A stretch of DNA of 64,000 nt from the NCBI RefSeq assembly GCF_012910905.1, contig NZ_WTVN01000002.1:124001-188000 (forward strand). The letters run 5' to 3'. The notes beneath the pieces are model-generated. The model did no database searches. It was not told the origin of the DNA and was given only the letters and a program-made list of their open reading frames with translations. Shown here one piece after another: positions 1 through 64,000 of the stretch. Position 1 is the first letter of the stretch. Every line of letters starts with the position of its first letter. Both the position numbers and the translations under genes were made by a program. This DNA comes from Aromatoleum toluvorans (lineage in GTDB: Bacteria; Pseudomonadota; Gammaproteobacteria; Burkholderiales; Rhodocyclaceae).

Positions 1-6
1 TGACGA

Positions 7-12
7 CTCCTT
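7..12 (-). promoter_or_regulatory. Ribosome binding site of the next gene (probably atpE)
   Basis: Read on the minus strand, positions 12 to 7 give AAGGAG, a full Shine-Dalgarno core, close to the left edge and about 50 bases after the atpB stop. In ATP synthase operons atpB is followed by atpE (subunit c), so this is probably its ribosome binding site, with the start codon just outside the window. The site is seen; the gene identity is inferred from the conserved operon order. Confidence 0.6.
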
Positions 13-59
13 AGTTAGAGATTGAAGTTAAAAAGAAACCAGTTACTACTGCGAAACGG

Positions 60-890
60 TTAGTGGCTTTCGTGAGCCTGGCCGATGTACACCAGCGTCA
101 GCATCATGAAGATGAAGGCCTGCAGGGCGACGATCAGGATGTGGAACACAGCCCAGATCGAGCCGGCGATGATGTGGCCGACGAAGCCGAAGACGGTGGC
201 GGTGCCGCCGAGCAGCGCGATCAGCATGAAGATCAGTTCGCCGGCGTACATGTTGCCGAACAGTCGCATGCCGTGCGAAATGGTCTTGGCGAGGAACTCG
301 ATCATCTGCATCAGGAAGTTGATCGGGTACAGCAGCGGATGGCTGCCGAAGGGCGCGGTGAAGAGCTCGTGCACCCAGCCCGACATGCCCTTGATCTTGA
401 CGTTGTAGTAGAGGCAGAGCAGCAGCACGCCGATCGACATGCCGAGGGTGCCGTTCAGGTCGGCGGTCGGGACGACGCGCAGGTAGGCGTGCTCGTTGCC
501 GGAGACGGTGGCCCAGATGCGCGGCAGCAGATCGACCGGCAGGAAGTCCATCGAGTTCATGACGAAGATCCACAGGAACACGGTGAGGGCGACCGGCGCG
601 ACGAACTTGCGCGACTCGGCGCTATGCACGATGCCCTTGGCCTGGTCGGCGACCATCTCGACGAGGATCTCGACGGCGGCCTGGAAGCGCCCCGGCACGC
701 CCGCGGTGGCCTTGTTGGCGGCGCGGATCAGGAAGAACAGCGTGATGACGCCCAGCGCGATCGAGAAGAACAGGGTGTCGAGGTTGAGGATGCTCCAGTC
801 GATGACGGCCTTCTGGGCGTGCCCCGTGGAGTTGAAGTGGGTGAGGTGGTGGACGATGTACTCGCCTGCGGTGGGTGCTTCGGTAGCCAT
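60..890 (-). CDS. atpB: F0F1 ATP synthase subunit a
   Basis: Subunit a of the membrane F0 sector, which carries the proton half-channels against the c-ring. The protein is 276 residues with several long hydrophobic helices. The family region LAKTISHGMRLFGNMYAGEL, with the essential arginine, is present near residue 200, and a C-terminal hydrophobic segment ends in GQAHESH. The ATG at 890 (MATEAPTAGEY) is chosen over a longer open frame starting at 965 because the extension would run back through the end of atpI. It lies 2 bases after the atpI stop, so the two are co-transcribed. atpE should follow off the left edge. Confidence 0.96.
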   Translation of the reverse strand: MATEAPTAGEYIVHHLTHFNSTGHAQKAVIDWSILNLDTLFFSIALGVITLFFLIRAANKATAGVPGRFQAAVEILVEMVADQAKGIVHSAESRKFVAPVALTVFLWIFVMNSMDFLPVDLLPRIWATVSGNEHAYLRVVPTADLNGTLGMSIGVLLLCLYYNVKIKGMSGWVHELFTAPFGSHPLLYPINFLMQMIEFLAKTISHGMRLFGNMYAGELIFMLIALLGGTATVFGFVGHIIAGSIWAVFHILIVALQAFIFMMLTLVYIGQAHESH

Positions 891-892
891 AT

Positions 893-1234
893 TCAGGTCT
901 TCACCAAAAATGCAAACAAATTCGCCTTCAGTGCCAGGATCAGGCCGATGAAGAGACCGCCCCAATGGACGTCTTCATATTTCAGCCCGACCAGCACCAA
1001 CAATCCCACTATCGACGCGACCTTGAGGAACTCGCCGACGAAAAAAGCTGTCACATGGCCTGACCCGCCGCGCTTGGCGACGAGGTGCAGCCGCAGCGCG
1101 AACAGGGCGCTGGGGAGCACGCAGGAGAGACCTCCGAGCACTGCGGAGATCGCCCCGGCCGGGCCGAAAAAAACGGCCGCAATGGCCGTTGCCACGATCG
1201 TTGCGCCCAACTGCAGTAAAACCATCTTCAGCAT
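893..1234 (-). CDS. atpI: ATP synthase subunit I
   Basis: Small membrane protein of 113 residues encoded first in the atp operon. It has four hydrophobic segments (roughly residues 5-25, 30-48, 65-85 and 90-110), as expected for AtpI, which is thought to help c-ring assembly and is not part of the final enzyme. Placement directly before atpB and after parB is the conserved order in many proteobacteria. It starts about 56 bases downstream of a good sigma70-type promoter. Identity rests on size, topology and position, since the family is poorly conserved in sequence. Confidence 0.88.
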   Translation of the reverse strand: MLKMVLLQLGATIVATAIAAVFFGPAGAISAVLGGLSCVLPSALFALRLHLVAKRGGSGHVTAFFVGEFLKVASIVGLLVLVGLKYEDVHWGGLFIGLILALKANLFAFLVKT

Positions 1235-1289
1235 GGATCTGCCGCCGCGCCGCGCCTGTCAGGCGCCGACCGCCGTAAAAATTCCGCGA

Positions 1290-1318
1290 ATACTAGGGGT
1301 TAACCGTAACAAAGTCAA
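1290..1318 (-). promoter_or_regulatory. sigma70-type promoter of the atp operon
   Basis: On the minus strand TTGACT (1318-1313) and TAGTAT (1295-1290) are separated by exactly 17 bases. That is five of six matches to the -35 and four of six to the -10 consensus. It points into atpI, leaving a leader of about 50 bases. It lies in the 199-base gap between the parB stop and atpI, so the atp genes can be transcribed separately from the mnmG-parB genes. Confidence 0.75.
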
Positions 1319-1360
1319 ATATGTATGGCGGTGCAACATGGTGTGCGCGCCAAGTCATGC

Positions 1361-1389
1361 ATCTTATACAAGATACGCAGAACTGCGTA
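1361..1389. promoter_or_regulatory. Two adjoining palindromes upstream of the atp promoter
   Basis: Positions 1361-1374 read ATCTT-ATAC-AAGAT, a 5-bp inverted repeat with a 4-base centre. It is followed by TACGCAG-AA-CTGCGTA at 1374-1389, a 7-bp inverted repeat with a 2-base centre. Both are about 45-70 bases upstream of the -35 element of the atp promoter and just after the parB stop. They could be operator sites, or in part a weak terminator for parB. The first resembles operators bound by GntR-type regulators, but the regulator is not identifiable here. Confidence 0.45.
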
Positions 1390-1433
1390 GTGCATTTCAC
1401 TCCGGCGGACGGGCCGCGGGCGTTTCGCCGGGG

Positions 1434-2294
1434 TCAGTCGAGGGGGCCGCGCAGGCGCGCGAGGAGGCCGTCGAGCTGGTCGAGGCTGCCGAAGTGCAGG
1501 GTGATTTCCCCCGCGCCCTTGCGGTTGGCCTTGATGCGGACCGTCGCGCCCATGACGTCGGCGATTTCTTCCTCGAGGCGCTGGAGGTCGCGGTCGGGGG
1601 CCTGCGCGGCCTTTTTCGGGCGGGGATTGACGGTCTGCTGGACGAGGCGCTCGGTGTCGCGCACCGACAGTCCGCGCGCGGCGACCTGGTTGGCGAGCTG
1701 GATCTGGTTGGCGCCGTCGAGCGGCAGGATGGCGCGCGCATGGCCCATGTCGATGTCGCCGGCCATCAGCAGCTCCTGCACCGGGCGCGCGAGATTGAGG
1801 AGGCGCAGGAGGTTGGAGGCGGCCGGGCGCGAGCGGCCGACCGCATCGGCGGCCTGCTGGTGGGTCATGCCGAATTCGTCGATGAGGCGCTGGATGCCGC
1901 TCGCTTCCTCGAGGGGGTTGAGGTCTTCGCGCTGGATGTTCTCGATCAGCGACATCGCGAGCGCGGCTTCGTCGGGGATCTCGCGCACGAGGCAGGGCAC
2001 TTCGCCGAGTTCGGCGATCTGCGCGGCGCGCCAGCGGCGCTCGCCGGCGATGATCTCGTAGCCGCTGCCGTCGACGGGACGGACGAGGATGGGCTGCATG
2101 ATGCCCTGGGCCTTGATCGAGGCGGCGAGTTCCTCGAGCGAGCCGGGGTCCATGCGCGTGCGCGGCTGGTACTTGCCGGGGCGCAGCGTGGACACCGCGA
2201 GGGTCTGCAGTTCGCCGGCGGCTTCGTCGTCGTGGTTCGCCGCGAGCAGGGCGTCGAGGCCGCGGCCGAGGCCTTTGAGTTTGGGTCGGGACAT
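1434..2294 (-). CDS. parB: Chromosome partitioning protein ParB
   Basis: DNA-binding CTPase that loads on parS sites and spreads to organise the origin region. The protein has 286 residues, the usual chromosomal ParB length. The N-terminal CTP-binding ParB/Sulfiredoxin domain has the box GERRWRAAQ at about residues 84-92 and ENIQREDLNPLEEA near 118. A central helix-turn-helix (MTHQQAADAVGRSRPAASNL) binds parS, and a C-terminal dimerisation region ends in LARLRGPLD. It follows parA by 25 bases on the same strand. Presence here suggests the segment is origin-proximal. Confidence 0.96.
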   Translation of the reverse strand: MSRPKLKGLGRGLDALLAANHDDEAAGELQTLAVSTLRPGKYQPRTRMDPGSLEELAASIKAQGIMQPILVRPVDGSGYEIIAGERRWRAAQIAELGEVPCLVREIPDEAALAMSLIENIQREDLNPLEEASGIQRLIDEFGMTHQQAADAVGRSRPAASNLLRLLNLARPVQELLMAGDIDMGHARAILPLDGANQIQLANQVAARGLSVRDTERLVQQTVNPRPKKAAQAPDRDLQRLEEEIADVMGATVRIKANRKGAGEITLHFGSLDQLDGLLARLRGPLD

Positions 2295-2319
2295 GGGCTT
2301 TGCCTGAATTCGGGTCGGG

Positions 2320-3090
2320 TTACAGCGTCTTCACGCGTTCGATCATTTCCTGCGCGAAGGCCATGTAGGCTTGCGCACCCTTGGCGGCGCGGTCGAAGAC
2401 GACGCCGGGCATGCCGTGGCTGGGCGCCTCGGCCAGCCGCACGTTGCGCGGCACGATGGCGTCGAACACCTTGTCGCCGAAGTGGCTCTCGAGCTGCGCG
2501 GAGACTTGCTGCTGCAGCGTCATGCGCGGATCGAACATGACGCGCAGGAGGCCGATGATCTTGAGCTCGCGGTTGAGGTTGGCGTGCACCTTCTTGATGG
2601 TGTTCACGAGGTCGGACAGGCCTTCGAGCGCGTAGTACTCGCACTGCATCGGGATGATGACGCCGTGGGCGGCACACAGGCCGTTCAGCGTGAGCATCGA
2701 CAGCGAGGGCGGACAGTCGACGAGGACGAAGTCGTAGTCGGCGTCGAACTGCCGGAAGGCGTCGCGCAGGCGGTTTTCGCGCCGTTCGAGATCGACGAGT
2801 TCGACTTCGGCGCCGGCGAGGTCGCGGTTCGCCGGGAGCACGTCGTAGCCGCCACTGGGCGAGGTCGCACGCGCCTCGTCGAGCGTCGCGAGGCCGACGA
2901 GGACGTGATACACGGAATGCTGCAGCGCGCGCTTGTCGATGCCGCTGCCCATCGTCGCGTTGCCCTGCGGGTCGAGGTCGACGAGCAGCGTGCGCTGACC
3001 GGCGAGTTGCAGCGCGGCGGCGAGATTGACGCAGGTGGTGGTCTTGCCGACTCCGCCTTTCTGGTTGGCGACGCAGAAGATTCGGGCCAT
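2320..3090 (-). CDS. parA: Chromosome partitioning ATPase ParA (Soj)
   Basis: Deviant Walker ATPase of 256 residues that forms DNA-bound gradients and moves ParB-parS complexes. The P-loop KGGVGKTT is at residues 11-18 with the signature lysine, and the switch region VLVDCPPSLSML is near 120. The ATG directly abuts the TGA of rsmG with no spacing, so translation is probably coupled. It forms the partition module with parB. Confidence 0.96.
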   Translation of the reverse strand: MARIFCVANQKGGVGKTTTCVNLAAALQLAGQRTLLVDLDPQGNATMGSGIDKRALQHSVYHVLVGLATLDEARATSPSGGYDVLPANRDLAGAEVELVDLERRENRLRDAFRQFDADYDFVLVDCPPSLSMLTLNGLCAAHGVIIPMQCEYYALEGLSDLVNTIKKVHANLNRELKIIGLLRVMFDPRMTLQQQVSAQLESHFGDKVFDAIVPRNVRLAEAPSHGMPGVVFDRAAKGAQAYMAFAQEMIERVKTL

Positions 3091-3726
3091 TCAGCTCTTT
3101 TCCACGATGATCAGGTGTCGTTCGGCGCCCAGTCCGGGCACCGTCAGCGGCACGGCCTCGACGACGCGGAAGTTGGCCGGCAGGCGTGCGATTTCGTCAT
3201 CAGGATACACGCCCTTCATGGCAAGGAAACGACCGCCGGGGCGCAGCAGGTGCTGCGTGAGGCCGACGAAATCGGCGAGTTCGGAGAAGGCGCGCGAGAT
3301 GACGGCGTCGAAGGGCCGGTCGGGGCGGACGTTTTCGACCCGCTCGTTGAGCACGGTGAGGGTCGCGAGCCCGAGCTCGATTTTCGCCTGCTGCTGGAAG
3401 CTCGCCTTCTTGTTGACGGTCTCGATCGAGCTGATCGCGAGCACCGGTTCGCGCCCCTGCGTCGCGATCGCGAGCGGGATGCACGGCAGGCCGCCGCCCG
3501 AGCCGACGTCGGCGAGGCGTTCGATGTCCCCGAGGTGCGGCAGCACGGCGAGCGAATCGAGCAGGTGGTGCGTGAGCATCTGGCCGGCGTCGCGAATCGA
3601 GGTCAGGTTGTAGACCTTGTTCCACTTCGCGAGCAGCGCGGCGAAGGCGAGGAGCTTCCCCTGCGCGTCGGCGGGCAGTTCGAGCCCCAGTTCGGCGAGG
3701 CCGCGTTCGAGCGTCACGGCACTCAT
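3091..3726 (-). CDS. rsmG: 16S rRNA (guanine527-N7)-methyltransferase RsmG
   Basis: S-adenosylmethionine-dependent methyltransferase (GidB) that modifies G527 of 16S rRNA. It has 211 residues, close to the E. coli length. The SAM-binding motif is seen as [17 protein letters not shown], followed by the GidB block [16 protein letters not shown]. The ATG at 3726 overlaps the mnmG stop as ATGA and is preferred over a longer open frame to 4206 that would run inside mnmG. Gene order mnmG-rsmG-parA-parB is the classical one. Confidence 0.95.
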
Positions 3727-5654
3727 GCGGACTTTGCCTGCGCGCCGTCGTGGTCGGCCGCGCCGCGGGCGCGCGCGGCGAGTTCGCGGCGCTTGAGCCA
3801 CACGAGGAGCAGCGAGATCGCGGCCGGCGTGACGCCCTGGATGCGGCCGGCCTGGCCGATGGTCTCGGGCTTGTGCAGGTTGAGCTTCTGCTGCACTTCC
3901 TTGGAGAGGCCGCGCACCTCGGCGTAGTCGAGGTCGGCGGGCAGACGCGTGGATTCGGCCTGCAGCTGCTTCGCGACTTCGTCCTGCTGGCGATCGATGT
4001 AGCCCTGGTACTTCGCGGCGATCTCGAGCTGCTCGATGACCTGCGGGTCGGTTTCGGGATCCTCCGGCGCACCCGGCAGCGTCATGAGGTCTTCGTAGCG
4101 CGTGTTCGGGCGGCGCAGCAGTTCGAAGAAACGGTACTCGCGCTCGAGCGCCTTGCCGACGACGCGCTCGGCGTCCGCGGCGGGGACACGGTCGGGCACC
4201 GCCCAAGTGGCTTTCAGGCGTGCGGTTTCGCGCTCGATCGCTTCACGTTTGCGGCAGAAGGCCTCCCAACGGATGTCATCGACGAGACCCAGTTCGCGCC
4301 CCTTCTCGGTGAGGCGCAGGTCGGCGTTGTCTTCGCGCAGGCTCAAACGGTATTCGGCGCGCGACGTGAACATGCGGTAGGGCTCGGCGACGCCGCGCGT
4401 GATGAGGTCGTCGACGAGCACGCCGAGGTAGGCCTCGTCGCGGCGCGGGCACCAGGCTTCGCGCCCCTGCACCTGCAGCGCGGCGTTGGCGCCGGCGAGC
4501 AGGCCCTGCGCCGCGGCTTCCTCGTAGCCGGTGGTGCCGTTGATCTGGCCGGCGAAGAAGAGGCCGTGGAAAGTCTTGGTCTCCAGGCTGCTCTTGAGGT
4601 TGCGCGGGTCGAAGTAGTCGTATTCGATCGCGTAGCCGGGGCGCAGGATATGGGCGTTCTCGAGGCCGCGGATCGAGCGCACGACGGCGAGCTGGACGTC
4701 GAAGGGGAGCGACGTGGAGATGCCGTTGGGGTAGATCTCGTGCGTCGTGAGCCCTTCGGGCTCGAGGAAGATGTTGTGGCTGTCCTTGTCGGCGAAGCGG
4801 TGGATCTTGTCCTCGATCGACGGACAGTAGCGCGGGCCGACGCCTTCGATGACGCCGGAGTACATCGGCGAGCGGTCGAGGTTGGCGCGGATGATGTCGT
4901 GGGTGCGCGCGTTGGTGTGCGTGATCCAGCACGGCAGCTGCGCCGGGTGCTGCGCGGCGGAGCCGAGGAAGCTGAACACCGGCACGGGGTCGTCGCCGGG
5001 CTGTTCCTGCATCACGGAGAAGTCGATCGTGCGCGCGTCGAGGCGCGGCGGGGTGCCGGTCTTGAGGCGTCCCTGCGGCAGCTGGAGCTCCTTGAGGCGC
5101 TGGCCGAGCGAGATCGCCGGCGGGTCGCCGGCACGGCCCGCGGAGTAGTGCTCGAGGCCGACGTGGATCAGACCGTTGAGGAAGGTGCCGGCGGTGAGGA
5201 CGACGGCGGGGGCTTCGAAGACGAGGCCGATCTGCGTGACGACGCCGGTGACGCGGTCGCCGGCGACGGTGATGTCGTCCACCGCCTGCTGGAACAGCCA
5301 CAGGTTGGGCTGGTTTTCGAGGCGGCGGCGGATCGCGGCCTTGTACAGCACGCGATCGGCCTGGGCGCGGGTGGCGCGCACCGCGGGGCCTTTCGACGCG
5401 TTGAGGATGCGGAACTGGATGCCGCCTTCGTCGGTGGCGGCGGCCATCGCACCGCCCAGCGCGTCGACTTCCTTGACCAGGTGGCCCTTGCCGATGCCGC
5501 CGATCGACGGGTTGCAGCTCATCTGGCCGAGGGTCTCGATGTTGTGCGTGAGGAGCAGCGTTTTCGCGCCCATGCGCGCGGACGCGAGCGCGGCCTCGGT
5601 GCCGGCATGGCCGCCACCGACAACGATGACATCGAAACGGGAGGGATAGAGCAT
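3723..5654 (-). CDS. mnmG: tRNA uridine-5-carboxymethylaminomethyl modification enzyme MnmG
   Basis: FAD protein (GidA) that works with MnmE to modify wobble uridine 34 of several tRNAs. It has 643 residues, full length for the family. The dinucleotide fold [17 protein letters not shown] is at residues 13-29 and the conserved block [19 protein letters not shown] follows at about 44-62. A C-terminal helical domain with YxGYIxRQ-type motifs binds MnmE and tRNA. The start is the ATG at 5654. In many bacteria this gene borders oriC or lies in the par region. Confidence 0.97.
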
Positions 5655-5908
5655 GGCGCACCCCGGCGCAGGTGAAGCGGGAAGGCCGGGGATTTTACGC
5701 TGTTGCAGTGCGAAAGCCTAGGTTTGCCGCCCCTGTTTCACGGAAAATCGGTTGCCAAACAGTTACTTGCCTGTATTTAGGGCCGCCGGACGGGGAGCGG
5801 TGTGCCCGGGCGGGGACGACTATACTGACGAAGGCATGGCCAGCAGCGGCATCGGACACGTCAACGGGCGCGGCGGCCAACATCCCGAGCACATGAAGGG
5901 AGTTACAA
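5655..5908. other. Divergent intergenic region between mnmG and the EthD-like gene
   Basis: These 254 bases hold no gene. For the rightward gene there is TTGCCA (5752-5757) with TATTTA 16 bases on, and an isolated TATACT at 5821-5826. For mnmG there is only a -10-like TAAAAT about 45 bases before its start. TGTTTCACG at 5734-5742 matches one half of the parS palindrome, but the second half is degraded. Confidence 0.4.
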
Positions 5909-6277
5909 ATGATCAAAGTGAGCGTGCTGTACCCCTATGCCGACGCCTTCCGCTTCGACTTCGACTATTACTGCACCGAGCACATGCCGATGGTGAAGGA
6001 GAGGCTCGGCGACGCATGCCAGGGGATTGCCGTCGATCGCGGCATCGCGGGCGATGCGCCAGGGTCGTCGCCGAGCTTCGTCGCGATGGCGCACCTGTAC
6101 TTCCACACCATCGACGCCTTCCACGCCGCGTTCGGCCCGCACACGGCGGAGATCATGGACGACATACCGAATTACACGGATATCGCACCGATCATCCAGA
6201 TCAGCGAGGTGCTGATCAACGCGCGGCGCAGCGAGACCGGGCCGTTCCACCTGCACCTGTCCGAGAGCACCAACTGA
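5909..6277 (+). CDS. EthD family protein (dimeric alpha-beta barrel)
   Basis: Protein of 122 residues with the EthD signature FDFDYYCTEHMPMVKERLG at about residues 12-30, where the HxP motif sits in a small ferredoxin-like fold. Family members are named for a gene linked to ethyl tert-butyl ether degradation, but most have no known reaction, so no substrate can be assigned. The ATG follows a clear AAGGGAG ribosome binding site 6 bases upstream. It stands alone between the divergent mnmG and the convergent KTSC gene. A stress- or catabolism-related role would be a guess. Confidence 0.85.
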   Translation: MIKVSVLYPYADAFRFDFDYYCTEHMPMVKERLGDACQGIAVDRGIAGDAPGSSPSFVAMAHLYFHTIDAFHAAFGPHTAEIMDDIPNYTDIAPIIQISEVLINARRSETGPFHLHLSESTN

Positions 6278-6289
6278 TCGGTCGGGGCA

Positions 6290-6508
6290 TCATTTCACGC
6301 GCCGTGACGTAAATTCGTCCTCGATGTTGTCGCGGTAGTAGCTCGCCGGCGCACTGCTGGCGAGGAAGCGGCGTGCGATCTCGTCGCCGACGCCGCTGTG
6401 CTGCACGATGCTGCCGTTGTCGAATTCGACTTCGAGGATGCGGCTGCCGCGGTCGTAGCCGGCGGAGCGGATGCCGCCGCGGCGGATGGGTTTGCGTTCG
6501 ATGTTCAT
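6290..6508 (-). CDS. KTSC domain protein
   Basis: Small protein of 72 residues matching the KTSC domain, named after lysyl-tRNA synthetase C-terminal-like stand-alone proteins. The typical pattern is seen: SAGYDRGSRILEVEFDNGSI, then a HSGV turn replacing the usual YxGVP, then an FLASSAPASYYRDNI segment. The start at 6508 is supported by AAGGAG 7 bases upstream; an open frame to 6697 has no such site. Function of free-standing KTSC proteins is not established; RNA binding has been proposed. It is convergent with the EthD-like gene, 12 bases away. Confidence 0.85.
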   Translation of the reverse strand: MNIERKPIRRGGIRSAGYDRGSRILEVEFDNGSIVQHSGVGDEIARRFLASSAPASYYRDNIEDEFTSRRVK

Positions 6509-6653
6509 CGGCACTCCTTGCACGGGCCCTGCGGTCCGTTCATTCGACTGCAAGAGCGCCCGGGAGTAAAGCCTGCCGCCGGCGGCGATTGCCAACCACC
6601 ACCGCGTTATGGATACTCCGGGGCTTTTCGCAGCCGAAATCAGCGAGTACACC

Positions 6654-6995
6654 ATGTCGAACATCCCGCCCTGCCCCCAATGCACCCTCGAGAACACCTA
6701 CCCCGACGGTGCGAACTACGTGTGCGCCGACTGTGGCTACGAATGGCCGATGGCCGAAGCCGCGCCCGCTGACGACGAGGGCGAGGCGGTCGTCAAGGAT
6801 GCCAACGGCAATGTGCTGCAGAACGGCGACTCGGTGGTGCTGATCAAGGACCTGAAGGTGAAGGGCTCGTCGATCACGCTGAAGGTCGGCACCAAGGTGA
6901 AGAGCATCCGCCTCGTCGGTGGCGACCACGAGGTCGACTGCAAGATGGACGCCGGCAACTTCATGCTGAAGGCCTGCTACCTGAAGAAGGTGTGA
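6654..6995 (+). CDS. yjdM: Zinc ribbon protein of the YjdM (PhnA) family
   Basis: Protein of 113 residues. The N-terminal zinc ribbon has the cysteine pairs CPQC and CADC (about residues 7-10 and 23-26), followed by the conserved domain LQNGDSVVLIKDLKVKG and a C-terminal FMLKACYLKKV. This is the family often called PhnA, but it is not the phosphonoacetate hydrolase; the E. coli member YjdM lies by the phn operon and has no firm function. The ATG at 6654 aligns with the usual family start MSNxPxCPxC, so an upstream start at 6609 is unlikely. Confidence 0.9.
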   Translation: MSNIPPCPQCTLENTYPDGANYVCADCGYEWPMAEAAPADDEGEAVVKDANGNVLQNGDSVVLIKDLKVKGSSITLKVGTKVKSIRLVGGDHEVDCKMDAGNFMLKACYLKKV

Positions 6996-6999
6996 ACAC

Positions 7000-7021
7000 C
7001 GGGGGCGGCGCCTCGCCCCCG
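7000..7021. terminator. Hairpin between convergent yjdM and gltL
   Basis: CGGGGGCG at 7000-7007 pairs perfectly with CGCCCCCG at 7014-7021 across a 6-base loop. It lies 4 bases after the yjdM stop and 5 bases from the gltL stop. There is no T-run on either side, so it is a candidate bidirectional terminator or mRNA end-stabilising stem and not a classical intrinsic terminator. Confidence 0.5.
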
Positions 7022-7026
7022 ATGCC

Positions 7027-7755
7027 TTAGTGGTTGAGGATCTTCGCGAGGAAGGTCTGCGCGCGCTCGGAACGCGGCTGGCCGAAGAACTCTTCCTTCG
7101 CGGCGTCCTCGACGATCGCGCCGCGGTCCATGAAGATCACGCGGTTCGCGACCTTGCGCGCGAAGCCCATCTCGTGCGTGACGCACATCATCGTCATGCC
7201 CTCCTGGGCGAGCTGCACCATGACGTCGAGGACCTCGTTGATCATCTCGGGGTCGAGCGCCGAGGTCGGCTCGTCGAACAGCATGCAGATCGGGTCCATC
7301 GCGAGCGCGCGCGCGATCGCGACGCGCTGCTGCTGACCGCCCGACAGCTGGCCCGGGAACTTCGCCGCGTGCGCCTTGAGGCCGACGCGGTCGAGCAGCT
7401 TGAGGCCGCGTTCGACGGCCTCGTCCCGGCTGCGGCCGAGCACCTTGACCTGGGCGATCGCGAGGTTGTCGGTGATCGTCATGTGGGGGAAGAGCTCGAA
7501 GTGCTGGAACACCATGCCGACGCGCGAGCGCAGTTTGGGCAGGTTGGTCTTCGGGTCCTCGACCGCGATGCCGTCGACGACGACGCTGCCCTTCTGGAAG
7601 GGCTCGAGGGCGTTCACGCACTTGATCAGTGTCGACTTGCCCGAGCCCGACGGCCCGCACACGACGACGACCTCGCCCTTGTCGACCCGGGTCGTGCAGT
7701 CGGTGAGCACTTGGAAGCTGCCGTACCACTTCGAAACGTTCTGGATCTCGATCAT
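7027..7755 (-). CDS. gltL: Glutamate/aspartate ABC transporter, ATP-binding protein
   Basis: ATPase of 242 residues for polar amino acid import. Walker A GPSGSGKST is at about residues 34-42, the ABC signature LSGGQQQRVAIARAL near 137, and Walker B MLFDEPTSALDPE near 158. It is the last gene of gltI-gltJ-gltK-gltL, 19 bases after gltK. Assignment to glutamate/aspartate follows from the neighbouring binding protein, which closely matches GltI. Confidence 0.94.
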   Translation of the reverse strand: MIEIQNVSKWYGSFQVLTDCTTRVDKGEVVVVCGPSGSGKSTLIKCVNALEPFQKGSVVVDGIAVEDPKTNLPKLRSRVGMVFQHFELFPHMTITDNLAIAQVKVLGRSRDEAVERGLKLLDRVGLKAHAAKFPGQLSGGQQQRVAIARALAMDPICMLFDEPTSALDPEMINEVLDVMVQLAQEGMTMMCVTHEMGFARKVANRVIFMDRGAIVEDAAKEEFFGQPRSERAQTFLAKILNH

Positions 7756-7774
7756 CGTTGTGGACTCCCGATGC

Positions 7775-8455
7775 TTAACGGATGATGGCGATACGGGTTT
7801 GCAGTCGCTTCACCAGACGCGACAGCAGGAAGCAGATGATGAAATAGACGACCGCGACGGTCGTGTACATCTCGACCGGGCGCAGGTCGCGCTGGGTGAT
7901 CTTGTCGGCGGCGCCGAAGAAGTCGGTCGCGCCGATCGCGTACACCAGCGAGATGTCCTGGAACAGGATGATGGTCTGCGTGAGCAGCACCGGCAGCATG
8001 TTGCGGAAGGCCTGCGGCAGCACGACGTGGCGCATCGTCTGGCCGTAGGTGAAGCCGAGCGCGTAGCCGGCGGCGATCTGCCCCTTGGGGATCGACTGGA
8101 TGCCCGAGCGCATGATCTCGGAGTAGTACGCGGCCTCGAAGATGGTGAAGGTGAAGTAGGCGGAATTGGCGGCGCCGATCGGCGTCGGCTTGCCGGTGAT
8201 CATCTGCAGCACGAGCGGGAGGATGAGGTAGAACGCGAGGATCACCTGCACCAGCGGCACGCTGCGGAAGACGTTCACATAGCCGATGGCAAACCAGCGC
8301 AGCGGCGTGATCGAACCCAGGCGCATCAGCGCGAGCAGCGTGCCGATGAGGATGCCACCGACCATCGCGGTGACGGTCACCTGCAGCGTGTAGCGCAGGC
8401 CTTCGGCAAGGAAGGCCCAGTTCGCGGCGATGACGGAAAAGTCGAAGTCGCTCAT
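7775..8455 (-). CDS. gltK: Glutamate/aspartate ABC transporter, permease GltK
   Basis: Inner-membrane permease of 226 residues of the HisM/HisQ family with five predicted helices. The EAA-type loop that contacts the ATPase is visible as EIMRSGIQSIPKGQIAAGYA followed by LGFTYGQTMRHVVLPQA. It pairs with GltJ to form the channel. It begins 13 bases after gltJ and ends 19 bases before gltL. Confidence 0.93.
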   Translation of the reverse strand: MSDFDFSVIAANWAFLAEGLRYTLQVTVTAMVGGILIGTLLALMRLGSITPLRWFAIGYVNVFRSVPLVQVILAFYLILPLVLQMITGKPTPIGAANSAYFTFTIFEAAYYSEIMRSGIQSIPKGQIAAGYALGFTYGQTMRHVVLPQAFRNMLPVLLTQTIILFQDISLVYAIGATDFFGAADKITQRDLRPVEMYTTVAVVYFIICFLLSRLVKRLQTRIAIIR

Positions 8456-8468
8456 GGTGCCGCCCTCC

Positions 8469-9206
8469 TCACTTGTCGCCCTTGGTGCCGACGATCAGGC
8501 CCGGCACGCGTGTGCGCGCCTCGATGAAGGCGAGCAGCCGGTTCATGACGAAGGCCAGCACGAAGTAGCACGAGGTCACGACGATGGTGATCTCCAGCAC
8601 CTGCGAGGTCTTCTCGATGATCTGCTTGTACTGGAAATACAGCTCGAGGATGCCCACCGCGTAGGTGACGGCGGAGTTCTTGAAGATGTTCATCGCCTCC
8701 GACGTGAGCGCCGGCAGCACGATGCGATAGGCCATCGGCAGGCGCACGTAGCGGTAGGTCTGCCACTCGGTGAAGCCGAGCGCGAGGCCGGCGTTGCGCT
8801 GGCCGCGCGACAGCGAGTTGATGCCCGCCTTGACCTGTTCGGCGATGCGCGCCGCGGTGTAGAGGCCCAGGCCGACGACCGCGGTGACGATGTAGGGCAG
8901 GTCCTGCTTCATCCAGATGCCGAGCTTTTCCGGCACCAGCTCGGGCACGACGAAGAACCACATGAAGAGCTGGACGATCAGCGGGACGTTGCGGAAGACA
9001 TCGACATAGGCGTCGCCGAGGCCGACGAGCCAGCGCCGGGGCGTCGTGCGCATGACGCCGAGGACCGAGCCGAGGAGCAGCGCGACCGCCAGCGAGGCGA
9101 GCGACACCGCGGTGGTCCAGCCGAGGCCGGACAGGATCCAGTCGTAATACTTGAGACCGTCGTCGGTCTCCTGGAAGAAGAACATCCAGTCCCAATGGTA
9201 GTTCAT
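8469..9206 (-). CDS. gltJ: Glutamate/aspartate ABC transporter, permease GltJ
   Basis: Permease of 245 residues. The N-terminal region MNYHWDWMFFFQ is typical of GltJ, and the EAA-type loop reads RIAEQVKAGINSLSRGQRNA followed by LGFTEWQTYRYVRLPMA. Its ribosome binding site region is purine-rich (GGGAGGGGAG) 5 bases upstream of the ATG. It is separated from gltI by 88 bases that contain a strong hairpin, which probably lowers its expression relative to the binding protein. Confidence 0.93.
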   Translation of the reverse strand: MNYHWDWMFFFQETDDGLKYYDWILSGLGWTTAVSLASLAVALLLGSVLGVMRTTPRRWLVGLGDAYVDVFRNVPLIVQLFMWFFVVPELVPEKLGIWMKQDLPYIVTAVVGLGLYTAARIAEQVKAGINSLSRGQRNAGLALGFTEWQTYRYVRLPMAYRIVLPALTSEAMNIFKNSAVTYAVGILELYFQYKQIIEKTSQVLEITIVVTSCYFVLAFVMNRLLAFIEARTRVPGLIVGTKGDK

Positions 9207-9258
9207 GCGAACTCCCCTCCCTGGGCGGCGCGCCGGGCCGGTCTGTCGGATGTCGGGT

Positions 9259-9285
9259 CGCGGCGGCCCGGCTCAGGCCGCCGCG
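9259..9285 (-). terminator. Intercistronic hairpin after gltI
   Basis: CGCGGCGGCC at 9259-9268 pairs perfectly with GGCCGCCGCG at 9276-9285 across a 7-base loop, a 10-bp pure GC stem 9 bases after the gltI stop. No U-run follows. Such stems after binding-protein genes typically protect the upstream message or partly terminate, giving more GltI than permease. The stem is seen; the role is inferred from known ABC operons. Confidence 0.6.
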
Positions 9286-9294
9286 CGGGGCGCC

Positions 9295-10191
9295 TTACTC
9301 GACGCCCTTGTCGGTCGGATGCTGGAACGCCGCCTTGACTGCCGCGCTCATCGGGAAGTTGAGGTTCACGTTGCGCGGCGGAATCGGATTCATGAACCAC
9401 TTGGTGTAGAGCTTCTCGGCCTCGCCGGACTTCATCAGGCCGGTGAGGGTCTTGTCGACCAGCGCCTTGAACGGCGCGTCGTCCTTGCGCATCATCACCG
9501 CGTAGGGCTCGTCGCGCAGCGAGGGGCCGACGATGTCGAAGCCGGCCGGGTTCTTGGAGCTGGCGATCAGACCCGCGAGCAGGATGTCGTCCATCACGAA
9601 GGCGGCGGCGCGGCCGCTCTCGACCATCAGGAAGGAGTCGGCGTGGTCCTTGCCGTAGATGTTCCTGACGTCGATCGTCTTGCCCTTCTCGTTCATCTTG
9701 ATGAGCTGGTCGGACGTGGTGCCGGTGGTCGTGACGACGGGCTTGCCGTCGAGGTCGCCGATGTCCTTGACGCCGGAATCCTTGCGCACGGCCAGGCGCA
9801 CGCTGGTGACGAAGTAGGCCACCGAGAAGCCGACCTGCTGCTGGCGCGCCACGCTGTTGGTGGTCGAGCCGCATTCGAGGTCGATCGTGCCGTTCTGCAT
9901 CAGCGGAATGCGGTTCTGCGACGTCACCGGCTGATAATTGACCTGCAGGCTGGGCAGCTTCAGTTCCGCCTTGATCGCGTCGACGACCTTCGCGCACAGG
10001 TCCATCGCGTAACCGATCGGCTTCTGGTTGGCGTCGAGGTAGGAGAAGGGCACCGAGGATTCGCGATGACCGACCGTGATCGCGCCGGAATCCTTGATCT
10101 TCTGCAGCGTGCCGGTGAGCTGGGCGTGCGCGGGCGCAGCGAGGCCGGCGACGGCGAAACACAGGGCGAGGGCGGTGAGGGACTTGCGCAT
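9295..10191 (-). CDS. gltI: Glutamate/aspartate-binding periplasmic protein
   Basis: Periplasmic solute-binding protein of 298 residues that delivers substrate to GltJK. It has a cleavable signal peptide with the cut after AHA (about residues 1-23). Family blocks are clear: GHRESSVPFSYLDANQKPIGY near residue 41, SQNRIPLMQNGTIDLECGS near 93, and KDHADSFLMVESGRAAAF. The C-terminal NPIPPRNVNLNFPMS is also characteristic of GltI. The ATG at 10191 has a GGGAG site and precedes the signal peptide; a longer open frame to 10353 is not used. Confidence 0.94.
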   Translation of the reverse strand: MRKSLTALALCFAVAGLAAPAHAQLTGTLQKIKDSGAITVGHRESSVPFSYLDANQKPIGYAMDLCAKVVDAIKAELKLPSLQVNYQPVTSQNRIPLMQNGTIDLECGSTTNSVARQQQVGFSVAYFVTSVRLAVRKDSGVKDIGDLDGKPVVTTTGTTSDQLIKMNEKGKTIDVRNIYGKDHADSFLMVESGRAAAFVMDDILLAGLIASSKNPAGFDIVGPSLRDEPYAVMMRKDDAPFKALVDKTLTGLMKSGEAEKLYTKWFMNPIPPRNVNLNFPMSAAVKAAFQHPTDKGVE

Positions 10192-10553
10192 GAACGGACT
10201 CCCATTGCGTTGGTTCTGAAATGCGTTCGGCACGGCGGTCCGGCGAAGCGGGCACGTGCGGCGAACAGCATGCTCCCGCGCCAATCGTAAGGCATTGTGC
10301 GGCAAACGGGTGATGCGGGTTGACCCCGAGTGCGCGCACGGGCCTCTGGCCAAAGGGACGACCGGCCTCGTGCAGCGGCTGCCCAGTCTATGTTATTAGC
10401 ATTTTTTCGGATTCAGGAGGGTGGGGCACATGTCGGGGAACGCAGCGTCGAACTCCTTCGGTCGGGCGTGCGATTTCAACTATAGTTCAGCATCGGCGGC
10501 GTGCCGGATGACATAGCGGTGCGCCCTGCGACGGATCGGCATGGAGGACTGCG
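10192..10553. other. Divergent intergenic region upstream of gltI and the STAND gene
   Basis: These 362 bases contain no convincing gene. There is a short AT-rich patch at about 10390-10410 and a -10-like TATAGT at 10481-10486 pointing to the STAND gene, without a good -35. GGAGG at 10543-10547 lies 6 bases before the GTG at 10554. No convincing promoter for gltI could be picked by eye. Confidence 0.4.
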
Positions 10554-13500
10554 GTGGCGGATGCCCCCTTTCGGCGTGATCTGGAACCGGCTGCGGCGCA
10601 GCCGGGCGGTGCCGTGTCAACCGCGACCATGCCAATGCCGTGCCCTGTCGGCCGCGGGGGAACGCCGATGAGCGACGCCGCGGACGCCGTGTCCTGCCCC
10701 TACGTCGGCCTGCGCCCCTACACCGAGGCCGAGTGCGGCCTGTTCTTCGGCCGCGAGCGCGACCAGCACGTCGTCGCGTCGCACCTGGCTTCCGCCCCGC
10801 TGACGGTGTTGTACGGCGCGAGCGGCGTCGGCAAGAGCTCGCTGCTGCTAGCGGGCGTCGTGCCGGCGCTGAAGGCGCAGCCGCGCACGGCGGTCGCGGT
10901 GTTCCGCGAGTGGCCGCGCGCGGATTTCCTCGCGGCGCTGAAGCGGGAATTGATCGCGGCGTTCCCGGCCGACGCGACGCCCGACGTCGATGCCACGGCG
11001 CCGCTCGAAGAGATCGTCGCGGCACTCGCGCAGGCGGTGGGTGGCGCGGTGCTGCTGGTGCTCGACCAGTTCGAGGAGTATTTCCCCTACCACCCGGATA
11101 CCGCGGCCGGCGATGCCTTCGAGCGCGAATTCGCGGATGCGGTCAATGCCGGCCTCGACTTCGGCGTGCTGGTGTCGCTGCGCGAGGACAGCCTCGCGCA
11201 CCTCGACCGCCTGCGCGGACGCATCCCCGACCTGCTGGCGAACACGCTCCGCCTCGAGCACCTCGATGCGCCCGGTGCGGAGGCGGCGATCCGCAGCCCG
11301 CTCGCGGTCTTCAACGGCATGGGTCCGCAGGACGTGCCGGTGACGATCGAGGACGGGCTCGTCGAGCGCGTGATCGCCGACGTCGGCTCGGGCGACGGCA
11401 GCGGCGCAAACGGCATCCCGGCGGCAATCCTGCAGCTGGTGCTGACGCACATCTGGGACGAGGAGATGCGCGCCGGCTCGCACGTGCTGCGGCTGGCGAG
11501 CTTCACGGCGCTAGGCGACGCGCGCGAAGTCGCGCACCGGCATCTCGCCGGGGTCATGGCGCGTCTGGGCGTGGATGAACAGCGGCTGTGCACGCAATTC
11601 TTCGACCGCATGGTGACGCCTGCGGGCGCGAAGATCGCGTGCCGCGTCGCGGACCTGCGCGACCGGACCGAGGCAGCGGACGAAGACATCGAGGCGGTGC
11701 TGCAGCACCTCGCCGACGCGCGCGTGCTGAACCGCCTCGCGCCGTCGCCGGGCGACGACCGCGGCGCGCAGTACGAGATCTGCCACGACGTGCTCGCACC
11801 GGCGATCCTGGCGTGGCGGCACGGCTACCTCGAACGCGAACGGGAAACGGAGAACGCGCGCGAGCTCGCGACGGCACGCGCGCAGGCCGGCGAGGAGGCC
11901 GCGATCGCGCGGCGCATGCGGCGGCTCGCGGTCTGGCTGGGGGTCCTTGCCTTTCTCGCGGCGCTCGCGGCGATCGCCGCGCTGATCGCGCAGCAGGTGG
12001 CCGAGACGCAGCGACGGCAGAAAGCCGAGCTGGCGCTGTCGGTGCAGCTGGTCGCGACCGCGCTGCGCTATCTCGACAGCGACCCGGAGATCAGCGTCCA
12101 TGCCGCCCTCGAGGCGCTGCGGCGCACCGCGGACGCCCCCCCGTCCGTGCGCGGGCAGGCCGAGGATGTGGCGCGGCGTACGCTCGACGCGACGCGGCTG
12201 CGCCTGACGCTGCGCGGGCACGCGGAGCGCGTGCAGGCGGTGGCCTTCAGTCCCGACGGCCTACGCATGGCGTCCGCCGGGCAGGACGGCAGCGTGCGCC
12301 TGTGGGATGCCGCGAACGGGGCCGGGATCGCGGTGCTGCGCGGCCACGAGGACGAGGCGCGCGACCTCGCGTTCAGCCCCGACGGCAGGACGCTCGCGTC
12401 GGTCGGCTACGACGGCAGGGCGATCCTGTGGGATGTCGCGCGCGCCGAACGGCTGCGCGAGCTACCGCGCCAGGCCGAACGCCTGCAGGGCGTCGCGTTC
12501 AGCCCGGACGGGGAGATCGTCGCAACGGTCGGCCAGAACCCGGTCGTGCGCCTGTGGGATGCCGACACGGGCCGCCTGCTCGCGAACCTGACCGGTCACC
12601 GGGCCGAGGTGCGCGCAGTGGCCTTCAGCCCCGACGGCCGGCGCCTCGCGACCGCCGGCGGGGAGCCCTCGGTGCGCCTCTGGAACCTGCTCAGCGGGCG
12701 CCCCGAGCACGTGCTCGACGGCCACACGGACACGGTCTTCGCGGTGGCCTTCAGCCCGGACGGGCACTGGCTGGCGAGTGCAGGCCAGGACCGCAGCGTG
12801 CGCCTGTGGGACGTCGCGAGCGGCGCGCCGGTGCGCGAACTGCCCGAGCAGCCCGACACGGTTCATGCGCTCGCGTTCAGCCCGGACGGCCTGAGCCTCG
12901 CGACCGGCGGCTTCGACGGCACGGCGCGTCTGTGGGACGTCGCCGGCTGCACCCGGCCACAGGGCGAGTGCCAGCCGCTGACGACGCCCGCCGGCCACGG
13001 CGACGCCGTCCACGGCCTCGCCTTCGATCCGGCAGGCCCCAGGCTCGCGACCGCCGGGGGGGACGGCAGCGTGAAGCTGTGGGACGTCGCCTTCGGCCAC
13101 GGCGGCGCGATCGACGATATCGCCTTCAGCCCCGACGGCAACCGGCTCGCGACGGCCTCGCGCGACACCGCCGCGAAAATCTGGGACCTCGGCGGCGGCA
13201 AGGTGCTGCAGCAGCTGACGGGACTCGCGAACGCGGTGTTCCGCATCGCCTGGAGCCCGGACGGCAAGCACCTCGCGACCGCGAGCGTCGATGGCACGGC
13301 CGCGCTGTGGGATGCCACCGGCGCCTTGGCGCCGCGCCTGCTGCGCGGACATGCGGGACGCGTGCAGAGCGTCGCCTTCAGCGCCGACGGGCGCCTCGTC
13401 GTCACGGCCGGGCGCGACGGCATGGTCGGCATCTGGGACGCGGCGAGCGGGGCGCGGCGCCTGTGGCTGCGCACCGGCACCGCGCCGTTGAACCGCGCGC

Positions 13501-14048
13501 TCTTCAGCCGCGACGGGCAGCATGTGCTCACGGCCGGCGCCGATGGCGGCCTCGCGGCGTGGAACGCCGCGAACGGCAAGTTGCAGCGCCGCCTGCAGGA
13601 ACGCGGCGAGGAGATCGACGACATCGCACTGAGCCCGGACGGCGCCCTGCTCGCGGCGGCCGGTGCGGACCGGCGCGCACGCCTGTGGGATCTTGCCAGC
13701 GGCAAGCCCCTGCGCGAATTCACCGGCCACGCCGGTGCGATCGGCGCGCTCGCCTTCAGCCCCGACGGCCGCCTGCTCGCGACCGCCAGCCGCGACCGCA
13801 GCGCGCGCGTGTGGGACGTCGCGAGCGGCGCGGAGCGCTTCACGCTGCCGCTGCAGGACGCCGCGGTGAATGCGGTCGCGTTCGCCCCCGACGGAAGCAC
13901 GCTCGCGACCGGCGGCGGCGACAAGCGGGTGCATTTCCTTCCGCTCGATCCGGCACAGCTCGCGGCGGCGCTGCGCGAACGCGTCACGCGCGGCTTCACC
14001 GCCGAGGAATGCGAGAAGTACCTGCACCAGCGCCCCTGTCCGCCCTGA
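10554..14048 (+). CDS. Membrane-anchored STAND-type NTPase with 14 WD40 repeats
   Basis: Large protein of 1164 residues. Residues about 48-420 form a novel STAND (nSTAND1-like) NTPase: entry motif CPYVGLRPYTEAE then FFGRE, Walker A GASGVGKS at 88-95, Walker B VLLVLDQFEE at about 166-175, and a closing YEICHDVLAPAILAW block. A charged helix leads to one transmembrane segment at about 456-478. Fourteen WD40 repeats follow (about 550-1130), enough for two seven-bladed propellers, ending in a cysteine-containing tail typical of these proteins. Basic residues before the membrane segment suggest the NTPase is cytoplasmic and the propellers periplasmic. No effector domain is visible. GTG at 10554 is chosen for its GGAGG site at 6 bases; ATG at 10668 is the alternative. 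Confidence 0.85.
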   Translation: MADAPFRRDLEPAAAQPGGAVSTATMPMPCPVGRGGTPMSDAADAVSCPYVGLRPYTEAECGLFFGRERDQHVVASHLASAPLTVLYGASGVGKSSLLLAGVVPALKAQPRTAVAVFREWPRADFLAALKRELIAAFPADATPDVDATAPLEEIVAALAQAVGGAVLLVLDQFEEYFPYHPDTAAGDAFEREFADAVNAGLDFGVLVSLREDSLAHLDRLRGRIPDLLANTLRLEHLDAPGAEAAIRSPLAVFNGMGPQDVPVTIEDGLVERVIADVGSGDGSGANGIPAAILQLVLTHIWDEEMRAGSHVLRLASFTALGDAREVAHRHLAGVMARLGVDEQRLCTQFFDRMVTPAGAKIACRVADLRDRTEAADEDIEAVLQHLADARVLNRLAPSPGDDRGAQYEICHDVLAPAILAWRHGYLERERETENARELATARAQAGEEAAIARRMRRLAVWLGVLAFLAALAAIAALIAQQVAETQRRQKAELALSVQLVATALRYLDSDPEISVHAALEALRRTADAPPSVRGQAEDVARRTLDATRLRLTLRGHAERVQAVAFSPDGLRMASAGQDGSVRLWDAANGAGIAVLRGHEDEARDLAFSPDGRTLASVGYDGRAILWDVARAERLRELPRQAERLQGVAFSPDGEIVATVGQNPVVRLWDADTGRLLANLTGHRAEVRAVAFSPDGRRLATAGGEPSVRLWNLLSGRPEHVLDGHTDTVFAVAFSPDGHWLASAGQDRSVRLWDVASGAPVRELPEQPDTVHALAFSPDGLSLATGGFDGTARLWDVAGCTRPQGECQPLTTPAGHGDAVHGLAFDPAGPRLATAGGDGSVKLWDVAFGHGGAIDDIAFSPDGNRLATASRDTAAKIWDLGGGKVLQQLTGLANAVFRIAWSPDGKHLATASVDGTAALWDATGALAPRLLRGHAGRVQSVAFSADGRLVVTAGRDGMVGIWDAASGARRLWLRTGTAPLNRALFSRDGQHVLTAGADGGLAAWNAANGKLQRRLQERGEEIDDIALSPDGALLAAAGADRRARLWDLASGKPLREFTGHAGAIGALAFSPDGRLLATASRDRSARVWDVASGAERFTLPLQDAAVNAVAFAPDGSTLATGGGDKRVHFLPLDPAQLAAALRERVTRGFTAEECEKYLHQRPCPP

Positions 14049-14076
14049 GTCGCCTCGCGTGCTAAGCTGGACGGCC

Positions 14077-15243
14077 ATGTTGGATTCATTTCTGCGGAGC
14101 CCGAAGAAGATGCCCAGCCTGTTGCCCCAACCCGATCCCGAAGGTCTGCTCGAATACTCCGTCGTCTATACCGACCGCGCGCTCAACCACATGTCGCAGC
14201 GCTTCCAGGGCGTCATGCGCGACATCTCGCGCGTGCTGAAGAAGGTCTATGCCGCACACACGGCGATCGTCGTGCCTGGCAGCGGCACCTTCGGCATGGA
14301 GGCGGTCGCGCGCCAGTTCGCGACCGGGAAGAAGTGCCTGGTGATCCGCAACGGCTGGTTCAGCTACCGCTGGACGCAGATCTTCGACATGGGCGGCATC
14401 CCCTCGCAATGCACGGTGCTGAAGGCACGCCCGGTCGCGCCCGGCCCGCAGGCAGCCTTCGCGCCGGCGCCGATCGCCGAGGTCGTCGCGGCGATCCGCG
14501 AGCACCGGCCCGACCTCGTGTTCGCGCCGCACGTCGAGACGGCCTCCGGCATGCTCCTGCCCGACGGCTACCTGCGCACGGTCGCCGACGCCGTGCACGA
14601 GGTCGGCGGCCTGTTCGTGCTCGACTGCATCGCCTCCGGCACGATCTGGGTGGATATGGCGGCAAGTGGCGTCGACATCCTCATCAGCGCGCCGCAGAAG
14701 GGCTGGAGCGCACCGCCGTGCTGCGCGCTGGTGATGCTCGGCGAGCGCGCGCGCGAGCGCCTGGAGACCACCGGCAGCACCAGCTTCGCGTGCGACCTGA
14801 AGAAGTGGCTGCACATCATGGAAGCCTACGAGAAGGGCGGCCACGCCTATCACGCGACCATGCCGACCGATGCGCTGACCGCGCTGCGCGACGTGATGCT
14901 GGAGACCGAGGCCTACGGCTTCGACAAGGTGCAGGCGGAACAGCAGGAACTGGGCCGGCGCGTGCGCGAAGTGCTCGCCGCGCGCGGCTTCCGGAGCGTC
15001 GCCGCCGCGGGCTTCGAGGCGCCGGGCGTGGTCGTGTGCTACACGGACGATGCGGAGATCCAGTCGGGGCGGAAGTTCATCGCGCAGGGCCTGCAGACCG
15101 CCGCCGGCGTGCCGCTGCAGTGTGACGAGCCGGCGGATTTCCGCACTTTCCGCATCGGACTCTTCGGCCTCGACAAGCTGCACGCGGTCGAGCGCAGCGT
15201 GAAGTCGCTGGAAAAGGCGCTCGACGCGATCGCGCCCGCGTGA
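14077..15243 (+). CDS. Class V aminotransferase (PLP-dependent)
   Basis: Fold-type I PLP enzyme of 388 residues resembling alanine-glyoxylate/serine-pyruvate aminotransferases. The glycine-rich GSGTFGMEAVARQF binds the cofactor phosphate (about residues 68-81), DCIASG is near 185, and the Schiff-base lysine is K208 in SAPQKGWSAPP. The amino donor and acceptor cannot be told from sequence. ATG at 14077 is used; ATG at 14110 (MPSLLPQ) with GGAG about 10 bases upstream is equally possible. It is 28 bases after the STAND gene, so they might share a transcript, but no functional link is evident. Confidence 0.87.
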   Translation: MLDSFLRSPKKMPSLLPQPDPEGLLEYSVVYTDRALNHMSQRFQGVMRDISRVLKKVYAAHTAIVVPGSGTFGMEAVARQFATGKKCLVIRNGWFSYRWTQIFDMGGIPSQCTVLKARPVAPGPQAAFAPAPIAEVVAAIREHRPDLVFAPHVETASGMLLPDGYLRTVADAVHEVGGLFVLDCIASGTIWVDMAASGVDILISAPQKGWSAPPCCALVMLGERARERLETTGSTSFACDLKKWLHIMEAYEKGGHAYHATMPTDALTALRDVMLETEAYGFDKVQAEQQELGRRVREVLAARGFRSVAAAGFEAPGVVVCYTDDAEIQSGRKFIAQGLQTAAGVPLQCDEPADFRTFRIGLFGLDKLHAVERSVKSLEKALDAIAPA

Positions 15244-16494
15244 TCAGCCGGGCGCGCGCTGCGCGAAGTACGCGAGGTTCATGCGCGGATTGAGGTAATC
15301 GACGACTTCGCGCGGCAGCGCGCGCGGCTTGAGCACGGCGTCGATCATGACCTCGCGGGCGTCGGCCAGGCTCAGCACCAGCGCGTCGCGCCGCGGCACG
15401 CCCGGCTCATATACCAGCACGGTCGGCCGCAGCGTGTTGCCCGGCGTGACGGCGACGACGATCGCGATCGAGCCGGTCGACAGGCGCACGAAGGAGCCGG
15501 GCGGATAGATGCCGAGCTCCTTGATGAACGCGGACAGCATGAAGGGATCGAAGTGCGCGGCCTCGCGCGCATACATCTGCGACAGCGCTTCCGCCGGCGT
15601 CAGCGCGTCGCTGAGGTGGTGCGGATTGCACAGGTTGTCGTAGCGGTTCGCGATCGCGACCATGCGCGCCAGCCGGTTGATGTCCGAGCCCTTGCGCCCG
15701 GCGGGGAAACCGCTGCCGTCCATGGCTTCGTGGTGTTCGCGGATGATCGCGCACACCGGGGGCGGGACGTGCCGGCCGACGATCTGCAGCCCGTACTCGC
15801 AATGCATGCGGTAGAGGGATTCCTCGGGGCGGCTGCGCTCCTTCGTGCGCAGCACGATGGGATTGATGCGCTTCGCGCCGATGTCGTGCAGCAGCGCGCC
15901 CATGCCGGCGGCCTCGAACACCTCGCGTTTCAGGCCCAGCCCCTTCGCGAGGATCATCGTCAGGATCATCACGTTGAGCGAGTGCTGGTGCGTGGCGTCG
16001 TCGCGCTTGCGCGACGCGATGAGCATCACGGTGGCGCCGGCATCCTCGAGGAAGGTGGACGCGAGTTCGCCCACCATCGCCCCGGCCTGCGCGGTCGCGT
16101 CGGCCGGATAGTGCAGCAGGTCGGCGAGCAGGTCGCGCGTCGAATCCACGCAGCTGGCGTAGGCCTTTTCGCAGCTCCGGATGAGCTCGCGCTGCTCGCT
16201 CATGCGTGCGGCGCGCGAACGCTTGGTCTCGATGTGCACCCGCTCCTTGCATTCGGGCGCGGGCGACGCGGCGGACGGGGTCTCGCCGCCCGGCGGCAAG
16301 GGCTCGGCGGCCGAGCGGGTCGGGTCGTAGGCGATCCTGCGCAGCCCCAGCTCGCGCAGCGTGGCGAGCTGCTTCTCGCTGCTGATGCGGAAGGAATTGA
16401 CCAGGAAGGGATGGTCCAGCCAGGGCATGTCGAGCGACACGAACATGCCCACCCGGAGCTGTTCGAGGCCGACTTTCGGCAGTAGATCCGGCAT
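15244..16494 (-). CDS. HD-GYP domain cyclic-di-GMP phosphodiesterase
   Basis: Protein of 416 residues. The N-terminal DUF3391-like region (about 5-60) begins KVGLEQLRVGMFVSLDMPWLD. The HD-GYP domain runs from about 160 to 330, with the HD pair in LLHDIGAKRIN near residue 201 and the hallmark HHEAMDGSGFP (F in place of Y of GYP). A C-terminal extension PRMNLAYFAQ follows. HD-GYP proteins hydrolyse c-di-GMP to pGpG or GMP; all metal ligands appear present. No signal peptide or transmembrane helix is seen. It is convergent with, and directly abuts, the aminotransferase gene. Confidence 0.92.
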   Translation of the reverse strand: MPDLLPKVGLEQLRVGMFVSLDMPWLDHPFLVNSFRISSEKQLATLRELGLRRIAYDPTRSAAEPLPPGGETPSAASPAPECKERVHIETKRSRAARMSEQRELIRSCEKAYASCVDSTRDLLADLLHYPADATAQAGAMVGELASTFLEDAGATVMLIASRKRDDATHQHSLNVMILTMILAKGLGLKREVFEAAGMGALLHDIGAKRINPIVLRTKERSRPEESLYRMHCEYGLQIVGRHVPPPVCAIIREHHEAMDGSGFPAGRKGSDINRLARMVAIANRYDNLCNPHHLSDALTPAEALSQMYAREAAHFDPFMLSAFIKELGIYPPGSFVRLSTGSIAIVVAVTPGNTLRPTVLVYEPGVPRRDALVLSLADAREVMIDAVLKPRALPREVVDYLNPRMNLAYFAQRAPG

Positions 16495-16547
16495 CTGCTT
16501 GCTTCGGGCGACGGACGGGAAAGCGGCTGATTCCGCCAGCCGGAAGC

Positions 16548-16582
16548 GGGAGCGGGCAGCCGGCTCGCGGCTACTCGCTCCC
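16548..16582 (-). terminator. Hairpin downstream of tpx
   Basis: GGGAGCG at 16548-16554 pairs with CGCTCCC at 16576-16582, and inside it AGCCG (16558-16562) pairs with CGGCT (16568-16572). A second small stem, CGGCTG/CAGCCG, lies at 16524-16542. Both are in the 129-base gap between the tpx stop and the start of the HD-GYP gene, so they probably end the tpx message. No T-run is present. Confidence 0.45.
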
Positions 16583-16623
16583 GTATGATAAACCCATTTT
16601 GCCTAAACGGTTTTGCCCGCTGC

Positions 16624-17124
16624 CTACTTCAGCGCCGCGAGCGCCGCCGCGTAGTCGGGTTCATCCTTGATCTCGCCGACGAGCTGCGAATGCAGCACCC
16701 GGTTGTCGGCGTCCAGCACGACGACGGCACGCGCGGTGACGCCGGCGAGCGGGCCGGAGGCGATCTCGACGCCGTAGTCCTTCATGAAGGTGCGCCCGCG
16801 CATCGTCGACAGCGTGACGACGTTCTCCAGCCCTTCGGCGACGCAGAAGCGCTTCGCGGCAAACGGCAGGTCGGCGGAGATGACCAGCACGACGGTGTTG
16901 GCGAGCTTGGACGCCTCGGCGTTGAACTTGCGCGTCGAGGTCGCGCAGGTCGGGGTGTCGAGGCTGGGGACGATGTTGAGGACCTTGCGCTTGCCGGCAT
17001 GGTCGGCGAGCGTCACGTCCTTCAGGTCCGCGCCGACCAGCGACAGCGGCGGGACGGTATCGCCCTTCTGCGGGAACTTGCCTGCGACTTCGATCGGGTT
17101 GCCACCCAGGGTCACGGTGCTCAT
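16624..17124 (-). CDS. tpx: Thiol peroxidase Tpx
   Basis: Atypical 2-Cys peroxiredoxin of 166 residues that reduces lipid and alkyl peroxides using thioredoxin. The peroxidatic cysteine is C60 in [15 protein letters not shown] and the resolving cysteine C94 in KRFCVAEGL, matching E. coli C61/C95. It is monocistronic. A GC stem (17155-17162 with 17169-17176) lies in its leader about 30 bases before the ATG, and a TAGACT -10-like element lies further upstream with only a weak -35. Confidence 0.95.
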
Positions 17125-17232
17125 GCGTGCGTACTCCTGCGTTGAGATGTCGGGGGCCGGCGGGCGGGCGCCGGCCTTCTCCGGTCAGTCTAGTCGGGAA
17201 CGCCGCGAAGGAAAACCGCGCGGCGGGAGGGG

Positions 17233-17276
17233 TTGCGCGGGCGGCACCGCCGGAGAGCTTGCGCGGGCGGCACCGC
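17233..17276. repeat. 18-bp direct repeat after the cytochrome b gene
   Basis: TTGCGCGGGCGGCACCGC occurs exactly at 17233-17250 and again at 17259-17276, a 26-base period, in the 176-base gap between fdhC and tpx. It could be a tandem duplication that arose by slippage in GC-rich DNA. No function is evident. Confidence 0.6.
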
Positions 17277-17300
17277 GCCAGGCCTCCCGCGCGCCGCGGC

Positions 17301-18305
17301 TCAGGGGTGGCCGGAGCGGCCGGCCTTGACCTCGTCGTACCAGACTTCGTGGTGCTCCTTCGCCCAGGCCTCGTCCACGTAGCCGGTCTTCATCGACTGG
17401 TAGGCGCCTTCGACGCCGATCGTGCCCATGTAGATATGGCCCAGCGACAGGGCGATCAGCAGGATCGCGCCGACGCCGTGGATGATGTTGGCGAGCTGCA
17501 TGTCGGCGCGCGTCTGGCCGAAGTTGGGGAAGTCCATGACGAGGCCGGAACCGGCGACGATCAGGCCGAGGAAGGTCACGCCGATCCAGAACCAGGTCTT
17601 CTCGCCGAAGTTGAAGCGCCCCGAGGGCACGTGCTCGCCGCTGGCGATGCCGCCGGCCTTGCGGATCCATACGCTGTCGATCGCCTGCCACACGTTGTCG
17701 CGCAGGAAGGCGACGATCATCAGCAGCGTGAACACGCCGAACAGCGGGCCGATGTAGTTGTGCACGGCCTTGCCCGCCGTCAGCAGCCCGCCCAGCACCG
17801 CGGTGCCGAACACCGGCGCGATGAAGTGCTTGCCGAACAGGATGCATACGCCGGTGATGCCCAGCACCACGAAGGTGACCGCGGTGCCCCAATGCACGAC
17901 GCGCTCGAAGGTGCTGAAGCGCTGCATCCGGCGCCCGGTCGGCGCGCCGTGCAGCTTGACGGCACCCTTCACGGCGTAGAACAGCCCGATCGCGGTCGGC
18001 ACGACCAGCAGCAGGATGCCGCCGTAGAACGTGATCGGGCCGTTGCGCCACTGCCGCCACACCTGGCCTTCGGTCTGGATCAGCACGCCGGTCTCGGGAC
18101 CGCGCACGGTCGTGAAGTGGGCCTCGCCCGAGCGCACCTCGCGCCATACCGGGGCGTTGTTGAGCGGCTGCGTCTGCTGGCGTTCGACCTGCGCGGCGGC
18201 CGGGTCGGCTTGCGCCATCGCCGCCCCGCTGCCCAGCAGGAACAGCCACGACACAAGCGCCAGCAGCAGCGCGAAGCCGCTGCGTTGCCTGGGGACTGTG
18301 CTCAT
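17301..18305 (-). CDS. fdhC: Formate dehydrogenase, cytochrome b subunit
   Basis: Membrane diheme cytochrome b of 334 residues that passes electrons from the Fe-S subunit to quinone. It has an N-terminal signal-like segment (about 10-32) and a long periplasmic stretch, then four core helices from about residue 95. Candidate heme ligands are H in RVVHWGTAVTF, H in KAVHNYIGP and H in NIIHGVGAILLIALSLGH. The ATG at 18305 follows the small lipoprotein by 10 bases and has a GGAG site. It is the last gene of the formate dehydrogenase cluster. A hydrophilic tail follows the last helix. Confidence 0.92.
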   Translation of the reverse strand: MSTVPRQRSGFALLLALVSWLFLLGSGAAMAQADPAAAQVERQQTQPLNNAPVWREVRSGEAHFTTVRGPETGVLIQTEGQVWRQWRNGPITFYGGILLLVVPTAIGLFYAVKGAVKLHGAPTGRRMQRFSTFERVVHWGTAVTFVVLGITGVCILFGKHFIAPVFGTAVLGGLLTAGKAVHNYIGPLFGVFTLLMIVAFLRDNVWQAIDSVWIRKAGGIASGEHVPSGRFNFGEKTWFWIGVTFLGLIVAGSGLVMDFPNFGQTRADMQLANIIHGVGAILLIALSLGHIYMGTIGVEGAYQSMKTGYVDEAWAKEHHEVWYDEVKAGRSGHP

Positions 18306-18315
18306 CGCCGGCTCC

Positions 18316-18540
18316 TCACTCGACCCGCTTGTATTCGTTCTGGCCGTGGACGCGGTTGCGCAGCGCCTGCTCCCACGCCCCCTTGTCGCCCTTGTAGACG
18401 CCGCCCTCCCACGGGCGGGTGTCGTTCTTGCCGGCATACTTGCCGTGCTCGTAGCGGGCGACCTGCGATTTCTCGCCGCAGCCGGCCAGCAGCACCGCCG
18501 CGCACGCGGCGGCGATCACGTAAGGAATGCGCGTCTTCAT
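18316..18540 (-). CDS. Small lipoprotein of the formate dehydrogenase cluster
   Basis: A 74-residue protein with a signal peptide and lipobox LLAGC at residues 17-21, so the mature form is a 54-residue lipoprotein starting at C21. The mature part is hydrophilic, with YEHGKYAGKNDTRPWEGG and a conserved-looking WEQALRNR segment. Its ATG overlaps the fdhB stop as ATGA, and its stop lies 10 bases before fdhC, so it is embedded between structural genes and almost certainly co-expressed. I do not recognise the family. It could be an assembly factor or a small extra subunit of the periplasmic complex. Confidence 0.8.
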   Translation of the reverse strand: MKTRIPYVIAAACAAVLLAGCGEKSQVARYEHGKYAGKNDTRPWEGGVYKGDKGAWEQALRNRVHGQNEYKRVE

Positions 18541-19139
18541 TTTTTCGCCTCCTCCTTGCCGTAAGCGGTCATCCAGCCCCAGGCCTCGACGCCCTTGCCG
18601 CGGCGCAGCACGCGGTCGCGGAAGATCTCCGAGAGCTCGGCCGCGTCGCCCGCGAGCAGCGCCTTGGTCGAGCACATCTCGGCGCACAGCGGCAGCTTGC
18701 CTTCGGCGATGCGGTTGCGGCCGTACTTCTCGAACTCCGCCTGCGAGCCGTTCTCCTCCGGGCCGCCGGCGCAGAAGGTGCATTTGTCCATCTTGCCGCG
18801 CGCGCCGAAGGCCGCCGGACCGTTGGGGAACTGCGGCGCGCCGAACGGGCAGGCGTAGAAGCAGTAGCCGCAGCCGATGCAGCCGTCCTTGTCGTGCAGG
18901 ACGATGCCTTCCTCGGTCTGGTAGATGACGTTGGTCGGGCACACCGCGACGCACGGCGCATCCGAGCAGTGCATGCAGGCGACCGACATCGAACGCTCGC
19001 CCGGCACCCCGTCGTTGATCGTGACGACGCGCCGGCGGTTCACGCCCCACGGCACTTCGTGCTCGTTCTTGCAGGCGGTGACACAGCCGTTGCATTCGAT
19101 GCAGCGCTCGGCGTCACACAGGAATTTCATGCGTGCCAT
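18537..19139 (-). CDS. fdhB: Formate dehydrogenase, iron-sulfur subunit
   Basis: Ferredoxin-like electron transfer subunit of 200 residues. It has cysteine groups for four [4Fe-4S] clusters: CIECNGCVTACK, CMHCSDAPCVAVCP, CIGCGYCFYACPFGAP and a split pair CTFC/CAEMC. There is no C-terminal membrane anchor, unlike E. coli FdnH, so it resembles the shorter FdhB of epsilonproteobacteria and Shewanella. An AGGAGG site precedes the start. It links catalytic FdhA to cytochrome FdhC. Confidence 0.94.
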   Translation of the reverse strand: MARMKFLCDAERCIECNGCVTACKNEHEVPWGVNRRRVVTINDGVPGERSMSVACMHCSDAPCVAVCPTNVIYQTEEGIVLHDKDGCIGCGYCFYACPFGAPQFPNGPAAFGARGKMDKCTFCAGGPEENGSQAEFEKYGRNRIAEGKLPLCAEMCSTKALLAGDAAELSEIFRDRVLRRGKGVEAWGWMTAYGKEEAKK

Positions 19140-19154
19140 TTATATTTTCCTCCT

Positions 19155-19231
19155 AGACCTTCCGCCGGGCCGTCCCAAGGAAGGTCGCAGCCCCCTCGGG
19201 GGGCAGCGAACAAAGTGAGCGTGGGGGTCGT
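19155..19231. repeat. Interspersed betaproteobacterial-type repeat between fdhA and fdhB
   Basis: The 97-base gap between fdhA and fdhB holds a motif I recognise as a widespread intergenic repeat of betaproteobacteria: on the minus strand, CCCCCACGCTCACTTTGTTC, then GCTGCCCCCCGAGGGGGCTG, then a GGGACGGCCCGGCGGAAGG tail. It contains the palindromic core CCCCCTCGGGGGG (19193-19204 region). It has an open frame that is often mispredicted as coding. Recognition is from memory; copy number in this genome was not checked. Confidence 0.6.
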
Positions 19232-19236
19232 CATCT

Positions 19237-22143
19237 CTATGCCTTGCTGACACGGCACAGGGTGGTCTTGGTTTCCTGCATCATCGTCACGGAGTCGTAG
19301 CCGTAGGTCGTCGCGGTGTTGACCGCCTCGCCGCGCACGATCGGCGCCGCCCCTTCGGGGTAGAACTCGAGCATGTCCTTGCCTTGCCACCAGCCGGAGA
19401 AGTGGAAGGGCAGGAACACCGTGCCCGGCGCGACGCGCTGCGTGACCTGGGCGCGCACCTTGAGCTTCGCCTTGGTCGGCGATTCGACCCAGATGTAGTC
19501 GCCGTTGCGGAAGCCCGCGTCGTTGGCGTCCTTGGGGTTCACCTCGGCGAACATCTCCTGTTGCAGCTCGGCCAGCCACGGGTTGGAGCGCGTCTCCTCG
19601 CCGCCGCCCTCGTACTCCACGAGGCGCCCCGAGGTCATGATCAGCGGGTATTCCCTGGAGATGTCCTTGACCTTCTCCTGCAGCGACTTGTACAGCGTCG
19701 GCAGGCGCCAGAACTTCATCTTGTCGTCGTGCGTCGGGTACTTCGCGACGAGGTCCGGGCGCGGCGAGTAGATCGGCTCGCGGTGCAGCGGGATCGGGTC
19801 GGGGAAGTTCCACACCAGCGCGCGCGCCCGGGCGTTGCCGAAGGGGTGTACGCCGTGGTTCTTCATCGTGACGCGGATGATCCCGCCCGAGAGGTCGGTC
19901 TTCCAGTTCTTGCCTTCGGCGGCGGCCTTCTCGGCATCGGTGAGCTCGTCCCACCAGCCGAGCTTCTTCAAGAGCACGTCGTCGAACTCGGGGTAGCCCA
20001 TCTGCAGCTCGGAACCCTTCGACGCGGAGCCGTCCCCGGCGAGCAGCGACACGCCGTCCTTCTCGACGCCGAAGTTGGCGCGGAAGTTGCCGCCGCCGTC
20101 CATCACGTGCTTCGAGGTGTCGTACAGGTTGGGCGTGCCGGGGTGCTTGAGCTCGGGCGTGCCGTAGCACGGCCACGGCAGGCCGAAATACTCGCCGTCG
20201 CACGGGCCGCCGTTGGCCTTCAGCGTCTTCACGTCGAAGGTGGCCATGTTCTGCATGTGCAGCTTGAGACGCTCGGGCGACTGGCCGCTGTAGCCGATCG
20301 TGAAGGTGCCGCGGTTGATCTCGCGCAGGATGTCCTCGGGTTCGGGCTCATCCCAGCCCTGCTTGTCCTTCACCAGCTTGATGTTCTTCACGAGCTCGTC
20401 GGCGTAGCCGAACTTCTTCGCGAAGGCGTACATGATGGTCTGGTCGGGCTTGGACTCGAACAGCGGCTCGATCACCTTCTCGCGCCACTGCAGCGAGCGG
20501 TTCGACGCCGTGGCCGAGCCGGAGGTCTCGAACTGCGTGCACGCGGGCAGCAGATACACGCCGTCCTTCCGCACCATCGCCGCCATCGCGGCGGTCGCCG
20601 ACGGGTAGGGGTCGATCACGACGAGGGTGTCGAGTTTCTTCATCGCCTCGACCATCTCGGCGCCGCGCGTCTGCGAGTTCGGCGCATGCCCCCAATACAC
20701 GACCGCGCGCAGGTTGCCGCCGGGCTGGTCGATGAGTTCCGGGTTCTCGAGCACGCCGTCGATCCAGCGCGACACGGTGATGCCCGACTTGGTCATCAGC
20801 TCTTCGGACTTGTAGCGCGCCTTCACCCACTCGTAATCGACGCCCCACACCTTGCACCAGTGCTTCCACGAGCCGGGTGCCAGGCCGTAGTAGCCGGGCA
20901 GGGAGTCGGGGTTGGGGCCGACGTCGGTCGCGCCCTGCACGTTGTCGTGGCCGCGGAAGATGTTCGTGCCGCCGCCCGAGACGCCGACGTTGCCGAGCGC
21001 GAGCTGCAGGATGCACATCGCGCGCACGTTGGCGTTGCCGACGGTGTGCTGGGTCTGGCCCATGCACCACACGACCGTCGACGGCTTGTTCTTCGCCAGC
21101 GTCTCGGCGACCCGCTTCACCTGCTCCTCGGGCACGCCGGTGACTTCCTGCACGCGGTCCGGCGTCCACTTCATGAACTCCTCGTGCGCCTTGTCCATGC
21201 CGAACACGCGCTGGCGGATGTATTCCTTGTCTTCCCAGCCGTTCTGGAAGATGTGATACAGCAGGCCCCAGATGAAGGCGATGTCGGTGCCCGAGCGGAT
21301 GCGCACGTAGTAGTCCGCCTTCGCCGCGGTGCGCGTGAAGCGCGGGTCGACGACGACCATCTTCGAGCCGTTCTCCTTCGCATGCAGGATGTGCAGCAGC
21401 GACACCGGGTGCGCCTCGGCCGCGTTGGAGCCGATGAACAGCATCGCCTTCGCGTTCTGCATGTCGTTGTAGGAGTTCGTCATCGCGCCGTAGCCCCAGG
21501 TGTTGGCGACGCCGGCGACGGTGGTCGAGTGGCAGATGCGCGCCTGGTGGTCCATGTTGTTCGTGCCGAAGAAGGACACGAACTTGCGCAGCAGGTAGGA
21601 CTGCTCGTTGCTGTGCTTCGACGAGCCGATCCAGTACACGGCGTCGGGGCCGGATTCCTCGCGGATCTTCAGCAGGCGGTCGCCGACTTCCTGGATCGCC
21701 TGGTCCCAGGTGATCTTCTGGTACTTGCCGTCGACGAGCTTCATCGGGTACTTCAGGCGATGCTCACCGTGGCCGTGCTCGCGGATCGATGCACCCTTGG
21801 CGCAGTGCGCGCCGAGGTTGATCGGCGAGTCGAACACCGGCTCCTGGCGCAGCCACACGCCGTTCTTGACGACCGCGTCGATCGCGCAGCCGACCGAACA
21901 GTGCGTGCACACGGTGCGGCGCACGGCCTCCTCGCCGCCGGCCGCGGCCGCCGCAGGGGCGGCCGCATCGGCGCTGCCGATCAGGTTGTAGGGCAGCTGC
22001 GCGGCGAGCGCGCCGACGCCGACGCCGAGGCCCGAACGCTTCAGGAAGGTGCGCCGGTCCATGGTCTGGCCGAAATGCCGCGCGGCCGAGCTGCGCAGCT
22101 GACGGGCCGCGCCCGTCGCCTGGGTGGATTTCCTCGTAAGCAT
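19237..22143 (-). CDS. fdhA: Formate dehydrogenase, molybdopterin catalytic subunit
   Basis: Catalytic subunit of 968 residues oxidising formate to CO2. The Tat signal has R30-R31 in MDRRTFLKRSGLGVG, so it is exported folded to the periplasm. The [4Fe-4S] cluster ligands are C79, C82, C86 and C114. The metal ligand position carries cysteine (C204 in DHQARICHSTTVAG) where selenoproteins have U in the RVUHGP motif, so it is a Cys-type enzyme and needs no UGA recoding. Molybdenum or tungsten bis-MGD binding motifs run to the C-terminus. The long region before the twin arginines may mean a later start at M28. Confidence 0.95.
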   Translation of the reverse strand: MLTRKSTQATGAARQLRSSAARHFGQTMDRRTFLKRSGLGVGVGALAAQLPYNLIGSADAAAPAAAAAGGEEAVRRTVCTHCSVGCAIDAVVKNGVWLRQEPVFDSPINLGAHCAKGASIREHGHGEHRLKYPMKLVDGKYQKITWDQAIQEVGDRLLKIREESGPDAVYWIGSSKHSNEQSYLLRKFVSFFGTNNMDHQARICHSTTVAGVANTWGYGAMTNSYNDMQNAKAMLFIGSNAAEAHPVSLLHILHAKENGSKMVVVDPRFTRTAAKADYYVRIRSGTDIAFIWGLLYHIFQNGWEDKEYIRQRVFGMDKAHEEFMKWTPDRVQEVTGVPEEQVKRVAETLAKNKPSTVVWCMGQTQHTVGNANVRAMCILQLALGNVGVSGGGTNIFRGHDNVQGATDVGPNPDSLPGYYGLAPGSWKHWCKVWGVDYEWVKARYKSEELMTKSGITVSRWIDGVLENPELIDQPGGNLRAVVYWGHAPNSQTRGAEMVEAMKKLDTLVVIDPYPSATAAMAAMVRKDGVYLLPACTQFETSGSATASNRSLQWREKVIEPLFESKPDQTIMYAFAKKFGYADELVKNIKLVKDKQGWDEPEPEDILREINRGTFTIGYSGQSPERLKLHMQNMATFDVKTLKANGGPCDGEYFGLPWPCYGTPELKHPGTPNLYDTSKHVMDGGGNFRANFGVEKDGVSLLAGDGSASKGSELQMGYPEFDDVLLKKLGWWDELTDAEKAAAEGKNWKTDLSGGIIRVTMKNHGVHPFGNARARALVWNFPDPIPLHREPIYSPRPDLVAKYPTHDDKMKFWRLPTLYKSLQEKVKDISREYPLIMTSGRLVEYEGGGEETRSNPWLAELQQEMFAEVNPKDANDAGFRNGDYIWVESPTKAKLKVRAQVTQRVAPGTVFLPFHFSGWWQGKDMLEFYPEGAAPIVRGEAVNTATTYGYDSVTMMQETKTTLCRVSKA

Positions 22144-22157
22144 CGCGTGTCCCCCGC

Positions 22158-22364
22158 CTAGATGCGCGCCGTGCGGTAGTAGTTGCGGGCGTGCTCGCTG
22201 ACGCCGCGCCCGGTCCCGGGTTCACCCGCCACCGTGGCGAGCGGTGCGGCCACGGTGGCCGGCTTGCCCGCGACGGTCGCGACGGCCGCTGCCGCAGCGG
22301 CGCCGCCGGCACCGAGCGTCAGCAGGAAATGACGGCGCTGCAGGCCGGATTTCTTGTCTTCCAT
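22158..22364 (-). CDS. Small twin-arginine protein of the formate dehydrogenase region
   Basis: A 68-residue protein that is mostly a Tat-type signal: QRRHFLLTLGAGGAAAAAAVA with R10-R11, followed by a 40-residue tail ending EHARNYYRTARI. It matches the family known as formate dehydrogenase region TAT target, regularly found just before fdhA. Function is unknown; a role in export or assembly of FdhA has been assumed from location. It lies 14 bases upstream of fdhA and 37 after the TorD-type gene. Confidence 0.88.
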   Translation of the reverse strand: MEDKKSGLQRRHFLLTLGAGGAAAAAAVATVAGKPATVAAPLATVAGEPGTGRGVSEHARNYYRTARI

Positions 22365-22401
22365 GCTCTTTCCCCCAATGCCGGGTCGTCTCGTCCGGTC
22401 C

Positions 22402-23064
22402 TCAGTGGCCGGCGACGCCCTGCTCCATTGCGAAAGCTTCGCTCTCGATGTCGAAAAAGGCCCGCATCAGCGCTCCGGTGCGGGCATAGAACCGTGCCTG
22501 CGGCGCCGCGGCGAGCGCGTCGGCGAGGCGCGCGTACCAGGGCTGCAGGTGACGGACGAAAAAGCGGCGCTGCCGTGCGAGGCCGGCCTCGTCGGGGCCG
22601 GTCAGCGCCAGGTGGCGCATCACCTCGGCGAGCGCGGCGATATGGTCTTCGGTCTCGGCGACGCCGGCGCGGCGCGCGAGGCCCAGCTCGGCGAGGTCGT
22701 CGCGCAGTTCGGCGAGCGGCTCCTCCATCAGGAAGCCGGCCAGGTACCACGAGCCGTACAGCATCACGTCGGGCCGGCCGATGCCGTAGAAGAGCGCGTC
22801 GTATTCGTCGCGCACCGCGGGCGCGTCGGCCTGTTCGGCGCAGTCGCCGAGCTCGGCCCAGGCGCGGGCGAAGGGCGCGTCGCCGTCGCCCATCACGCGT
22901 GCCGACGCGGCGAGCGCCGCCAGCAGCGGCGCGTCCGGCGCGGCGAAGAACAGGCGCGCGAGCAGCGCATAGTGATGGGCGCGGGCGCGGTCCTCGTCGC
23001 CCAGGACCGGCGCGTCGCCGGCCGGCGCGAGGTGCGCTTCGATGATCGCGGCGGGTGCGTTCAT
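22402..23064 (-). CDS. TorD/DmsD family chaperone for formate dehydrogenase
   Basis: All-helical cytoplasmic chaperone of 220 residues that binds Tat signal peptides and helps insert the molybdenum cofactor. Typical features are YALLARLFFAAPD near residue 32, the DEYDALFYGIGRPDVMLYGSW block at about 86-106, and a C-terminal AFFDIESEAFAMEQ. The ATG at 23064 overlaps the preceding Fe-S protein stop as ATGA. A very long open frame in the same phase reaching 24621 is antisense noise of the Fe-S gene. FdhA is the probable client by context. Confidence 0.9.
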   Translation of the reverse strand: MNAPAAIIEAHLAPAGDAPVLGDEDRARAHHYALLARLFFAAPDAPLLAALAASARVMGDGDAPFARAWAELGDCAEQADAPAVRDEYDALFYGIGRPDVMLYGSWYLAGFLMEEPLAELRDDLAELGLARRAGVAETEDHIAALAEVMRHLALTGPDEAGLARQRRFFVRHLQPWYARLADALAAAPQARFYARTGALMRAFFDIESEAFAMEQGVAGH

Positions 23065-25118
23065 TCGGTCATGTCCCAGGCTTTGGTGCCGTTCTCGTTT
23101 TCCATCAGGTCGATCACGCGGCAGTCGGCGCACATGTGCAGGCGCCGGCGCTGCGCCTCGCTGGCGAACATCGCGTGCCCGGCAAGGCGGCTCACCATCG
23201 CGTCGATGATCGGCTTCGCGCCCATCGCCGCGCCGCAGCGCACGCAGTGGAAGATCTCCGCCTCCTTGAGCGGCACGCTGCGGCGCGCCGACTCGTCGAG
23301 CAGCAGCCGCGGCGTGAGCGTGATCGCGTTCTCGGGGCAGGAATTCGCGCACAGGCCGCACTGCACGCAGGCCTTCTCGAGGAAGCCGAGGCGCATCGCG
23401 TCCGTCGCGGCATTGAGTGCGCCGGTCGGGCAGGCGCCGACGCAGGACATGCACAGCGTGCAGGCGTCGCTGACCGCGACCGCACCGAAGGGCGCGCCGG
23501 CCTTCAGCGCGATTTCCGTGACCGGCGCGGGGGCCGATTCGTGCAGGTGGCGCAGCGCGAGATCGAGCGTGTCGCGCTTGCGCGGCACGGGGCGGAAGCT
23601 CGCCGCGCGGCCCACGCCCTGCGCCGGAGTCCAGTCCCACAGGGCGGCTTCCAGCCCGCTCCAGTCTTCCGCGTCGACGATGCGCAGGTGCTCGCCGGCG
23701 TAGCCGAGGCCCGTCAGGATCGCCTGCGCATGCGCGGCCTGCGCACGCAGGGGCGCCGCGTCGTGCGTGCCGGCGGCGAGCACCGCGACCTGGCTGGCGC
23801 CGAGCGCGACGCTGGCGAGCATCAGGTCGAGGCCGACCGCGTCGGCGCTCCAGGTCTCGAGCGGGATCACGCGCGCGGGCAGGCCCTCGCCGCGGCGCGC
23901 GAGGCGTTCGATCAGCGCGCGCCCGGCTTCGGCGGAATGGAACAGCAGGCAGGGCGCCTCGCCGCCCGCGTCGCGGTAGCGCGTCAGCACGGTCTTCACG
24001 CGCAGGCCGAGGTCCTCGACGCGCGGATACTGCGCCGCCAGCGCGCCGGTCGGGCACACCGTCGAACAGGAGCCGCAGCCCTGGCACAGATAGGGGTCGA
24101 CGCGCACGACGTCGCCCGCCGACGCGATCGCTTCGGCCGAACAGGACTCGATGCAGTTCGTGCAGCCGGTCTTGCGCGAACGGCTGTGCGCGCACAGTTT
24201 CGGCTCGAACGCGACGTAGCGCGGCTTCTCGAATTCGCCGACGAGCTCGCCCAGCGCCTGCGCGGCGAGCGCCTGGTCGAGCGGATCGCGCCCCGGCGCG
24301 GCGTAGCCCTGCGGCGGCTCGACGCGCTTCAGCAGCGGCTCGGGCGACAGATCCAGCACGAGGTCGAAGCGGCCTTCGCGCTGCCCGTCGGCGCGTGCGA
24401 AGTCGATCGCGCCGACCGCACCGCAGGCCGCCACGCAGGCGCGGTGCGCGCGGCAACGCGCGGTGTCGACCTGGTAGTCCCAGCCGATCGCCCCTTCCGG
24501 GCAGGCGCGGATGCAGGCGTTGCAGCGCACGCACAGGTCGAGGTCGATCGGGTTCTGCTGCGTCCACGCGACCTCGAAGGCGCCGAGATGGCCGCTGAGC
24601 GTCACGCCCGCACCGGACCACACCGGATAGCGCCGCTCGGTCGGCAATTCGGCATCGCGGCTCGTGCCGGTGAGCAGCACCGACACGTCGAAGCGCGTCG
24701 CCAGCCGCTCGGCCCAGCCCAGCGCCGCGCCGGCTTCGCCGACGATCAGCAGATGGTTGCCAGCGACGAGCGTGACGCCCGCGACCGGCTCGGGTTCGGG
24801 CAGCGTCGCCGCCGCGAGCAGCGCCGCCATCTTGGGCGTCGCACCGCGGCCTTCGGCGGACCAGCCGGCGTTTTCGCGCAGATTGAAGAAGTCGATGCGC
24901 GCGGCCGCCCGCTCGGCAGCGACTTCGGCGAACAGGGTGGCCTCCTGCGTACAGCCGACCAGCACGTCGCCGCAGGCGAGCGCGGACTCGACCTCGCCGA
25001 TCTCGCGCCGGCAGAGTTCGTGATGGACTTTCAGCGGCGCCTGGATGCCCGCCGCGAGGGCTTGTTCATCGACCGTGAAACTGCGGTTGCAGTCGCACAG
25101 CCTGATCTGTCTCTGCAC
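23061..25118 (-). CDS. Multi-cluster 4Fe-4S ferredoxin protein of the formate dehydrogenase cluster
   Basis: Protein of about 685 residues with six ferredoxin-like cysteine groups: CVRCNACIRACPEGAI, CRAHRACVAACG, a CTNCIESCSAEAI group, CQGCGSCSTVCPTGAL, CTLCMSCVGACPTGAL and CVQCGLCANSCPENAI. Near the C-terminus CVRCG and CADC resemble a zinc ribbon. Between them are non-cluster regions of unknown fold. No signal peptide or membrane helix is seen, so it is probably cytoplasmic, on the opposite side of the membrane from FdhA. It may take electrons for another acceptor or serve maturation; this is not established. GTG at 25118 (VQRQIRLCDC) is chosen because the conserved part begins there; ATG at 25175 lacks a ribosome binding site. 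Confidence 0.85.
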   Translation of the reverse strand: MQRQIRLCDCNRSFTVDEQALAAGIQAPLKVHHELCRREIGEVESALACGDVLVGCTQEATLFAEVAAERAAARIDFFNLRENAGWSAEGRGATPKMAALLAAATLPEPEPVAGVTLVAGNHLLIVGEAGAALGWAERLATRFDVSVLLTGTSRDAELPTERRYPVWSGAGVTLSGHLGAFEVAWTQQNPIDLDLCVRCNACIRACPEGAIGWDYQVDTARCRAHRACVAACGAVGAIDFARADGQREGRFDLVLDLSPEPLLKRVEPPQGYAAPGRDPLDQALAAQALGELVGEFEKPRYVAFEPKLCAHSRSRKTGCTNCIESCSAEAIASAGDVVRVDPYLCQGCGSCSTVCPTGALAAQYPRVEDLGLRVKTVLTRYRDAGGEAPCLLFHSAEAGRALIERLARRGEGLPARVIPLETWSADAVGLDLMLASVALGASQVAVLAAGTHDAAPLRAQAAHAQAILTGLGYAGEHLRIVDAEDWSGLEAALWDWTPAQGVGRAASFRPVPRKRDTLDLALRHLHESAPAPVTEIALKAGAPFGAVAVSDACTLCMSCVGACPTGALNAATDAMRLGFLEKACVQCGLCANSCPENAITLTPRLLLDESARRSVPLKEAEIFHCVRCGAAMGAKPIIDAMVSRLAGHAMFASEAQRRRLHMCADCRVIDLMENENGTKAWDMTE

Positions 25119-25283
25119 TTTTCGGGTTCTGCCTGCCTGATGGTAGTGACGCAGGCAAAGCAGACGACATACCATCGATGCAGGAGGAGAACGGAGCCAG
25201 AATCCCCGATTTACCGTCGCCCGGCACGAAAACCGGATTCAGGCGCGACTAAATGTCCCGCAGTCCCCAAAATGTCGCATTCC
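25119..25283 (-). other. Leader region before the Fe-S protein gene
   Basis: A 165-base gap inside the cluster. It holds an inverted repeat TGCCTGC (25130-25136) with GCAGGCA (25151-25157) across a 14-base loop, 12 bases upstream of the GTG start. Its base composition is less GC-rich than the surroundings, so a separate promoter is plausible, but no clear -35/-10 pair was found. Confidence 0.35.
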
Positions 25284-25832
25284 TCATGCAGCGTCCGGCG
25301 CAGGCGCGGGTGGCGCATCGGGTTCGCCGGCGGGCCCGGTTTGCGCGGCAGGCGGTGCGGCATCACCGGACGGGGGCGCCGCGGCGGCAGTGTCCGCCTG
25401 CTCGTCCGGCCCCTTCGCCGGCGCGTCCGCAGCGGCTTCCTCGTCCTTGAGGAAAGTCTCGAACTGGCGCAGGCGCTGCATCACATCCGCGGGGATCGGA
25501 TCGGAGACGGAATAGTCGTCGATGTAGATGTCGAGCTTGTCCATCTGCTCGAAGTGGAAGTGCGGATCGCTGAAGAGCTTGCGCAGTGCGGTGCGGCGCA
25601 GCGCTTCGCTGACCTCCTTCTGCATGAAGGCGCTGAAGTCGGCAGCGAAGTCCAGGCTGTCGACGGGCGGCAGCGCAGCCTCCGCGTCGGTGGCAGGCGC
25701 TGCGGCTGCCGTCGCGGGCGCGGCGGGCACCTCCTCTGCAGCAGGCGCGGGCGGAGCCGACGGCGGGGCGCTCGGGGCTGCCTCGCCCTGCCGCTTCAGG
25801 CGCGACCAGCGGGAGAGGAAACGGTCGCTCAT
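25284..25832 (-). CDS. DUF3306 family protein
   Basis: Protein of 182 residues starting MSDRFLSRWSRLKRQG, a hallmark of DUF3306. A proline/alanine-rich linker (about 15-60) leads to the conserved core DSLDFAADFSAFMQKEVSEALRRTALRKLFSDPHF region and a DIYIDDYS segment; the tail is again low-complexity Ala/Pro. Members are encoded beside formate dehydrogenases and paired with DUF3305, but no biochemical role is known. Its ATG overlaps the DUF3305 stop as ATGA. Confidence 0.9.
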   Translation of the reverse strand: MSDRFLSRWSRLKRQGEAAPSAPPSAPPAPAAEEVPAAPATAAAAPATDAEAALPPVDSLDFAADFSAFMQKEVSEALRRTALRKLFSDPHFHFEQMDKLDIYIDDYSVSDPIPADVMQRLRQFETFLKDEEAAADAPAKGPDEQADTAAAAPPSGDAAPPAAQTGPAGEPDAPPAPAPDAA

Positions 25833-26296
25833 GGGTTTCCCCGGTCCTGCGCGAACGGGTCGTTGCGGCGCACCTTCTTGCGCGGCTCCGGCTTGTAATG
25901 CAGGTTCACGAACTCGCCGACCCAGTCGGCGATCTCGCGCGGCATCGCCACGCCATCGACCTGCTCGCCCGAGTCGAGCAGGCGCGCCGCCTCGCCGTAG
26001 CTCACGGTGACGACGAGCGGCTTGGCGACGCCATCCTCGCGCCGCCACATCACGAACACCTTGGGCACCGGCGAACTCAGGTTGAGGAAGTAGTTGTCGG
26101 CCTCGTCGCGAAAGAGCTCGAGCGCAAAGCCGCCGACGAGGTACTGGTCGCGATCGCTCTCGGCGACGAGCTGGCGCGTCGCGGCGGGGTTGTCGCCGAA
26201 GGCCGGCACGACGCCGACCGCCTCCCACGCCTCGTCCGCCCAGCGATTCTGCAGACGGCGGCGCTCCATGATGACGGCGAGGGGAAAGCGATCCAT
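25829..26296 (-). CDS. DUF3305 family protein
   Basis: Protein of 155 residues with the DUF3305 pattern: an early FPLAVIMERRRLQNRWADEAWE, a middle FALELFRDEADNYFLNLSSP and a late WVGEFVNLHYKPEPRKKVRR. It is the first gene of the leftward formate dehydrogenase cluster and has a GGAG site 8 bases before its ATG. Role unknown; strict pairing with DUF3306 suggests a common accessory function. It is transcribed away from fdhD across a 134-base divergent region. Confidence 0.9.
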   Translation of the reverse strand: MDRFPLAVIMERRRLQNRWADEAWEAVGVVPAFGDNPAATRQLVAESDRDQYLVGGFALELFRDEADNYFLNLSSPVPKVFVMWRREDGVAKPLVVTVSYGEAARLLDSGEQVDGVAMPREIADWVGEFVNLHYKPEPRKKVRRNDPFAQDRGNP

Positions 26297-26398
26297 GCGA
26301 CGAACTCCGGGTGACTCGATCCCTCATAGGATAGGCGAAGCCGCGCCGCCGGGCGACCGGCGCGCCGCGGCCCTTGGCGAACATGCGGCCCGCCACAC

Positions 26399-26404
26399 TA
26401 GAAT
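26399..26404 (+). promoter_or_regulatory. -10-like element before fdhD
   Basis: TAGAAT at 26399-26404 (five of six to consensus) lies 27 bases before the fdhD ATG. A weak TTGGCG occurs 19 bases upstream of it. An activator may be needed, or the promoter may be weak. Confidence 0.4.
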
Positions 26405-26430
26405 ACGGTCCAAACCTTCCTGCGACCTCC

Positions 26431-27267
26431 ATGCCCCCAGCCCCCGACACGCCGCGCCGCCCGCTGCTGAGCCACGCGAGCCACCCCCTGACGGTGACCA
26501 TCCCGGCCATCAACGAACTCGGCGAAGCCGTGCCGACGCCGATCGCCGGCGAGTTCCCGCTGACGATCTACGTCGACCGCCGCGAGATCGTCACACTGAT
26601 GACGCTGGGCGCCGCACCCGAGGCGCTGACGATCGGCTGGCTGCGCAACCAGCGTCTCGTCGCGAGCCTCGACGACATCGAATCGGTGCAGGTCGACTGG
26701 GAGGTCAACGCCGTCGCGGTGACCACGCGCAACGGCCTCATCGACGCCGAGGAACGCCTCGGCAGCCGCACCGTCACGACCGGCTGCGGCCAGGGCACGG
26801 TGTTCGGCGGGCTGATGGACGAGATCGACGCGATCCGCCTGCCGGCCGAGCGCCGCCTGTCGCAGGCGACGCTGTACGCGCTGATGGACGCGGTGCGCGT
26901 GCACGAATCGATCTACAAGCAGGCCGGCGCCGTGCATGGCTGCGCGCTCGCGGTGCCGGGCGCGGGGGGCTGCGACATCCTGATGTTCGTCGAGGACGTC
27001 GGCCGCCACAACGCCGTCGACGCGATCGCCGGCCAGATGTGGCTCGACGGCCTCGACGGCGGCGACAAGATCTTCTACACGACCGGCCGACTCACCTCCG
27101 AGATGGTCATCAAGACCGCGCAGATGGGCATCCCCTTCCTCGTCTCGCGCTCCGGCCTCACGCAGATGGGCTGGGAGATCGCGCGCAAGATAGGCCTCAC
27201 GATGATCGGGCGCGCGCAGGGCAAGCACTACCTCCTATTCACCGGCGAGGAACGGTTCACGCGATGA
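26431..27267 (+). CDS. fdhD: Formate dehydrogenase sulfurtransferase FdhD
   Basis: Needed for active formate dehydrogenase; it passes sulfur to the molybdenum cofactor. The 278-residue protein has the characteristic DRREIVTLMTLGAAPEALT block and the cysteine motif TTGCGQGTVFG near residue 119. Only one cysteine is present there, whereas E. coli FdhD has a CxxC pair of which the first is essential. Later blocks are HGCALAVPG, EDVGRHNAVDAI and TTGRLTSEMVIK. ATG at 26431 is chosen because the longer frame from 26374 would include the -10-like element. Confidence 0.93.
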   Translation: MPPAPDTPRRPLLSHASHPLTVTIPAINELGEAVPTPIAGEFPLTIYVDRREIVTLMTLGAAPEALTIGWLRNQRLVASLDDIESVQVDWEVNAVAVTTRNGLIDAEERLGSRTVTTGCGQGTVFGGLMDEIDAIRLPAERRLSQATLYALMDAVRVHESIYKQAGAVHGCALAVPGAGGCDILMFVEDVGRHNAVDAIAGQMWLDGLDGGDKIFYTTGRLTSEMVIKTAQMGIPFLVSRSGLTQMGWEIARKIGLTMIGRAQGKHYLLFTGEERFTR

Positions 27268-27848
27268 GCACGACAGAGAAAATCACCGGCGTGATCCTCG
27301 CCGGCGGGCAGGGGCGCCGCATGGGCAGCGTCGACAAGGGCCTGGTCGCGCTGCGCGGGCGGCCGATGGCCGCATGGGTGATCGAACGCTTCGGCCCGCA
27401 GGTCGACGAGCTCATCATCAACGCCAACCAGAACGCCGAACGCTACGCCGCCTTCGGCCATCCCGTGTTCCCTGACGACATCGGCGGCTTCGCCGGCCCG
27501 CTCGCGGGCCTGCACGCGGCGCTGTCACGCGCCCGGCATCCGCTCGTCGCGACCGCACCCTGCGACTCGCCCTTCCTGCCGGCGGATCTCGTCGAACGCC
27601 TGCATCGCGGCCTCGTCGCGGCGGGCGCCGAGCTCGCCGTCGCGCGCACCTTCGACCAGCCGCACCCGGTGTTCTGCCTGTGCCGACGCGACGTGCTCCC
27701 GCACCTCGACGAATTCCTCGCCGGCGGCGGGCGCAAGATCGACTTCTGGTACGCGACGCTGAAGATCGTCGAAGTGCGCTTCGACGACGAGGAAGCCGCG
27801 TTCCGCAACATCAACACGCGCGACGAGCTCAACGACGTCGAGAAATGA
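27264..27848 (+). CDS. mobA: Molybdenum cofactor guanylyltransferase MobA
   Basis: Transfers GMP from GTP to Mo-molybdopterin, making the MGD cofactor used by FdhA. The 194-residue protein has the nucleotide-binding signature ILAGGQGRRMGSVDKGLVAL near residue 12, DDIGGFAGPLAGL near 72, and ATAPCDSPFLP near 96. Its ATG overlaps the fdhD stop as ATGA, and its own stop overlaps the next start in the same way. It supplies the cofactor for the divergent fdh cluster; mobB lies 1.8 kb away on the other strand. Confidence 0.95.
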   Translation: MSTTEKITGVILAGGQGRRMGSVDKGLVALRGRPMAAWVIERFGPQVDELIINANQNAERYAAFGHPVFPDDIGGFAGPLAGLHAALSRARHPLVATAPCDSPFLPADLVERLHRGLVAAGAELAVARTFDQPHPVFCLCRRDVLPHLDEFLAGGGRKIDFWYATLKIVEVRFDDEEAAFRNINTRDELNDVEK

Positions 27849-28768
27849 GCGCCCCCGAGCCGCCGGTCGTCGCCCCCCTTACGCCGGAGAGCCCCTGCCT
27901 CACCGCGAAGCAGGCGGCGGCCTACCTGCACCTCAACGAGAAGAAGCTGTACGAGCTCGCCAACAGCGGCGAAGTCCCGGCCGCACGCGTCGGCGGCAAG
28001 TGGCTCTTTCCGCGCCGGCTGCTCGACGAATGGCTGCTCGAACAGGCGCACGGCGGCGTGCTCACTGACCGCCTGCTGATCGCCGGCGGCGACGACGCGC
28101 TGCTCGCGGCGGCCGTGCGGCTACTCGCCACCGAACTGGGCGCCGAAGCCTTCGTCGCCTACAGCCCGACCGCGACCCTGACCGGCCTCGAACAGCTCGC
28201 CCGCCGCCGCGTCGACCTCAGCATGGTGCATTGGGGCGGCGCCGAACACAGCCTCGCCCAGCACGCGACGCTGCTGCGCGCCCATCCCGGCCACGCCCGC
28301 TGGACGCTGGTGCGCCTCGGCCTGCGCGAGCAAGGCGTGCTGCTGCGCCCCGGGCTGGGCATCGACCAGCTCGAAACCCTGGTCGCCTTCGACGTGCGCT
28401 GGGCGATGCGCGGCGCGGGATCGGGCGCCGGCCACTTCCTCGCCTCGGCGCTGCGCGCGCGCGGACTGCATGCCGACGACTGCAGCGCCGTCGCGACCGC
28501 CGCCGGCGAACGCGAGGCCGCGGCCCTGCTCCTGCACGACGGCGCCGACTGCACGCCCGGCACGCGCGCGACCGCCACCGAGTTCGGCCTCGACTTCCTG
28601 CCGCTCGGCTGGGAAGCGCTGGATCTCGCGCTGCCGAAGGAAATCTACTTCCGCCACCTCTTCCAGCGCCTGCTCGCGCGGCTGGGCGGCGCGGAACTCG
28701 GCGAACTCGCGCGGCAGCTCGGCGGCTACGAGCTCACGGCGCTGGGACAGGTATCAGCACTGGATTGA
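27845..28768 (+). CDS. Helix-turn-helix protein with a periplasmic-binding-protein-like domain
   Basis: Protein of 307 residues. Residues about 18-66 form an excisionase/MerR-like helix-turn-helix (LTAKQAAAYLHLNEKKLYEL then VPAARVGGKWLFPRRLLDEWL). The remainder looks like the PBP-like domain (PF12727 type) that binds oxyanions or related ligands, with HWGGAEHSLAQHATLL and SGAGHFLASALRARGL. No signal peptide, so it is cytoplasmic. Translational overlap with mobA implies co-expression. A molybdate/tungstate- or cofactor-responsive regulator of fdh and mob genes is the likely role, but ligand and targets are inferred only from domain and context. Confidence 0.85.
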   Translation: MSAPEPPVVAPLTPESPCLTAKQAAAYLHLNEKKLYELANSGEVPAARVGGKWLFPRRLLDEWLLEQAHGGVLTDRLLIAGGDDALLAAAVRLLATELGAEAFVAYSPTATLTGLEQLARRRVDLSMVHWGGAEHSLAQHATLLRAHPGHARWTLVRLGLREQGVLLRPGLGIDQLETLVAFDVRWAMRGAGSGAGHFLASALRARGLHADDCSAVATAAGEREAAALLLHDGADCTPGTRATATEFGLDFLPLGWEALDLALPKEIYFRHLFQRLLARLGGAELGELARQLGGYELTALGQVSALD

Positions 28769-28804
28769 GCACAGCGCCGCCCGAAGGCAACGGACATCGA
28801 CCGG

Positions 28805-29143
28805 TCACGTCGGCGTGTGCGTTTTAAGCCAGTCGCGCAGCGCCGCGTTCATGCGCGTCTGCCAACCCGGCCCGCTGGCGCGGAAGGCCGCGAGGATGTC
28901 GCGGTCGAGACGGATGGTCGTCGACTCCTTGTCGCTGCCCGCCGGCCGACCGCGCCGTCTGCGATAGGCCGCGATGCCCGCCTGCATCTCTTCGCGCGTC
29001 AACGGCCTTTCGTCCTCGTTCTCACCGTCCCACGCGTAGGGCGCGGCGGCGCGAAGCTTCGCCGCATCAGTCTTGCTCTCGCCCCGCGCGCGCCCGGCCC
29101 GCATCCGGGCAATCGTCGTCGAAGTCGTTTTCGAGCCAGTCAT
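28805..29143 (-). CDS. brnA: BrnA family antitoxin
   Basis: Antitoxin and autorepressor of a type II system. In 112 residues, the C-terminal ribbon-helix-helix DNA-binding part is seen as ESTTIRLDRDILAAFRASGP then GWQTRMNAALRDWL; the N-terminal part, rich in Arg, Lys and Ala, should wrap the toxin. Its start at 29143 lies 77 bases inside the brnT reading frame, a larger overlap than usual. M14 (29104) would reduce this to 38. It is convergent with the PBP-like regulator gene. Confidence 0.9.
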   Translation of the reverse strand: MTGSKTTSTTIARMRAGRARGESKTDAAKLRAAAPYAWDGENEDERPLTREEMQAGIAAYRRRRGRPAGSDKESTTIRLDRDILAAFRASGPGWQTRMNAALRDWLKTHTPT

Positions 29144-29408
29144 GATAGGCGCTCCTTTCCTCTTCACTTGCCGGGCGGAAACTGACGATCCGCAGGGCAT
29201 TGCCGCGCTCGACATGCACCACCGTCAGGACTGCCAGGACATCGAATACATAGGCGAACGACTGAGTCCTGCACTCTCCGCTGCGCACACTCTCCACGTC
29301 CAGACGATAGGGGCTCTCCAGCACCAGAACCGCATCGAGGAAATCGAGGCCGTGCTTGTCCAGGTTGCCTTCCCGCTTGACCTCGTCCCAGACGATGCGC
29401 GCGCTCAT
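29067..29408 (-). CDS. brnT: BrnT family ribonuclease toxin
   Basis: Small ribonuclease of the RelE-like fold that is neutralised by BrnA. The family pattern is clear: IVWDEVKREGNLDKHGLDF (residues 4-22), DVLAVLTVVHVERG and ALRIVSFRPASEEERSAY. The 113 residues exceed the usual 90-95 because of a C-terminal extension, WLENDFDDDCPDAGRARAG, that reads through the start of brnA. ATG at 29408 fits the family start but has no ribosome binding site; a TTG at 29441 is in frame. The operon order toxin-antitoxin is normal for BrnTA. Confidence 0.9.
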   Translation of the reverse strand: MSARIVWDEVKREGNLDKHGLDFLDAVLVLESPYRLDVESVRSGECRTQSFAYVFDVLAVLTVVHVERGNALRIVSFRPASEEERSAYHDWLENDFDDDCPDAGRARAGREQD

Positions 29409-29412
29409 ATTT

Positions 29413-29454
29413 ATTGTGGTAACGATAATTGCCTGGGTCAAGAATTTTCGTTAC
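29413..29454 (-). promoter_or_regulatory. brnTA promoter inside an inverted repeat (candidate BrnA operator)
   Basis: GTAACGATAATT at 29419-29430 and AATTTTCGTTAC at 29443-29454 form a 12-base inverted repeat with one mismatch and a 12-base spacer. On the minus strand TTGACC (29441-29436) sits in the spacer and CACAAT (29418-29413) follows 17 bases on. Repressor bound to the arms would block both elements. BrnA is a known autorepressor, so this is its likely operator. The -10 ends only 4 bases before the brnT ATG, suggesting a nearly leaderless message. Confidence 0.6.
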
Positions 29455-29609
29455 TACGCAAATTTGCTCGCCCGCAGGTTGGTCAAGGCATGATGATAAC
29501 TCCATTGTCATTATATTTCAGCGTTTGCATGACACTGAAATCAACTGACCAGCGGCGCTGGCTACGCCGGGAAACGTCGGCTGCATTGATCTCCAGGCCC
29601 ACAAGCACC
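29455..29609. other. Non-coding stretch with lower GC content
   Basis: Upstream of the brnTA promoter, about 155 bases of mixed composition with an AT-rich block near 29485-29540. Short open frames on both strands have no family resemblance. It may be the scar of the event that brought brnTA between the fdhD operon and mobB, but no terminal repeats were found. Confidence 0.4.
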
Positions 29610-29632
29610 GAGGGCGCCCCGCAGGCGCCCTC
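29610..29632 (-). terminator. Hairpin downstream of mobB
   Basis: GAGGGCGCC (29610-29618) pairs perfectly with GGCGCCCTC (29624-29632) across a 5-base loop, 23 bases after the mobB stop. The 9-bp GC stem lacks a downstream U-run on the minus strand. It probably ends the mobB transcript. Confidence 0.55.
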
Positions 29633-29655
29633 GTCGTCACTACGCTCCAAGCGTT

Positions 29656-30183
29656 CTATGGCGGTACCGCCGCCATCCTGAACGCGTAATCGACGACGAA
29701 ATCCGCGACCGCCTGCGGGTCGTTGATGTCCAGCTGCGGCAGCGCGGTATCGAGTTTGACGTCGGTCGCGACGGCGACGACGTGCGGGTCGTTCAGATAG
29801 AACGGTGCCTCGCGCACCACGGTGCGGCGCACCTCGATCTTGGGAATCGGCGCGCGCTTGAAACCCTCCACTAGCACGAGGTCGCAGGGCGAGAGCTTCT
29901 GCAGCAGCTCGTCCAGCGGCATCTCGGGATCGCCACGCAGCTCGTGCATCAGCGACCAGCGCCGCCCCGAGCTGATCAGCACCTCGCGGCAGCCCGCCTC
30001 GCGGTGACGCCACGAATCCTTGCCTTCGTGGTCGATGTCGAAGCTGTGATGCGCGTGCTTGATCAGCGACACCTCGAGGCCGCGCCCGGCGAGCACCGCG
30101 ACGACCTTCTCGATCAGCGAAGTCTTGCCGCTGCCGGACCAGCCGGCGAATCCGATCACTTTCAATGCTCTGTCCTGTCTCAC
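29656..30183 (-). CDS. mobB: Molybdopterin-guanine dinucleotide biosynthesis protein MobB
   Basis: GTP-binding partner of MobA that stimulates MGD formation. The 175-residue protein has the P-loop GFAGWSGSGKTSLIEKVV at about residues 11-28, IKHAHHSFDIDHEGKDSWRHREAG, and LVLVEGFKRAPIPKIEV. The start at 30183 is GTG; a TTG seven codons later (LKVIGFAGWSG) is also possible. It follows the response regulator gene by 16 bases on the same strand and may be in its operon. Separate from mobA, but in the same neighbourhood as fdh. Confidence 0.93.
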   Translation of the reverse strand: MRQDRALKVIGFAGWSGSGKTSLIEKVVAVLAGRGLEVSLIKHAHHSFDIDHEGKDSWRHREAGCREVLISSGRRWSLMHELRGDPEMPLDELLQKLSPCDLVLVEGFKRAPIPKIEVRRTVVREAPFYLNDPHVVAVATDVKLDTALPQLDINDPQAVADFVVDYAFRMAAVPP

Positions 30184-30199
30184 GGGCGTCGGTGCGCGC

Positions 30200-31585
<1,386 letters not shown>

Positions 31586-31687
31586 CGTCGTCCTTGTCGT
31601 GGGCGTGGCTCGGGGCGCGCGCTCACTCGGCGCGCAGTTACATTTTGATGATAACCGAGTCCGCAGGGGCACCGCCCCTAGTATGAC

Positions 31688-33790
31688 TCACCAGCGCCGC
31701 AAAAATCCCGGGGCGCTCGGGGATTCGTCGTAACGCGCGTCGCGCCTCAGCCACAGCGCGAACTCGGTGCCTTCGCCGGGCCGGCTGTCCACCGCGATGC
31801 GGCCGCCGTAGCGTTCGACGATCGTGTAGCTGATCGACAGGCCCAGGCCGGTGCCGCTACCCTTCTTGGTCGTGAAGAAGGGGTCGAAGATGTGCGACAG
31901 GTCCTCCGGCGCGATGCCGTGGCCACTGTCGCGCACCCGGATCACCGCGCCGACCGGCTCGCCTTCCTCGTGCCAGTCCGCCGTCGCCAGGCCCAGGCGC
32001 CCGCCGTCCGGCATGGCCTGCACGGCGTTCACGATCAGGTTGATCAGCACCTGCTGCAGCTCGCCGCGGTTGATCTCGATGCGCGCCGTCGCCCGGTAAT
32101 CGGTCGCGACCTCGATCGCGCGGCGGTCGAAGTTGTGTTGTGTCAGGAACAGGCAGTCGGCGACGACCTCGTTCACCTCCACCGCCTCCGCATAGCCGGC
32201 GAACTCGCCGGGGCGCGCGAACTGCAGCAGCTTGGTGACGATCTGGCGGATGCGGTCGGCCTGCTGATGGATCAGGCGGATCTCCTCGCGCACCGGCTCG
32301 GCGGCCGGTCCCAGCAGGTCGCGCAGCACGTCGAGGTTGCCCTGGATCACCGCGACCGGATTGTTGATCTCGTGCGCGACGCCCGCAGTCAGCTCGCCGA
32401 TCGCCGCGAGCTTCTCGCTCATCACCAGCTGCTGCTGCGCGCGCCGCAAGGTCTCGTTCGCCTCGCGCAGCTCCACGGTGCGCTCGGCGACCTTGCGATC
32501 GAGCTCCTCCGCCCAGCGCTCCAGTTCCTCGCGCTTGGCCGACAGCGTGTCGAGCAGGTGGTCGAACTCGCCCGCGAGCCGCCCCAGCTCGTCGCGGCTC
32601 TCCACCGCGCCGACGCGCGCATCGGCCTCGCCCTGCGCGGCGCGCTGGATCACCGCGTTCATGCGCTCGATCGGCCGGAACACGCTGCGCGCCCAGCGCA
32701 GGCTGAGCACCGCGCCGGCCGCGCTGATCACGATGAACAGCACGAACAGCGCCCCCATCGCCATGCGGCCGGCGTTGCGGAAAGGCGCTTCGAGGAAGCC
32801 CACGTACAGCATGCCGATGCGCTCGCCACGGCCGTTCGCGATCGGCTCGTAACCCGACACGTAGTCGTCATTGACGACGAAGGCCGTGCCGAGCCAGGTC
32901 TCGCCGTGCCCGAGCACGCGCTCGCGCACCGCCTGCGACACGCGTGTCCCGAGCGCCCGCGTGTCGCCGAACAGGCGCACGTTGGTCGCGATGCGGGTGT
33001 CGTCGAGAAACAACGTGGCCGTCCCGCGGCTGCCGAGCGGCAGCGAGCCGTCGCGATAGACGATGGCGTTGATGCGGTCGACCATCTCGAGATTGCCATT
33101 GAGCAGCACGCCGCCTTCGAGCACGCCCACGAGGTTGCGCCTGTCGTCATACACCGGTGCGGCGGCGTGGATCACCAGTCCCCGGTCCTCTGCCGTGCGC
33201 GCATCGGGTGCGGCAGCGCGCGTTTCCACCAGCGGCAGCCAGGCGCGCTCGCGCAGGGCCGGAGACAGATATTGGAGCGCCTCGACGGGGAATCGTTCGA
33301 CCGTCGTCAGCGCCGCACCGCGCAGCGCGGACGCGACGACCGGCCAGTCGAGACGCGGCACCGGCGCGCCCGCCAGCGCCTGCGACGCCGCCACCGGGCG
33401 GCCTTCGCGATCGAGCAGCAACAGGAAATCCAGCCGCCCGCCGGGCGCCAGCTCCGCGAGCAGCGCCGACATCGCGGACGACGGCGCGCCGAGCTGCCGG
33501 ACCAGGCGGTACGACTCGGCGAGCGTCTGCACTTCGCTGCCGACGCCGATACGCACGCGGTCGAAATACTCGTGCGCGGTGACGAGATCGGAGCCGATCT
33601 TGAAGTTCAGCAGACGTTCGTAGCCCTCGCTGCCCCAGGTCCACACCAAGCCCAGCAGCACCGGCACGCCGACGAGCAGCGGGGCGAGGACGAGCGCCAG
33701 CAGCTTGGCCCGCACCGAGCGCCGCAGCGCCTCGGTCCAGTGCAGGCGCCGCGACGCTCCGGGATGCGCGGCACGGCCCGACGCCGGCAA
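31688..33790 (-). CDS. Sensor histidine kinase with extracytoplasmic Cache-type domain
   Basis: Kinase of about 700 residues. An N-terminal membrane helix (about 28-50) is followed by a periplasmic Cache-like ligand region to about 330, a second helix (about 340-365), a HAMP linker (RSVFRPIERMNAVIQRA), a coiled coil, the HisKA box GVAHEINNPVAVIQGN and the HATPase boxes NLIVNAVQAMP, DSGHGI and GSGTGLGLS. It should phosphorylate the NtrC-type regulator encoded next. The start at 33790 is TTG, 9 bases after the htpX stop; the exact start is uncertain. The ligand is unknown. A stem AGGGGC/GCCCCT (31665-31679) lies just after its stop. Confidence 0.9.
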   Translation of the reverse strand: MPASGRAAHPGASRRLHWTEALRRSVRAKLLALVLAPLLVGVPVLLGLVWTWGSEGYERLLNFKIGSDLVTAHEYFDRVRIGVGSEVQTLAESYRLVRQLGAPSSAMSALLAELAPGGRLDFLLLLDREGRPVAASQALAGAPVPRLDWPVVASALRGAALTTVERFPVEALQYLSPALRERAWLPLVETRAAAPDARTAEDRGLVIHAAAPVYDDRRNLVGVLEGGVLLNGNLEMVDRINAIVYRDGSLPLGSRGTATLFLDDTRIATNVRLFGDTRALGTRVSQAVRERVLGHGETWLGTAFVVNDDYVSGYEPIANGRGERIGMLYVGFLEAPFRNAGRMAMGALFVLFIVISAAGAVLSLRWARSVFRPIERMNAVIQRAAQGEADARVGAVESRDELGRLAGEFDHLLDTLSAKREELERWAEELDRKVAERTVELREANETLRRAQQQLVMSEKLAAIGELTAGVAHEINNPVAVIQGNLDVLRDLLGPAAEPVREEIRLIHQQADRIRQIVTKLLQFARPGEFAGYAEAVEVNEVVADCLFLTQHNFDRRAIEVATDYRATARIEINRGELQQVLINLIVNAVQAMPDGGRLGLATADWHEEGEPVGAVIRVRDSGHGIAPEDLSHIFDPFFTTKKGSGTGLGLSISYTIVERYGGRIAVDSRPGEGTEFALWLRRDARYDESPSAPGFLRRW

Positions 33791-33799
33791 AGGGCGCGC

Positions 33800-34648
33800 C
33801 TAGCGGGCGACCAGCATCTCGCGCAGGCGGGCGACACGCTCCTGCGTCGACGGGTGGGTCGAGAACAGCCCGCGCAGGCCTTCGCCCGACAGCGGGTTCA
33901 TGATCATCATCTGCGCCGTCTCCGGATGCGCCTCGGCAGTGTGCATCGGGATGCCGCGCGCGTAGGCGTCGATCTTCGTGAGCGCGCTCGCGAGCGCCTC
34001 GGGGTCGCCCGAGATCTCCGCGCCGCCGCGGTCCGCGCCGAATTCGCGCGTGCGCGAGATCGCCATCTGGATGACCATCGCCGCCAGCGGCGCAAGGATC
34101 ATCACGAGAATCGACAGCACCGGGTTCGGCCGCTCGTCGTCGCGGCTGCCGCCGAAGAACATGCCGAACTGCGCCAGCATCGAGATCGCGCCCGCCACCG
34201 TCGCCGAGATCGTCGAGATCAGGATGTCGCGGTGCTGCACGTGCGCCAGCTCGTGCGCCATCACGCCGCGCAGCTCGCGCTCGGACAGCATGCGGATGAT
34301 GCCGGTGGTCGCCGCGACCGCCGCGTGCTCCGGGTTGCGGCCGGTCGCGAACGCGTTCGGCTGCTCCTCGTCGATGATGTACACCCTGGGCATCGGCAGC
34401 CCGGCGCGCTGCGCGAGTCCCTGCACCATGTTGTACAGATAGGGCGAGCTGGTCGCATCGACTTCGCGCGCGTTGTACATGCGCAGCACCATCTTGTCGG
34501 AGAACCAGTAGGCCCACACGTTCATCGCGCCGCCGAACACCAGCGCCAGCAGCATGCCCTGCTTGCCGCCGAGCATGCCCCCTACGGCACCGAACAGGGC
34601 GACGATGCCTGCCATCAGGATCGAGGTCTTGAGCCAGTTGCCGAACAT
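33800..34648 (-). CDS. htpX: Membrane protease HtpX
   Basis: Zinc metalloprotease of the inner membrane that degrades damaged membrane proteins. The 282-residue protein has two N-terminal helices (about 8-28 and 33-50), the metal site HELAH at 132-136 and a third ligand region in [11 protein letters not shown], and two further helices between. Length matches E. coli HtpX. A sigma32-like promoter is seen upstream, and the ribosome binding site is GAGGAAGG. It is followed after 9 bases by the sensor kinase. Confidence 0.96.
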
Positions 34649-34689
34649 GTGCGTTATTCCTTCCTCAGTGAATGGGCTTGTAGCACCCC

Positions 34690-34716
34690 AGATGGGGCCG
34701 AACGCGCCTGAATCAA
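34690..34716 (-). promoter_or_regulatory. Heat-shock (sigma32-like) promoter of htpX
   Basis: On the minus strand TTGATT (34716-34711) and CCCCATCT (34697-34690) are separated by 13 bases. CCCCATNT is the sigma32 -10 consensus and 13-14 bases is the usual spacing; the -35 (consensus CTTGAAA) is a partial match. The leader to the htpX ATG is about 35 bases. htpX is a known heat-shock gene in E. coli, which supports the call. Confidence 0.65.
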
Positions 34717-34746
34717 CCGGCAGGCCGCGCCGGGGGTCGAAATGGC

Positions 34747-35709
34747 TCAGGCCGCGACGGCGTCGAAGCGTTCGCCTGCACTGACCGGGAAGCCGCGCAG
34801 AAATTCCCCGACCGGCATGCGCCGGCTGCCGGGTTTCTGCAGTTCGACGAGGCGCAGCGCGCCTTCGCCGCACGCGACGACGACCCCGGCGTCGTCCGCC
34901 GACAGCACCGTGCCCGGTGCGCCCGTTCCCGCGGCAGGCTCCGCGCGCCACACCTTCACCGGCACGTCGCGCAGCGTCCCGACCGCGCCCGGGAAAGGAT
35001 TGAAGGCGCGCACCGCGCGCGCGATCTCCAGCGCCGGCCGGCGCCAGTCGATCGCGGCCTCGGCCTTGCCGATCTTCGCCGCGTAGGTCACGCCGGCCTC
35101 CGGCTGCACCTCGGCCTGCAAGCCGCCCTGCGGCAGCGCGCGCAGCGCCGCGACGACCATCTCCGCACCCAGCGCGGCGAGGCGGTCGTGCAGCGTCGCG
35201 GTCGTGTCCTCGGGCGCGATCGCCAGCGCACGCTTCATCAGCATCGCACCAGTGTCGAGGCCCTCGTCCATCTGCATGATCGTGATGCCGGTCTCCGCAT
35301 CGCCCGCCTCGATCGCGCGATGGATCGGCGCGGCGCCGCGCCAGCGCGGCAGCAGCGACGCGTGGATGTTGATGCAGCCCAGGCGCGGCAGCTCGAGCAC
35401 CGCGCGCGGCAGCAGCAGGCCGTAGGCCGCGACGACGAGGATGTCCGGCGCACACGCGGCGAGCGCGGCGCGCTGCGCGTCGGTGCGCAGCTTCTCCGGC
35501 TGGTCGACGGCGATGCCGTGCGCCAGCGCCACCTGCTTCACCGCACTCGCGCTGAGCTTCATGCCGCGCCCGGCGGGACGGTCCGGCTGGGTCAGCACCA
35601 GCGGCACCTCGAAGCCCGCGGCGAGGATCGCCTCCAGCGCCGCGGCGGCGAACTCCGGCGTGCCCGCGAAGGCGACGCGCAGCGGGCTACTCCCGGGCGC
35701 GGCGCTCAC
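34747..35709 (-). CDS. fmt: Methionyl-tRNA formyltransferase
   Basis: Formylates initiator methionyl-tRNA using 10-formyltetrahydrofolate. The 320-residue protein has [16 protein letters not shown] at the N-terminus, the catalytic region [27 protein letters not shown] (N, H and later D of the family triad near residues 110-150) and the [14 protein letters not shown] block. The C-terminal OB-fold domain follows. The ATG overlaps the def stop as ATGA, the usual def-fmt pair. Confidence 0.97.
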
Positions 35710-36209
35710 GCGGTGATCCGCGCTTTCTTCGCGAGGCGCGTCTTGATGCGGTTGAGCTTGAGCGGCGACAGGTATTCGACGAAGACCTTGCCTTCGAGGT
35801 GATCGAGCTCATGCTGTATGCATACCGCCAGCAGGCCGTCGGTCTCCAGCTCGAAGGGCTTGCCGTCGGCGTCGAGCGCCTTCACGCGCACGCGCTCGGC
35901 GCGGCACACCTTCTCGTAGATGCCGGGCACCGACAGGCAGCCTTCCTCGCCGATATGCTCGCCGGACTTCTCGAGGATTTCGGCGTTGATGAAGACGCGC
36001 AGGTCGGAGCGGTCCTCGCTGACGTCGATCACCACCACGCGCTGGTGCACATCGACCTGGGTCGCCGCCAGCCCGATGCCGGGCGCCTCGTACATCGTCT
36101 CGGCCATGTCCTTGACGAGCTGGCGGATCGACTCGTCCACCTGCGCGACCGGAGCGGCGCGTTTATGCAAACGGGGGTCGGGATAACGGAGGATCGGTAG
36201 TAGCGCCAT
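35706..36209 (-). CDS. def: Peptide deformylase
   Basis: Removes the formyl group from nascent proteins. The 167-residue protein has all three family motifs: [20 protein letters not shown] (metal cysteine) and [16 protein letters not shown] (HExxH). Full length compared with E. coli (169). Upstream on the minus strand, a TTGAAA with a poor -10 (TAACCC) 17 bases later lies about 30 bases before the ATG. It is first in the def-fmt operon and divergent from the LysM gene. Confidence 0.97.
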
Positions 36210-36370
36210 AAATGCTTGCCGGGTTAAGTCATTACGTGCAGAATTTCAAGTGCTTTGGCATGCTGTCGGGGTCGCCCCGGCATTCGAATCGAGTCTGCGG
36301 ATTGGATCCTCGACCGGCGGAAGGCGTTCCGGTAGCGAGAAGTCCGGTTCGTCCCAATCGGAAGCGAGCG

Positions 36371-37396
36371 ATGACCCGCATTATATTCCCTCTCCTCTTC
36401 AGCGTTGCGACCCTTCTCGGCACGCCCGCCCTCGCAGCCCCGGCCGCCATCGCCGACGATGCGCCCGACAGCCACACCGTCGTGCGCGGCGACACGCTGT
36501 GGGGCATTTCCGGGAAGTTCCTCAAGGAACCCTGGCGCTGGCCCGAAGTCTGGCGCCTCAACCGCGACCAGATCCGCAACCCGCACCTGATCTATCCCGG
36601 CCAGATCATCGTGCTCGACCGCAGCGGCCCCTATCTCTCGATCGGCCGCCGCGTCGGCGACCAGAAGCTGCAGCCGCAGGTCTATAACGAAGACCTCAAG
36701 GACGCCGTCACCAGCATCCCGATGCAGGACATCGAGCCCTTCCTGACGAAGCCGCTGGTCCTCGACGAAGCGCGCCTGGCCGACGCCGGCACCGTGGTCG
36801 CGACCGAGACCAGCCGCGTCTTCATGGGCCCCGGCGACACGATCTTCGCCAAGAACATCCGGGACGACCAGAAGGTGTGGCAGGTCCTGCGCCCGGCCAA
36901 GCCGCTGGTCGATCCGGTGACCCGGGAAGTGCTCGGCTACGAGGCCGCCTATCTCGGCGCCGCGCGCGTCACCGAGAACGGCACCCCCGCCACGCTCGAG
37001 ATCCTCAGCGCCGTCGAGGAGATCGGCACCGGCGACCGCCTCCTCGCCAGCGACCGGCCCGAAGTCTTCTCGTTCGTTCCGCATCCGCCGGCAGCCGACG
37101 TCGCCGGGCGCCTGATCGGCATCTACCGTGGCGTCTCGGAAACCGGCCGCAACCATGTCGTCACGCTCAACGTCGGCGCACGCGAAGGCGTCGATCGCGG
37201 CACCGTGCTGGCGCTGCACCGCAACCGCGGTTCGGTCGTCTACAAGGATGACGACGGCAACAAGGAAGCCTACGCGCTGCCGGAAAAGCGCTACGGCCTC
37301 GCCTTCGTGTTCCGCGTCTTCGACCGCGTGTCCTACGCGCTGGTGATGGAAACCGACGGCCAGGTGACGGTCGGCGACAGCGTGCACAAGCCCTGA
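36371..37396 (+). CDS. LysM domain protein, exported
   Basis: Protein of 341 residues with a signal peptide (cleavage after ALA near residue 23) and one LysM domain at about 36-82 (HTVVRGDTLWGISGKFLKEP, then IYPGQIIVLDR). LysM binds peptidoglycan. The remaining 250 residues are a conserved C-terminal region of unknown fold seen in betaproteobacterial proteins encoded just before dprA. ATG at 36371 directly precedes the signal peptide. dprA begins 11 bases after its stop, so they are co-transcribed. Confidence 0.9.
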   Translation: MTRIIFPLLFSVATLLGTPALAAPAAIADDAPDSHTVVRGDTLWGISGKFLKEPWRWPEVWRLNRDQIRNPHLIYPGQIIVLDRSGPYLSIGRRVGDQKLQPQVYNEDLKDAVTSIPMQDIEPFLTKPLVLDEARLADAGTVVATETSRVFMGPGDTIFAKNIRDDQKVWQVLRPAKPLVDPVTREVLGYEAAYLGAARVTENGTPATLEILSAVEEIGTGDRLLASDRPEVFSFVPHPPAADVAGRLIGIYRGVSETGRNHVVTLNVGAREGVDRGTVLALHRNRGSVVYKDDDGNKEAYALPEKRYGLAFVFRVFDRVSYALVMETDGQVTVGDSVHKP

Positions 37397-37407
37397 CGGG
37401 CACGCGC

Positions 37408-38577
37408 GTGGAGGACGATCTCGCCGCCTGGCTGCGGCTGACCCTCCTCCCCGGCATCGGCCCCGAGCGGCAGCGCAGCCTGCTCGCGGCCTTCGGCCTG
37501 CCCGCGCGGATCTTCGCCGCCGGGCGCAGCGCGATCACGGCGGTCGTCGGCGCCGAAACCGCCGACCTGCTGCTCGCCGCCCCCGAGCAGGCGCGCATCG
37601 ACGCGGCCCTCGCATGGGCGGGCGAGCCCGGCAACCACATCCTCACGCTCGCTGACGCCGCCTACCCGCGCGGCCTGCTCGAAATCCCCGATCCGCCGGT
37701 CCTGCTGTACGTGAAAGGCGATCCGGCGCTGCTGGCGTCGCCCGCGCTCGCGATCGTCGGCGCGCGCTCCGCGACGCCGGGCGGTGTCGCCAATGCCCGG
37801 GCCTTTGCCGAAAGCCTTGCCGCGGCCGGGCTCACGATCGTCAGCGGGCTCGCGCTGGGCATCGACGCGGCCGCGCACCAGGGCGCCCTCGCGCAGGAAA
37901 ACGGCCGGACGGTGGCGGTCATCGGCACCGGCGCCGACCGCGTCTATCCCGCGCGCCATCAGTCGCTCGCCCGCGAGATCGTGCGGCAGGGCGCCATCGT
38001 CAGCGAGCTGCCGCTCGGCACGCCCGCGCTGCCGCACAACTTCCCGCGCCGCAACCGCCTCATCGCCGGCCTTTCGCGTGGCGTGCTGGTCGTCGAGGCG
38101 GCCGTCGGCAGCGGCTCGCTGATCACGGCACGGCTCGCGACCGACTGCGGCCGCGAAGTGTTCGCGATCCCCGGCTCCATCCATTCGCCGCTCGCGCGCG
38201 GCTGCCACCGCCTGATCCGCGACGGCGCCAAGCTGGTCGAGACCGCGGCCGACGTGCTCGACGAACTCGCGTGGGGCCGGCCGGCCGCAGCCCCCGCCGC
38301 CGTGCCGCCCCGCGCCCGCGGCACGGCGCGGGGACGCAGCCACGCGGCGGGCGCCGCGTCGCAGGCGCTGTTCACCGCACCCGAACCCGAACCCGAAACG
38401 GACCTGCCGCCGCAGCACGCCACCGTGCTCGCCGCACTGGGTCACGACCCGCTGGACATCGACAGCCTGGCGGCACGCAGCGGCTTGACGCTCGATGCGC
38501 TCTACGCCATTCTGCTGACACTGGAACTCGACGGGCGAGTCAGCCGACTCCCCGGCGGACGCTTCCAGCGCCATTGA
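37408..38577 (+). CDS. dprA: DNA-processing protein DprA
   Basis: Loads RecA on incoming single-stranded DNA during natural transformation. The 389-residue protein has an N-terminal helical (SAM-like) domain, the Rossmann-like core with SGLALGIDAAAHQGAL, VIGTGADRVYPARH and SELPLGTPALPHNFPRRNRLIAGL, and a C-terminal winged-helix (about 335-389) after an alanine/proline linker. The start is GTG. Neighbours LysM upstream and smg downstream are the standard betaproteobacterial arrangement. Confidence 0.96.
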   Translation: MEDDLAAWLRLTLLPGIGPERQRSLLAAFGLPARIFAAGRSAITAVVGAETADLLLAAPEQARIDAALAWAGEPGNHILTLADAAYPRGLLEIPDPPVLLYVKGDPALLASPALAIVGARSATPGGVANARAFAESLAAAGLTIVSGLALGIDAAAHQGALAQENGRTVAVIGTGADRVYPARHQSLAREIVRQGAIVSELPLGTPALPHNFPRRNRLIAGLSRGVLVVEAAVGSGSLITARLATDCGREVFAIPGSIHSPLARGCHRLIRDGAKLVETAADVLDELAWGRPAAAPAAVPPRARGTARGRSHAAGAASQALFTAPEPEPETDLPPQHATVLAALGHDPLDIDSLAARSGLTLDALYAILLTLELDGRVSRLPGGRFQRH

Positions 38578-38594
38578 CCTGCCGGTGTGCCGCC

Positions 38595-39062
38595 ATGTTC
38601 GACATCCTTGTATACCTCTTCGAGAACTACGTTCACGCCGCCGCCTGCCCCGAAATCGACCAGCTCGCCCGCAAGCTCTCGGCGGCCGGTTTCGAGGAGG
38701 ATGAGATCACCGAAGCCCTCGACTGGCTCTCGGGCCTGCGCAGCATCTCCGACGCCTCGCCGCTCGCGACGACGCCCGCAGCGGGTGCCTTCCGCGTGTA
38801 TGCGGCCGAGGAGGAAGCGCGGCTGAACACCGAATGCCGCGGCTTTCTCGCCTTCCTCGAAGGCGCCGGCGCCCTCGATGCCGCGACGCGCGAGATCATC
38901 ATCGAACGCACCCTCGCGCTGAGCGGATTGAGCGTCAGCCTCACGCGGCTCAAGGTGATCGTGCTGATGGTGCTGTGGCAGCGCGAACTGCCGCTCGACA
39001 GCCTGATCATCGACGAACTGCTCGGCGAAGAGGGCGAAGACGCCGGGCAATTGCCGAACTAG
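38595..39062 (+). CDS. smg: Smg family protein (DUF494)
   Basis: Protein of 155 residues matching Smg (DUF494): MFDILVYLFENYVHAAACPE at the start, FEEDEITEALDWLSGL near 38, and the C-terminal KVIVLMVLWQRELPLDSLIIDELL. It is all-helical and of unknown molecular function. In many proteobacteria it follows dprA and precedes topA/topB, as here. ATG at 38595 is used; a long open frame starting inside dprA is not. Confidence 0.95.
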   Translation: MFDILVYLFENYVHAAACPEIDQLARKLSAAGFEEDEITEALDWLSGLRSISDASPLATTPAAGAFRVYAAEEEARLNTECRGFLAFLEGAGALDAATREIIIERTLALSGLSVSLTRLKVIVLMVLWQRELPLDSLIIDELLGEEGEDAGQLPN

Positions 39063-39131
39063 GCGCACCCGCTGCGCTTGCGCCCTTGACGGCGGGCTGC
39101 TTATCATGCGCCGCTCGATCACCCCATACAT

Positions 39132-39150
39132 GAAAGCCTCCAGGGCTTTC
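39132..39150 (+). terminator. Hairpin before topB
   Basis: GAAAGCC (39132-39138) pairs perfectly with GGCTTTC (39144-39150) across 5 bases, 17 bases before the topB ATG and 69 after the smg stop. It has no U-run and may instead affect topB translation. Confidence 0.3.
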
Positions 39151-39167
39151 CAAGGCGGCCCAGCGGC

Positions 39168-41762
39168 ATGAGCAAGCAACTGATCATCGCGGAGAAACCT
39201 TCGGTCGCGCAGGACATCGCCCGCGCGCTGGGCGGCTTCACGAAGGAAAAGGACTACTTCGAGTCCGACGACTATGTGCTGTCGTCGGCGGTCGGCCACC
39301 TGCTCGAGCTGGTGGTGCCCGACGAGTACGAAGTCAAGCGCGGCAAATGGACCTTCGCCCACCTGCCGGTGATCCCGCCGCAGTTCGCGCTGAAGCCCAT
39401 CGAGAAGACCGACGACCGCCTGAAACTCTTGACGCGGCTGATCAAGCGCAAGGACGTCACCGGCCTCATCAACGCCTGCGACGCGGGGCGCGAGGGCGAG
39501 CTGATCTTCAACTTCATCGCGCAGCACGCGAAGACCGACAAGCCGGTGCGCCGCCTGTGGCTGCAGTCGATGACGGCGGCGGCGATCCGCGAGGGCTTCG
39601 CCCATCTGCGCGCCGCGCAGGACGTCGAGGGCCTGCGCCAGGCCGCCGTGTGCCGCGCCGAGAGCGACTGGCTGATCGGCATCAACGGCACGCGCGCGAT
39701 GACCGCGTTCAACTCCAAGACCGGCGGCTTCCACCTGACCACCGTCGGGCGCGTGCAGACGCCGACGCTGGCGATCGTGGTCGAGCGCGAGCAGAAGATC
39801 CGCCAGTTCAAGCCGCGCGACTACTGGGAGCTGGAAGCCTCCTTCGGCTGCCAGGCCGGCAGCTACGCCGGGCGCTGGTTCGACGAGAAGTTCAAGAAAC
39901 CCGAAGGCGACGAGCACGCGACCGCCTTCCGCCTGTGGGACAAGGCCCGGGCCGAAGCGATCAAGGCCAAGTGCGACGGCAAGCCGGGCCAGGTCAGCGA
40001 GGAATCCAAGCCGTCGACGCAGCTCTCGCCGCTGCTCTTCGACCTCACCAGCCTGCAGCGCGAAGCCAACGGCCGCTTCGGCTTCTCCGCGCGGGTGACG
40101 CTGCAGATCGCGCAGGCGCTGTACGAGAAGCACAAGGTGCTGACCTACCCGCGTACCGACGCACGCGCACTGCCCGAGGACTACGTCGGCGCCGTGAAGG
40201 ACGTGATGCGGGCGCTGCCGGACGCCTACGCGCCGTTCGCGGACGAGATCGCGAAGCAGGGCTGGGTGAAGCCCAACAAGCGCATCTTCAACAACGCGAA
40301 GATCTCCGACCACTTCGCGATCATCCCGACCGGCACGCTGCCGAAGAGCCTGTCGGAAGCCGAGCACAAGATCTACGACCTGGTGACGAAGCGCTTCCTG
40401 TCGGTGTTCTACCCGGCGGCCGAATACCGCGTGACGACCCGCATCACGCGTGTGGAAGGTGAAGCCTTCAAGACCGAGGGCAAGGTGCTCGTGAATGCGG
40501 GCTGGCTCGCGGTGTACGGCAAGGAAGGCGTCAAGGACGACGACGAGGACAAGAGCGGCGGCGCGCAGCTGTGCGCGGTGCAGCCGAACGAGACGGTGTC
40601 GACCGACGACATCCTCGTGAAGAGCCTCGTCACCAAGCCGCCTGCGCGCTACAACGAAGCGACGCTGCTCTCCGCAATGGAAGGCGCGGGCAAGATGGTG
40701 GACGACGAGGAACTGCGCGCCGCGATGGGCGAGCGCGGCCTCGGCACGCCGGCGACGCGCGCGCAGATCATCGAGGGCCTGATCGCCGAGCAGTACATCC
40801 ACCGCGAAGGGCGCGAGCTGATCCCGAGTGCGAAGGCGTTCTCGCTGATCACGCTGCTGAAGGGCCTCGACGTCTCCGCGCTGACCTCGCCGGAACTCAC
40901 CGGTGAGTGGGAGCACAAGCTCGCACAGATGGAGCGCGGCCAGCTGTCGCGCCCCGAATTCATGCGCGAGATCGCCGAGATGGCGCGCGAAGTCGTCGAG
41001 CGCGCCAAGCGCTACGAGTCCGACACCGTGCCGGGCGACTTCGCGACGCTGAAGGCGCCGTGCCCGAAGTGCGGCGGCGTGGTGAAGGAGAACTACAAGA
41101 AGTTCGCCTGCCAGGCCTGCGACTGGAGCGCGTGGAAGATCGTCGCCGGGCGCCAGTTCGAGATCGACGAGATCGAGACGCTGCTGTCGACCGGGCGCAT
41201 CGGCCCGCTGATGGGCTTCCGCAGCAAGATGGGGCGGCTCTTCAACGCCGAGATCCGCCTCAACGACGACAAGCAGCCCGAGTTCGACTTCGGCCAGCCG
41301 AAGGACGACGGCGAGGGCGCGGAGGCGGTCGACTTCTCCGGCCAGGAGGCGCTCGGCGCGTGCCCGAAATGCGCGTCGCGCGTGTTCGAGCACGGCATGG
41401 CCTACGTGTGCGAGAAGTCGGTGGGGCCGGAGAAATCCTGCGATTTCCGCTCCGGCAAGGTGATCCTGCAGCAGCCGGTCGAGCGCGAGCAGATGACGAA
41501 GCTGCTCGCGGATGGGCGCACGGACCTGCTCAAGGGTTTCGTGTCGACGCGCACCAAGCGCAAGTTCTCCGCCTTCCTCGTGCGCGGCGCGGACGGCAAG
41601 GTCGGCTTCGAGTTCGAACCCAAGGCGCCGAAGGCCGGGGCCAAGGGCAAGGCGGGCGACGGCGCAGCCAAGGAAGGCGCGGCAGCGGCCGAGGCGACGG
41701 ACAAGGCCGCCGCGAAGCCGGCCGCCCGCAAGGCCGGCCCACGGACACGCAAGGAAGCCTGA
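39168..41762 (+). CDS. topB: DNA topoisomerase III
   Basis: Type IA topoisomerase of 864 residues. The TOPRIM domain opens with LIIAEKPSVAQDIARALGG and carries DAGREGELIF near residue 105; the active-site tyrosine is Y327 in LTYPRTDARAL, close to E. coli Y328. The length exceeds E. coli TopB (653) because of a C-terminal part with zinc-ribbon-like groups (CPKCGGVVKENYKKFACQAC near 630 and CPKCASRVFEHG near 730), a repeated KxGFxS-type module, and an Ala/Lys-rich tail from about 820. It decatenates DNA. Confidence 0.95.
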   Translation: MSKQLIIAEKPSVAQDIARALGGFTKEKDYFESDDYVLSSAVGHLLELVVPDEYEVKRGKWTFAHLPVIPPQFALKPIEKTDDRLKLLTRLIKRKDVTGLINACDAGREGELIFNFIAQHAKTDKPVRRLWLQSMTAAAIREGFAHLRAAQDVEGLRQAAVCRAESDWLIGINGTRAMTAFNSKTGGFHLTTVGRVQTPTLAIVVEREQKIRQFKPRDYWELEASFGCQAGSYAGRWFDEKFKKPEGDEHATAFRLWDKARAEAIKAKCDGKPGQVSEESKPSTQLSPLLFDLTSLQREANGRFGFSARVTLQIAQALYEKHKVLTYPRTDARALPEDYVGAVKDVMRALPDAYAPFADEIAKQGWVKPNKRIFNNAKISDHFAIIPTGTLPKSLSEAEHKIYDLVTKRFLSVFYPAAEYRVTTRITRVEGEAFKTEGKVLVNAGWLAVYGKEGVKDDDEDKSGGAQLCAVQPNETVSTDDILVKSLVTKPPARYNEATLLSAMEGAGKMVDDEELRAAMGERGLGTPATRAQIIEGLIAEQYIHREGRELIPSAKAFSLITLLKGLDVSALTSPELTGEWEHKLAQMERGQLSRPEFMREIAEMAREVVERAKRYESDTVPGDFATLKAPCPKCGGVVKENYKKFACQACDWSAWKIVAGRQFEIDEIETLLSTGRIGPLMGFRSKMGRLFNAEIRLNDDKQPEFDFGQPKDDGEGAEAVDFSGQEALGACPKCASRVFEHGMAYVCEKSVGPEKSCDFRSGKVILQQPVEREQMTKLLADGRTDLLKGFVSTRTKRKFSAFLVRGADGKVGFEFEPKAPKAGAKGKAGDGAAKEGAAAAEATDKAAAKPAARKAGPRTRKEA

Positions 41763-41768
41763 GCGCGG

Positions 41769-41784
41769 CGCCGCCCGGGCGGCG
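41769..41784. terminator. Palindrome between convergent topB and the oxidoreductase gene
   Basis: CGCCGCCCGGGCGGCG is a perfect 16-base palindrome, 6 bases after the topB stop and 15 bases from the stop of the convergent oxidoreductase gene. As a hairpin it would have a tight loop. It is a candidate bidirectional transcription end. Confidence 0.45.
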
Positions 41785-41799
41785 TTGCGAATCGCGCGT

Positions 41800-42948
41800 T
41801 CAGCGCACGACGCGGCCCAGCAGGCGGCTCGCTTCGCCGGCGGGCTCGCCGACCAGCGCAAAACCGCGCAGGGCGCCGGAACGGTCGTGGAACAGCGCGC
41901 GCACGCCGCGCGCGGTCGCCGATTCGTGCCATTCGCCGGCGACCGGCGGCGGCTCGCAGAGCGCAACCGGACAGCATGCGAGGTTGAGGTGCTGCACGCG
42001 CGGCGTCCAGCGCATGCGCGTGGCGCGCCCGCCGAGCACGTCGGCGAGGACGTGGGCGCCGTTTTCGATGTCTTCCCCGAGCGCGAACAGCCGCCCGCCC
42101 AGCTCGGCACACGCACCCAGCGCGAAAATCCCCTCGACCGAGGTGCGCAGCCCGTGGTCGACCACGATGCCGGTCGCGACATCGAGTCCGGCCGCTCGCG
42201 CCAGCTGCACGCGCGGACGGGTGCCCAGCGCGGCGACGACGACATCGACCGGCAAGGCATGGCCGCCCAGGGTCGTGAGCTCGAGGTCGTGCAGGCCGTG
42301 GTCGATGCGCTGCACCCCGTCCTCCAGGCGCACCCGCACACCGGCCGCGGCGAGCGCCTCGGCGACGCGCTGCCCGCACAGCGCGGGGCAGGCGCGGCCG
42401 AGCAGGCGGTTGCCCGGCTCCAGCAGGACGACCTCGCAACCGCCGCGCTTGAAGCTTTCGGCCAGTTCACAGCCGGAGATGCCGCCGCCGATCACCGCGA
42501 CGCGGCGGCGTCCGGACAGCTGGGTGCGCAGGTAGGCGTACTCGGCGAGGCTGCCGACGGTGAGTATGGCGGCGGCGCCGCTGCCGCGCACATTGGCCGG
42601 ACGGATCGCCTCGGCGCCGGTGGCGATGACGAGCTGCGACCAGGGCTGCTCGGCCTGGGCGGGGTTGTCGGTGCGCAGGATGCGACGCTGCGGATCGAGC
42701 ACGAGCGCGCGGCGGCGCGGCGTGATCGTCGCCTCGAACCGGTAGGCCATCTGTTCGGCCGTGGCGATCACCAGTTCGCCCGCATCGCGTCCGTGCGCGA
42801 GCCCGTCCGGCAGCTGGCTCTTGGAGTAGGCCGCGGCGGCGTCCGCGTCGATCATGCAGATCTCGCGGTGGCGGTCGAGCTGGCGCACCGCGCGCAGCAG
42901 CGCGTAGCCGGCGAGGCCGGTGCCGACGATCAGGAGCGGAGCAGCCAC
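41800..42948 (-). CDS. FAD-dependent NAD(P) oxidoreductase (rubredoxin reductase-like)
   Basis: Pyridine nucleotide-disulfide oxidoreductase-fold protein of 382 residues. The N-terminal FAD motif is LLIVGTGLAGYALL, the NAD motif VAVIGGGISGCELAESF at about residues 148-164, and the second FAD motif VEGIFALGACAE near 273. It has no redox-active CxxC, so it resembles rubredoxin or NorW-type reductases, which pass electrons to rubredoxin or a flavodiiron protein. No rubredoxin gene is adjacent, so the partner is unknown. Confidence 0.88.
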   Translation of the reverse strand: MAAPLLIVGTGLAGYALLRAVRQLDRHREICMIDADAAAAYSKSQLPDGLAHGRDAGELVIATAEQMAYRFEATITPRRRALVLDPQRRILRTDNPAQAEQPWSQLVIATGAEAIRPANVRGSGAAAILTVGSLAEYAYLRTQLSGRRRVAVIGGGISGCELAESFKRGGCEVVLLEPGNRLLGRACPALCGQRVAEALAAAGVRVRLEDGVQRIDHGLHDLELTTLGGHALPVDVVVAALGTRPRVQLARAAGLDVATGIVVDHGLRTSVEGIFALGACAELGGRLFALGEDIENGAHVLADVLGGRATRMRWTPRVQHLNLACCPVALCEPPPVAGEWHESATARGVRALFHDRSGALRGFALVGEPAGEASRLLGRVVR

Positions 42949-43042
42949 GGCGATTCCCCGGTAAAGCCTGCCTTCAAACTATAGCCCGCCGTGCGGCGGG
43001 GTGCGGCAATCGGTCACGCCGGCGGCGGCCGGCGCGCGCGGC

Positions 43043-43987
43043 TCAGGTCTCCACGGCCTCCAGCGGCGCGACACGGCCGATCGGGCGCACGCCGGGCAGG
43101 TCGCTTTCGAGGATGGCCGTGCGCAGGACGTCGATCGCGCCGCTGCGCGGATAGGTGACGCGCCACGCGAGCGCGACGCGACGCGAGGGTTCGGGCTCGG
43201 AGAAGGGCCGCACGGCGACGAGCGCGTTCTGCGCCGGCAGGTCGTCGGCGGCGGTGCTGGGCAGCACCGTGACGCCGAGGCCGGTCGCGACCATGTGGCG
43301 GATCGTTTCCAGCGAGCTGCCTTCCAGCGTGCGCTGCAGGCCGCTGACGCTGCGGCAGTGCGGGCAGACTTCGAGCACCTGGTCGCGGAAGCAGTTGCCG
43401 GCGCCGAGCAGCAGCAGCTGGTCGTCGGCGAGCTTGTCGGGATCGATGTGCTCGGCTTCGGTCCAGGGGTGGCTCACCGGCATCAGCACGCGGAAGGGTT
43501 CGTCATAGACGGGCTGGGCGACGACGCCGGCCTCCTCGAACGGCAGCGACAACACGATGACGTCCAGTTCGCCGCGCTTGAGCGCCTCGAGCAGCCGCGT
43601 CGTGTAGTTTTCGTGGATGATCAGCGGCATGCGCGGTGCGAGCTTGTGCACGCGCGGGATGAGCCGCGGCAGCAGGTAGGGCGCGATCGTGTAGATGACG
43701 CCCAGGCGCAGCGGCCCCGACAGAGGATCCTTGCCGGCGGCGGCGATCTCCTGGATCTGCGCCGCTTCCATCAGCACCTTCTCGGCCTGCGCGACGATGC
43801 GCTGGCCGGTGGAGGTGATCTTGACCTCGGTCGCGCTGCGCTCGAAGAGCTGCACGCCGAGCTCGTCCTCGACCTTCTTGACCGCGACCGACAGCGTCGG
43901 CTGGCTGACGTGGCACTTCTCCGCGGCGCGGCCGAAGTGGCGCTCGTGGGCGAGGGCGATGAGGTAGCGGAGATCGGTCAGGGTCAT
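43043..43987 (-). CDS. oxyR: Hydrogen peroxide-responsive regulator OxyR
   Basis: LysR-type regulator of 314 residues with an N-terminal winged helix-turn-helix (HFGRAAEKCHVSQPTLSVAVKK). The peroxide-sensing pair is C199 and C208 in GNCFRDQVLEVC, with numbering identical to E. coli OxyR. This identifies it beyond the general LysR family. It is monocistronic and divergent from the TonB-dependent receptor gene. Confidence 0.95.
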   Translation of the reverse strand: MTLTDLRYLIALAHERHFGRAAEKCHVSQPTLSVAVKKVEDELGVQLFERSATEVKITSTGQRIVAQAEKVLMEAAQIQEIAAAGKDPLSGPLRLGVIYTIAPYLLPRLIPRVHKLAPRMPLIIHENYTTRLLEALKRGELDVIVLSLPFEEAGVVAQPVYDEPFRVLMPVSHPWTEAEHIDPDKLADDQLLLLGAGNCFRDQVLEVCPHCRSVSGLQRTLEGSSLETIRHMVATGLGVTVLPSTAADDLPAQNALVAVRPFSEPEPSRRVALAWRVTYPRSGAIDVLRTAILESDLPGVRPIGRVAPLEAVET

Positions 43988-44080
43988 GGCGGCACGGTCG
44001 GCAATGGCATGCGCGGTAGATGTTACTCCGCGTGGGCACTGCGAGGGTACCTCGGGGACCCCGAAAGCGCCGCACGCCCT

Positions 44081-44086
44081 TATACT
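44081..44086 (+). promoter_or_regulatory. -10-like element upstream of the TonB-dependent receptor
   Basis: TATACT (five of six) lies 51 bases before the receptor ATG in the 149-base gap to oxyR. No matching -35 is present, so an activator would be needed if it is used. Confidence 0.3.
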
Positions 44087-44136
44087 CTCATCGCTGCAAT
44101 GCTCAGTACCCGCGCGGCATCAAACAAGAACCAACT

Positions 44137-46197
44137 ATGACTTTCCGCCTATCACTTTGCGCCGTGGCCGCGGCTTCGATTGCTGCGTGCCCTTCCTTCT
44201 CGGCGGCCCAGTCCGGCATGGAGCCGGAGTTTGCTCCGGAGCCGCAGGCTTCGGAGGCGAGCTATTTCGATTCGCTGCCGGTCGTGCTCACCGTCTCGCG
44301 CATGCCGCGGCCGCAGAACGAAGTGCCCGCGGCGCTGACGGTGCTCGATCGCGAGACGATCCGCGCGACCGGCTACCGCAGCCTGGACCGCCTGCTGCGC
44401 CTGGTGCCGGGCATGATGGTGGCAAAGGAGCGCGGCAGCGAGCAGTGGGTGAGCTACCACGGGCCGAATCGTGATTCCCCGCAGGAACTGCAGATCCTCG
44501 TCGACGGGCGCTCGGTGAGCGCGGCCTATTTCGGCAGCTTCGGACGCAATTCCTTCCCGCTGGCGATCGAGGACATCGAGCGCATCGAGGTCGTGCGCGG
44601 TACCGATGCGGCTTCGTATGGCACGAACGCGTACATGGGCGTGGTGAACATCATCACGCGCCACACCGCCGAGGAGCGCGGCGCGACGGTCTCGGTCGCG
44701 GGCGGCACGGGCGAATATTCGGAAGTCAGCGGCCGCGTCGTCGCGCGCTCCGGACCGCTGGGCCTGCGCATCACGGCGCAGCACTTGCGCGACGAGGGTG
44801 TGCACGACCTGAACGACAGCCGTGACCGCCACCGCGTGAGCCTGCGCAGCGACCTGCAGATGGGCGAGCACGACGAACTGACCCTGCTCGCCGGGCTGAC
44901 CGACATCGAGCGGGGTACGGGTTACCCGGACACGCCGTTCAACTCGCATCCCGAGCGCGACATGGACACGCGCGAGCACTTCGGTCACCTGCGCTGGCGC
45001 CATGCCGTCAGCCCGGACGAGGAGTTCCTGCTGTCGGGCTATTACGCCTACGAACGCACGCGCAACGAGTGGGCGATCGACAACGGCCGCTTGAGCTTTC
45101 CCGGCGGCCCGTTCTCGATCCCGGTGAACGACAGCTTCACGACGCGGCGGCAGAACCTCGAATTCCAGCACAACCTCACGCCGCGAGATGGCCTGCGGCT
45201 GAGCTGGGGGGCCGAGTGGCGGCGCGACCGGGTCCATGCGCCCTTCATCTTCTTCGGCCGTTCCGATCCGACAGAAGAAAGCCGTCGCCTGTTCGCAAAC
45301 GTCGAATGGCGGGCGGCGCCACAGTGGCAGTGGAACTTCGGCGCCATGGCCGAGCGCTTCCAGAACGACCGCACCCGCCTCTCTCCGCGCGTGTTCCTCA
45401 ACTGGCTGCCGAACGAGACAGAGACCTGGCGCGCCGGCTACGCGCGCGCGTGGCGCAATCCCGGGGTCTTCGGGCGCCACAGCGACGTGCGCATTATCCA
45501 CCCTGTCCTCGGGCTGCTCCAGCACCGCTTCGTTCCCAATGAAGGGATTGATCCGTCGCGACTCGACGCGTTCGAACTTGGTTATGCACGCCGCTTTGCG
45601 GCACTGCAGGGCAGCCTCGACGTGCGCGTGTTCCACGAACGCATTCGCGACCAGATTCAGCGCGAACAGGCATCGAACTCACTACCTGCACTCGTCCCGA
45701 AAACGATCTTGCCGCCGTCACAATGGACAAATGCCCAGGGCACGGTTCGCCTCGAAGGCGTCGAGACGCAGTTCGACTTCAGGCCGTGGCAGGACGGCAA
45801 GCTGCTGCTGCGCCACACGCTGATGCGTGCACGCGCGGGCGACGACGGCACCGAGGAGAGCACTCCGCCGTATTCCGCCAGCGTCACCTGGCTGCAGCGC
45901 ATGGGGGCGTGGCAGAGCGCGCTGACGCTGCTGCATGTCGGCCCGGTGCGCGCGGGCACCGGCTTCTCGCCGGATTTCCGCTACACGGTGCCGGACTACA
46001 CGACGCTGGACGCGAGCATCGCGCGCGAGTTCCACCTCGAGGGCGGACAGAGCGTCGAAGTGCGGCTCACCGGCCTGAACCTGTTCGGACGCCATCAGGA
46101 GCTGGCGAACTTCCCGGTGCAGCAGGCGTCCGGTAGCGACGAGCCGGTCAATCGCCTCGACCCGCAGGTGATGTTGCAGGTGTCGGCGCGCTTCTGA
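44137..46197 (+). CDS. TonB-dependent outer membrane receptor
   Basis: Outer membrane receptor of 686 residues. A signal peptide (cleavage after SAA, about residue 24) is followed by a TonB-box-like PVVLTVSR at about 48-55, a plug domain (VPAALTVLDRETIRATGYRS, then RIEVVRGTDAASYGTNAYMGVVNIITR) and a beta barrel ending in VSARF with terminal phenylalanine. The ligand cannot be assigned; the family includes siderophore, heme and cobalamin receptors. About 45500-45740 uses less GC-rich codons than the rest, perhaps a divergent extracellular loop. ATG at 44137 is supported by the signal peptide. Confidence 0.92.
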   Translation: MTFRLSLCAVAAASIAACPSFSAAQSGMEPEFAPEPQASEASYFDSLPVVLTVSRMPRPQNEVPAALTVLDRETIRATGYRSLDRLLRLVPGMMVAKERGSEQWVSYHGPNRDSPQELQILVDGRSVSAAYFGSFGRNSFPLAIEDIERIEVVRGTDAASYGTNAYMGVVNIITRHTAEERGATVSVAGGTGEYSEVSGRVVARSGPLGLRITAQHLRDEGVHDLNDSRDRHRVSLRSDLQMGEHDELTLLAGLTDIERGTGYPDTPFNSHPERDMDTREHFGHLRWRHAVSPDEEFLLSGYYAYERTRNEWAIDNGRLSFPGGPFSIPVNDSFTTRRQNLEFQHNLTPRDGLRLSWGAEWRRDRVHAPFIFFGRSDPTEESRRLFANVEWRAAPQWQWNFGAMAERFQNDRTRLSPRVFLNWLPNETETWRAGYARAWRNPGVFGRHSDVRIIHPVLGLLQHRFVPNEGIDPSRLDAFELGYARRFAALQGSLDVRVFHERIRDQIQREQASNSLPALVPKTILPPSQWTNAQGTVRLEGVETQFDFRPWQDGKLLLRHTLMRARAGDDGTEESTPPYSASVTWLQRMGAWQSALTLLHVGPVRAGTGFSPDFRYTVPDYTTLDASIAREFHLEGGQSVEVRLTGLNLFGRHQELANFPVQQASGSDEPVNRLDPQVMLQVSARF

Positions 46198-46274
46198 CAC
46201 GGTGCGCCCGTCGTGCACGCGCCGGACTTGTCGCCGGCGCGCCCCACCCCAATCTGTCGTGCATGGCGCGGTCG

Positions 46275-46302
46275 GGAACGCCCGCGGCCTGTCTGCGTCT
46301 AC
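46275..46302 (+). promoter_or_regulatory. sigmaE-like promoter of the DegP-type protease gene
   Basis: GGAAC (46275-46279) and GTCTAC (46297-46302) are 17 bases apart. This matches the sigmaE pattern GGAACTT-N15-GTCTAA in spacing, with the TT of the -35 missing. The transcript would have a leader of about 30 bases. degP is the classical sigmaE target for envelope stress, which supports it. Confidence 0.6.
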
Positions 46303-46338
46303 GTGACGATTGACGATCATTCAGGGGAAAAACACAAC

Positions 46339-47829
46339 ATGCGCAAGACCATTCTCGTGACTGCCCTGGCGATGGGCGTCGGCGCCGCCTTCGGCGACGG
46401 CTTCGGGGTGCCCGCGGCACTCGCCGCGAATCCGGTGACGGCGGCGCAGGCGGCCCAATCGAACCGCTTCGGCCTGCCGGATTTCGGCGATCTCGTCGAA
46501 CAGGTCGGTCCCGCCGTGGTGAACATCGCCGTCACCCAGAAGGAGAAGGCGCGCCCGAGCGGCGGCGAGGAGATCCCGGGCCTGTCGCCCGACGACCCCT
46601 TCTACGACTTCCTGCGCCGCTTCGGCGTGCCGCTGCCGGGCCAGCCCGGCCAGCCGGGACACGGCAACCGCGGCCCGCGCGCGCAGCGCGGCGTCGGCTC
46701 GGGCTTCATCATCAGCAGCGACGGCTACGTGCTGACGAACGCGCACGTCGTCGGCGAGGGCGAGACCGAGGTGACGGTGAAGCTGATCGACAAGCGCGAC
46801 TTCAAGGCCAAGGTGGTCGGCACCGACAAGCGCACCGACATCGCGCTGCTGAAGATCGACGCCACCGGGCTGCCGACCGTGCGCATGGGCGACGCCGATC
46901 GCTCGCGCGTCGGCGAATGGGTGGTCGCCGTGGGCTCGCCGTTCGGCTTCGACAACACCGTCACCGCCGGCATCATCTCGGCCAAGGCACGCCGCCTGCC
47001 GGACGAGAACTACGTGCCCTTCATCCAGACCGACGTCGCGATCAACCCCGGCAACTCGGGCGGGCCGCTGTTCAACCTCTCGGGCGAGGTGATCGGCATC
47101 AACTCGCAGATCTACTCGCGCTCGGGCGGCTTCATGGGCATCTCGTTCGCGATCCCGATCGACGTGGCGCTGAAGGTCAAGGACCAGATCGTCAAGTACG
47201 GCCGCGTGCAGCGCGGCAAGCTGGGCGTGACGATCCAGGGCCTGGACAGGGAACTGGCGCAGTCCTTCGGCCTGTCCGAACCGCGCGGCGCGCTGATCTC
47301 GAACGTGGAGCCCGACAGCGCGGGCGACAAGGCCGGGCTCAAGGCGGGCGATGTGGTGCTCGGCGTCGATGGCACGAGCGTCGGCGATTCCGCCGACCTG
47401 CCGCGCATCATCGGCGACAAGCGGCCCGGCACGACCGTGAAGCTGGAGATCTGGCGCGACGGCAAGAGCCGCACCGTCAGCGCGACGCTCGGCGAGATGG
47501 GTTCCGAGACGCTGGCCGAGACGCCGGGCGGCGGGGGCGACAAGCCGCGCGGCGAGGATGCCGGCGGCAAGCTCGGCCTGGCGGGCCGGGCGCTGACGAA
47601 CGAGGAGGCGGCGCAGCTCGGCGTGCGCGGCGGCCTGCTGGTCGAGCGCGTCAACGGCCCCGCGGCGCAGGCGGGGCTGCAGCAGGGCGACGTCGTGCTG
47701 GCCGTCAACAACCAGCCGGTGACGACGGTGCAGGCCTTCCGCCAGATGATGGAAAAGGCCGGCAACCGCTTCGCGCTGCTGATCCAGCGCGGCGGCGCGC
47801 GCATCTTCGTGCCGATCCGGATCGGCTGA
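46339..47829 (+). CDS. degP: Periplasmic serine protease of the DegP/HtrA family
   Basis: Do-like protease and chaperone of 496 residues in the periplasm. It has a signal peptide (cleavage near LAA, residues 28-30). The catalytic triad is H136 (TNAHVVG), D167 (RTDIALLK) and S240 (GNSGGPL). Two PDZ domains follow (about 290-380 and 405-490). Family assignment is firm; whether it is DegP, DegQ or MucD in function is not. ATG at 46339 precedes the signal peptide and follows a purine-rich AGGGG site. Confidence 0.95.
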   Translation: MRKTILVTALAMGVGAAFGDGFGVPAALAANPVTAAQAAQSNRFGLPDFGDLVEQVGPAVVNIAVTQKEKARPSGGEEIPGLSPDDPFYDFLRRFGVPLPGQPGQPGHGNRGPRAQRGVGSGFIISSDGYVLTNAHVVGEGETEVTVKLIDKRDFKAKVVGTDKRTDIALLKIDATGLPTVRMGDADRSRVGEWVVAVGSPFGFDNTVTAGIISAKARRLPDENYVPFIQTDVAINPGNSGGPLFNLSGEVIGINSQIYSRSGGFMGISFAIPIDVALKVKDQIVKYGRVQRGKLGVTIQGLDRELAQSFGLSEPRGALISNVEPDSAGDKAGLKAGDVVLGVDGTSVGDSADLPRIIGDKRPGTTVKLEIWRDGKSRTVSATLGEMGSETLAETPGGGGDKPRGEDAGGKLGLAGRALTNEEAAQLGVRGGLLVERVNGPAAQAGLQQGDVVLAVNNQPVTTVQAFRQMMEKAGNRFALLIQRGGARIFVPIRIG

Positions 47830-47892
47830 ACGCGTACCGCATCGAGGAGCGATGCGCGCCGCGCCGGGCTTATCCGGTGCGGCGAACGCCAG

Positions 47893-47918
47893 AATGGCCG
47901 CCCATCGAGGCGGCCATT
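47893..47918 (+). terminator. Intrinsic terminator after degP
   Basis: AATGGCCGCC (47893-47902) pairs perfectly with GGCGGCCATT (47909-47918) across 6 bases, followed by further T residues (ATTTTCGT). The 10-bp stem lies 63 bases after the degP stop and 20 from the stop of the convergent MFS gene. It is the best intrinsic terminator in the window. Confidence 0.8.
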
Positions 47919-47937
47919 TTCGTGTCGACGAGTGCGA

Positions 47938-49158
47938 TCAGGCGGGCTGCGCGGCCGGGCGCAGTATCGGCGCCTCGCGGATCGGCAGGTTAACGATGGC
48001 CGCCATCGTCGCGAGCGCCATGTCCGCGTACCACATCCACGAGAAGTCGCCGAAGCGCGTGATCGCGATGCCGCCCAGCCAGGCGCCGAGGAAGCCGCCG
48101 ACCTGGTGCGACAGCAGCGTGAGGCCGAACAGCGTGCCGAGGTAGCGGATGCCGAACAGCTTGCCGACGATCGCCGCGGTGGGCGGCACGGTCGCGAGCC
48201 AGGTGAAGCCGAGGCCGGCGGCGAAGAGGTAGAAGGTCAGCGCGGTTTTCGGCGCCATCAGGTAGAGCGCGACGAGCAGCGCGCGCGAGCCGTACATCGC
48301 CGCGAGCACGTACTTGCTGCGGTAGCGCGACACCGAGGCGCCGGCGTACAGGCTGCCGACGATGTTGGACAGGCCGATGATCGCCAGCGACCAGCTGGCG
48401 ACCGTCGGCGGCAGGCCGCACAGGTCGACTTCGCCCGGCAGGTGCGTGACGAGGAAGGCGATGTGGAAGCCGCAGGTGAAGAAGCCCGCGTGCAGCAGCA
48501 GGTAGCTGCGGTCGCCCATCGCCTGGCGCACGGTACGCCACAGGCCGGCGTCCTCGTGCGCGCCGTGGTGATGCGTCGCGTGCTTCGGATCGACCAGCAC
48601 GCGCACGAGCGGCAGCGCCGCCAGCGTCATCAGCGCGAGCGACCACATCGCGCCCATCCAGCCGACGGACTGGATCAGCTTCTGCAGCACCGGCGCGAAC
48701 ACGAACTGGCCGAAGGAGCCGCCGGCGTTGATGACGCCCGACGCGGTGCCGCGCGCCTCCAGCGGCAGGCGCTGCGCGGCGGCGCCGATCAGCACCGAGA
48801 AGCTGCCCGCGCCGGCCCCCATCGCCGAGAGCAGGCCCAGCGACACGACCAGCCCGAAGCCCGAGCCCATGAAGGGCGTGAGCGCACTGCCGAGCGCAAG
48901 AATCACGAGGCCCCACACCAGCACCTTGGCCGCGCCGTAGCGGTCGGCGAAGGCGCCGGCGACGGGCTGGATCGCGCCCCACATGAACTGGCCGACGGCG
49001 AGCGCGAAGCTGATCGTCGCGATGCCGAGCCCGGTGGAGGTGTTGAGCGGCGACACGAAGAGGCCCAGCGACTGGCGCGCGCCCATCGTGACCATGAGGA
49101 TGCCGGCGGCCGAGAGGGTGACGATCAGCGCGGCGCGGCTGTTGAGGGATCGCAGCAT
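47938..49158 (-). CDS. Major facilitator superfamily transporter
   Basis: Inner-membrane transporter of 406 residues with about 12 predicted helices and an MFS loop 2-3 motif, GAFADRYGAAKVLVWG, near residue 70. A central hydrophilic loop contains a histidine run (KHATHHHGAHEDA), possibly metal binding or only a linker. Substrate unknown; related proteins are annotated as oxalate/formate antiporter-like or drug exporters. It is 54 bases downstream of the thioesterase gene on the same strand. Confidence 0.88.
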   Translation of the reverse strand: MLRSLNSRAALIVTLSAAGILMVTMGARQSLGLFVSPLNTSTGLGIATISFALAVGQFMWGAIQPVAGAFADRYGAAKVLVWGLVILALGSALTPFMGSGFGLVVSLGLLSAMGAGAGSFSVLIGAAAQRLPLEARGTASGVINAGGSFGQFVFAPVLQKLIQSVGWMGAMWSLALMTLAALPLVRVLVDPKHATHHHGAHEDAGLWRTVRQAMGDRSYLLLHAGFFTCGFHIAFLVTHLPGEVDLCGLPPTVASWSLAIIGLSNIVGSLYAGASVSRYRSKYVLAAMYGSRALLVALYLMAPKTALTFYLFAAGLGFTWLATVPPTAAIVGKLFGIRYLGTLFGLTLLSHQVGGFLGAWLGGIAITRFGDFSWMWYADMALATMAAIVNLPIREAPILRPAAQPA

Positions 49159-49212
49159 TTCTTGTTCTCTGTCTTTGTTGTTTTGGTCGGTCGGGGCTGG
49201 GGGGACGCGTGA

Positions 49213-50010
49213 CTACTTCTTGCGCACGAACAGCGTGTGCAGGCTGCGGCCGAGCGCGCCGTCGGAATCGAACACCGCGGTCGTCACGGTGCCGATGCCG
49301 CCCGGATCGATGATGGTGCGCGCCGCCATGCCGAACCATTCGCCCTGCGGATGGCGGTGCATGTTGAGCGTGAGGTCGACCGGCACGAAGGTCCAGTGAC
49401 GGATGTCGAGCTCGGCGCTGATGCCGTTGGCCGAGTCGAGGATCAGCAGCAGCGCCTCGATGCCGTCGGTGGGCCGGCCGGCGACGAGCGGAATGCGCGG
49501 GCGCGCAAACACCGTGGCCGGACCCGGTTCGACGAAGCTGCCGTCCGCGAAGCGCCATTCGAGCGCATCCGCGTAGGGGAAGTAATCGACGCCGTGGAAG
49601 AAGACCTGCGCCTGCGCCTCGGGCAGCGGCGGCACCGTGAAGGGGTCGGCGACGGCGACGGCGCTCTCGGGCAGGCGCTCGACACGCCACGCATGGGCGA
49701 GCAGCACGGGCTTGCCGCGCACGAGCATCTCGCCCTGCAGCAGCTCGATGCGCCGGCCCGGGCGCAGCACGCGCACCTTCAGCTCGCACGGCTCGACCGG
49801 CACCGGCCCGAGGATCTCGAAGGTGATGCGCGCGATGTCCAGCCCGAACTCGGACGGAAAGCGGCGCAGCGCCTGCGCGAGCAGCGCAATCGGCGGGCCG
49901 CCGTGCTGGCTTTCAACCGACCAGGGGCCGATCGTCGCCTCGGTGGGCTGGTAGGCCTCGTCGCCGAGGGGCACGAAGAAGGCTTCGGGAAGCGCGATGG
50001 AGGTGTGCAT
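49213..50010 (-). CDS. Acyl-CoA thioesterase-like protein (double hotdog)
   Basis: Protein of 265 residues with the double hotdog layout of TesB-like thioesterases: an N-terminal hotdog with PTEATIGPWSVESQHGGPPIALLAQAL (near 20-48) and a C-terminal hotdog around SANGISAELDIRHWTFVPVDL, with ASP/Thr candidates typical of the family. Substrate unknown. ATG at 50010 is used; a start at 50040 is possible. It is the first gene of a thioesterase-MFS pair and diverges from the LysR-type regulator, which probably controls it. Confidence 0.87.
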   Translation of the reverse strand: MHTSIALPEAFFVPLGDEAYQPTEATIGPWSVESQHGGPPIALLAQALRRFPSEFGLDIARITFEILGPVPVEPCELKVRVLRPGRRIELLQGEMLVRGKPVLLAHAWRVERLPESAVAVADPFTVPPLPEAQAQVFFHGVDYFPYADALEWRFADGSFVEPGPATVFARPRIPLVAGRPTDGIEALLLILDSANGISAELDIRHWTFVPVDLTLNMHRHPQGEWFGMAARTIIDPGGIGTVTTAVFDSDGALGRSLHTLFVRKK

Positions 50011-50093
50011 GATCGATACCGTAGCGTATGTGAGCCGCAATTTAACCGACTAATCCGGAAACAAAAAGCCGATAATGGTTGCCCGTACGTCAA

Positions 50094-50103
50094 CAATATA
50101 TTG
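50094..50103. promoter_or_regulatory. Palindrome in the divergent LysR/thioesterase promoter region
   Basis: CAATATATTG is a perfect 10-base palindrome in the 110-base region between the divergent thioesterase and LysR genes, flanked by GTCAA and ACAAC. LysR-type regulators bind such dyads next to their own gene, so this is a candidate operator. GATAAT at 50071-50076 is a possible -10 for the regulator. Confidence 0.45.
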
Positions 50104-50120
50104 ACAACCGAGATTGACAC

Positions 50121-51041
50121 ATGAGCTGGCTGGCTAGCTGGGATGCGTTCGTGAAGGTCGTCGAGAGCGGCAGCATGGCCGCCGCCGCGCGACGCCTCGA
50201 TTGCACGCGCGCGCAGGTCAGCAAGCAGATCGCCGAACTCGAGCGGCGCTTCGGCGTGCGCCTGTTCGACCGCTCGACGCGCAGGCTCTTCCTCACCCCG
50301 TCGGGCGAGGTGTTCCACCAGCACGCGCTGCGCGCGCTCGAGTCGGTCGAACTGACCGAAGTCGCCGTGCGCAACCTCGGCGACGTGCCGAGCGGGCTGC
50401 TGCGCATCAGCGCGAGCGTGGTCTTCGGCCGCATGTGGATCGCGCCGCTGCTGCCGCGGCTCACCGAGCGCCACCCCGAACTCGACTGCGAGCTGATCCT
50501 GACGAACGCCCTCGTCGACTTCGCCGAGGACCGCATCGACCTCGCGCTGCGCTTCTGCAAGAGCCCGCCCGAGGACGTCGTCGCGAAGCGCATCTTCACG
50601 ATGGAAATCGTCATCTGCGCGGCCCCGGACTACCTCGCCCGCCACGGCACCCCCAAGGCGCCGCGCGAGCTCGCGGATCACCAGTGCTTCAGCTTCCTGG
50701 TATCCGACAACCGCGTGTGGCGTCTGGCCGACCGGCATGGCGAGGAATGCGCGATCCCGGTGCGCAGCCGCATCCACTTCAACGACGCCGGCAGCATCCT
50801 CGACGCCGCGCTCGCCGGCCACGGTCTGGCGATCCTGCCGACCTACCTGTGCTGCCGCGAACTCGCGGACGGACGCCTGCAGCGGGTGCTGCACGACTAC
50901 CGCCCGCTGATCGATTTCGGGCGCGACCTCTATGCCTGCTACATGCCGAGCCGGGCGCGCCTGCCGAAGGTGAAGGTATTGCTCGACGAACTGGACGCGC
51001 TACTGGCGCCGCTGCCGCCGTGGGGACAGCTGGACGGGTGA
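50121..51041 (+). CDS. LysR-type transcriptional regulator
   Basis: Regulator of 306 residues. The N-terminal winged helix-turn-helix reads FVKVVESGSMAAAARRLDCTRAQVSKQIAELERRFGVRLFDRSTR (residues about 9-53). A type 2 periplasmic-binding-protein-fold effector domain follows, with DRIDLALRF and GHGLAILPTYL. Closest to the CrgA/DmlR-like group by general pattern. It probably controls the divergent thioesterase-MFS genes. Effector unknown. Confidence 0.92.
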   Translation: MSWLASWDAFVKVVESGSMAAAARRLDCTRAQVSKQIAELERRFGVRLFDRSTRRLFLTPSGEVFHQHALRALESVELTEVAVRNLGDVPSGLLRISASVVFGRMWIAPLLPRLTERHPELDCELILTNALVDFAEDRIDLALRFCKSPPEDVVAKRIFTMEIVICAAPDYLARHGTPKAPRELADHQCFSFLVSDNRVWRLADRHGEECAIPVRSRIHFNDAGSILDAALAGHGLAILPTYLCCRELADGRLQRVLHDYRPLIDFGRDLYACYMPSRARLPKVKVLLDELDALLAPLPPWGQLDG

Positions 51042-51069
51042 ACCGGCCGCGTTCAGGGCGTGCGCGCGC

Positions 51070-51588
51070 TCACTGCGACCGAGCGGCGTGCGCCAAGCCT
51101 TGCAAAACCCGCACCGCAAGCAGGCCGCCGCGCGTCGCGACGACCCGGCCTTCGCGGTCGATCGCGTAGGCAAGCGCGCTGTCGAGCAGGAGGCGCTGCG
51201 AAGCGGTGTCCAACTGGTCGTCGGCGGCTGCCAGGTGCAGCGAGATGCCGCGCTCGGCGAGCAGGCGCCGGGCGTCGGCATGCTGCGCCGCCGGCACGAG
51301 CGTGCGCACGGCCACCCCGTCCGGCGCGGCGATCGCGGTAAAGCGCTCCAGCTCGGCAAGCGACTTGCGGCAGGCCAGGCAGCCGGGCGTCCACAGCACC
51401 ACCACCGCGGGCTGGCCGTCCGCGGCGCGCACGGCACTGCGGGCGGCGCCGAGTTCGGCGAGATCGGACGCGGCGAAGGCCGTGCCGGCGAGGGCTGCCA
51501 CGAGCACGAAGGCGCGGCGAGCGTGCCGCGAGAGCCTTACGGCACGCGTATCGCCGCGCGGGAAGCCGCCGGATCCTGCACCAGCCAT
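51070..51588 (-). CDS. Thioredoxin-like exported protein
   Basis: Protein of 172 residues with an N-terminal hydrophobic segment (RRAFVLVAALAGTAFAA, about 25-41) acting as signal peptide or anchor, and a thioredoxin fold with the active pair in TPGCLACRKSLAELERF near residue 75. CLAC has an unusual middle pair, so redox potential should differ from thioredoxin. It is probably periplasmic, in cytochrome or protein thiol handling. ATG at 51588 has AGGGG before it; a start at 51645 would run across the FNR-type box. It is convergent with the LysR gene. Confidence 0.82.
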   Translation of the reverse strand: MAGAGSGGFPRGDTRAVRLSRHARRAFVLVAALAGTAFAASDLAELGAARSAVRAADGQPAVVVLWTPGCLACRKSLAELERFTAIAAPDGVAVRTLVPAAQHADARRLLAERGISLHLAAADDQLDTASQRLLLDSALAYAIDREGRVVATRGGLLAVRVLQGLAHAARSQ

Positions 51589-51643
51589 CGTCACCCCTTG
51601 ATCTTGCGTGACCGCAAGAATCGTCCGCGGCGCGCGCGCGTTC

Positions 51644-51659
51644 ATTGACGCGGGTCAAT
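51644..51659 (-). promoter_or_regulatory. FNR/Anr-type box upstream of the thioredoxin-like gene
   Basis: ATTGAC-GCGG-GTCAAT is a perfectly symmetrical dyad containing TTGAC-N4-GTCAA, the pattern bound by FNR/Anr/Dnr regulators. Its centre is 63 bases upstream of the thioredoxin-like ATG. A start site about 41 bases downstream of the centre, as for class II activation, would leave a leader of about 22 bases. This suggests induction under low oxygen. No other such box was seen in the window. Confidence 0.6.
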
Positions 51660-51753
51660 CGGCGAGGATCCGCAGGCGCTTACCAGGCGGGAGTCCTCAT
51701 GGCCGAACGGGAGCGAGACGCGTGGGGACATCGCACAGCAGGATCCCGTCCGC

Positions 51754-54700
51754 TCATGAGGCCTTCCGCGCCTTCTTCGCGCTTCCCTTGCCGCGCAGCG
51801 CCGCGGCGGGGACACCTTCCTCCTTAACGGCACGGCTCGCGAGAAATTCCCGGAGGATGGTCGCGGTGTGCGAGTCATGCGCCGCGCACACGTCCGCGAC
51901 CGGCCCCTGCGCGACGATGCGCCCGCCGCCGTCACCGCCTTCCGGGCCGAGGTCGAGCAGCCAGTCGGCCTCCGCCATCACGTCGAGGTCGTGCTCGATC
52001 GCGAGCACGGTGTGGCCGGCGTCCGCGAGGCGATGCAGCACGCGGATCAGCTTGTCGACGTCGGCCATGTGCAGGCCCACGGTCGGCTCGTCGAGCACGT
52101 ACAGCGTGTGCTTTTCGGGCGGCAGCGGACGGCCGCCGGTTTTCGCGCTCTCGCCGGCGCGGCCGCGCACTTTCGCAAGCTCGGTGACAAGCTTGATGCG
52201 CTGCGCCTCGCCGCCGGACAGCGTCGGGCTGGGCTGGCCGAGCGTGAGGTAGCCGAGGCCGACGTCCTGCAGCAGCGCGAGCGGATGCGCGATCGAAGGA
52301 TGCGCGGCGAAGAAGTCGACCGCCTCGTCGACCGGCATCGCGAGCACTTCGGCGACCGTCCTGTCGCGCCAGCGCACGGTGAGCGTCTCGGGATTGAAAC
52401 GCGCGCCGCCGCAGGCATCGCAAGGCAGCTTCACGTCGGGCAGGAAGCTCATCTCGACGGTCGTCTGCCCCTGGCCTTCGCACACCGGGCAGCGTCCGGC
52501 GCCGGTGTTGAAGGAGAAGCGCGATGCGTTCCAGCCGCGCGTCTTCGCTTCGAAAGTCTCGGCGAAGAGCTTGCGGATCGCGTCCCAGAAGCCGACGTAG
52601 GTCGCGGGACAGGAACGCGGCGTCTTGCCGATCGGGGTCTGGTCGACTTCGAGCACGCGGCCGACCGCCTGCCAGCCGTCGATGCGTTCGCAGCCGACCG
52701 GCTCGGCCGCGCTGGTCTGCGCTTCGCCGCGGCGGCGGGCGCGCTGCGCGTCGGGGTCGCCGAGCAGCGCGTGCAGGCTCGCGTGGATTACGTCGCGCGC
52801 GAGCGTGGATTTCCCCGAGCCGGACACGCCGGTGACGACCGTGAGCCGCCCGAGCGGCAGGCGTGCGTCGACCGAGCGCAGGTTGTGCAGCGTGGCGTTC
52901 TTCACGACGAGGAAAGGGTGGTCGTCGACGATCGCCAGTGGCGGGCGCATCGGGTGCTGCAGCGGCGCGCGGAAGCAGGCGCCGGTCGCCGATTGCGGCG
53001 CCGCCATCAGGTCGGGCAAGGTGCCTTCGGCGACCACTTCGCCGCCGCGCACGCCGGCGCCGGGGCCGAGATCGATGACATGGTCGGCGCGGCGGATGGT
53101 GTCCTCGTCGTGCTCGACGACCAGCAGCGTGTTGCCGCGGTCGCGCAGCGCTTCGAGGGTGTCGAGCAGCATGCGGTTGTCGCGCGGGTGCAGGCCAATC
53201 GTCGGTTCGTCGAGGATGTAGCACACGCCGCGCAGGTTGGAGCCGAGCTGGGCGGCGAGGCGGATGCGCTGCGCTTCGCCGCCGGAGAGCGTCGGTGCGC
53301 CGCGATCGAGCGCGAGGTAGGCGAGACCGACCTGCTGCAGGAAATCGAGGCGGCCGCGGATCTCGCTGACGAGGTCGCGCGCGATGTCGGTCTCGCGGCC
53401 TTCGAGTTTCAGGCTGTCGAAGAAGCCGGCGACTTTCGCGACTGGCTGCGCCGACAGTTCATGGATGCCGAGATCGCGGAAACGCACCGCGCGCGCGACC
53501 GGATTCAGGCGCGCGCCGTCGCAGCTCGGACAGACTTCTTCGGTGACCTGTTCGGTTTCGGCGAGATCCAGCTCGTTCGCGTCCTCGACGCGGCCTATCG
53601 TGCGCTGGCCGGTGCCGTAGCAGCTCTCGCACCAGCCGTGCTTGGCGTTGTACGAGAACAAACGCGGATCGGGTTCCGGGAAGCTGTCGCCGCAGGACGG
53701 GCAGGCGCGCAGCGTCGAGAAGGTGTGCGGCTGCGCGCCGACCTTGCCGAGCTCCAGCACCTTGATGACGCCCTTGCCGTGTTCGAGCGCTTCGGCGAGC
53801 TGCATACGCAGCACCGCCTCGTGCTCGGGCCCGACGACGACCATGCCGACCGGCAGCTCGATCGTGTGTTCGACGTAGCGGTCCAGCCGCGGCCATTTGG
53901 CGGTCGGGAGGTAGTCGCCGTCGACGCGCAGTTGCGCAAAACCCTTGCCCTTGGCCCACTTCGCGAGCGCCGTGTACAGGCCCTTGCGGTTCGTGACCAG
54001 CGGGGCCAGCAACTCGACCGACGCGCCACGATAGTCGCGCAGGATCTGCGCCGCGATCGCGTCGAAACTCTGCGGCGACACCGGCACGTCGCACTTCGGG
54101 CAGTACTGCGTGCCGAGCTTCACGTACAGCAGGCGCAGGAAGGGCTGGATCTCGGTCAGCGTGCCGACCGTGCTCTTCCTGCCGCCCCGACTGACGCGCT
54201 GCTCGATCGCGACCGTCGGCGGAATGCCGAACAGCGCATCGACGTCGGGGCGGGCCGCCGGCTGCACGAACTGGCGCGCGTAGGCGTTGAGCGATTCGAG
54301 GTAGCGGCGCTGGCCTTCGCCGAAGACGATGTCGAACGCGAGCGTGGATTTGCCCGAGCCGGAGAGGCCGGTGATGACGGTGAAGCGGTCGCGCGGGATC
54401 GTCAGGCTGACGTTCTTCAGGTTGTGCTCGCGCGCGTGGCGGATCTCGATCGCCGGCGCGGCGACGGGGCGGTAGCGCGCGACGGGTTCGGCGACCGCGG
54501 TCGTCGGCTTGCCGAGGGATTCCGCGTAGGCGCGCAGCGCGACGCCGGTGTGCGACGCCGCGCAGGCCATCACGGTCGGTGGCGTGCCGGCGACGACCAG
54601 CTCGCCGCCGTCCTCGCCGCCTTCGGGCCCGAGGTCGATGAGCCAGTCGGCGGCGAGCAGCACGTCGAGGTTGTGCTCGATGACGACCAGCGCGTGGCCG

Positions 54701-57492
54701 GCGTCGAGGAGTTTTTCGAAGGCGCGCAGCAGGGTTGCGACGTCCTCGAAGTGCAGGCCGGTCGTGGGTTCGTCGAAGAGGAAGAGCAGGCGGCCGGTGT
54801 TGGCCTTGGCTTTCGACTTCTTGCCGGAGAGTTTCGCCGCTTCGGCGAGGTGGCCGGCGAGCTTGAGGCGCTGTGCTTCGCCGCCGGACAGCGTCGGCAC
54901 CGGCTGGCCGAGCTTCAGGTATTCGAGGCCGACGTCGGCGAGCGGGGCGAGCGCGGCCTGCACCGCAGGCTGGTCGGCGAAGAAGGCGAGGGCTTCCGAC
55001 ACGGTCATGTCGAGCACGTCCGACACCGACCTGTCGCGCCACGTCAGTTCCAGCACTTCGGGCCGGTAGCGCTTGCCGTCGCAGTCCGGGCAGCGCAGAT
55101 ACACGTCGGACAGGAACTGCATCTCGACGTGTTCGAAGCCGGAGCCGGTGCAGGTCGGGCAGCGGCCGGTGCCGGAGTTGAAGCTGAAGGTGCCGGGGGT
55201 GTAGCCGCGGGTCTTGGCTTCGGGCAGGGCCGCGAACAGGCTGCGGATCGCGTCCCAGGCACCGACGTAGCTGACCGGGTTGGAGCGTGCGCTCTTGCCG
55301 ATCGCGGACTGGTCGACCATCACGACGCCGGAAATCTGCTCCAGCCCTTCGAGGCGCGCGAAGGCGCCGGGGGCTTCGGTGCCGTGGCCGAAGTGTTTGG
55401 CGAGCGCGGGGTAGAGCACGTCCTGGATCAGCGTCGATTTGCCCGAGCCGGAGACGCCGGACACGCACACCAGCTTGCCGAGCGGAATCTCGATGTCGAG
55501 CTCGCGCAGGTTGTGTTCGCGCGCACCGACGAGGCGCAGCACGGGGTCATCCTTGTCGACCGGGCGCGGCTTGCGGCCGGCGTCGACGCGTTTTTTGCCG
55601 GCGAGGTAGGCGCCGGTGAGCGAGGCCGGGTCGGCAGCGAGATCGGCGGGTGGGGCGTAGGCGACGATCTCGCCGCCGCGTTCGCCGGGGCCGGGGCCGA
55701 TGTCGAGCAGGCGGTCGGCGGCGGACATCAGCTGCGGGTCATGTTCGACGACGACGAGGGTGTTGCCGGCGTCGCGCAGCCGCGTCATCACCGCGAGGAT
55801 GCGGTCGATATCGCGCGGGTGCAGGCCGATCGAGGGTTCGTCGAGGACGAACAGGGTGTTCACGAGCGAGGTGCCGAGCGCGGTCGTGAGGTTGATGCGC
55901 TGGACTTCGCCGCCGGACAGCGTGCGCGACTGGCGGTCGAGCGTGAGGTAGGCGAGGCCGACGTTGGCGAGGTAGTCGAGGCGGCTCTTGATCTCGCCGA
56001 GCAGGAGTTCGGTGGCTTCGTCGAGGCCGGACGGGAGTTCGATGCGGGCGATGAAGTCGCGCACGCGGCTGACCGGTTGGGCCATCAGTTCGTGGATGGC
56101 CAATCCAGGTTTTTCGGCGGCGTGATCGGGGCTGCGATGCGCCGCCGCCGCGGGGGCTTCCGGTGCTCGTTGGACGCGTGGCGGACGCCTCGCCCCGAAA
56201 GCCCCCGCGTCGGCGGCTCGGGTCTCGGGATTCTCGTCGGCTTGCGCCGTCTCGTTGTTTGTTTTTTCGCCCAGGCGCCAGAGCAAGGCTTCGGGCTTGA
56301 GTCTCGCGCCCTTGCACGCCGGACATTCCGTGTAGCTGCGGTAGCGCGACAGCAGCACGCGGATGTGCATCTTGTAGGCCTTGCTCTCCAGCCAGTCGAA
56401 GAAGTGGCGCACGCCGTACCACTTGCGCGGCCACGAAGCTTCCCAGCTCTTCCACTCGGGATCGCCTTCGAGCAGCCACGCGCGGTGCTGCGGCGGCAGG
56501 TCGCGCACCGGCACGTCCATCGCGACACCGTACTTCTTCGCCATCTTCGCGAGGTCGTCCTGGCATTCGCGGTAGCTCGCGGTCTGCCAGGGTTTCACGG
56601 CACCTTCGGCGAGCGTCTTGGATTCGTCGGGAATCACCAGCGAAAAATCGACGCCGATCACGCGGCCGAAGCCGCGGCAGGTGTCGCAGGCGCCGATCGG
56701 CGAGTTGAACGAGAAGAGGCCCGGCGTGGGGTCGGAGTAATGGATGTCGCAGTCAGCGCAGTGCAGGTCGCGCGAGAAGCGCCAGACGGTCTCATCGCCT
56801 TCCCCCTGCGCGCGCACCGCGAGGCGGCCGTGGCCGTGGGTCATCGCCGTCTCGATCGCTTCGCTGACGCGGCTGCGTTCGGCGTTCGAAAAGCGGAAGC
56901 GGTCCTGCACGACGTGCAGCAGGTCGCCGCTCTCGGTCGATTCGCGCGCATGGATGCGCGTGTAACCCTGCTGGTTGAGCAGCTGCGTGACTTCGTCTTC
57001 GGTGAAGTTCTTCGGCACCGGCACCGCGAACGTCAGCACGAGGCGCGGATCGTCCGTCGCGCAGCGTTCGGCGAGCGCCGCGTGGATGCTGTCAGGATCG
57101 TCGCGGCGCACTTCCTGGCCGCAGCCGCGGCAATAGAGTTTGGACGCGCGGGCGTACAGCAGCTTGAAGTGGTCGGTCAGCTCGGTCATCGTGCCGACCG
57201 TGGAGCGCGAGGTGCGCACCGGGTTGGTCTGGTCGATCGCGATCGCCGGCGGCACGCCTTCGATGCGGTCGACCTGGGGCTTGTCCATGCGGTCGAGGAA
57301 CTGCCGCGCGTAGGGCGAGAAGGTCTCGACGTAGCGGCGCTGGCCTTCGGCGTACAGCGTGTCGAAGACCAGCGAGGATTTGCCGGAGCCGGAGACGCCG
57401 GTGACGACCGTCAGCTCGTTCAGCGCGATGTCGAGCGAGAGGTTCTTGAGGTTGTTCTGGCGCGCGCCGAAGATGCGGATGCGGTCGGACAT
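51754..57492 (-). CDS. uvrA: Tandem UvrA fusion (two complete UvrA halves in one protein)
   Basis: DNA damage recognition ATPase of nucleotide excision repair, here 1912 residues, twice the usual 940-960. Each half is a full UvrA: half 1 about 1-1000, half 2 about 1010-1912. Four Walker A motifs (G(V/L)SGSGKS(S/T), near 33, 681, 1044 and 1560), four LSGGE signatures and four Walker B DEP motifs are all present. Both halves keep zinc module 1 (CADC..ACDTC and CPSC..WCESC) and module 2 (CPTC..CPDC and CPVC..CDAC). A UvrA dimer equivalent is thus encoded as one chain. Half 1 carries an insertion of about 50 residues near 404-464. A normal uvrA may exist elsewhere in the genome. Confidence 0.93.
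56141..56217 (-). repeat. Palindromic element inserted in frame in uvrA
   Basis: GCCGCCGCCGCGGGGGCTTCCGG-type arm at 56141-56163 is complementary to 56195-56217 with only two mismatches over 23 bases, around a 31-base loop. It lies inside a stretch (56100-56280) encoding about 50 low-complexity residues absent from ordinary UvrA, between [19 protein letters not shown] and [10 protein letters not shown]. It keeps the reading frame. It looks like a mobile or dispersed palindromic sequence tolerated in a surface loop. No second copy was found in this window. Confidence 0.65.
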
Positions 57493-57495
57493 CGT

Positions 57496-57894
57496 TTACC
57501 TGGTTTCCTTTTCGATCGCCTCTTTGCCCTTCTCCGCGGCTTCCTTGAGTTTTTCGCCGGTGCCGCGCGCAGCGTCGAGGGCCTTCTGCGCCGCGATGCC
57601 GGTCGCTTCCTTCGCCTCGGCGGCCTTTTCCTTGACCACCTGTCCCGCTTCGGCCGCGGCCTCCCTGCCCTTCTCGACGCCTTCCTTCGCCTTCTCGGTC
57701 ACCGCCTCGGCCGCGGCGGAAGCCGCCTCGCCGGCCTTCTGCGCGGCCTCGCCCGCCTTTTCGGCGGATTCCTTCGCCGCCTGAACGGCTTCGCCGGCGG
57801 CAGTGCCGGCCTTATCGGCCGGCTTGTCGCGGCCACAGGCGGCGAGGCCGGCGGACAGGCTTGCGATCAGGATGACGAGCAGGGTCTTCTTCAT
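57496..57894 (-). CDS. Lipoprotein with amphipathic helical repeats (LEA-like)
   Basis: A 132-residue protein with a lipoprotein signal (lipobox LAAC, C20). The mature part is almost wholly made of Ala/Lys/Glu-rich amphipathic helix with 11-residue-type periodicity (for example [20 protein letters not shown]), resembling LEA group 3 or apolipoprotein-like stress proteins and lacking Trp or Pro. Its stop is 3 bases before the uvrA ATG, so uvrA is translated from the same message. Role unknown; desiccation or envelope stress protection is a guess from composition. Confidence 0.85.
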
Positions 57895-57920
57895 GTTGGG
57901 CTCCCGGGGACAGGTGCTCT

Positions 57921-57949
57921 CAAGATATCGCCGGCAGCGGAAAGTTCAA
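57921..57949 (-). promoter_or_regulatory. Promoter of the lipoprotein-uvrA operon
   Basis: On the minus strand TTGAAC (57949-57944) is followed after 16 bases by TATCTT (57927-57922), a fair sigma70 promoter about 28 bases before the lipoprotein ATG. The same DNA also fits sigmaE: GAACTT (57947-57942), 16 bases, then TCTTG (57925-57921). Which factor is used cannot be told by eye. No LexA box was seen. Confidence 0.5.
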
Positions 57950-57987
57950 GGCGAACATGCCGGCGCAATGCGGGATGCCGAAATGAC

Positions 57988-58014
57988 GAAGGGCCCGCAC
58001 TGGGCGGGCCCTTC
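57988..58014 (-). terminator. Terminator hairpin after efp
   Basis: GAAGGGCCCGC (57988-57998) pairs perfectly with GCGGGCCCTTC (58004-58014) around a 5-base loop, an 11-bp stem 25 bases after the efp stop. On the minus strand it is followed by GTCATTTCGG, a weak U-tract. It separates efp from the lipoprotein-uvrA operon. Confidence 0.7.
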
Positions 58015-58039
58015 CGGTCGCAACGCGGGAACGCGCGGA

Positions 58040-58597
58040 TTACTTCACGCGGTTCTTGTACTCGTCGGTGCGGGTGTCGATCTCGATCTTGTCACCGATT
58101 TCGACGAAAGCCGGCACCGGCAGTTCGAAGCCGGTTGCGAGCTTGGCGGGCTTCATCACCTTGCCCGAGGTATCGCCCTTCACGGCGGGTTCAGTGTAGA
58201 CCACCTCACGCACGACCGAGTTCGGCAGTTCGACCGAGATCGCCTTGCCGTTGTAGAACACGACTTCGCAGGCGAGGCCGTCTTCGAGGTACTTCAGCGC
58301 GTCGGTCATGTTCTCGGCTTCGACTTCGTACTGCTCGTAGTCGGCGTCCATGAACACGTACATCGGGTCGGCGAAGTAGGAGAAGGTCACTTCCTTGCGG
58401 TCGAGCTGGACGACTTCGAACTTGTCGTCGGCCTTGTACACCGACTCCGACGGCGCGCCGGTGAGCAGGTTCTTGAGCTTCATCTTCACGACCGCGGCGT
58501 TGCGGCCGGACTTGTTGTATTCGGCTTTCTGGACGACCAGCGCGTCGGTGCCGACCATGATGACGTTGCCGGAGCGGAGTTCCTGTGCGGTTTTCAT
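58040..58597 (-). CDS. efp: Elongation factor P
   Basis: Rescues ribosomes stalled at polyproline. The 185-residue protein has three beta-barrel domains; the domain I loop reads [19 protein letters not shown] with arginine at position 32. This is the EF-P subtype rhamnosylated by EarP, in contrast to E. coli-type lysine 34. The earP gene is 58 bases upstream in the same direction. ATG at 58597 is the usual start [11 protein letters not shown]. Confidence 0.97.
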
Positions 58598-58655
58598 GCT
58601 GTTTCCTGGTGTAGATCGGGCGCGGACAGGTTGACCGCACAATTTTAAAAACCCG

Positions 58656-59819
58656 CTATTTTACCGCGGGCGCCGAAAATTGCACCAGGGTCGACGCAAG
58701 ATCCTGAAAACGCGCGAGTTCATCCGACCAGCGGCACACGTGCGGGGCGAGCCGGGCCAGCGCGGCTTCGAAGGCGGGCCAGGCCGCCGCGGCATCGCCC
58801 GCGCCGTTCCACGCCAGCCAGAACGCGCGCAGCGCCGCGGCCGCCTCGCCGTCCAGTCCGGCGACGAAACGCGCGACGAAGGCCTCGAGCTTGTCGTGAT
58901 GCACGGCCTCGTCCTGCTCGTAGATGTGCCACACGAAAGGCCGTGCGGCCCACTGCGCGCGCACGAAGGAGTCCTCGCCGCGCACGAAGTTGAGGTCGCA
59001 GGCCCACAGCAGGCGGTCGTAGTCGGCGCTGGCGAGGAAAGGCAGGATCACGGTCGTGAGCCGGCCGGCGGCGAGCATGTCGCCGGGGCGCCCGTCGCCG
59101 CGGCCGAAGAAGCGCAGCACGTCGCCCAGCACGCGGCCTTCGGGCACCAGCAGCACGGTCGGCTGCGGCGCCTCGGCCCAGCGCTGCAGCAGCGCGGGCA
59201 GGCCCGGCTGCTCGTACGCGAACAGCGACACGAGCCGCGCGCCCTCGGGCACTGCCGGGAGACCCAGCCCGGCGAGCCACTCGCGTTGCGCCGCGGCATC
59301 CGCCTGGAAGCGCTCGCGCGCGGCGATCAGCCCCCGCTCGCGCAGCAGCCCGCCGGTACGCGCGGTGAAGCCGGGAAAGCAGAAGCGCTTCGCCAGCGGC
59401 AGGCGCGGATGCGGCGACGCCAGCCCGTGGCAGCCCTCGACCCAGTCCTCGGCCGACAGGTACTCGAGGTTGATCCACTGCGGCCGCGGCGCGCACGCCG
59501 CCATCGCCTCGACGTAGCACTCGGGCGGCTCGCACGCGAAGGCCTCGACGACCGCCCGCGCCGGCCGCACGCGGGGAAAGGGCTCGCACCAGCGCCGCAC
59601 GTCGACGCCCTCCGCGCGCAGCCCGTCCCGGGCGTCCCGCGCGGCCGGACACAGGCGCGCGAAGGTCGCCCAGTCGTCCACCCACAGCCTGACCGCGCAG
59701 CCGTGGTCGTGCGCCAGCGCCTTGGCCAGCCGCCAGCAGACGCCGATATCCCCGAAGTTATCCACAACCCGGCAGAAGATGTCCCAGTCGAAGGCAGGTG
59801 CGGCGTCGGAAAGGCTCAT
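58656..59819 (-). CDS. earP: EF-P arginine rhamnosyltransferase EarP
   Basis: GT-B glycosyltransferase of 387 residues (DUF2331) that attaches dTDP-rhamnose-derived rhamnose to EF-P Arg32. The N-terminal signature [21 protein letters not shown] (residues about 12-32) and the C-terminal nucleotide-sugar block [26 protein letters not shown], including the catalytic DN and the RGEDSF motif, are intact. ATG at 59819 is used; a frame to 59909 runs into the DnaA-box region. With efp it makes a complete modification pair; dTDP-rhamnose synthesis genes are not in the window. Confidence 0.96.
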
Positions 59820-59856
59820 GGCAGTGGACAAGTGCGGGGGAAACGCGGGAATGCTT

Positions 59857-60055
59857 TGTGGGAAAAGGCCTGTATTGCGACGAAGCGAAAAACCGGACAC
59901 ATTCGGCACACAGGTGAACGGGGTACTTGTCTACGGACTTTTACCATGCCGGATGACCTGCGGGCACTGGCGAAGGCAGACTTATCCACAGAAAAGGCGA
60001 CACTATATATATCTTTATCTTTTAATTTAAAACCAAATACAAAAAGCAAAACCTT
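59857..60055 (+). repeat. DnaA-box module, copy A
   Basis: Ordered motifs: TGTGGGAAA (59857), CACATTCGGC (59898), ACTTGTCTACGG, CTTATCCACAGAAAA (59981), then an AT-rich tract from 60001 with TCTTTATCTTTTA at 60012-60024 and about 9 G/C in its first 50 bases. Every one of these recurs in copy B exactly 453 bases downstream. Confidence 0.75.
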
Positions 60056-60309
60056 CGGCGCCGCAGGCGGCTACAAGGGCAAGGAATCGCACGATTTCGG
60101 GTCGGGCGGCAAAGCGCAGCGCCTCCCGCCGAAGGGCGTTGGAGGACGACTCGCATCCGGTCGTGCAGTTGCCGAACGAGGCCTTCGACTGATCCGCCCG
60201 ACGAAATCGCGACATCCTGGAACGCCGAAGCCGCAGGTTGGCATGCAACGCCGGCGGACCCGCGAGGGGACTCCGGTGGATAAATCCGTGGAGGAGCAGA
60301 GGGAGACTT

Positions 60310-60507
60310 TGTGGGAAAGGACCGGAAAATCCCCGACCGCCAAATCGGGTCACATTCGGCGCACAGGTGAACCGGGCACTTGTCTACGGGGTTCTACCGC
60401 GCCGAAACCCGCGTGAACAGAGGGGCTCGCAGGCTTATCCACAGAAAACGGCCGCCTATCTTCTTCTTTATCTTTTAAATTAAAAGAAAAACAGAAGAAC
60501 AAAGCGT
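60310..60507 (+). repeat. DnaA-box module, copy B
   Basis: Same motif order as copy A at a constant offset of 453 bases: TGTGGGAAA (60310), CACATTCGGC (60351), ACTTGTCTACGG, CTTATCCACAGAAAA (60434), TCTTTATCTTTTA (60465-60477). Sequence between motifs has diverged while spacing has not changed by a single base, which suggests that spacing matters. Confidence 0.75.
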
Positions 60508-60531
60508 CAACCCGCGGGGCAACGGGAAGGA

Positions 60532-60555
60532 CGCTCCCCTGTGAAGAAGGGAGCG
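60532..60555 (-). terminator. Hairpin downstream of rsuA
   Basis: CGCTCCC (60532-60538) pairs with GGGAGCG (60549-60555) across 10 bases, 80 bases after the rsuA stop. Candidate end of the rsuA transcript; no U-run. Confidence 0.35.
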
Positions 60556-60635
60556 GGTTTCAGGAGGGATGCACGGTTCGGAACAAGGCCGCGGACGCAG
60601 CCCGTGCAGGGGATGGCCCGGTGCGGGCCGGTGTT

Positions 60636-61352
60636 TCAGTCTTCTTCGGAATAGGCGGCGAGGCGGGCGAGATCGGCGTCGTCGAGCCAGCACCATTCGC
60701 CCGCAGCGAGCTCTGCGGGCAGGGCCAGCCCGCCGACGACACTGCGATGCAGGGCCTCGACGCGGTTGCCGGCCGCGGCCAGCATGCGCTTCACCTGGTG
60801 GTACTTGCCTTCGGTGATCGTGAGCCGTAGACTCCGCTCCCCCGTTTTCGCGCAGGCCGCCGCCGCGATCGGCGCGGGCTCGTCGATGAGTTCGACGCCG
60901 GCGAGCAGTGCCGCGATCAGCGCATCGTCGACCGGGTGCTTCGTCGTGACTTCGTACACCTTGGGCGTGCGCTTCTTGCCCGAGCTCCAGCGGTGGATGA
61001 ACTGGCCGTCGTCCGACAGCAGCAGCAGGCCGGTGGTGTCCTGGTCGAGGCGGCCGACGCACTGCGCGTCGCGGTTCGCCAGCATGTCGGGCAGCAGCGC
61101 GAACACCGAGGGGTGGAACTGGGGCTGGCGCGAGCACTCGTACCCGGCGGGTTTGTGCAGCATCAGGTAGGCTTTTTCGCGATAGGTCCAGGCTTCGCCG
61201 TCGACGCTGAATTCGAGGTCCGCAGGCACGAAGTCTTCGGCGGGATTGTCGAGGATCCGGCCTGCGACAGCGACCAGGCCGGCACGGATCAGGGCGCGGC
61301 ATTCCTTGCGGCTGCCGAACCCCTGGGAATGGAGTATTCGTTCGATCTGCAT
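60636..61352 (-). CDS. rsuA: 16S rRNA pseudouridine(516) synthase RsuA
   Basis: Converts U516 of 16S rRNA to pseudouridine. The 238-residue protein has an N-terminal S4-like domain (MQIERILHSQGFGSRKECRALIR), and the catalytic aspartate D103 in GRLDQDTTGLLLLSDDG, matching E. coli RsuA D102. The KxxKVYEV block and ITEGKYHQVKRM are also typical. ATG at 61352 is the family start; a much longer open frame to 62015 is antisense noise. Confidence 0.94.
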   Translation of the reverse strand: MQIERILHSQGFGSRKECRALIRAGLVAVAGRILDNPAEDFVPADLEFSVDGEAWTYREKAYLMLHKPAGYECSRQPQFHPSVFALLPDMLANRDAQCVGRLDQDTTGLLLLSDDGQFIHRWSSGKKRTPKVYEVTTKHPVDDALIAALLAGVELIDEPAPIAAAACAKTGERSLRLTITEGKYHQVKRMLAAAGNRVEALHRSVVGGLALPAELAAGEWCWLDDADLARLAAYSEED

Positions 61353-61439
61353 GGGGCGGATGCTAACCGAAACACGCGGGAGGCTATCGGGCGAGTACCA
61401 TAGTCGCCCTGAGCATTGCCCCGCCCACGGAGCCCGCTG

Positions 61440-61910
61440 TTGAATTTCGAACATCTGCTGGTCGTCAATGACCCGGACAATCCCCTCATCGCGCCGCTGT
61501 CGCGCGAGGAGCTGTGGTTCGGCCTGCTGTGCCGGGCCGAGGATTCGCGCCCTTTCCTGCCCGGGCTGGAGGCGTGCACAATCCTGTCGCGCAGCGACAC
61601 CGAGCTGGTGCGCGAGCTCAGGTTCGGCAGCGCGGTGATCCGCGACCGCGTGACGCTGCAGCCGATGGAATGGGTGCGTTTCGACACCGAGCGCACCGCG
61701 ACGCACGCCGGCGGCAGCCTCACGATCGGCATCGAGGAACCGGCGCCCGAGACGATGGTGCTGCGCTTCCACTACCGCACGACGCTCACCGAGCAGAGCA
61801 CCGGCGACGACGTCGCCTATGTCGAATACGTCAAGTCGGCCTACCACCAGTCCGACGTGGACACGCTGCGCGTGATCCGCATGATCGCCGAGTCGGGCCG
61901 CATCCAGTAG
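61440..61910 (+). CDS. SRPBCC/START-like protein (DUF1857 type)
   Basis: Protein of 156 residues starting LNFEHLLVVNDPDNPLIAPLSREELWFGLL. Pattern and length match the AtaL-like/DUF1857 branch of the START/Bet v 1 superfamily, which has a hydrophobic cavity for small ligands; no ligand is known. The TTG at 61440 is chosen by alignment to the usual family start and has GGAG about 9 bases upstream; another TTG at 61416 is in frame. It stands alone, divergent from rsuA. Confidence 0.82.
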   Translation: MNFEHLLVVNDPDNPLIAPLSREELWFGLLCRAEDSRPFLPGLEACTILSRSDTELVRELRFGSAVIRDRVTLQPMEWVRFDTERTATHAGGSLTIGIEEPAPETMVLRFHYRTTLTEQSTGDDVAYVEYVKSAYHQSDVDTLRVIRMIAESGRIQ

Positions 61911-62004
61911 CCCGCACGCCGGCACCGCCTGCGGGACTTTCCCCCGCAGCGGCCCGGATTTCCCGCGCATTTCCCCGATAACCCGCAACACGGAAGAATT
62001 CCCC

Positions 62005-62988
62005 ATGTGGTTCAAGAACCTGCAGATCTATCGCCTTCCCGTCGGCTGGACGATGACGGCCGCAACCCTCGAGGACCAGCTCGCGAAGAAGCGCTTCCAG
62101 CCCTGCGGCAGCCAGGACCAGGAGACCCGCGGCTGGCTGTCGCCGACCGGGGACGAATTTCTCGTGCACCAGGTCGGCGGCCAGTGGCTGATCGCGCTGG
62201 GCGTGGAGAACCGTCTGCTGCCCTCGTCGGTGGTCAAGCAGGAGGCCGAGGAACGCGCCGAGGCGCTGGCCGAGCAGCAGGGCTACAAGCCCGGGCGCAA
62301 GCAGATGAAGGATCTGCGCGAGCAGGTTTTGCAGGAATTGCTGCCGCGCGCGTTTACGCGGCGTAGGAAGGCCTTTGCGTGGATCGACCCGGTCGGGGGG
62401 TGGCTGGGCATCGATGCGCCCAGCCAGGCCCGTGCAGAGGACGTCCTGGAGGTATTGCGCCAGACCCTGGACACCCTGCCGCTCGCGCTGCTGCGCACCG
62501 AGCTGTCGCCGACCAGCGCGATGGCCGACTGGCTCGCGGGCGGCGAGGCGCCCGCCGGCTTCACGATCGACCAGGACTGCGAGCTGCGTTCGGTAAGCGA
62601 GGACAAGGCCGCGGTGCGCTACGTGCGCCATCCGCTCGAAGGCGACGAGGTACGCGGCCACCTGACTGCCGGCAAGCTGCCGACGCGCCTCGCGCTGACC
62701 TTCGACGACCGCGTGAGCTTCGTGCTGACCGAGAAGCTCGAGGTCAAGCGCCTCGACTTCCTCGACGTGGTCAAGGAGAACCTCGACCAGCAGGGCGCGG
62801 AGGACGCGCGCGCGCTGTTCGATGCCGGTTTCGCGTTGATGACCGGCGAACTGCAGCGCCTGCTGCCGGCGCTGATCGAGGCGCTGGGCGGCGAGCTGAA
62901 AGGCGGCGATGCGACCGCTTTCGGCGCCGTCCCGGCACCGGCGCGCGAGCCGGCGGCCGCGGCCGTGGCGGGCGATCCGCCGTTCTGA
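62005..62988 (+). CDS. rdgC: Recombination-associated protein RdgC
   Basis: Ring-shaped DNA-binding protein that modulates RecA. The 327-residue protein starts MWFKNLQIYRLP and has the family regions FLVHQVGGQWLIALGVENRLLP and KQEAEERAEALAEQQGYKPGRKQMKDLREQVLQELLPRAF-type helix near 75-115. It is somewhat longer than E. coli (303) because of an Ala/Pro-rich C-terminal tail. Single gene, convergent with the EAL gene; stops are 1 base apart. Confidence 0.95.
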   Translation: MWFKNLQIYRLPVGWTMTAATLEDQLAKKRFQPCGSQDQETRGWLSPTGDEFLVHQVGGQWLIALGVENRLLPSSVVKQEAEERAEALAEQQGYKPGRKQMKDLREQVLQELLPRAFTRRRKAFAWIDPVGGWLGIDAPSQARAEDVLEVLRQTLDTLPLALLRTELSPTSAMADWLAGGEAPAGFTIDQDCELRSVSEDKAAVRYVRHPLEGDEVRGHLTAGKLPTRLALTFDDRVSFVLTEKLEVKRLDFLDVVKENLDQQGAEDARALFDAGFALMTGELQRLLPALIEALGGELKGGDATAFGAVPAPAREPAAAAVAGDPPF

Positions 62989-62989
62989 G

Positions 62990-64000
62990 TCAGCGCGCCA
63001 GCAGCTTCTCGAATTCCGCCGCCGGCAGCGGCCGGCTGAACAGGTAGCCCTGATAGCTGTCGCAGCCCTGCTCGGCGAGGAAGGCGAGCTGGGCCGGGGT
63101 CTCGACCCCTTCGGCGGTCACGGCGAGGTTGAGCTTGCGTGCGAGCGCGATGATGCCGGCGACGATCTCCCGGTCGTTGCGGTCCTGCGGGATGTTGCGC
63201 ACGAAGCTCTGGTCGATCTTGAGCACTTCGATCGGCAGGTTCTTCAGGTAGGACAGCGACGAATAGCCGGTGCCGAAGTCGTCGATCGCGAGCCGCAGGC
63301 CCATGCGGCGCAGCAGGCCGAGCTGTTCGACGGCCTGGGGCTCGTGGCCCATGATCATGCTTTCGGTGAGCTCGAGTTCCAGCGACTGCGGCGGCAGGCC
63401 GGTGGCCTCGAGGATCGCGCCGATGCGTTCGGGCAGGTCGGCCTGCCACAGCTGGCGCGCCGACAGGTTCACCGACACGTGCAGGGGCGGCAGGCCCGCG
63501 TCGGCCCACTGCCGCGCCTGGCGGCACGCGGTGCGCAGCGCCCATTCGCCGATCTGCACGATCAGCCCGCTTTCCTCGGCGAAGGCGATGAAGCGCCCGG
63601 GCGGGACCAGGCCTTCCTCGGGGTCGTTCCAGCGCAGCAGCGCTTCGCAACCGGCGATGCGGCCGCTGGCGATGTCGATCTGCGGCTGGTAGTGCAGGGC
63701 GAATCCGCCGTGGTCCAGCGCCTCGCGCAGCCGCCGCGCCAGGTTCAGGTGGCGTTGCGCCGCCTGGCCCATCGCCTCGGTGAAGAAGCGGTAGATGTTG
63801 CGCCCCTGCACCTTGGCCTGGTTCAGCGCGGTGTCGGCCTGCTGGATCAGCGGGGCGGCGGCCCGCGCGTCCTGCGGGTACACGCTGATGCCGATGCTCG
63901 CGCCGAGGTACACGGTCTGGCCGTCGGCGAGGTGCAGGGGCTCGCGCAGCTGGTCGATCAGCGTCTGCGCCGTGTGGGCGGCCTCGTCCGGCTTGGCGAG
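62990..64000 (-). CDS. GGDEF/EAL domain protein (5' end outside the window)
   Basis: C-terminal 336 residues of a cyclic-di-GMP protein. The visible part begins with the end of a GGDEF domain ([20 protein letters not shown], then [11 protein letters not shown]) and continues with an EAL domain: signature [70 protein letters not shown] and [10 protein letters not shown]. All metal and catalytic residues of active EAL phosphodiesterases appear present. The reading frame is open to the edge, so N-terminal sensor domains and the GGDEF active site are not visible. Confidence 0.93.

Follow-up and report, generated by a model that had tools for sequence, protein, structure and literature searches.

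Does the gap between earP and an rsuA-like gene, in the 64,000-nucleotide stretch of Aromatoleum toluvorans DNA analysed here (the window), hold the origin of chromosome replication, and is that origin duplicated? The original prediction had pointed to two modules, each a DnaA box with an AT-rich tract, and had read them as a candidate duplicated origin or possibly a DnaA-titration site. The window is part of a 292-kb contig (C40) of a 4.8-Mb draft genome. On this contig dnaA lies beside rpmH, the textbook setting of an origin, 62 kb from the site and with one perfect box in the gap.

We used comparisons among genomes of the genus, strand-bias regression, and surveys of DnaA boxes and AT-rich tracts to evaluate the site. 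The gap together with the first codons of earP is very probably the chromosomal origin, oriC, with a tandem-duplicated module. Confidence is high for oriC as the place and moderate for two working modules; from the sequence, both modules may fire.

The repeated module and its boxes

Each of the five motifs named in the original prediction (TGTGGGAAA, CACATTCGGC, ACTTGTCTACGG, TTATCCACA, and TCTTTATCTTTTA) was found twice in the window, with the second copy always at +453 as had been claimed, and a further motif, CACAGGTGAAC, is repeated at the same offset (Table 1). When positions 59820-60060 were compared with the sequence shifted by 453, 151 of 241 positions (63%) were identical. At the other offsets scanned for this 241-bp stretch (-400 to -21 and 20 to 899), the mean was 60.5 identical positions (about 25%; sd 7.5) and the maximum was 93. 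The perfect box followed by an AT-rich tract was likewise borne out in both copies. A weaker reversed box, predicted to lie between the copies, is real (GGTGGATAA on the plus strand) but is not a separate element; in the alignment it opens copy 2, and its counterpart in copy 1 is GTGGACAAG at 59824. The emphasis placed on exactly 453 bp proved immaterial. Among the nine genomes with two complete modules, the window's genome included, the offset varies from 410 to 629 bp, which rules out the exact spacing as a functional ruler. The first reading also overlooked a third perfect TTATCCACA, which lies within earP codons, such that the 5' end of earP holds the first DnaA box of the proposed origin.

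The perfect box TTATCCACA has 11 copies in the 4.8-Mb genome, and three of them fall within 686 bp at the earP site. As a control, the same letters written backwards have 10 copies genome-wide, so the word has no overall enrichment; the unusual feature is its clustering at the site rather than its count. Weighted DnaA-box density, proposed as a check on the prediction, is highest on C40 at this site (15.5, with the next place at 8.5). The site thus combines a box cluster above the genome background with two tracts adjoining boxes that are AT-rich by composition.

Scanning the region for promoters and terminators turned up no terminator and a single promoter-like match, which falls in the AT tract of module 1. 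No Rfam family matched at gathering scores. The nearest named relatives of the window's earP are from Azoarcus and Aromatoleum. The rsuA-like gene scored 159.7 with the RsuA equivalog model, under that model's cut-off of 275. A repeat of about 30 bp that is dispersed through genomes of the genus, with many matches, sits in the spacer between the modules at about 60101-60133.

Table 1. Features of the proposed origin region and its flanks, with positions in the window. Paired positions are those of copy 1 and copy 2.
Feature	Position	Strand	Remarks
earP (EF-P arginine rhamnosyltransferase)	58656..59819	-	TIGR03837, 499.6 bits (cut-off 347.05)
26-bp coding element GTTGTGGATAACTTCGGGGATATCGG with perfect box TTATCCACA	59743..59768	-	box at 59758-59766 on +
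Module 1	59823..60046	+	pairwise identity averages 87% across 8 two-module genomes; weak reversed box 59823-59831, TGTGGGAAA, CACATTCGGC, CACAGGTGAAC, ACTTGTCTACGG, perfect box 59982-59990, AT-rich tract
Module-1 AT-rich, DUE-like tract	60002..60046	+	rank 3 among AT-rich 45-mer places of the 292-kb contig
Spacer between modules, unconserved	60058..60269		28% mean pairwise identity
Module 2	60275..60497	+	pairwise identity averages 83% across 8 two-module genomes; weak reversed box 60275-60283, TGTGGGAAA, CACATTCGGC, CACAGGTGAAC, ACTTGTCTACGG, perfect box 60435-60443, AT-rich tract
Module-2 AT-rich, DUE-like tract	60461..60497	+	rank 5 among AT-rich 45-mer places of the contig
rsuA-like pseudouridine synthase gene, right flank	60636..61352	-	TIGR00093, 117.6 bits (cut-off 109.3)
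TGTGGGAAA	59857/60310		offset 453
CACATTCGGC	59898/60351		offset 453
CACAGGTGAAC, further repeated motif	59909/60362		offset 453
ACTTGTCTACGG	59925/60378		offset 453
TTATCCACA, perfect DnaA box	59982/60435		offset 453
TCTTTATCTTTTA	60012/60465		offset 453

Conservation and history of the modules

Conservation in relatives had been named as a check on the original prediction, and the region was matched at the DNA level in all 16 other genomes of the genus. The distance from the earP-internal box to the module-1 box is 224 bp (225 in G008) at 16 of the 16 genus loci examined. Five genomes (G001-G004 and G010) carry a single module, consisting of the earP-internal box, 224 bp, a box, and an AT tract, and G013 likewise shows one. 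Two complete modules are present in G000, G005, G006, G007, G009, G011, G012, G014, and G015. Both modules are also found in G016, where they are split over two contigs, and the second box of G008 is degenerate (TTTTCCACA).

The identities in Table 1 are for eight core two-module genomes (G005 was omitted from these figures, and G016 from the module alignment, its modules being on two contigs), and both boxes and both AT tracts are kept in all eight. In a tree of these genomes, the module-1 copies and the module-2 copies formed two groups (support 93/93 and 99/98), and the pair of G000 and G011 was recovered within both. The duplication therefore predates these species, and its two copies have remained distinct. 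The second copy in G005 also has the earP-internal element (GATATCCCCGAAATTATCCACAA), which lies beyond module 1 and outside earP, where it is non-coding by position; the duplicated unit therefore reached into earP.

As far as sequence comparison can indicate, conservation of box and tract in both modules argues that both matter. An origin at earP in which one module melts, with the other merely binding DnaA or held as a spare, has nonetheless only a little less than an even chance of being the correct description. Published bipartite origins are described with an unwinding element in one subregion only (PMC4285127), and both the degenerate second box of G008 and the genomes showing one module would suit such an arrangement. 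Against it, the tracts and boxes of both modules have been retained throughout the eight core genomes while the spacer was scrambled.

The box inside earP could be followed beyond the genus. We searched 121 genomes of the family for all codon spellings of V-[VI]-D-N-[FY]-G-D-I-G, with the second residue also open to M, and found 71 places in 70 genomes, the other 51 genomes being uncounted. The perfect box (TGTGGATAA) was present at 18 of the 71 places, in nine genera. It was followed by the flank GGG GAT at 17 of these 18 places, compared with 2 of the remaining 53 (Fisher test, 2.9e-13, relatedness not removed). Only the flank counts as independent evidence here because the box fixes its own codons. 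Among 30 earP loci (the top 30 by score from 115 EarP-bearing genomes, not a random sample), the earP-codon box was found at six of seven loci with an upstream perfect box and at none of the 23 loci lacking one (Fisher test, 1.2e-5, relatedness not removed). Thirteen of the 121 family genomes, from eight genera, have a perfect pair of earP-linked boxes spaced 222-224 bp apart, and five further genomes have a box pair at another locus. By sequence analogy, the earP-linked boxes of other genera may also belong to origins.

Strand bias and competing origin positions

Genes were called with a home-made caller over C40 and over segments of 297-400 kb from G001, G002, G003, and G007, and covered 83-88% of the DNA. 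The sense-strand GC3 skew of each gene was then fitted by change-point regression on strand x side of a moving point, with one mean per genome and with genes having fewer than 60 third-position G+C omitted. This per-genome regression replaced a cumulative GC3 profile in which a single pooled mean served all genomes.

The original prediction had proposed that a skew minimum at the site would support an origin. This was the case in G001, G002, and G003 (230, 298, and 291 genes, respectively), where the best change-point was the gap beside earP. These three genomes, all single-module, are close relatives and non-independent. The dnaA position was worse than the earP gap by 13.3, 8.2, and 15.3 log units, respectively, and the hemE-priA gap by 15.5, 10.6, and 18.2. 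Of 1000 bootstraps, 85%, 84%, and 87% fell within 10 kb of the site, and 0-1.6% within 10 kb of dnaA. In these segments the raw cumulative GC skew reached its minimum at the left boundary of the 10-kb bin containing the site. For G003, this minimum is that of a single contiguous segment (1.70-2.10 Mb), which is mostly positive over its initial 100 kb. When the whole G003 chromosome was sampled in twenty 20-kb stretches, agreement with the site was no more than coarse. All eight stretches between 0 and 1.56 Mb were negative and all 12 between 1.65 and 4.2 Mb were positive. This places the sign switch between 1.54 and 1.65 Mb, and the site, at 1.92 Mb, lies 0.27-0.38 Mb to its right.

The same check failed in C40 and G007, both two-module, where the best change-point fell within the atp operon, at distances from the site of about 63 kb (C40) and 70 kb (G007), and a second mode lay closer to the site, at 21-23 kb. 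For C40 and G007, respectively, the earP site was worse than this best point by 2.8 and 2.1 log units, the mnmG gap by 5.4 and 3.0, the dnaA gap by 4.9 and 5.4, and the hemE-priA gap by 14.0 and 12.0. Only 4% of bootstraps fell within 10 kb of the site in these two genomes (3.9% in C40), and the raw cumulative skew of C40 was lowest near 120 kb, with the site at 184 kb. The skew signal in the window's own clade is ambiguous, and skew alone is no proof of the earP site there. When the four candidates (earP site, dnaA gap, hemE-priA gap, and mnmG gap) were compared directly, the earP site was the best in all five genomes, and the dnaA-rpmH gap, the hemE-priA gap, and the gap upstream of mnmG were rejected as origin positions because each fitted the skew worse. 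With the change-point at the site in the three single-module relatives and the region present in all 16 congeners, the reading of a duplicated origin is supported.

Several genes in the 121-184 kb part of C40 and the homologous part of G007, uvrA above all, have the GC3 skew sign expected of the other arm, which is not so in G001-G003. The UvrA gene of the window (51754-57492) encodes a protein of 1912 aa, roughly double the 943 positions of the UvrA model, which matches it in four stretches.

By synteny, two clades of the genus differ in the orientation of the block running from parB and mnmG to the earP site, which is inverted with respect to its flanks and dnaA. Relative to G001-G003, a breakpoint of the inversion lies between the atp operon and parB, at about 1234-1434 in the window (C40 125.2-125.4 kb). 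As a cause of the shifted skew minimum in the clade of the window, inversion of the site-bearing block was considered and discarded because an inversion that contains the origin leaves leading and lagging status unchanged.

The possibility of a titration site, raised by the original prediction itself, would make the earP site a DnaA-regulating locus of the datA/DARS kind, with the true origin in the dnaA-rpmH gap about 62 kb away. datA and DARS are DnaA-box clusters outside the origin that alter the level of DnaA-ATP, and none of the positional or sequence signatures examined sets such a site apart. The case for this reading comes from the place of dnaA next to rpmH, the perfect box and the parS-like sites 4-5 kb further on, and C40, where dnaA was merely 2.1 log units worse than the site and drew 23.5% of bootstraps to within 10 kb, against 3.9% for the site. 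The gap has only the one box, however, and no AT-rich tract among the top 15 of C40, and in the three relatives it fell 8-15 log units behind the site. A titration site also need not sit at a strand-bias change-point or carry conserved AT tracts beside its boxes. We thus disfavour this explanation and consider it improbable.

More doubtful still is a relocation confined to the window's clade, with the atp/mnmG zone having taken over as the active origin and the earP site left as a relic. The best change-points, at 121 kb on C40 and at the homologous place in G007, are what such a move would predict, but no DnaA box with up to one mismatch was found within 20 kb of that point on C40, the mnmG gap itself was worse than the earP site in both genomes, and the earP site is at its most elaborate in this clade and still conserved there.

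An origin in the hemE-priA gap (C40 274.7-275.0 kb) is hardly credible, its boxes and AT tract notwithstanding, at 10.6-18.2 log units below the best point in all five genomes and with an AT tract that appears weaker by eye in G001-G003. The gap (about 274.6-275.07 kb in full) is a second DnaA-box cluster in its own right, with the near-box TTATGCACA followed by the perfect box TTATCCACA and a reversed near-box, TTGTCCACA, 5 bp apart. It holds the most AT-rich 45-mer of C40, and its three boxes are kept in four of the four relatives examined. Skew argues against an origin here, and the cluster could be a DnaA-regulating site or serve in the control of priA.

A test at the opposite pole of the chromosome was attempted through the dif site, and none of the 17 genomes was matched by the pattern used. 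A published dif survey includes a predicted dif for A. aromaticum EbN1 (PMC3025954), and the search pattern was therefore probably unsuited.

Proposed mechanism and relation to known origins

Boxes nucleate DnaA at an origin, weaker elements help it spread, and the adjoining AT tract melts. At the earP origin, DnaA would bind the three high-affinity boxes (59758, 59982, and 60435) and, presumably, the conserved weaker elements between them. It would then oligomerise and melt the AT-rich tract beside box 59982, box 60435, or both, and helicase loading would follow. DnaA binding, melting, and the use of either or both modules are predicted from the arrangement of these elements. In the history that we propose, the ancestral origin had one module (earP-internal box, 224 bp, box, AT tract), and a tandem duplication of it within one branch of the genus would have produced an origin with two box-plus-unwinding-type modules, each of them conserved.

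The site resembles the continuous oriC of the E. coli type, which also has DnaA boxes beside an AT-rich tract and lies tens of kb from dnaA. It differs from that type in lying outside the gidA(mnmG)/mioC setting that PMC10225481 gives for E. coli and Y. pestis, in having one box in coding sequence, and in its duplicated module. The bipartite origins of Helicobacter pylori and Bacillus subtilis likewise have two DnaA-box clusters in one origin; their clusters are described as parted by dnaA, with a DUE in only one (PMC8235120, PMC4285127). The halves of the earP site, in contrast, are homologous tandem copies with an AT tract in both, and between them lies not a gene but 170-389 bp of unconserved DNA. 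The basal unwinding system is described as a box with up to two mismatches, a spacer of 0-16 bp, and at least three NAN triplets, or DnaA-trios (PMC8287927). Module 2 has six successive NTN triplets from 14 bp after its box and would fit if the strand sense allows, whereas module 1 has only four triplets, 20 bp from its box, and AT-rich DNA yields such runs easily.

Among the literature matches listed on origins in this group and on tandem or duplicated origins, there was no description of the earP site. We give even odds to the broader proposal, that this origin was duplicated in tandem and has retained two full box-plus-unwinding modules, each conserved as a unit of its own, where relatives have one, and that a DnaA box linked to the origin is, across at least nine genera, a dual-use element set in earP codons with a fixed flank. 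Origins are usually viewed as single, fragile arrangements. One- and two-module relatives side by side are a natural experiment on the effect of a second unwinding module on initiation timing and on origin evolution. The earP element could also be a simple sequence marker for the likely origin where dnaA misleads.

Other landmarks of C40 lie on both sides of the proposed origin. Two parS-like sites (251376-251391 and 251672-251687) are near dnaA, 67 kb from the earP site, and parAB-like genes are found 57 kb away on the opposite side. The distance from the site to dnaA is 27-98 kb in the 11 congeners with both on one contig. Between the origin and dnaA, the stretch at about 208-242 kb has a lower GC content (0.55-0.62) and is without orthologs in the relatives' segments examined; it is perhaps acquired DNA and in part the cause of the variable distance between origin and dnaA.
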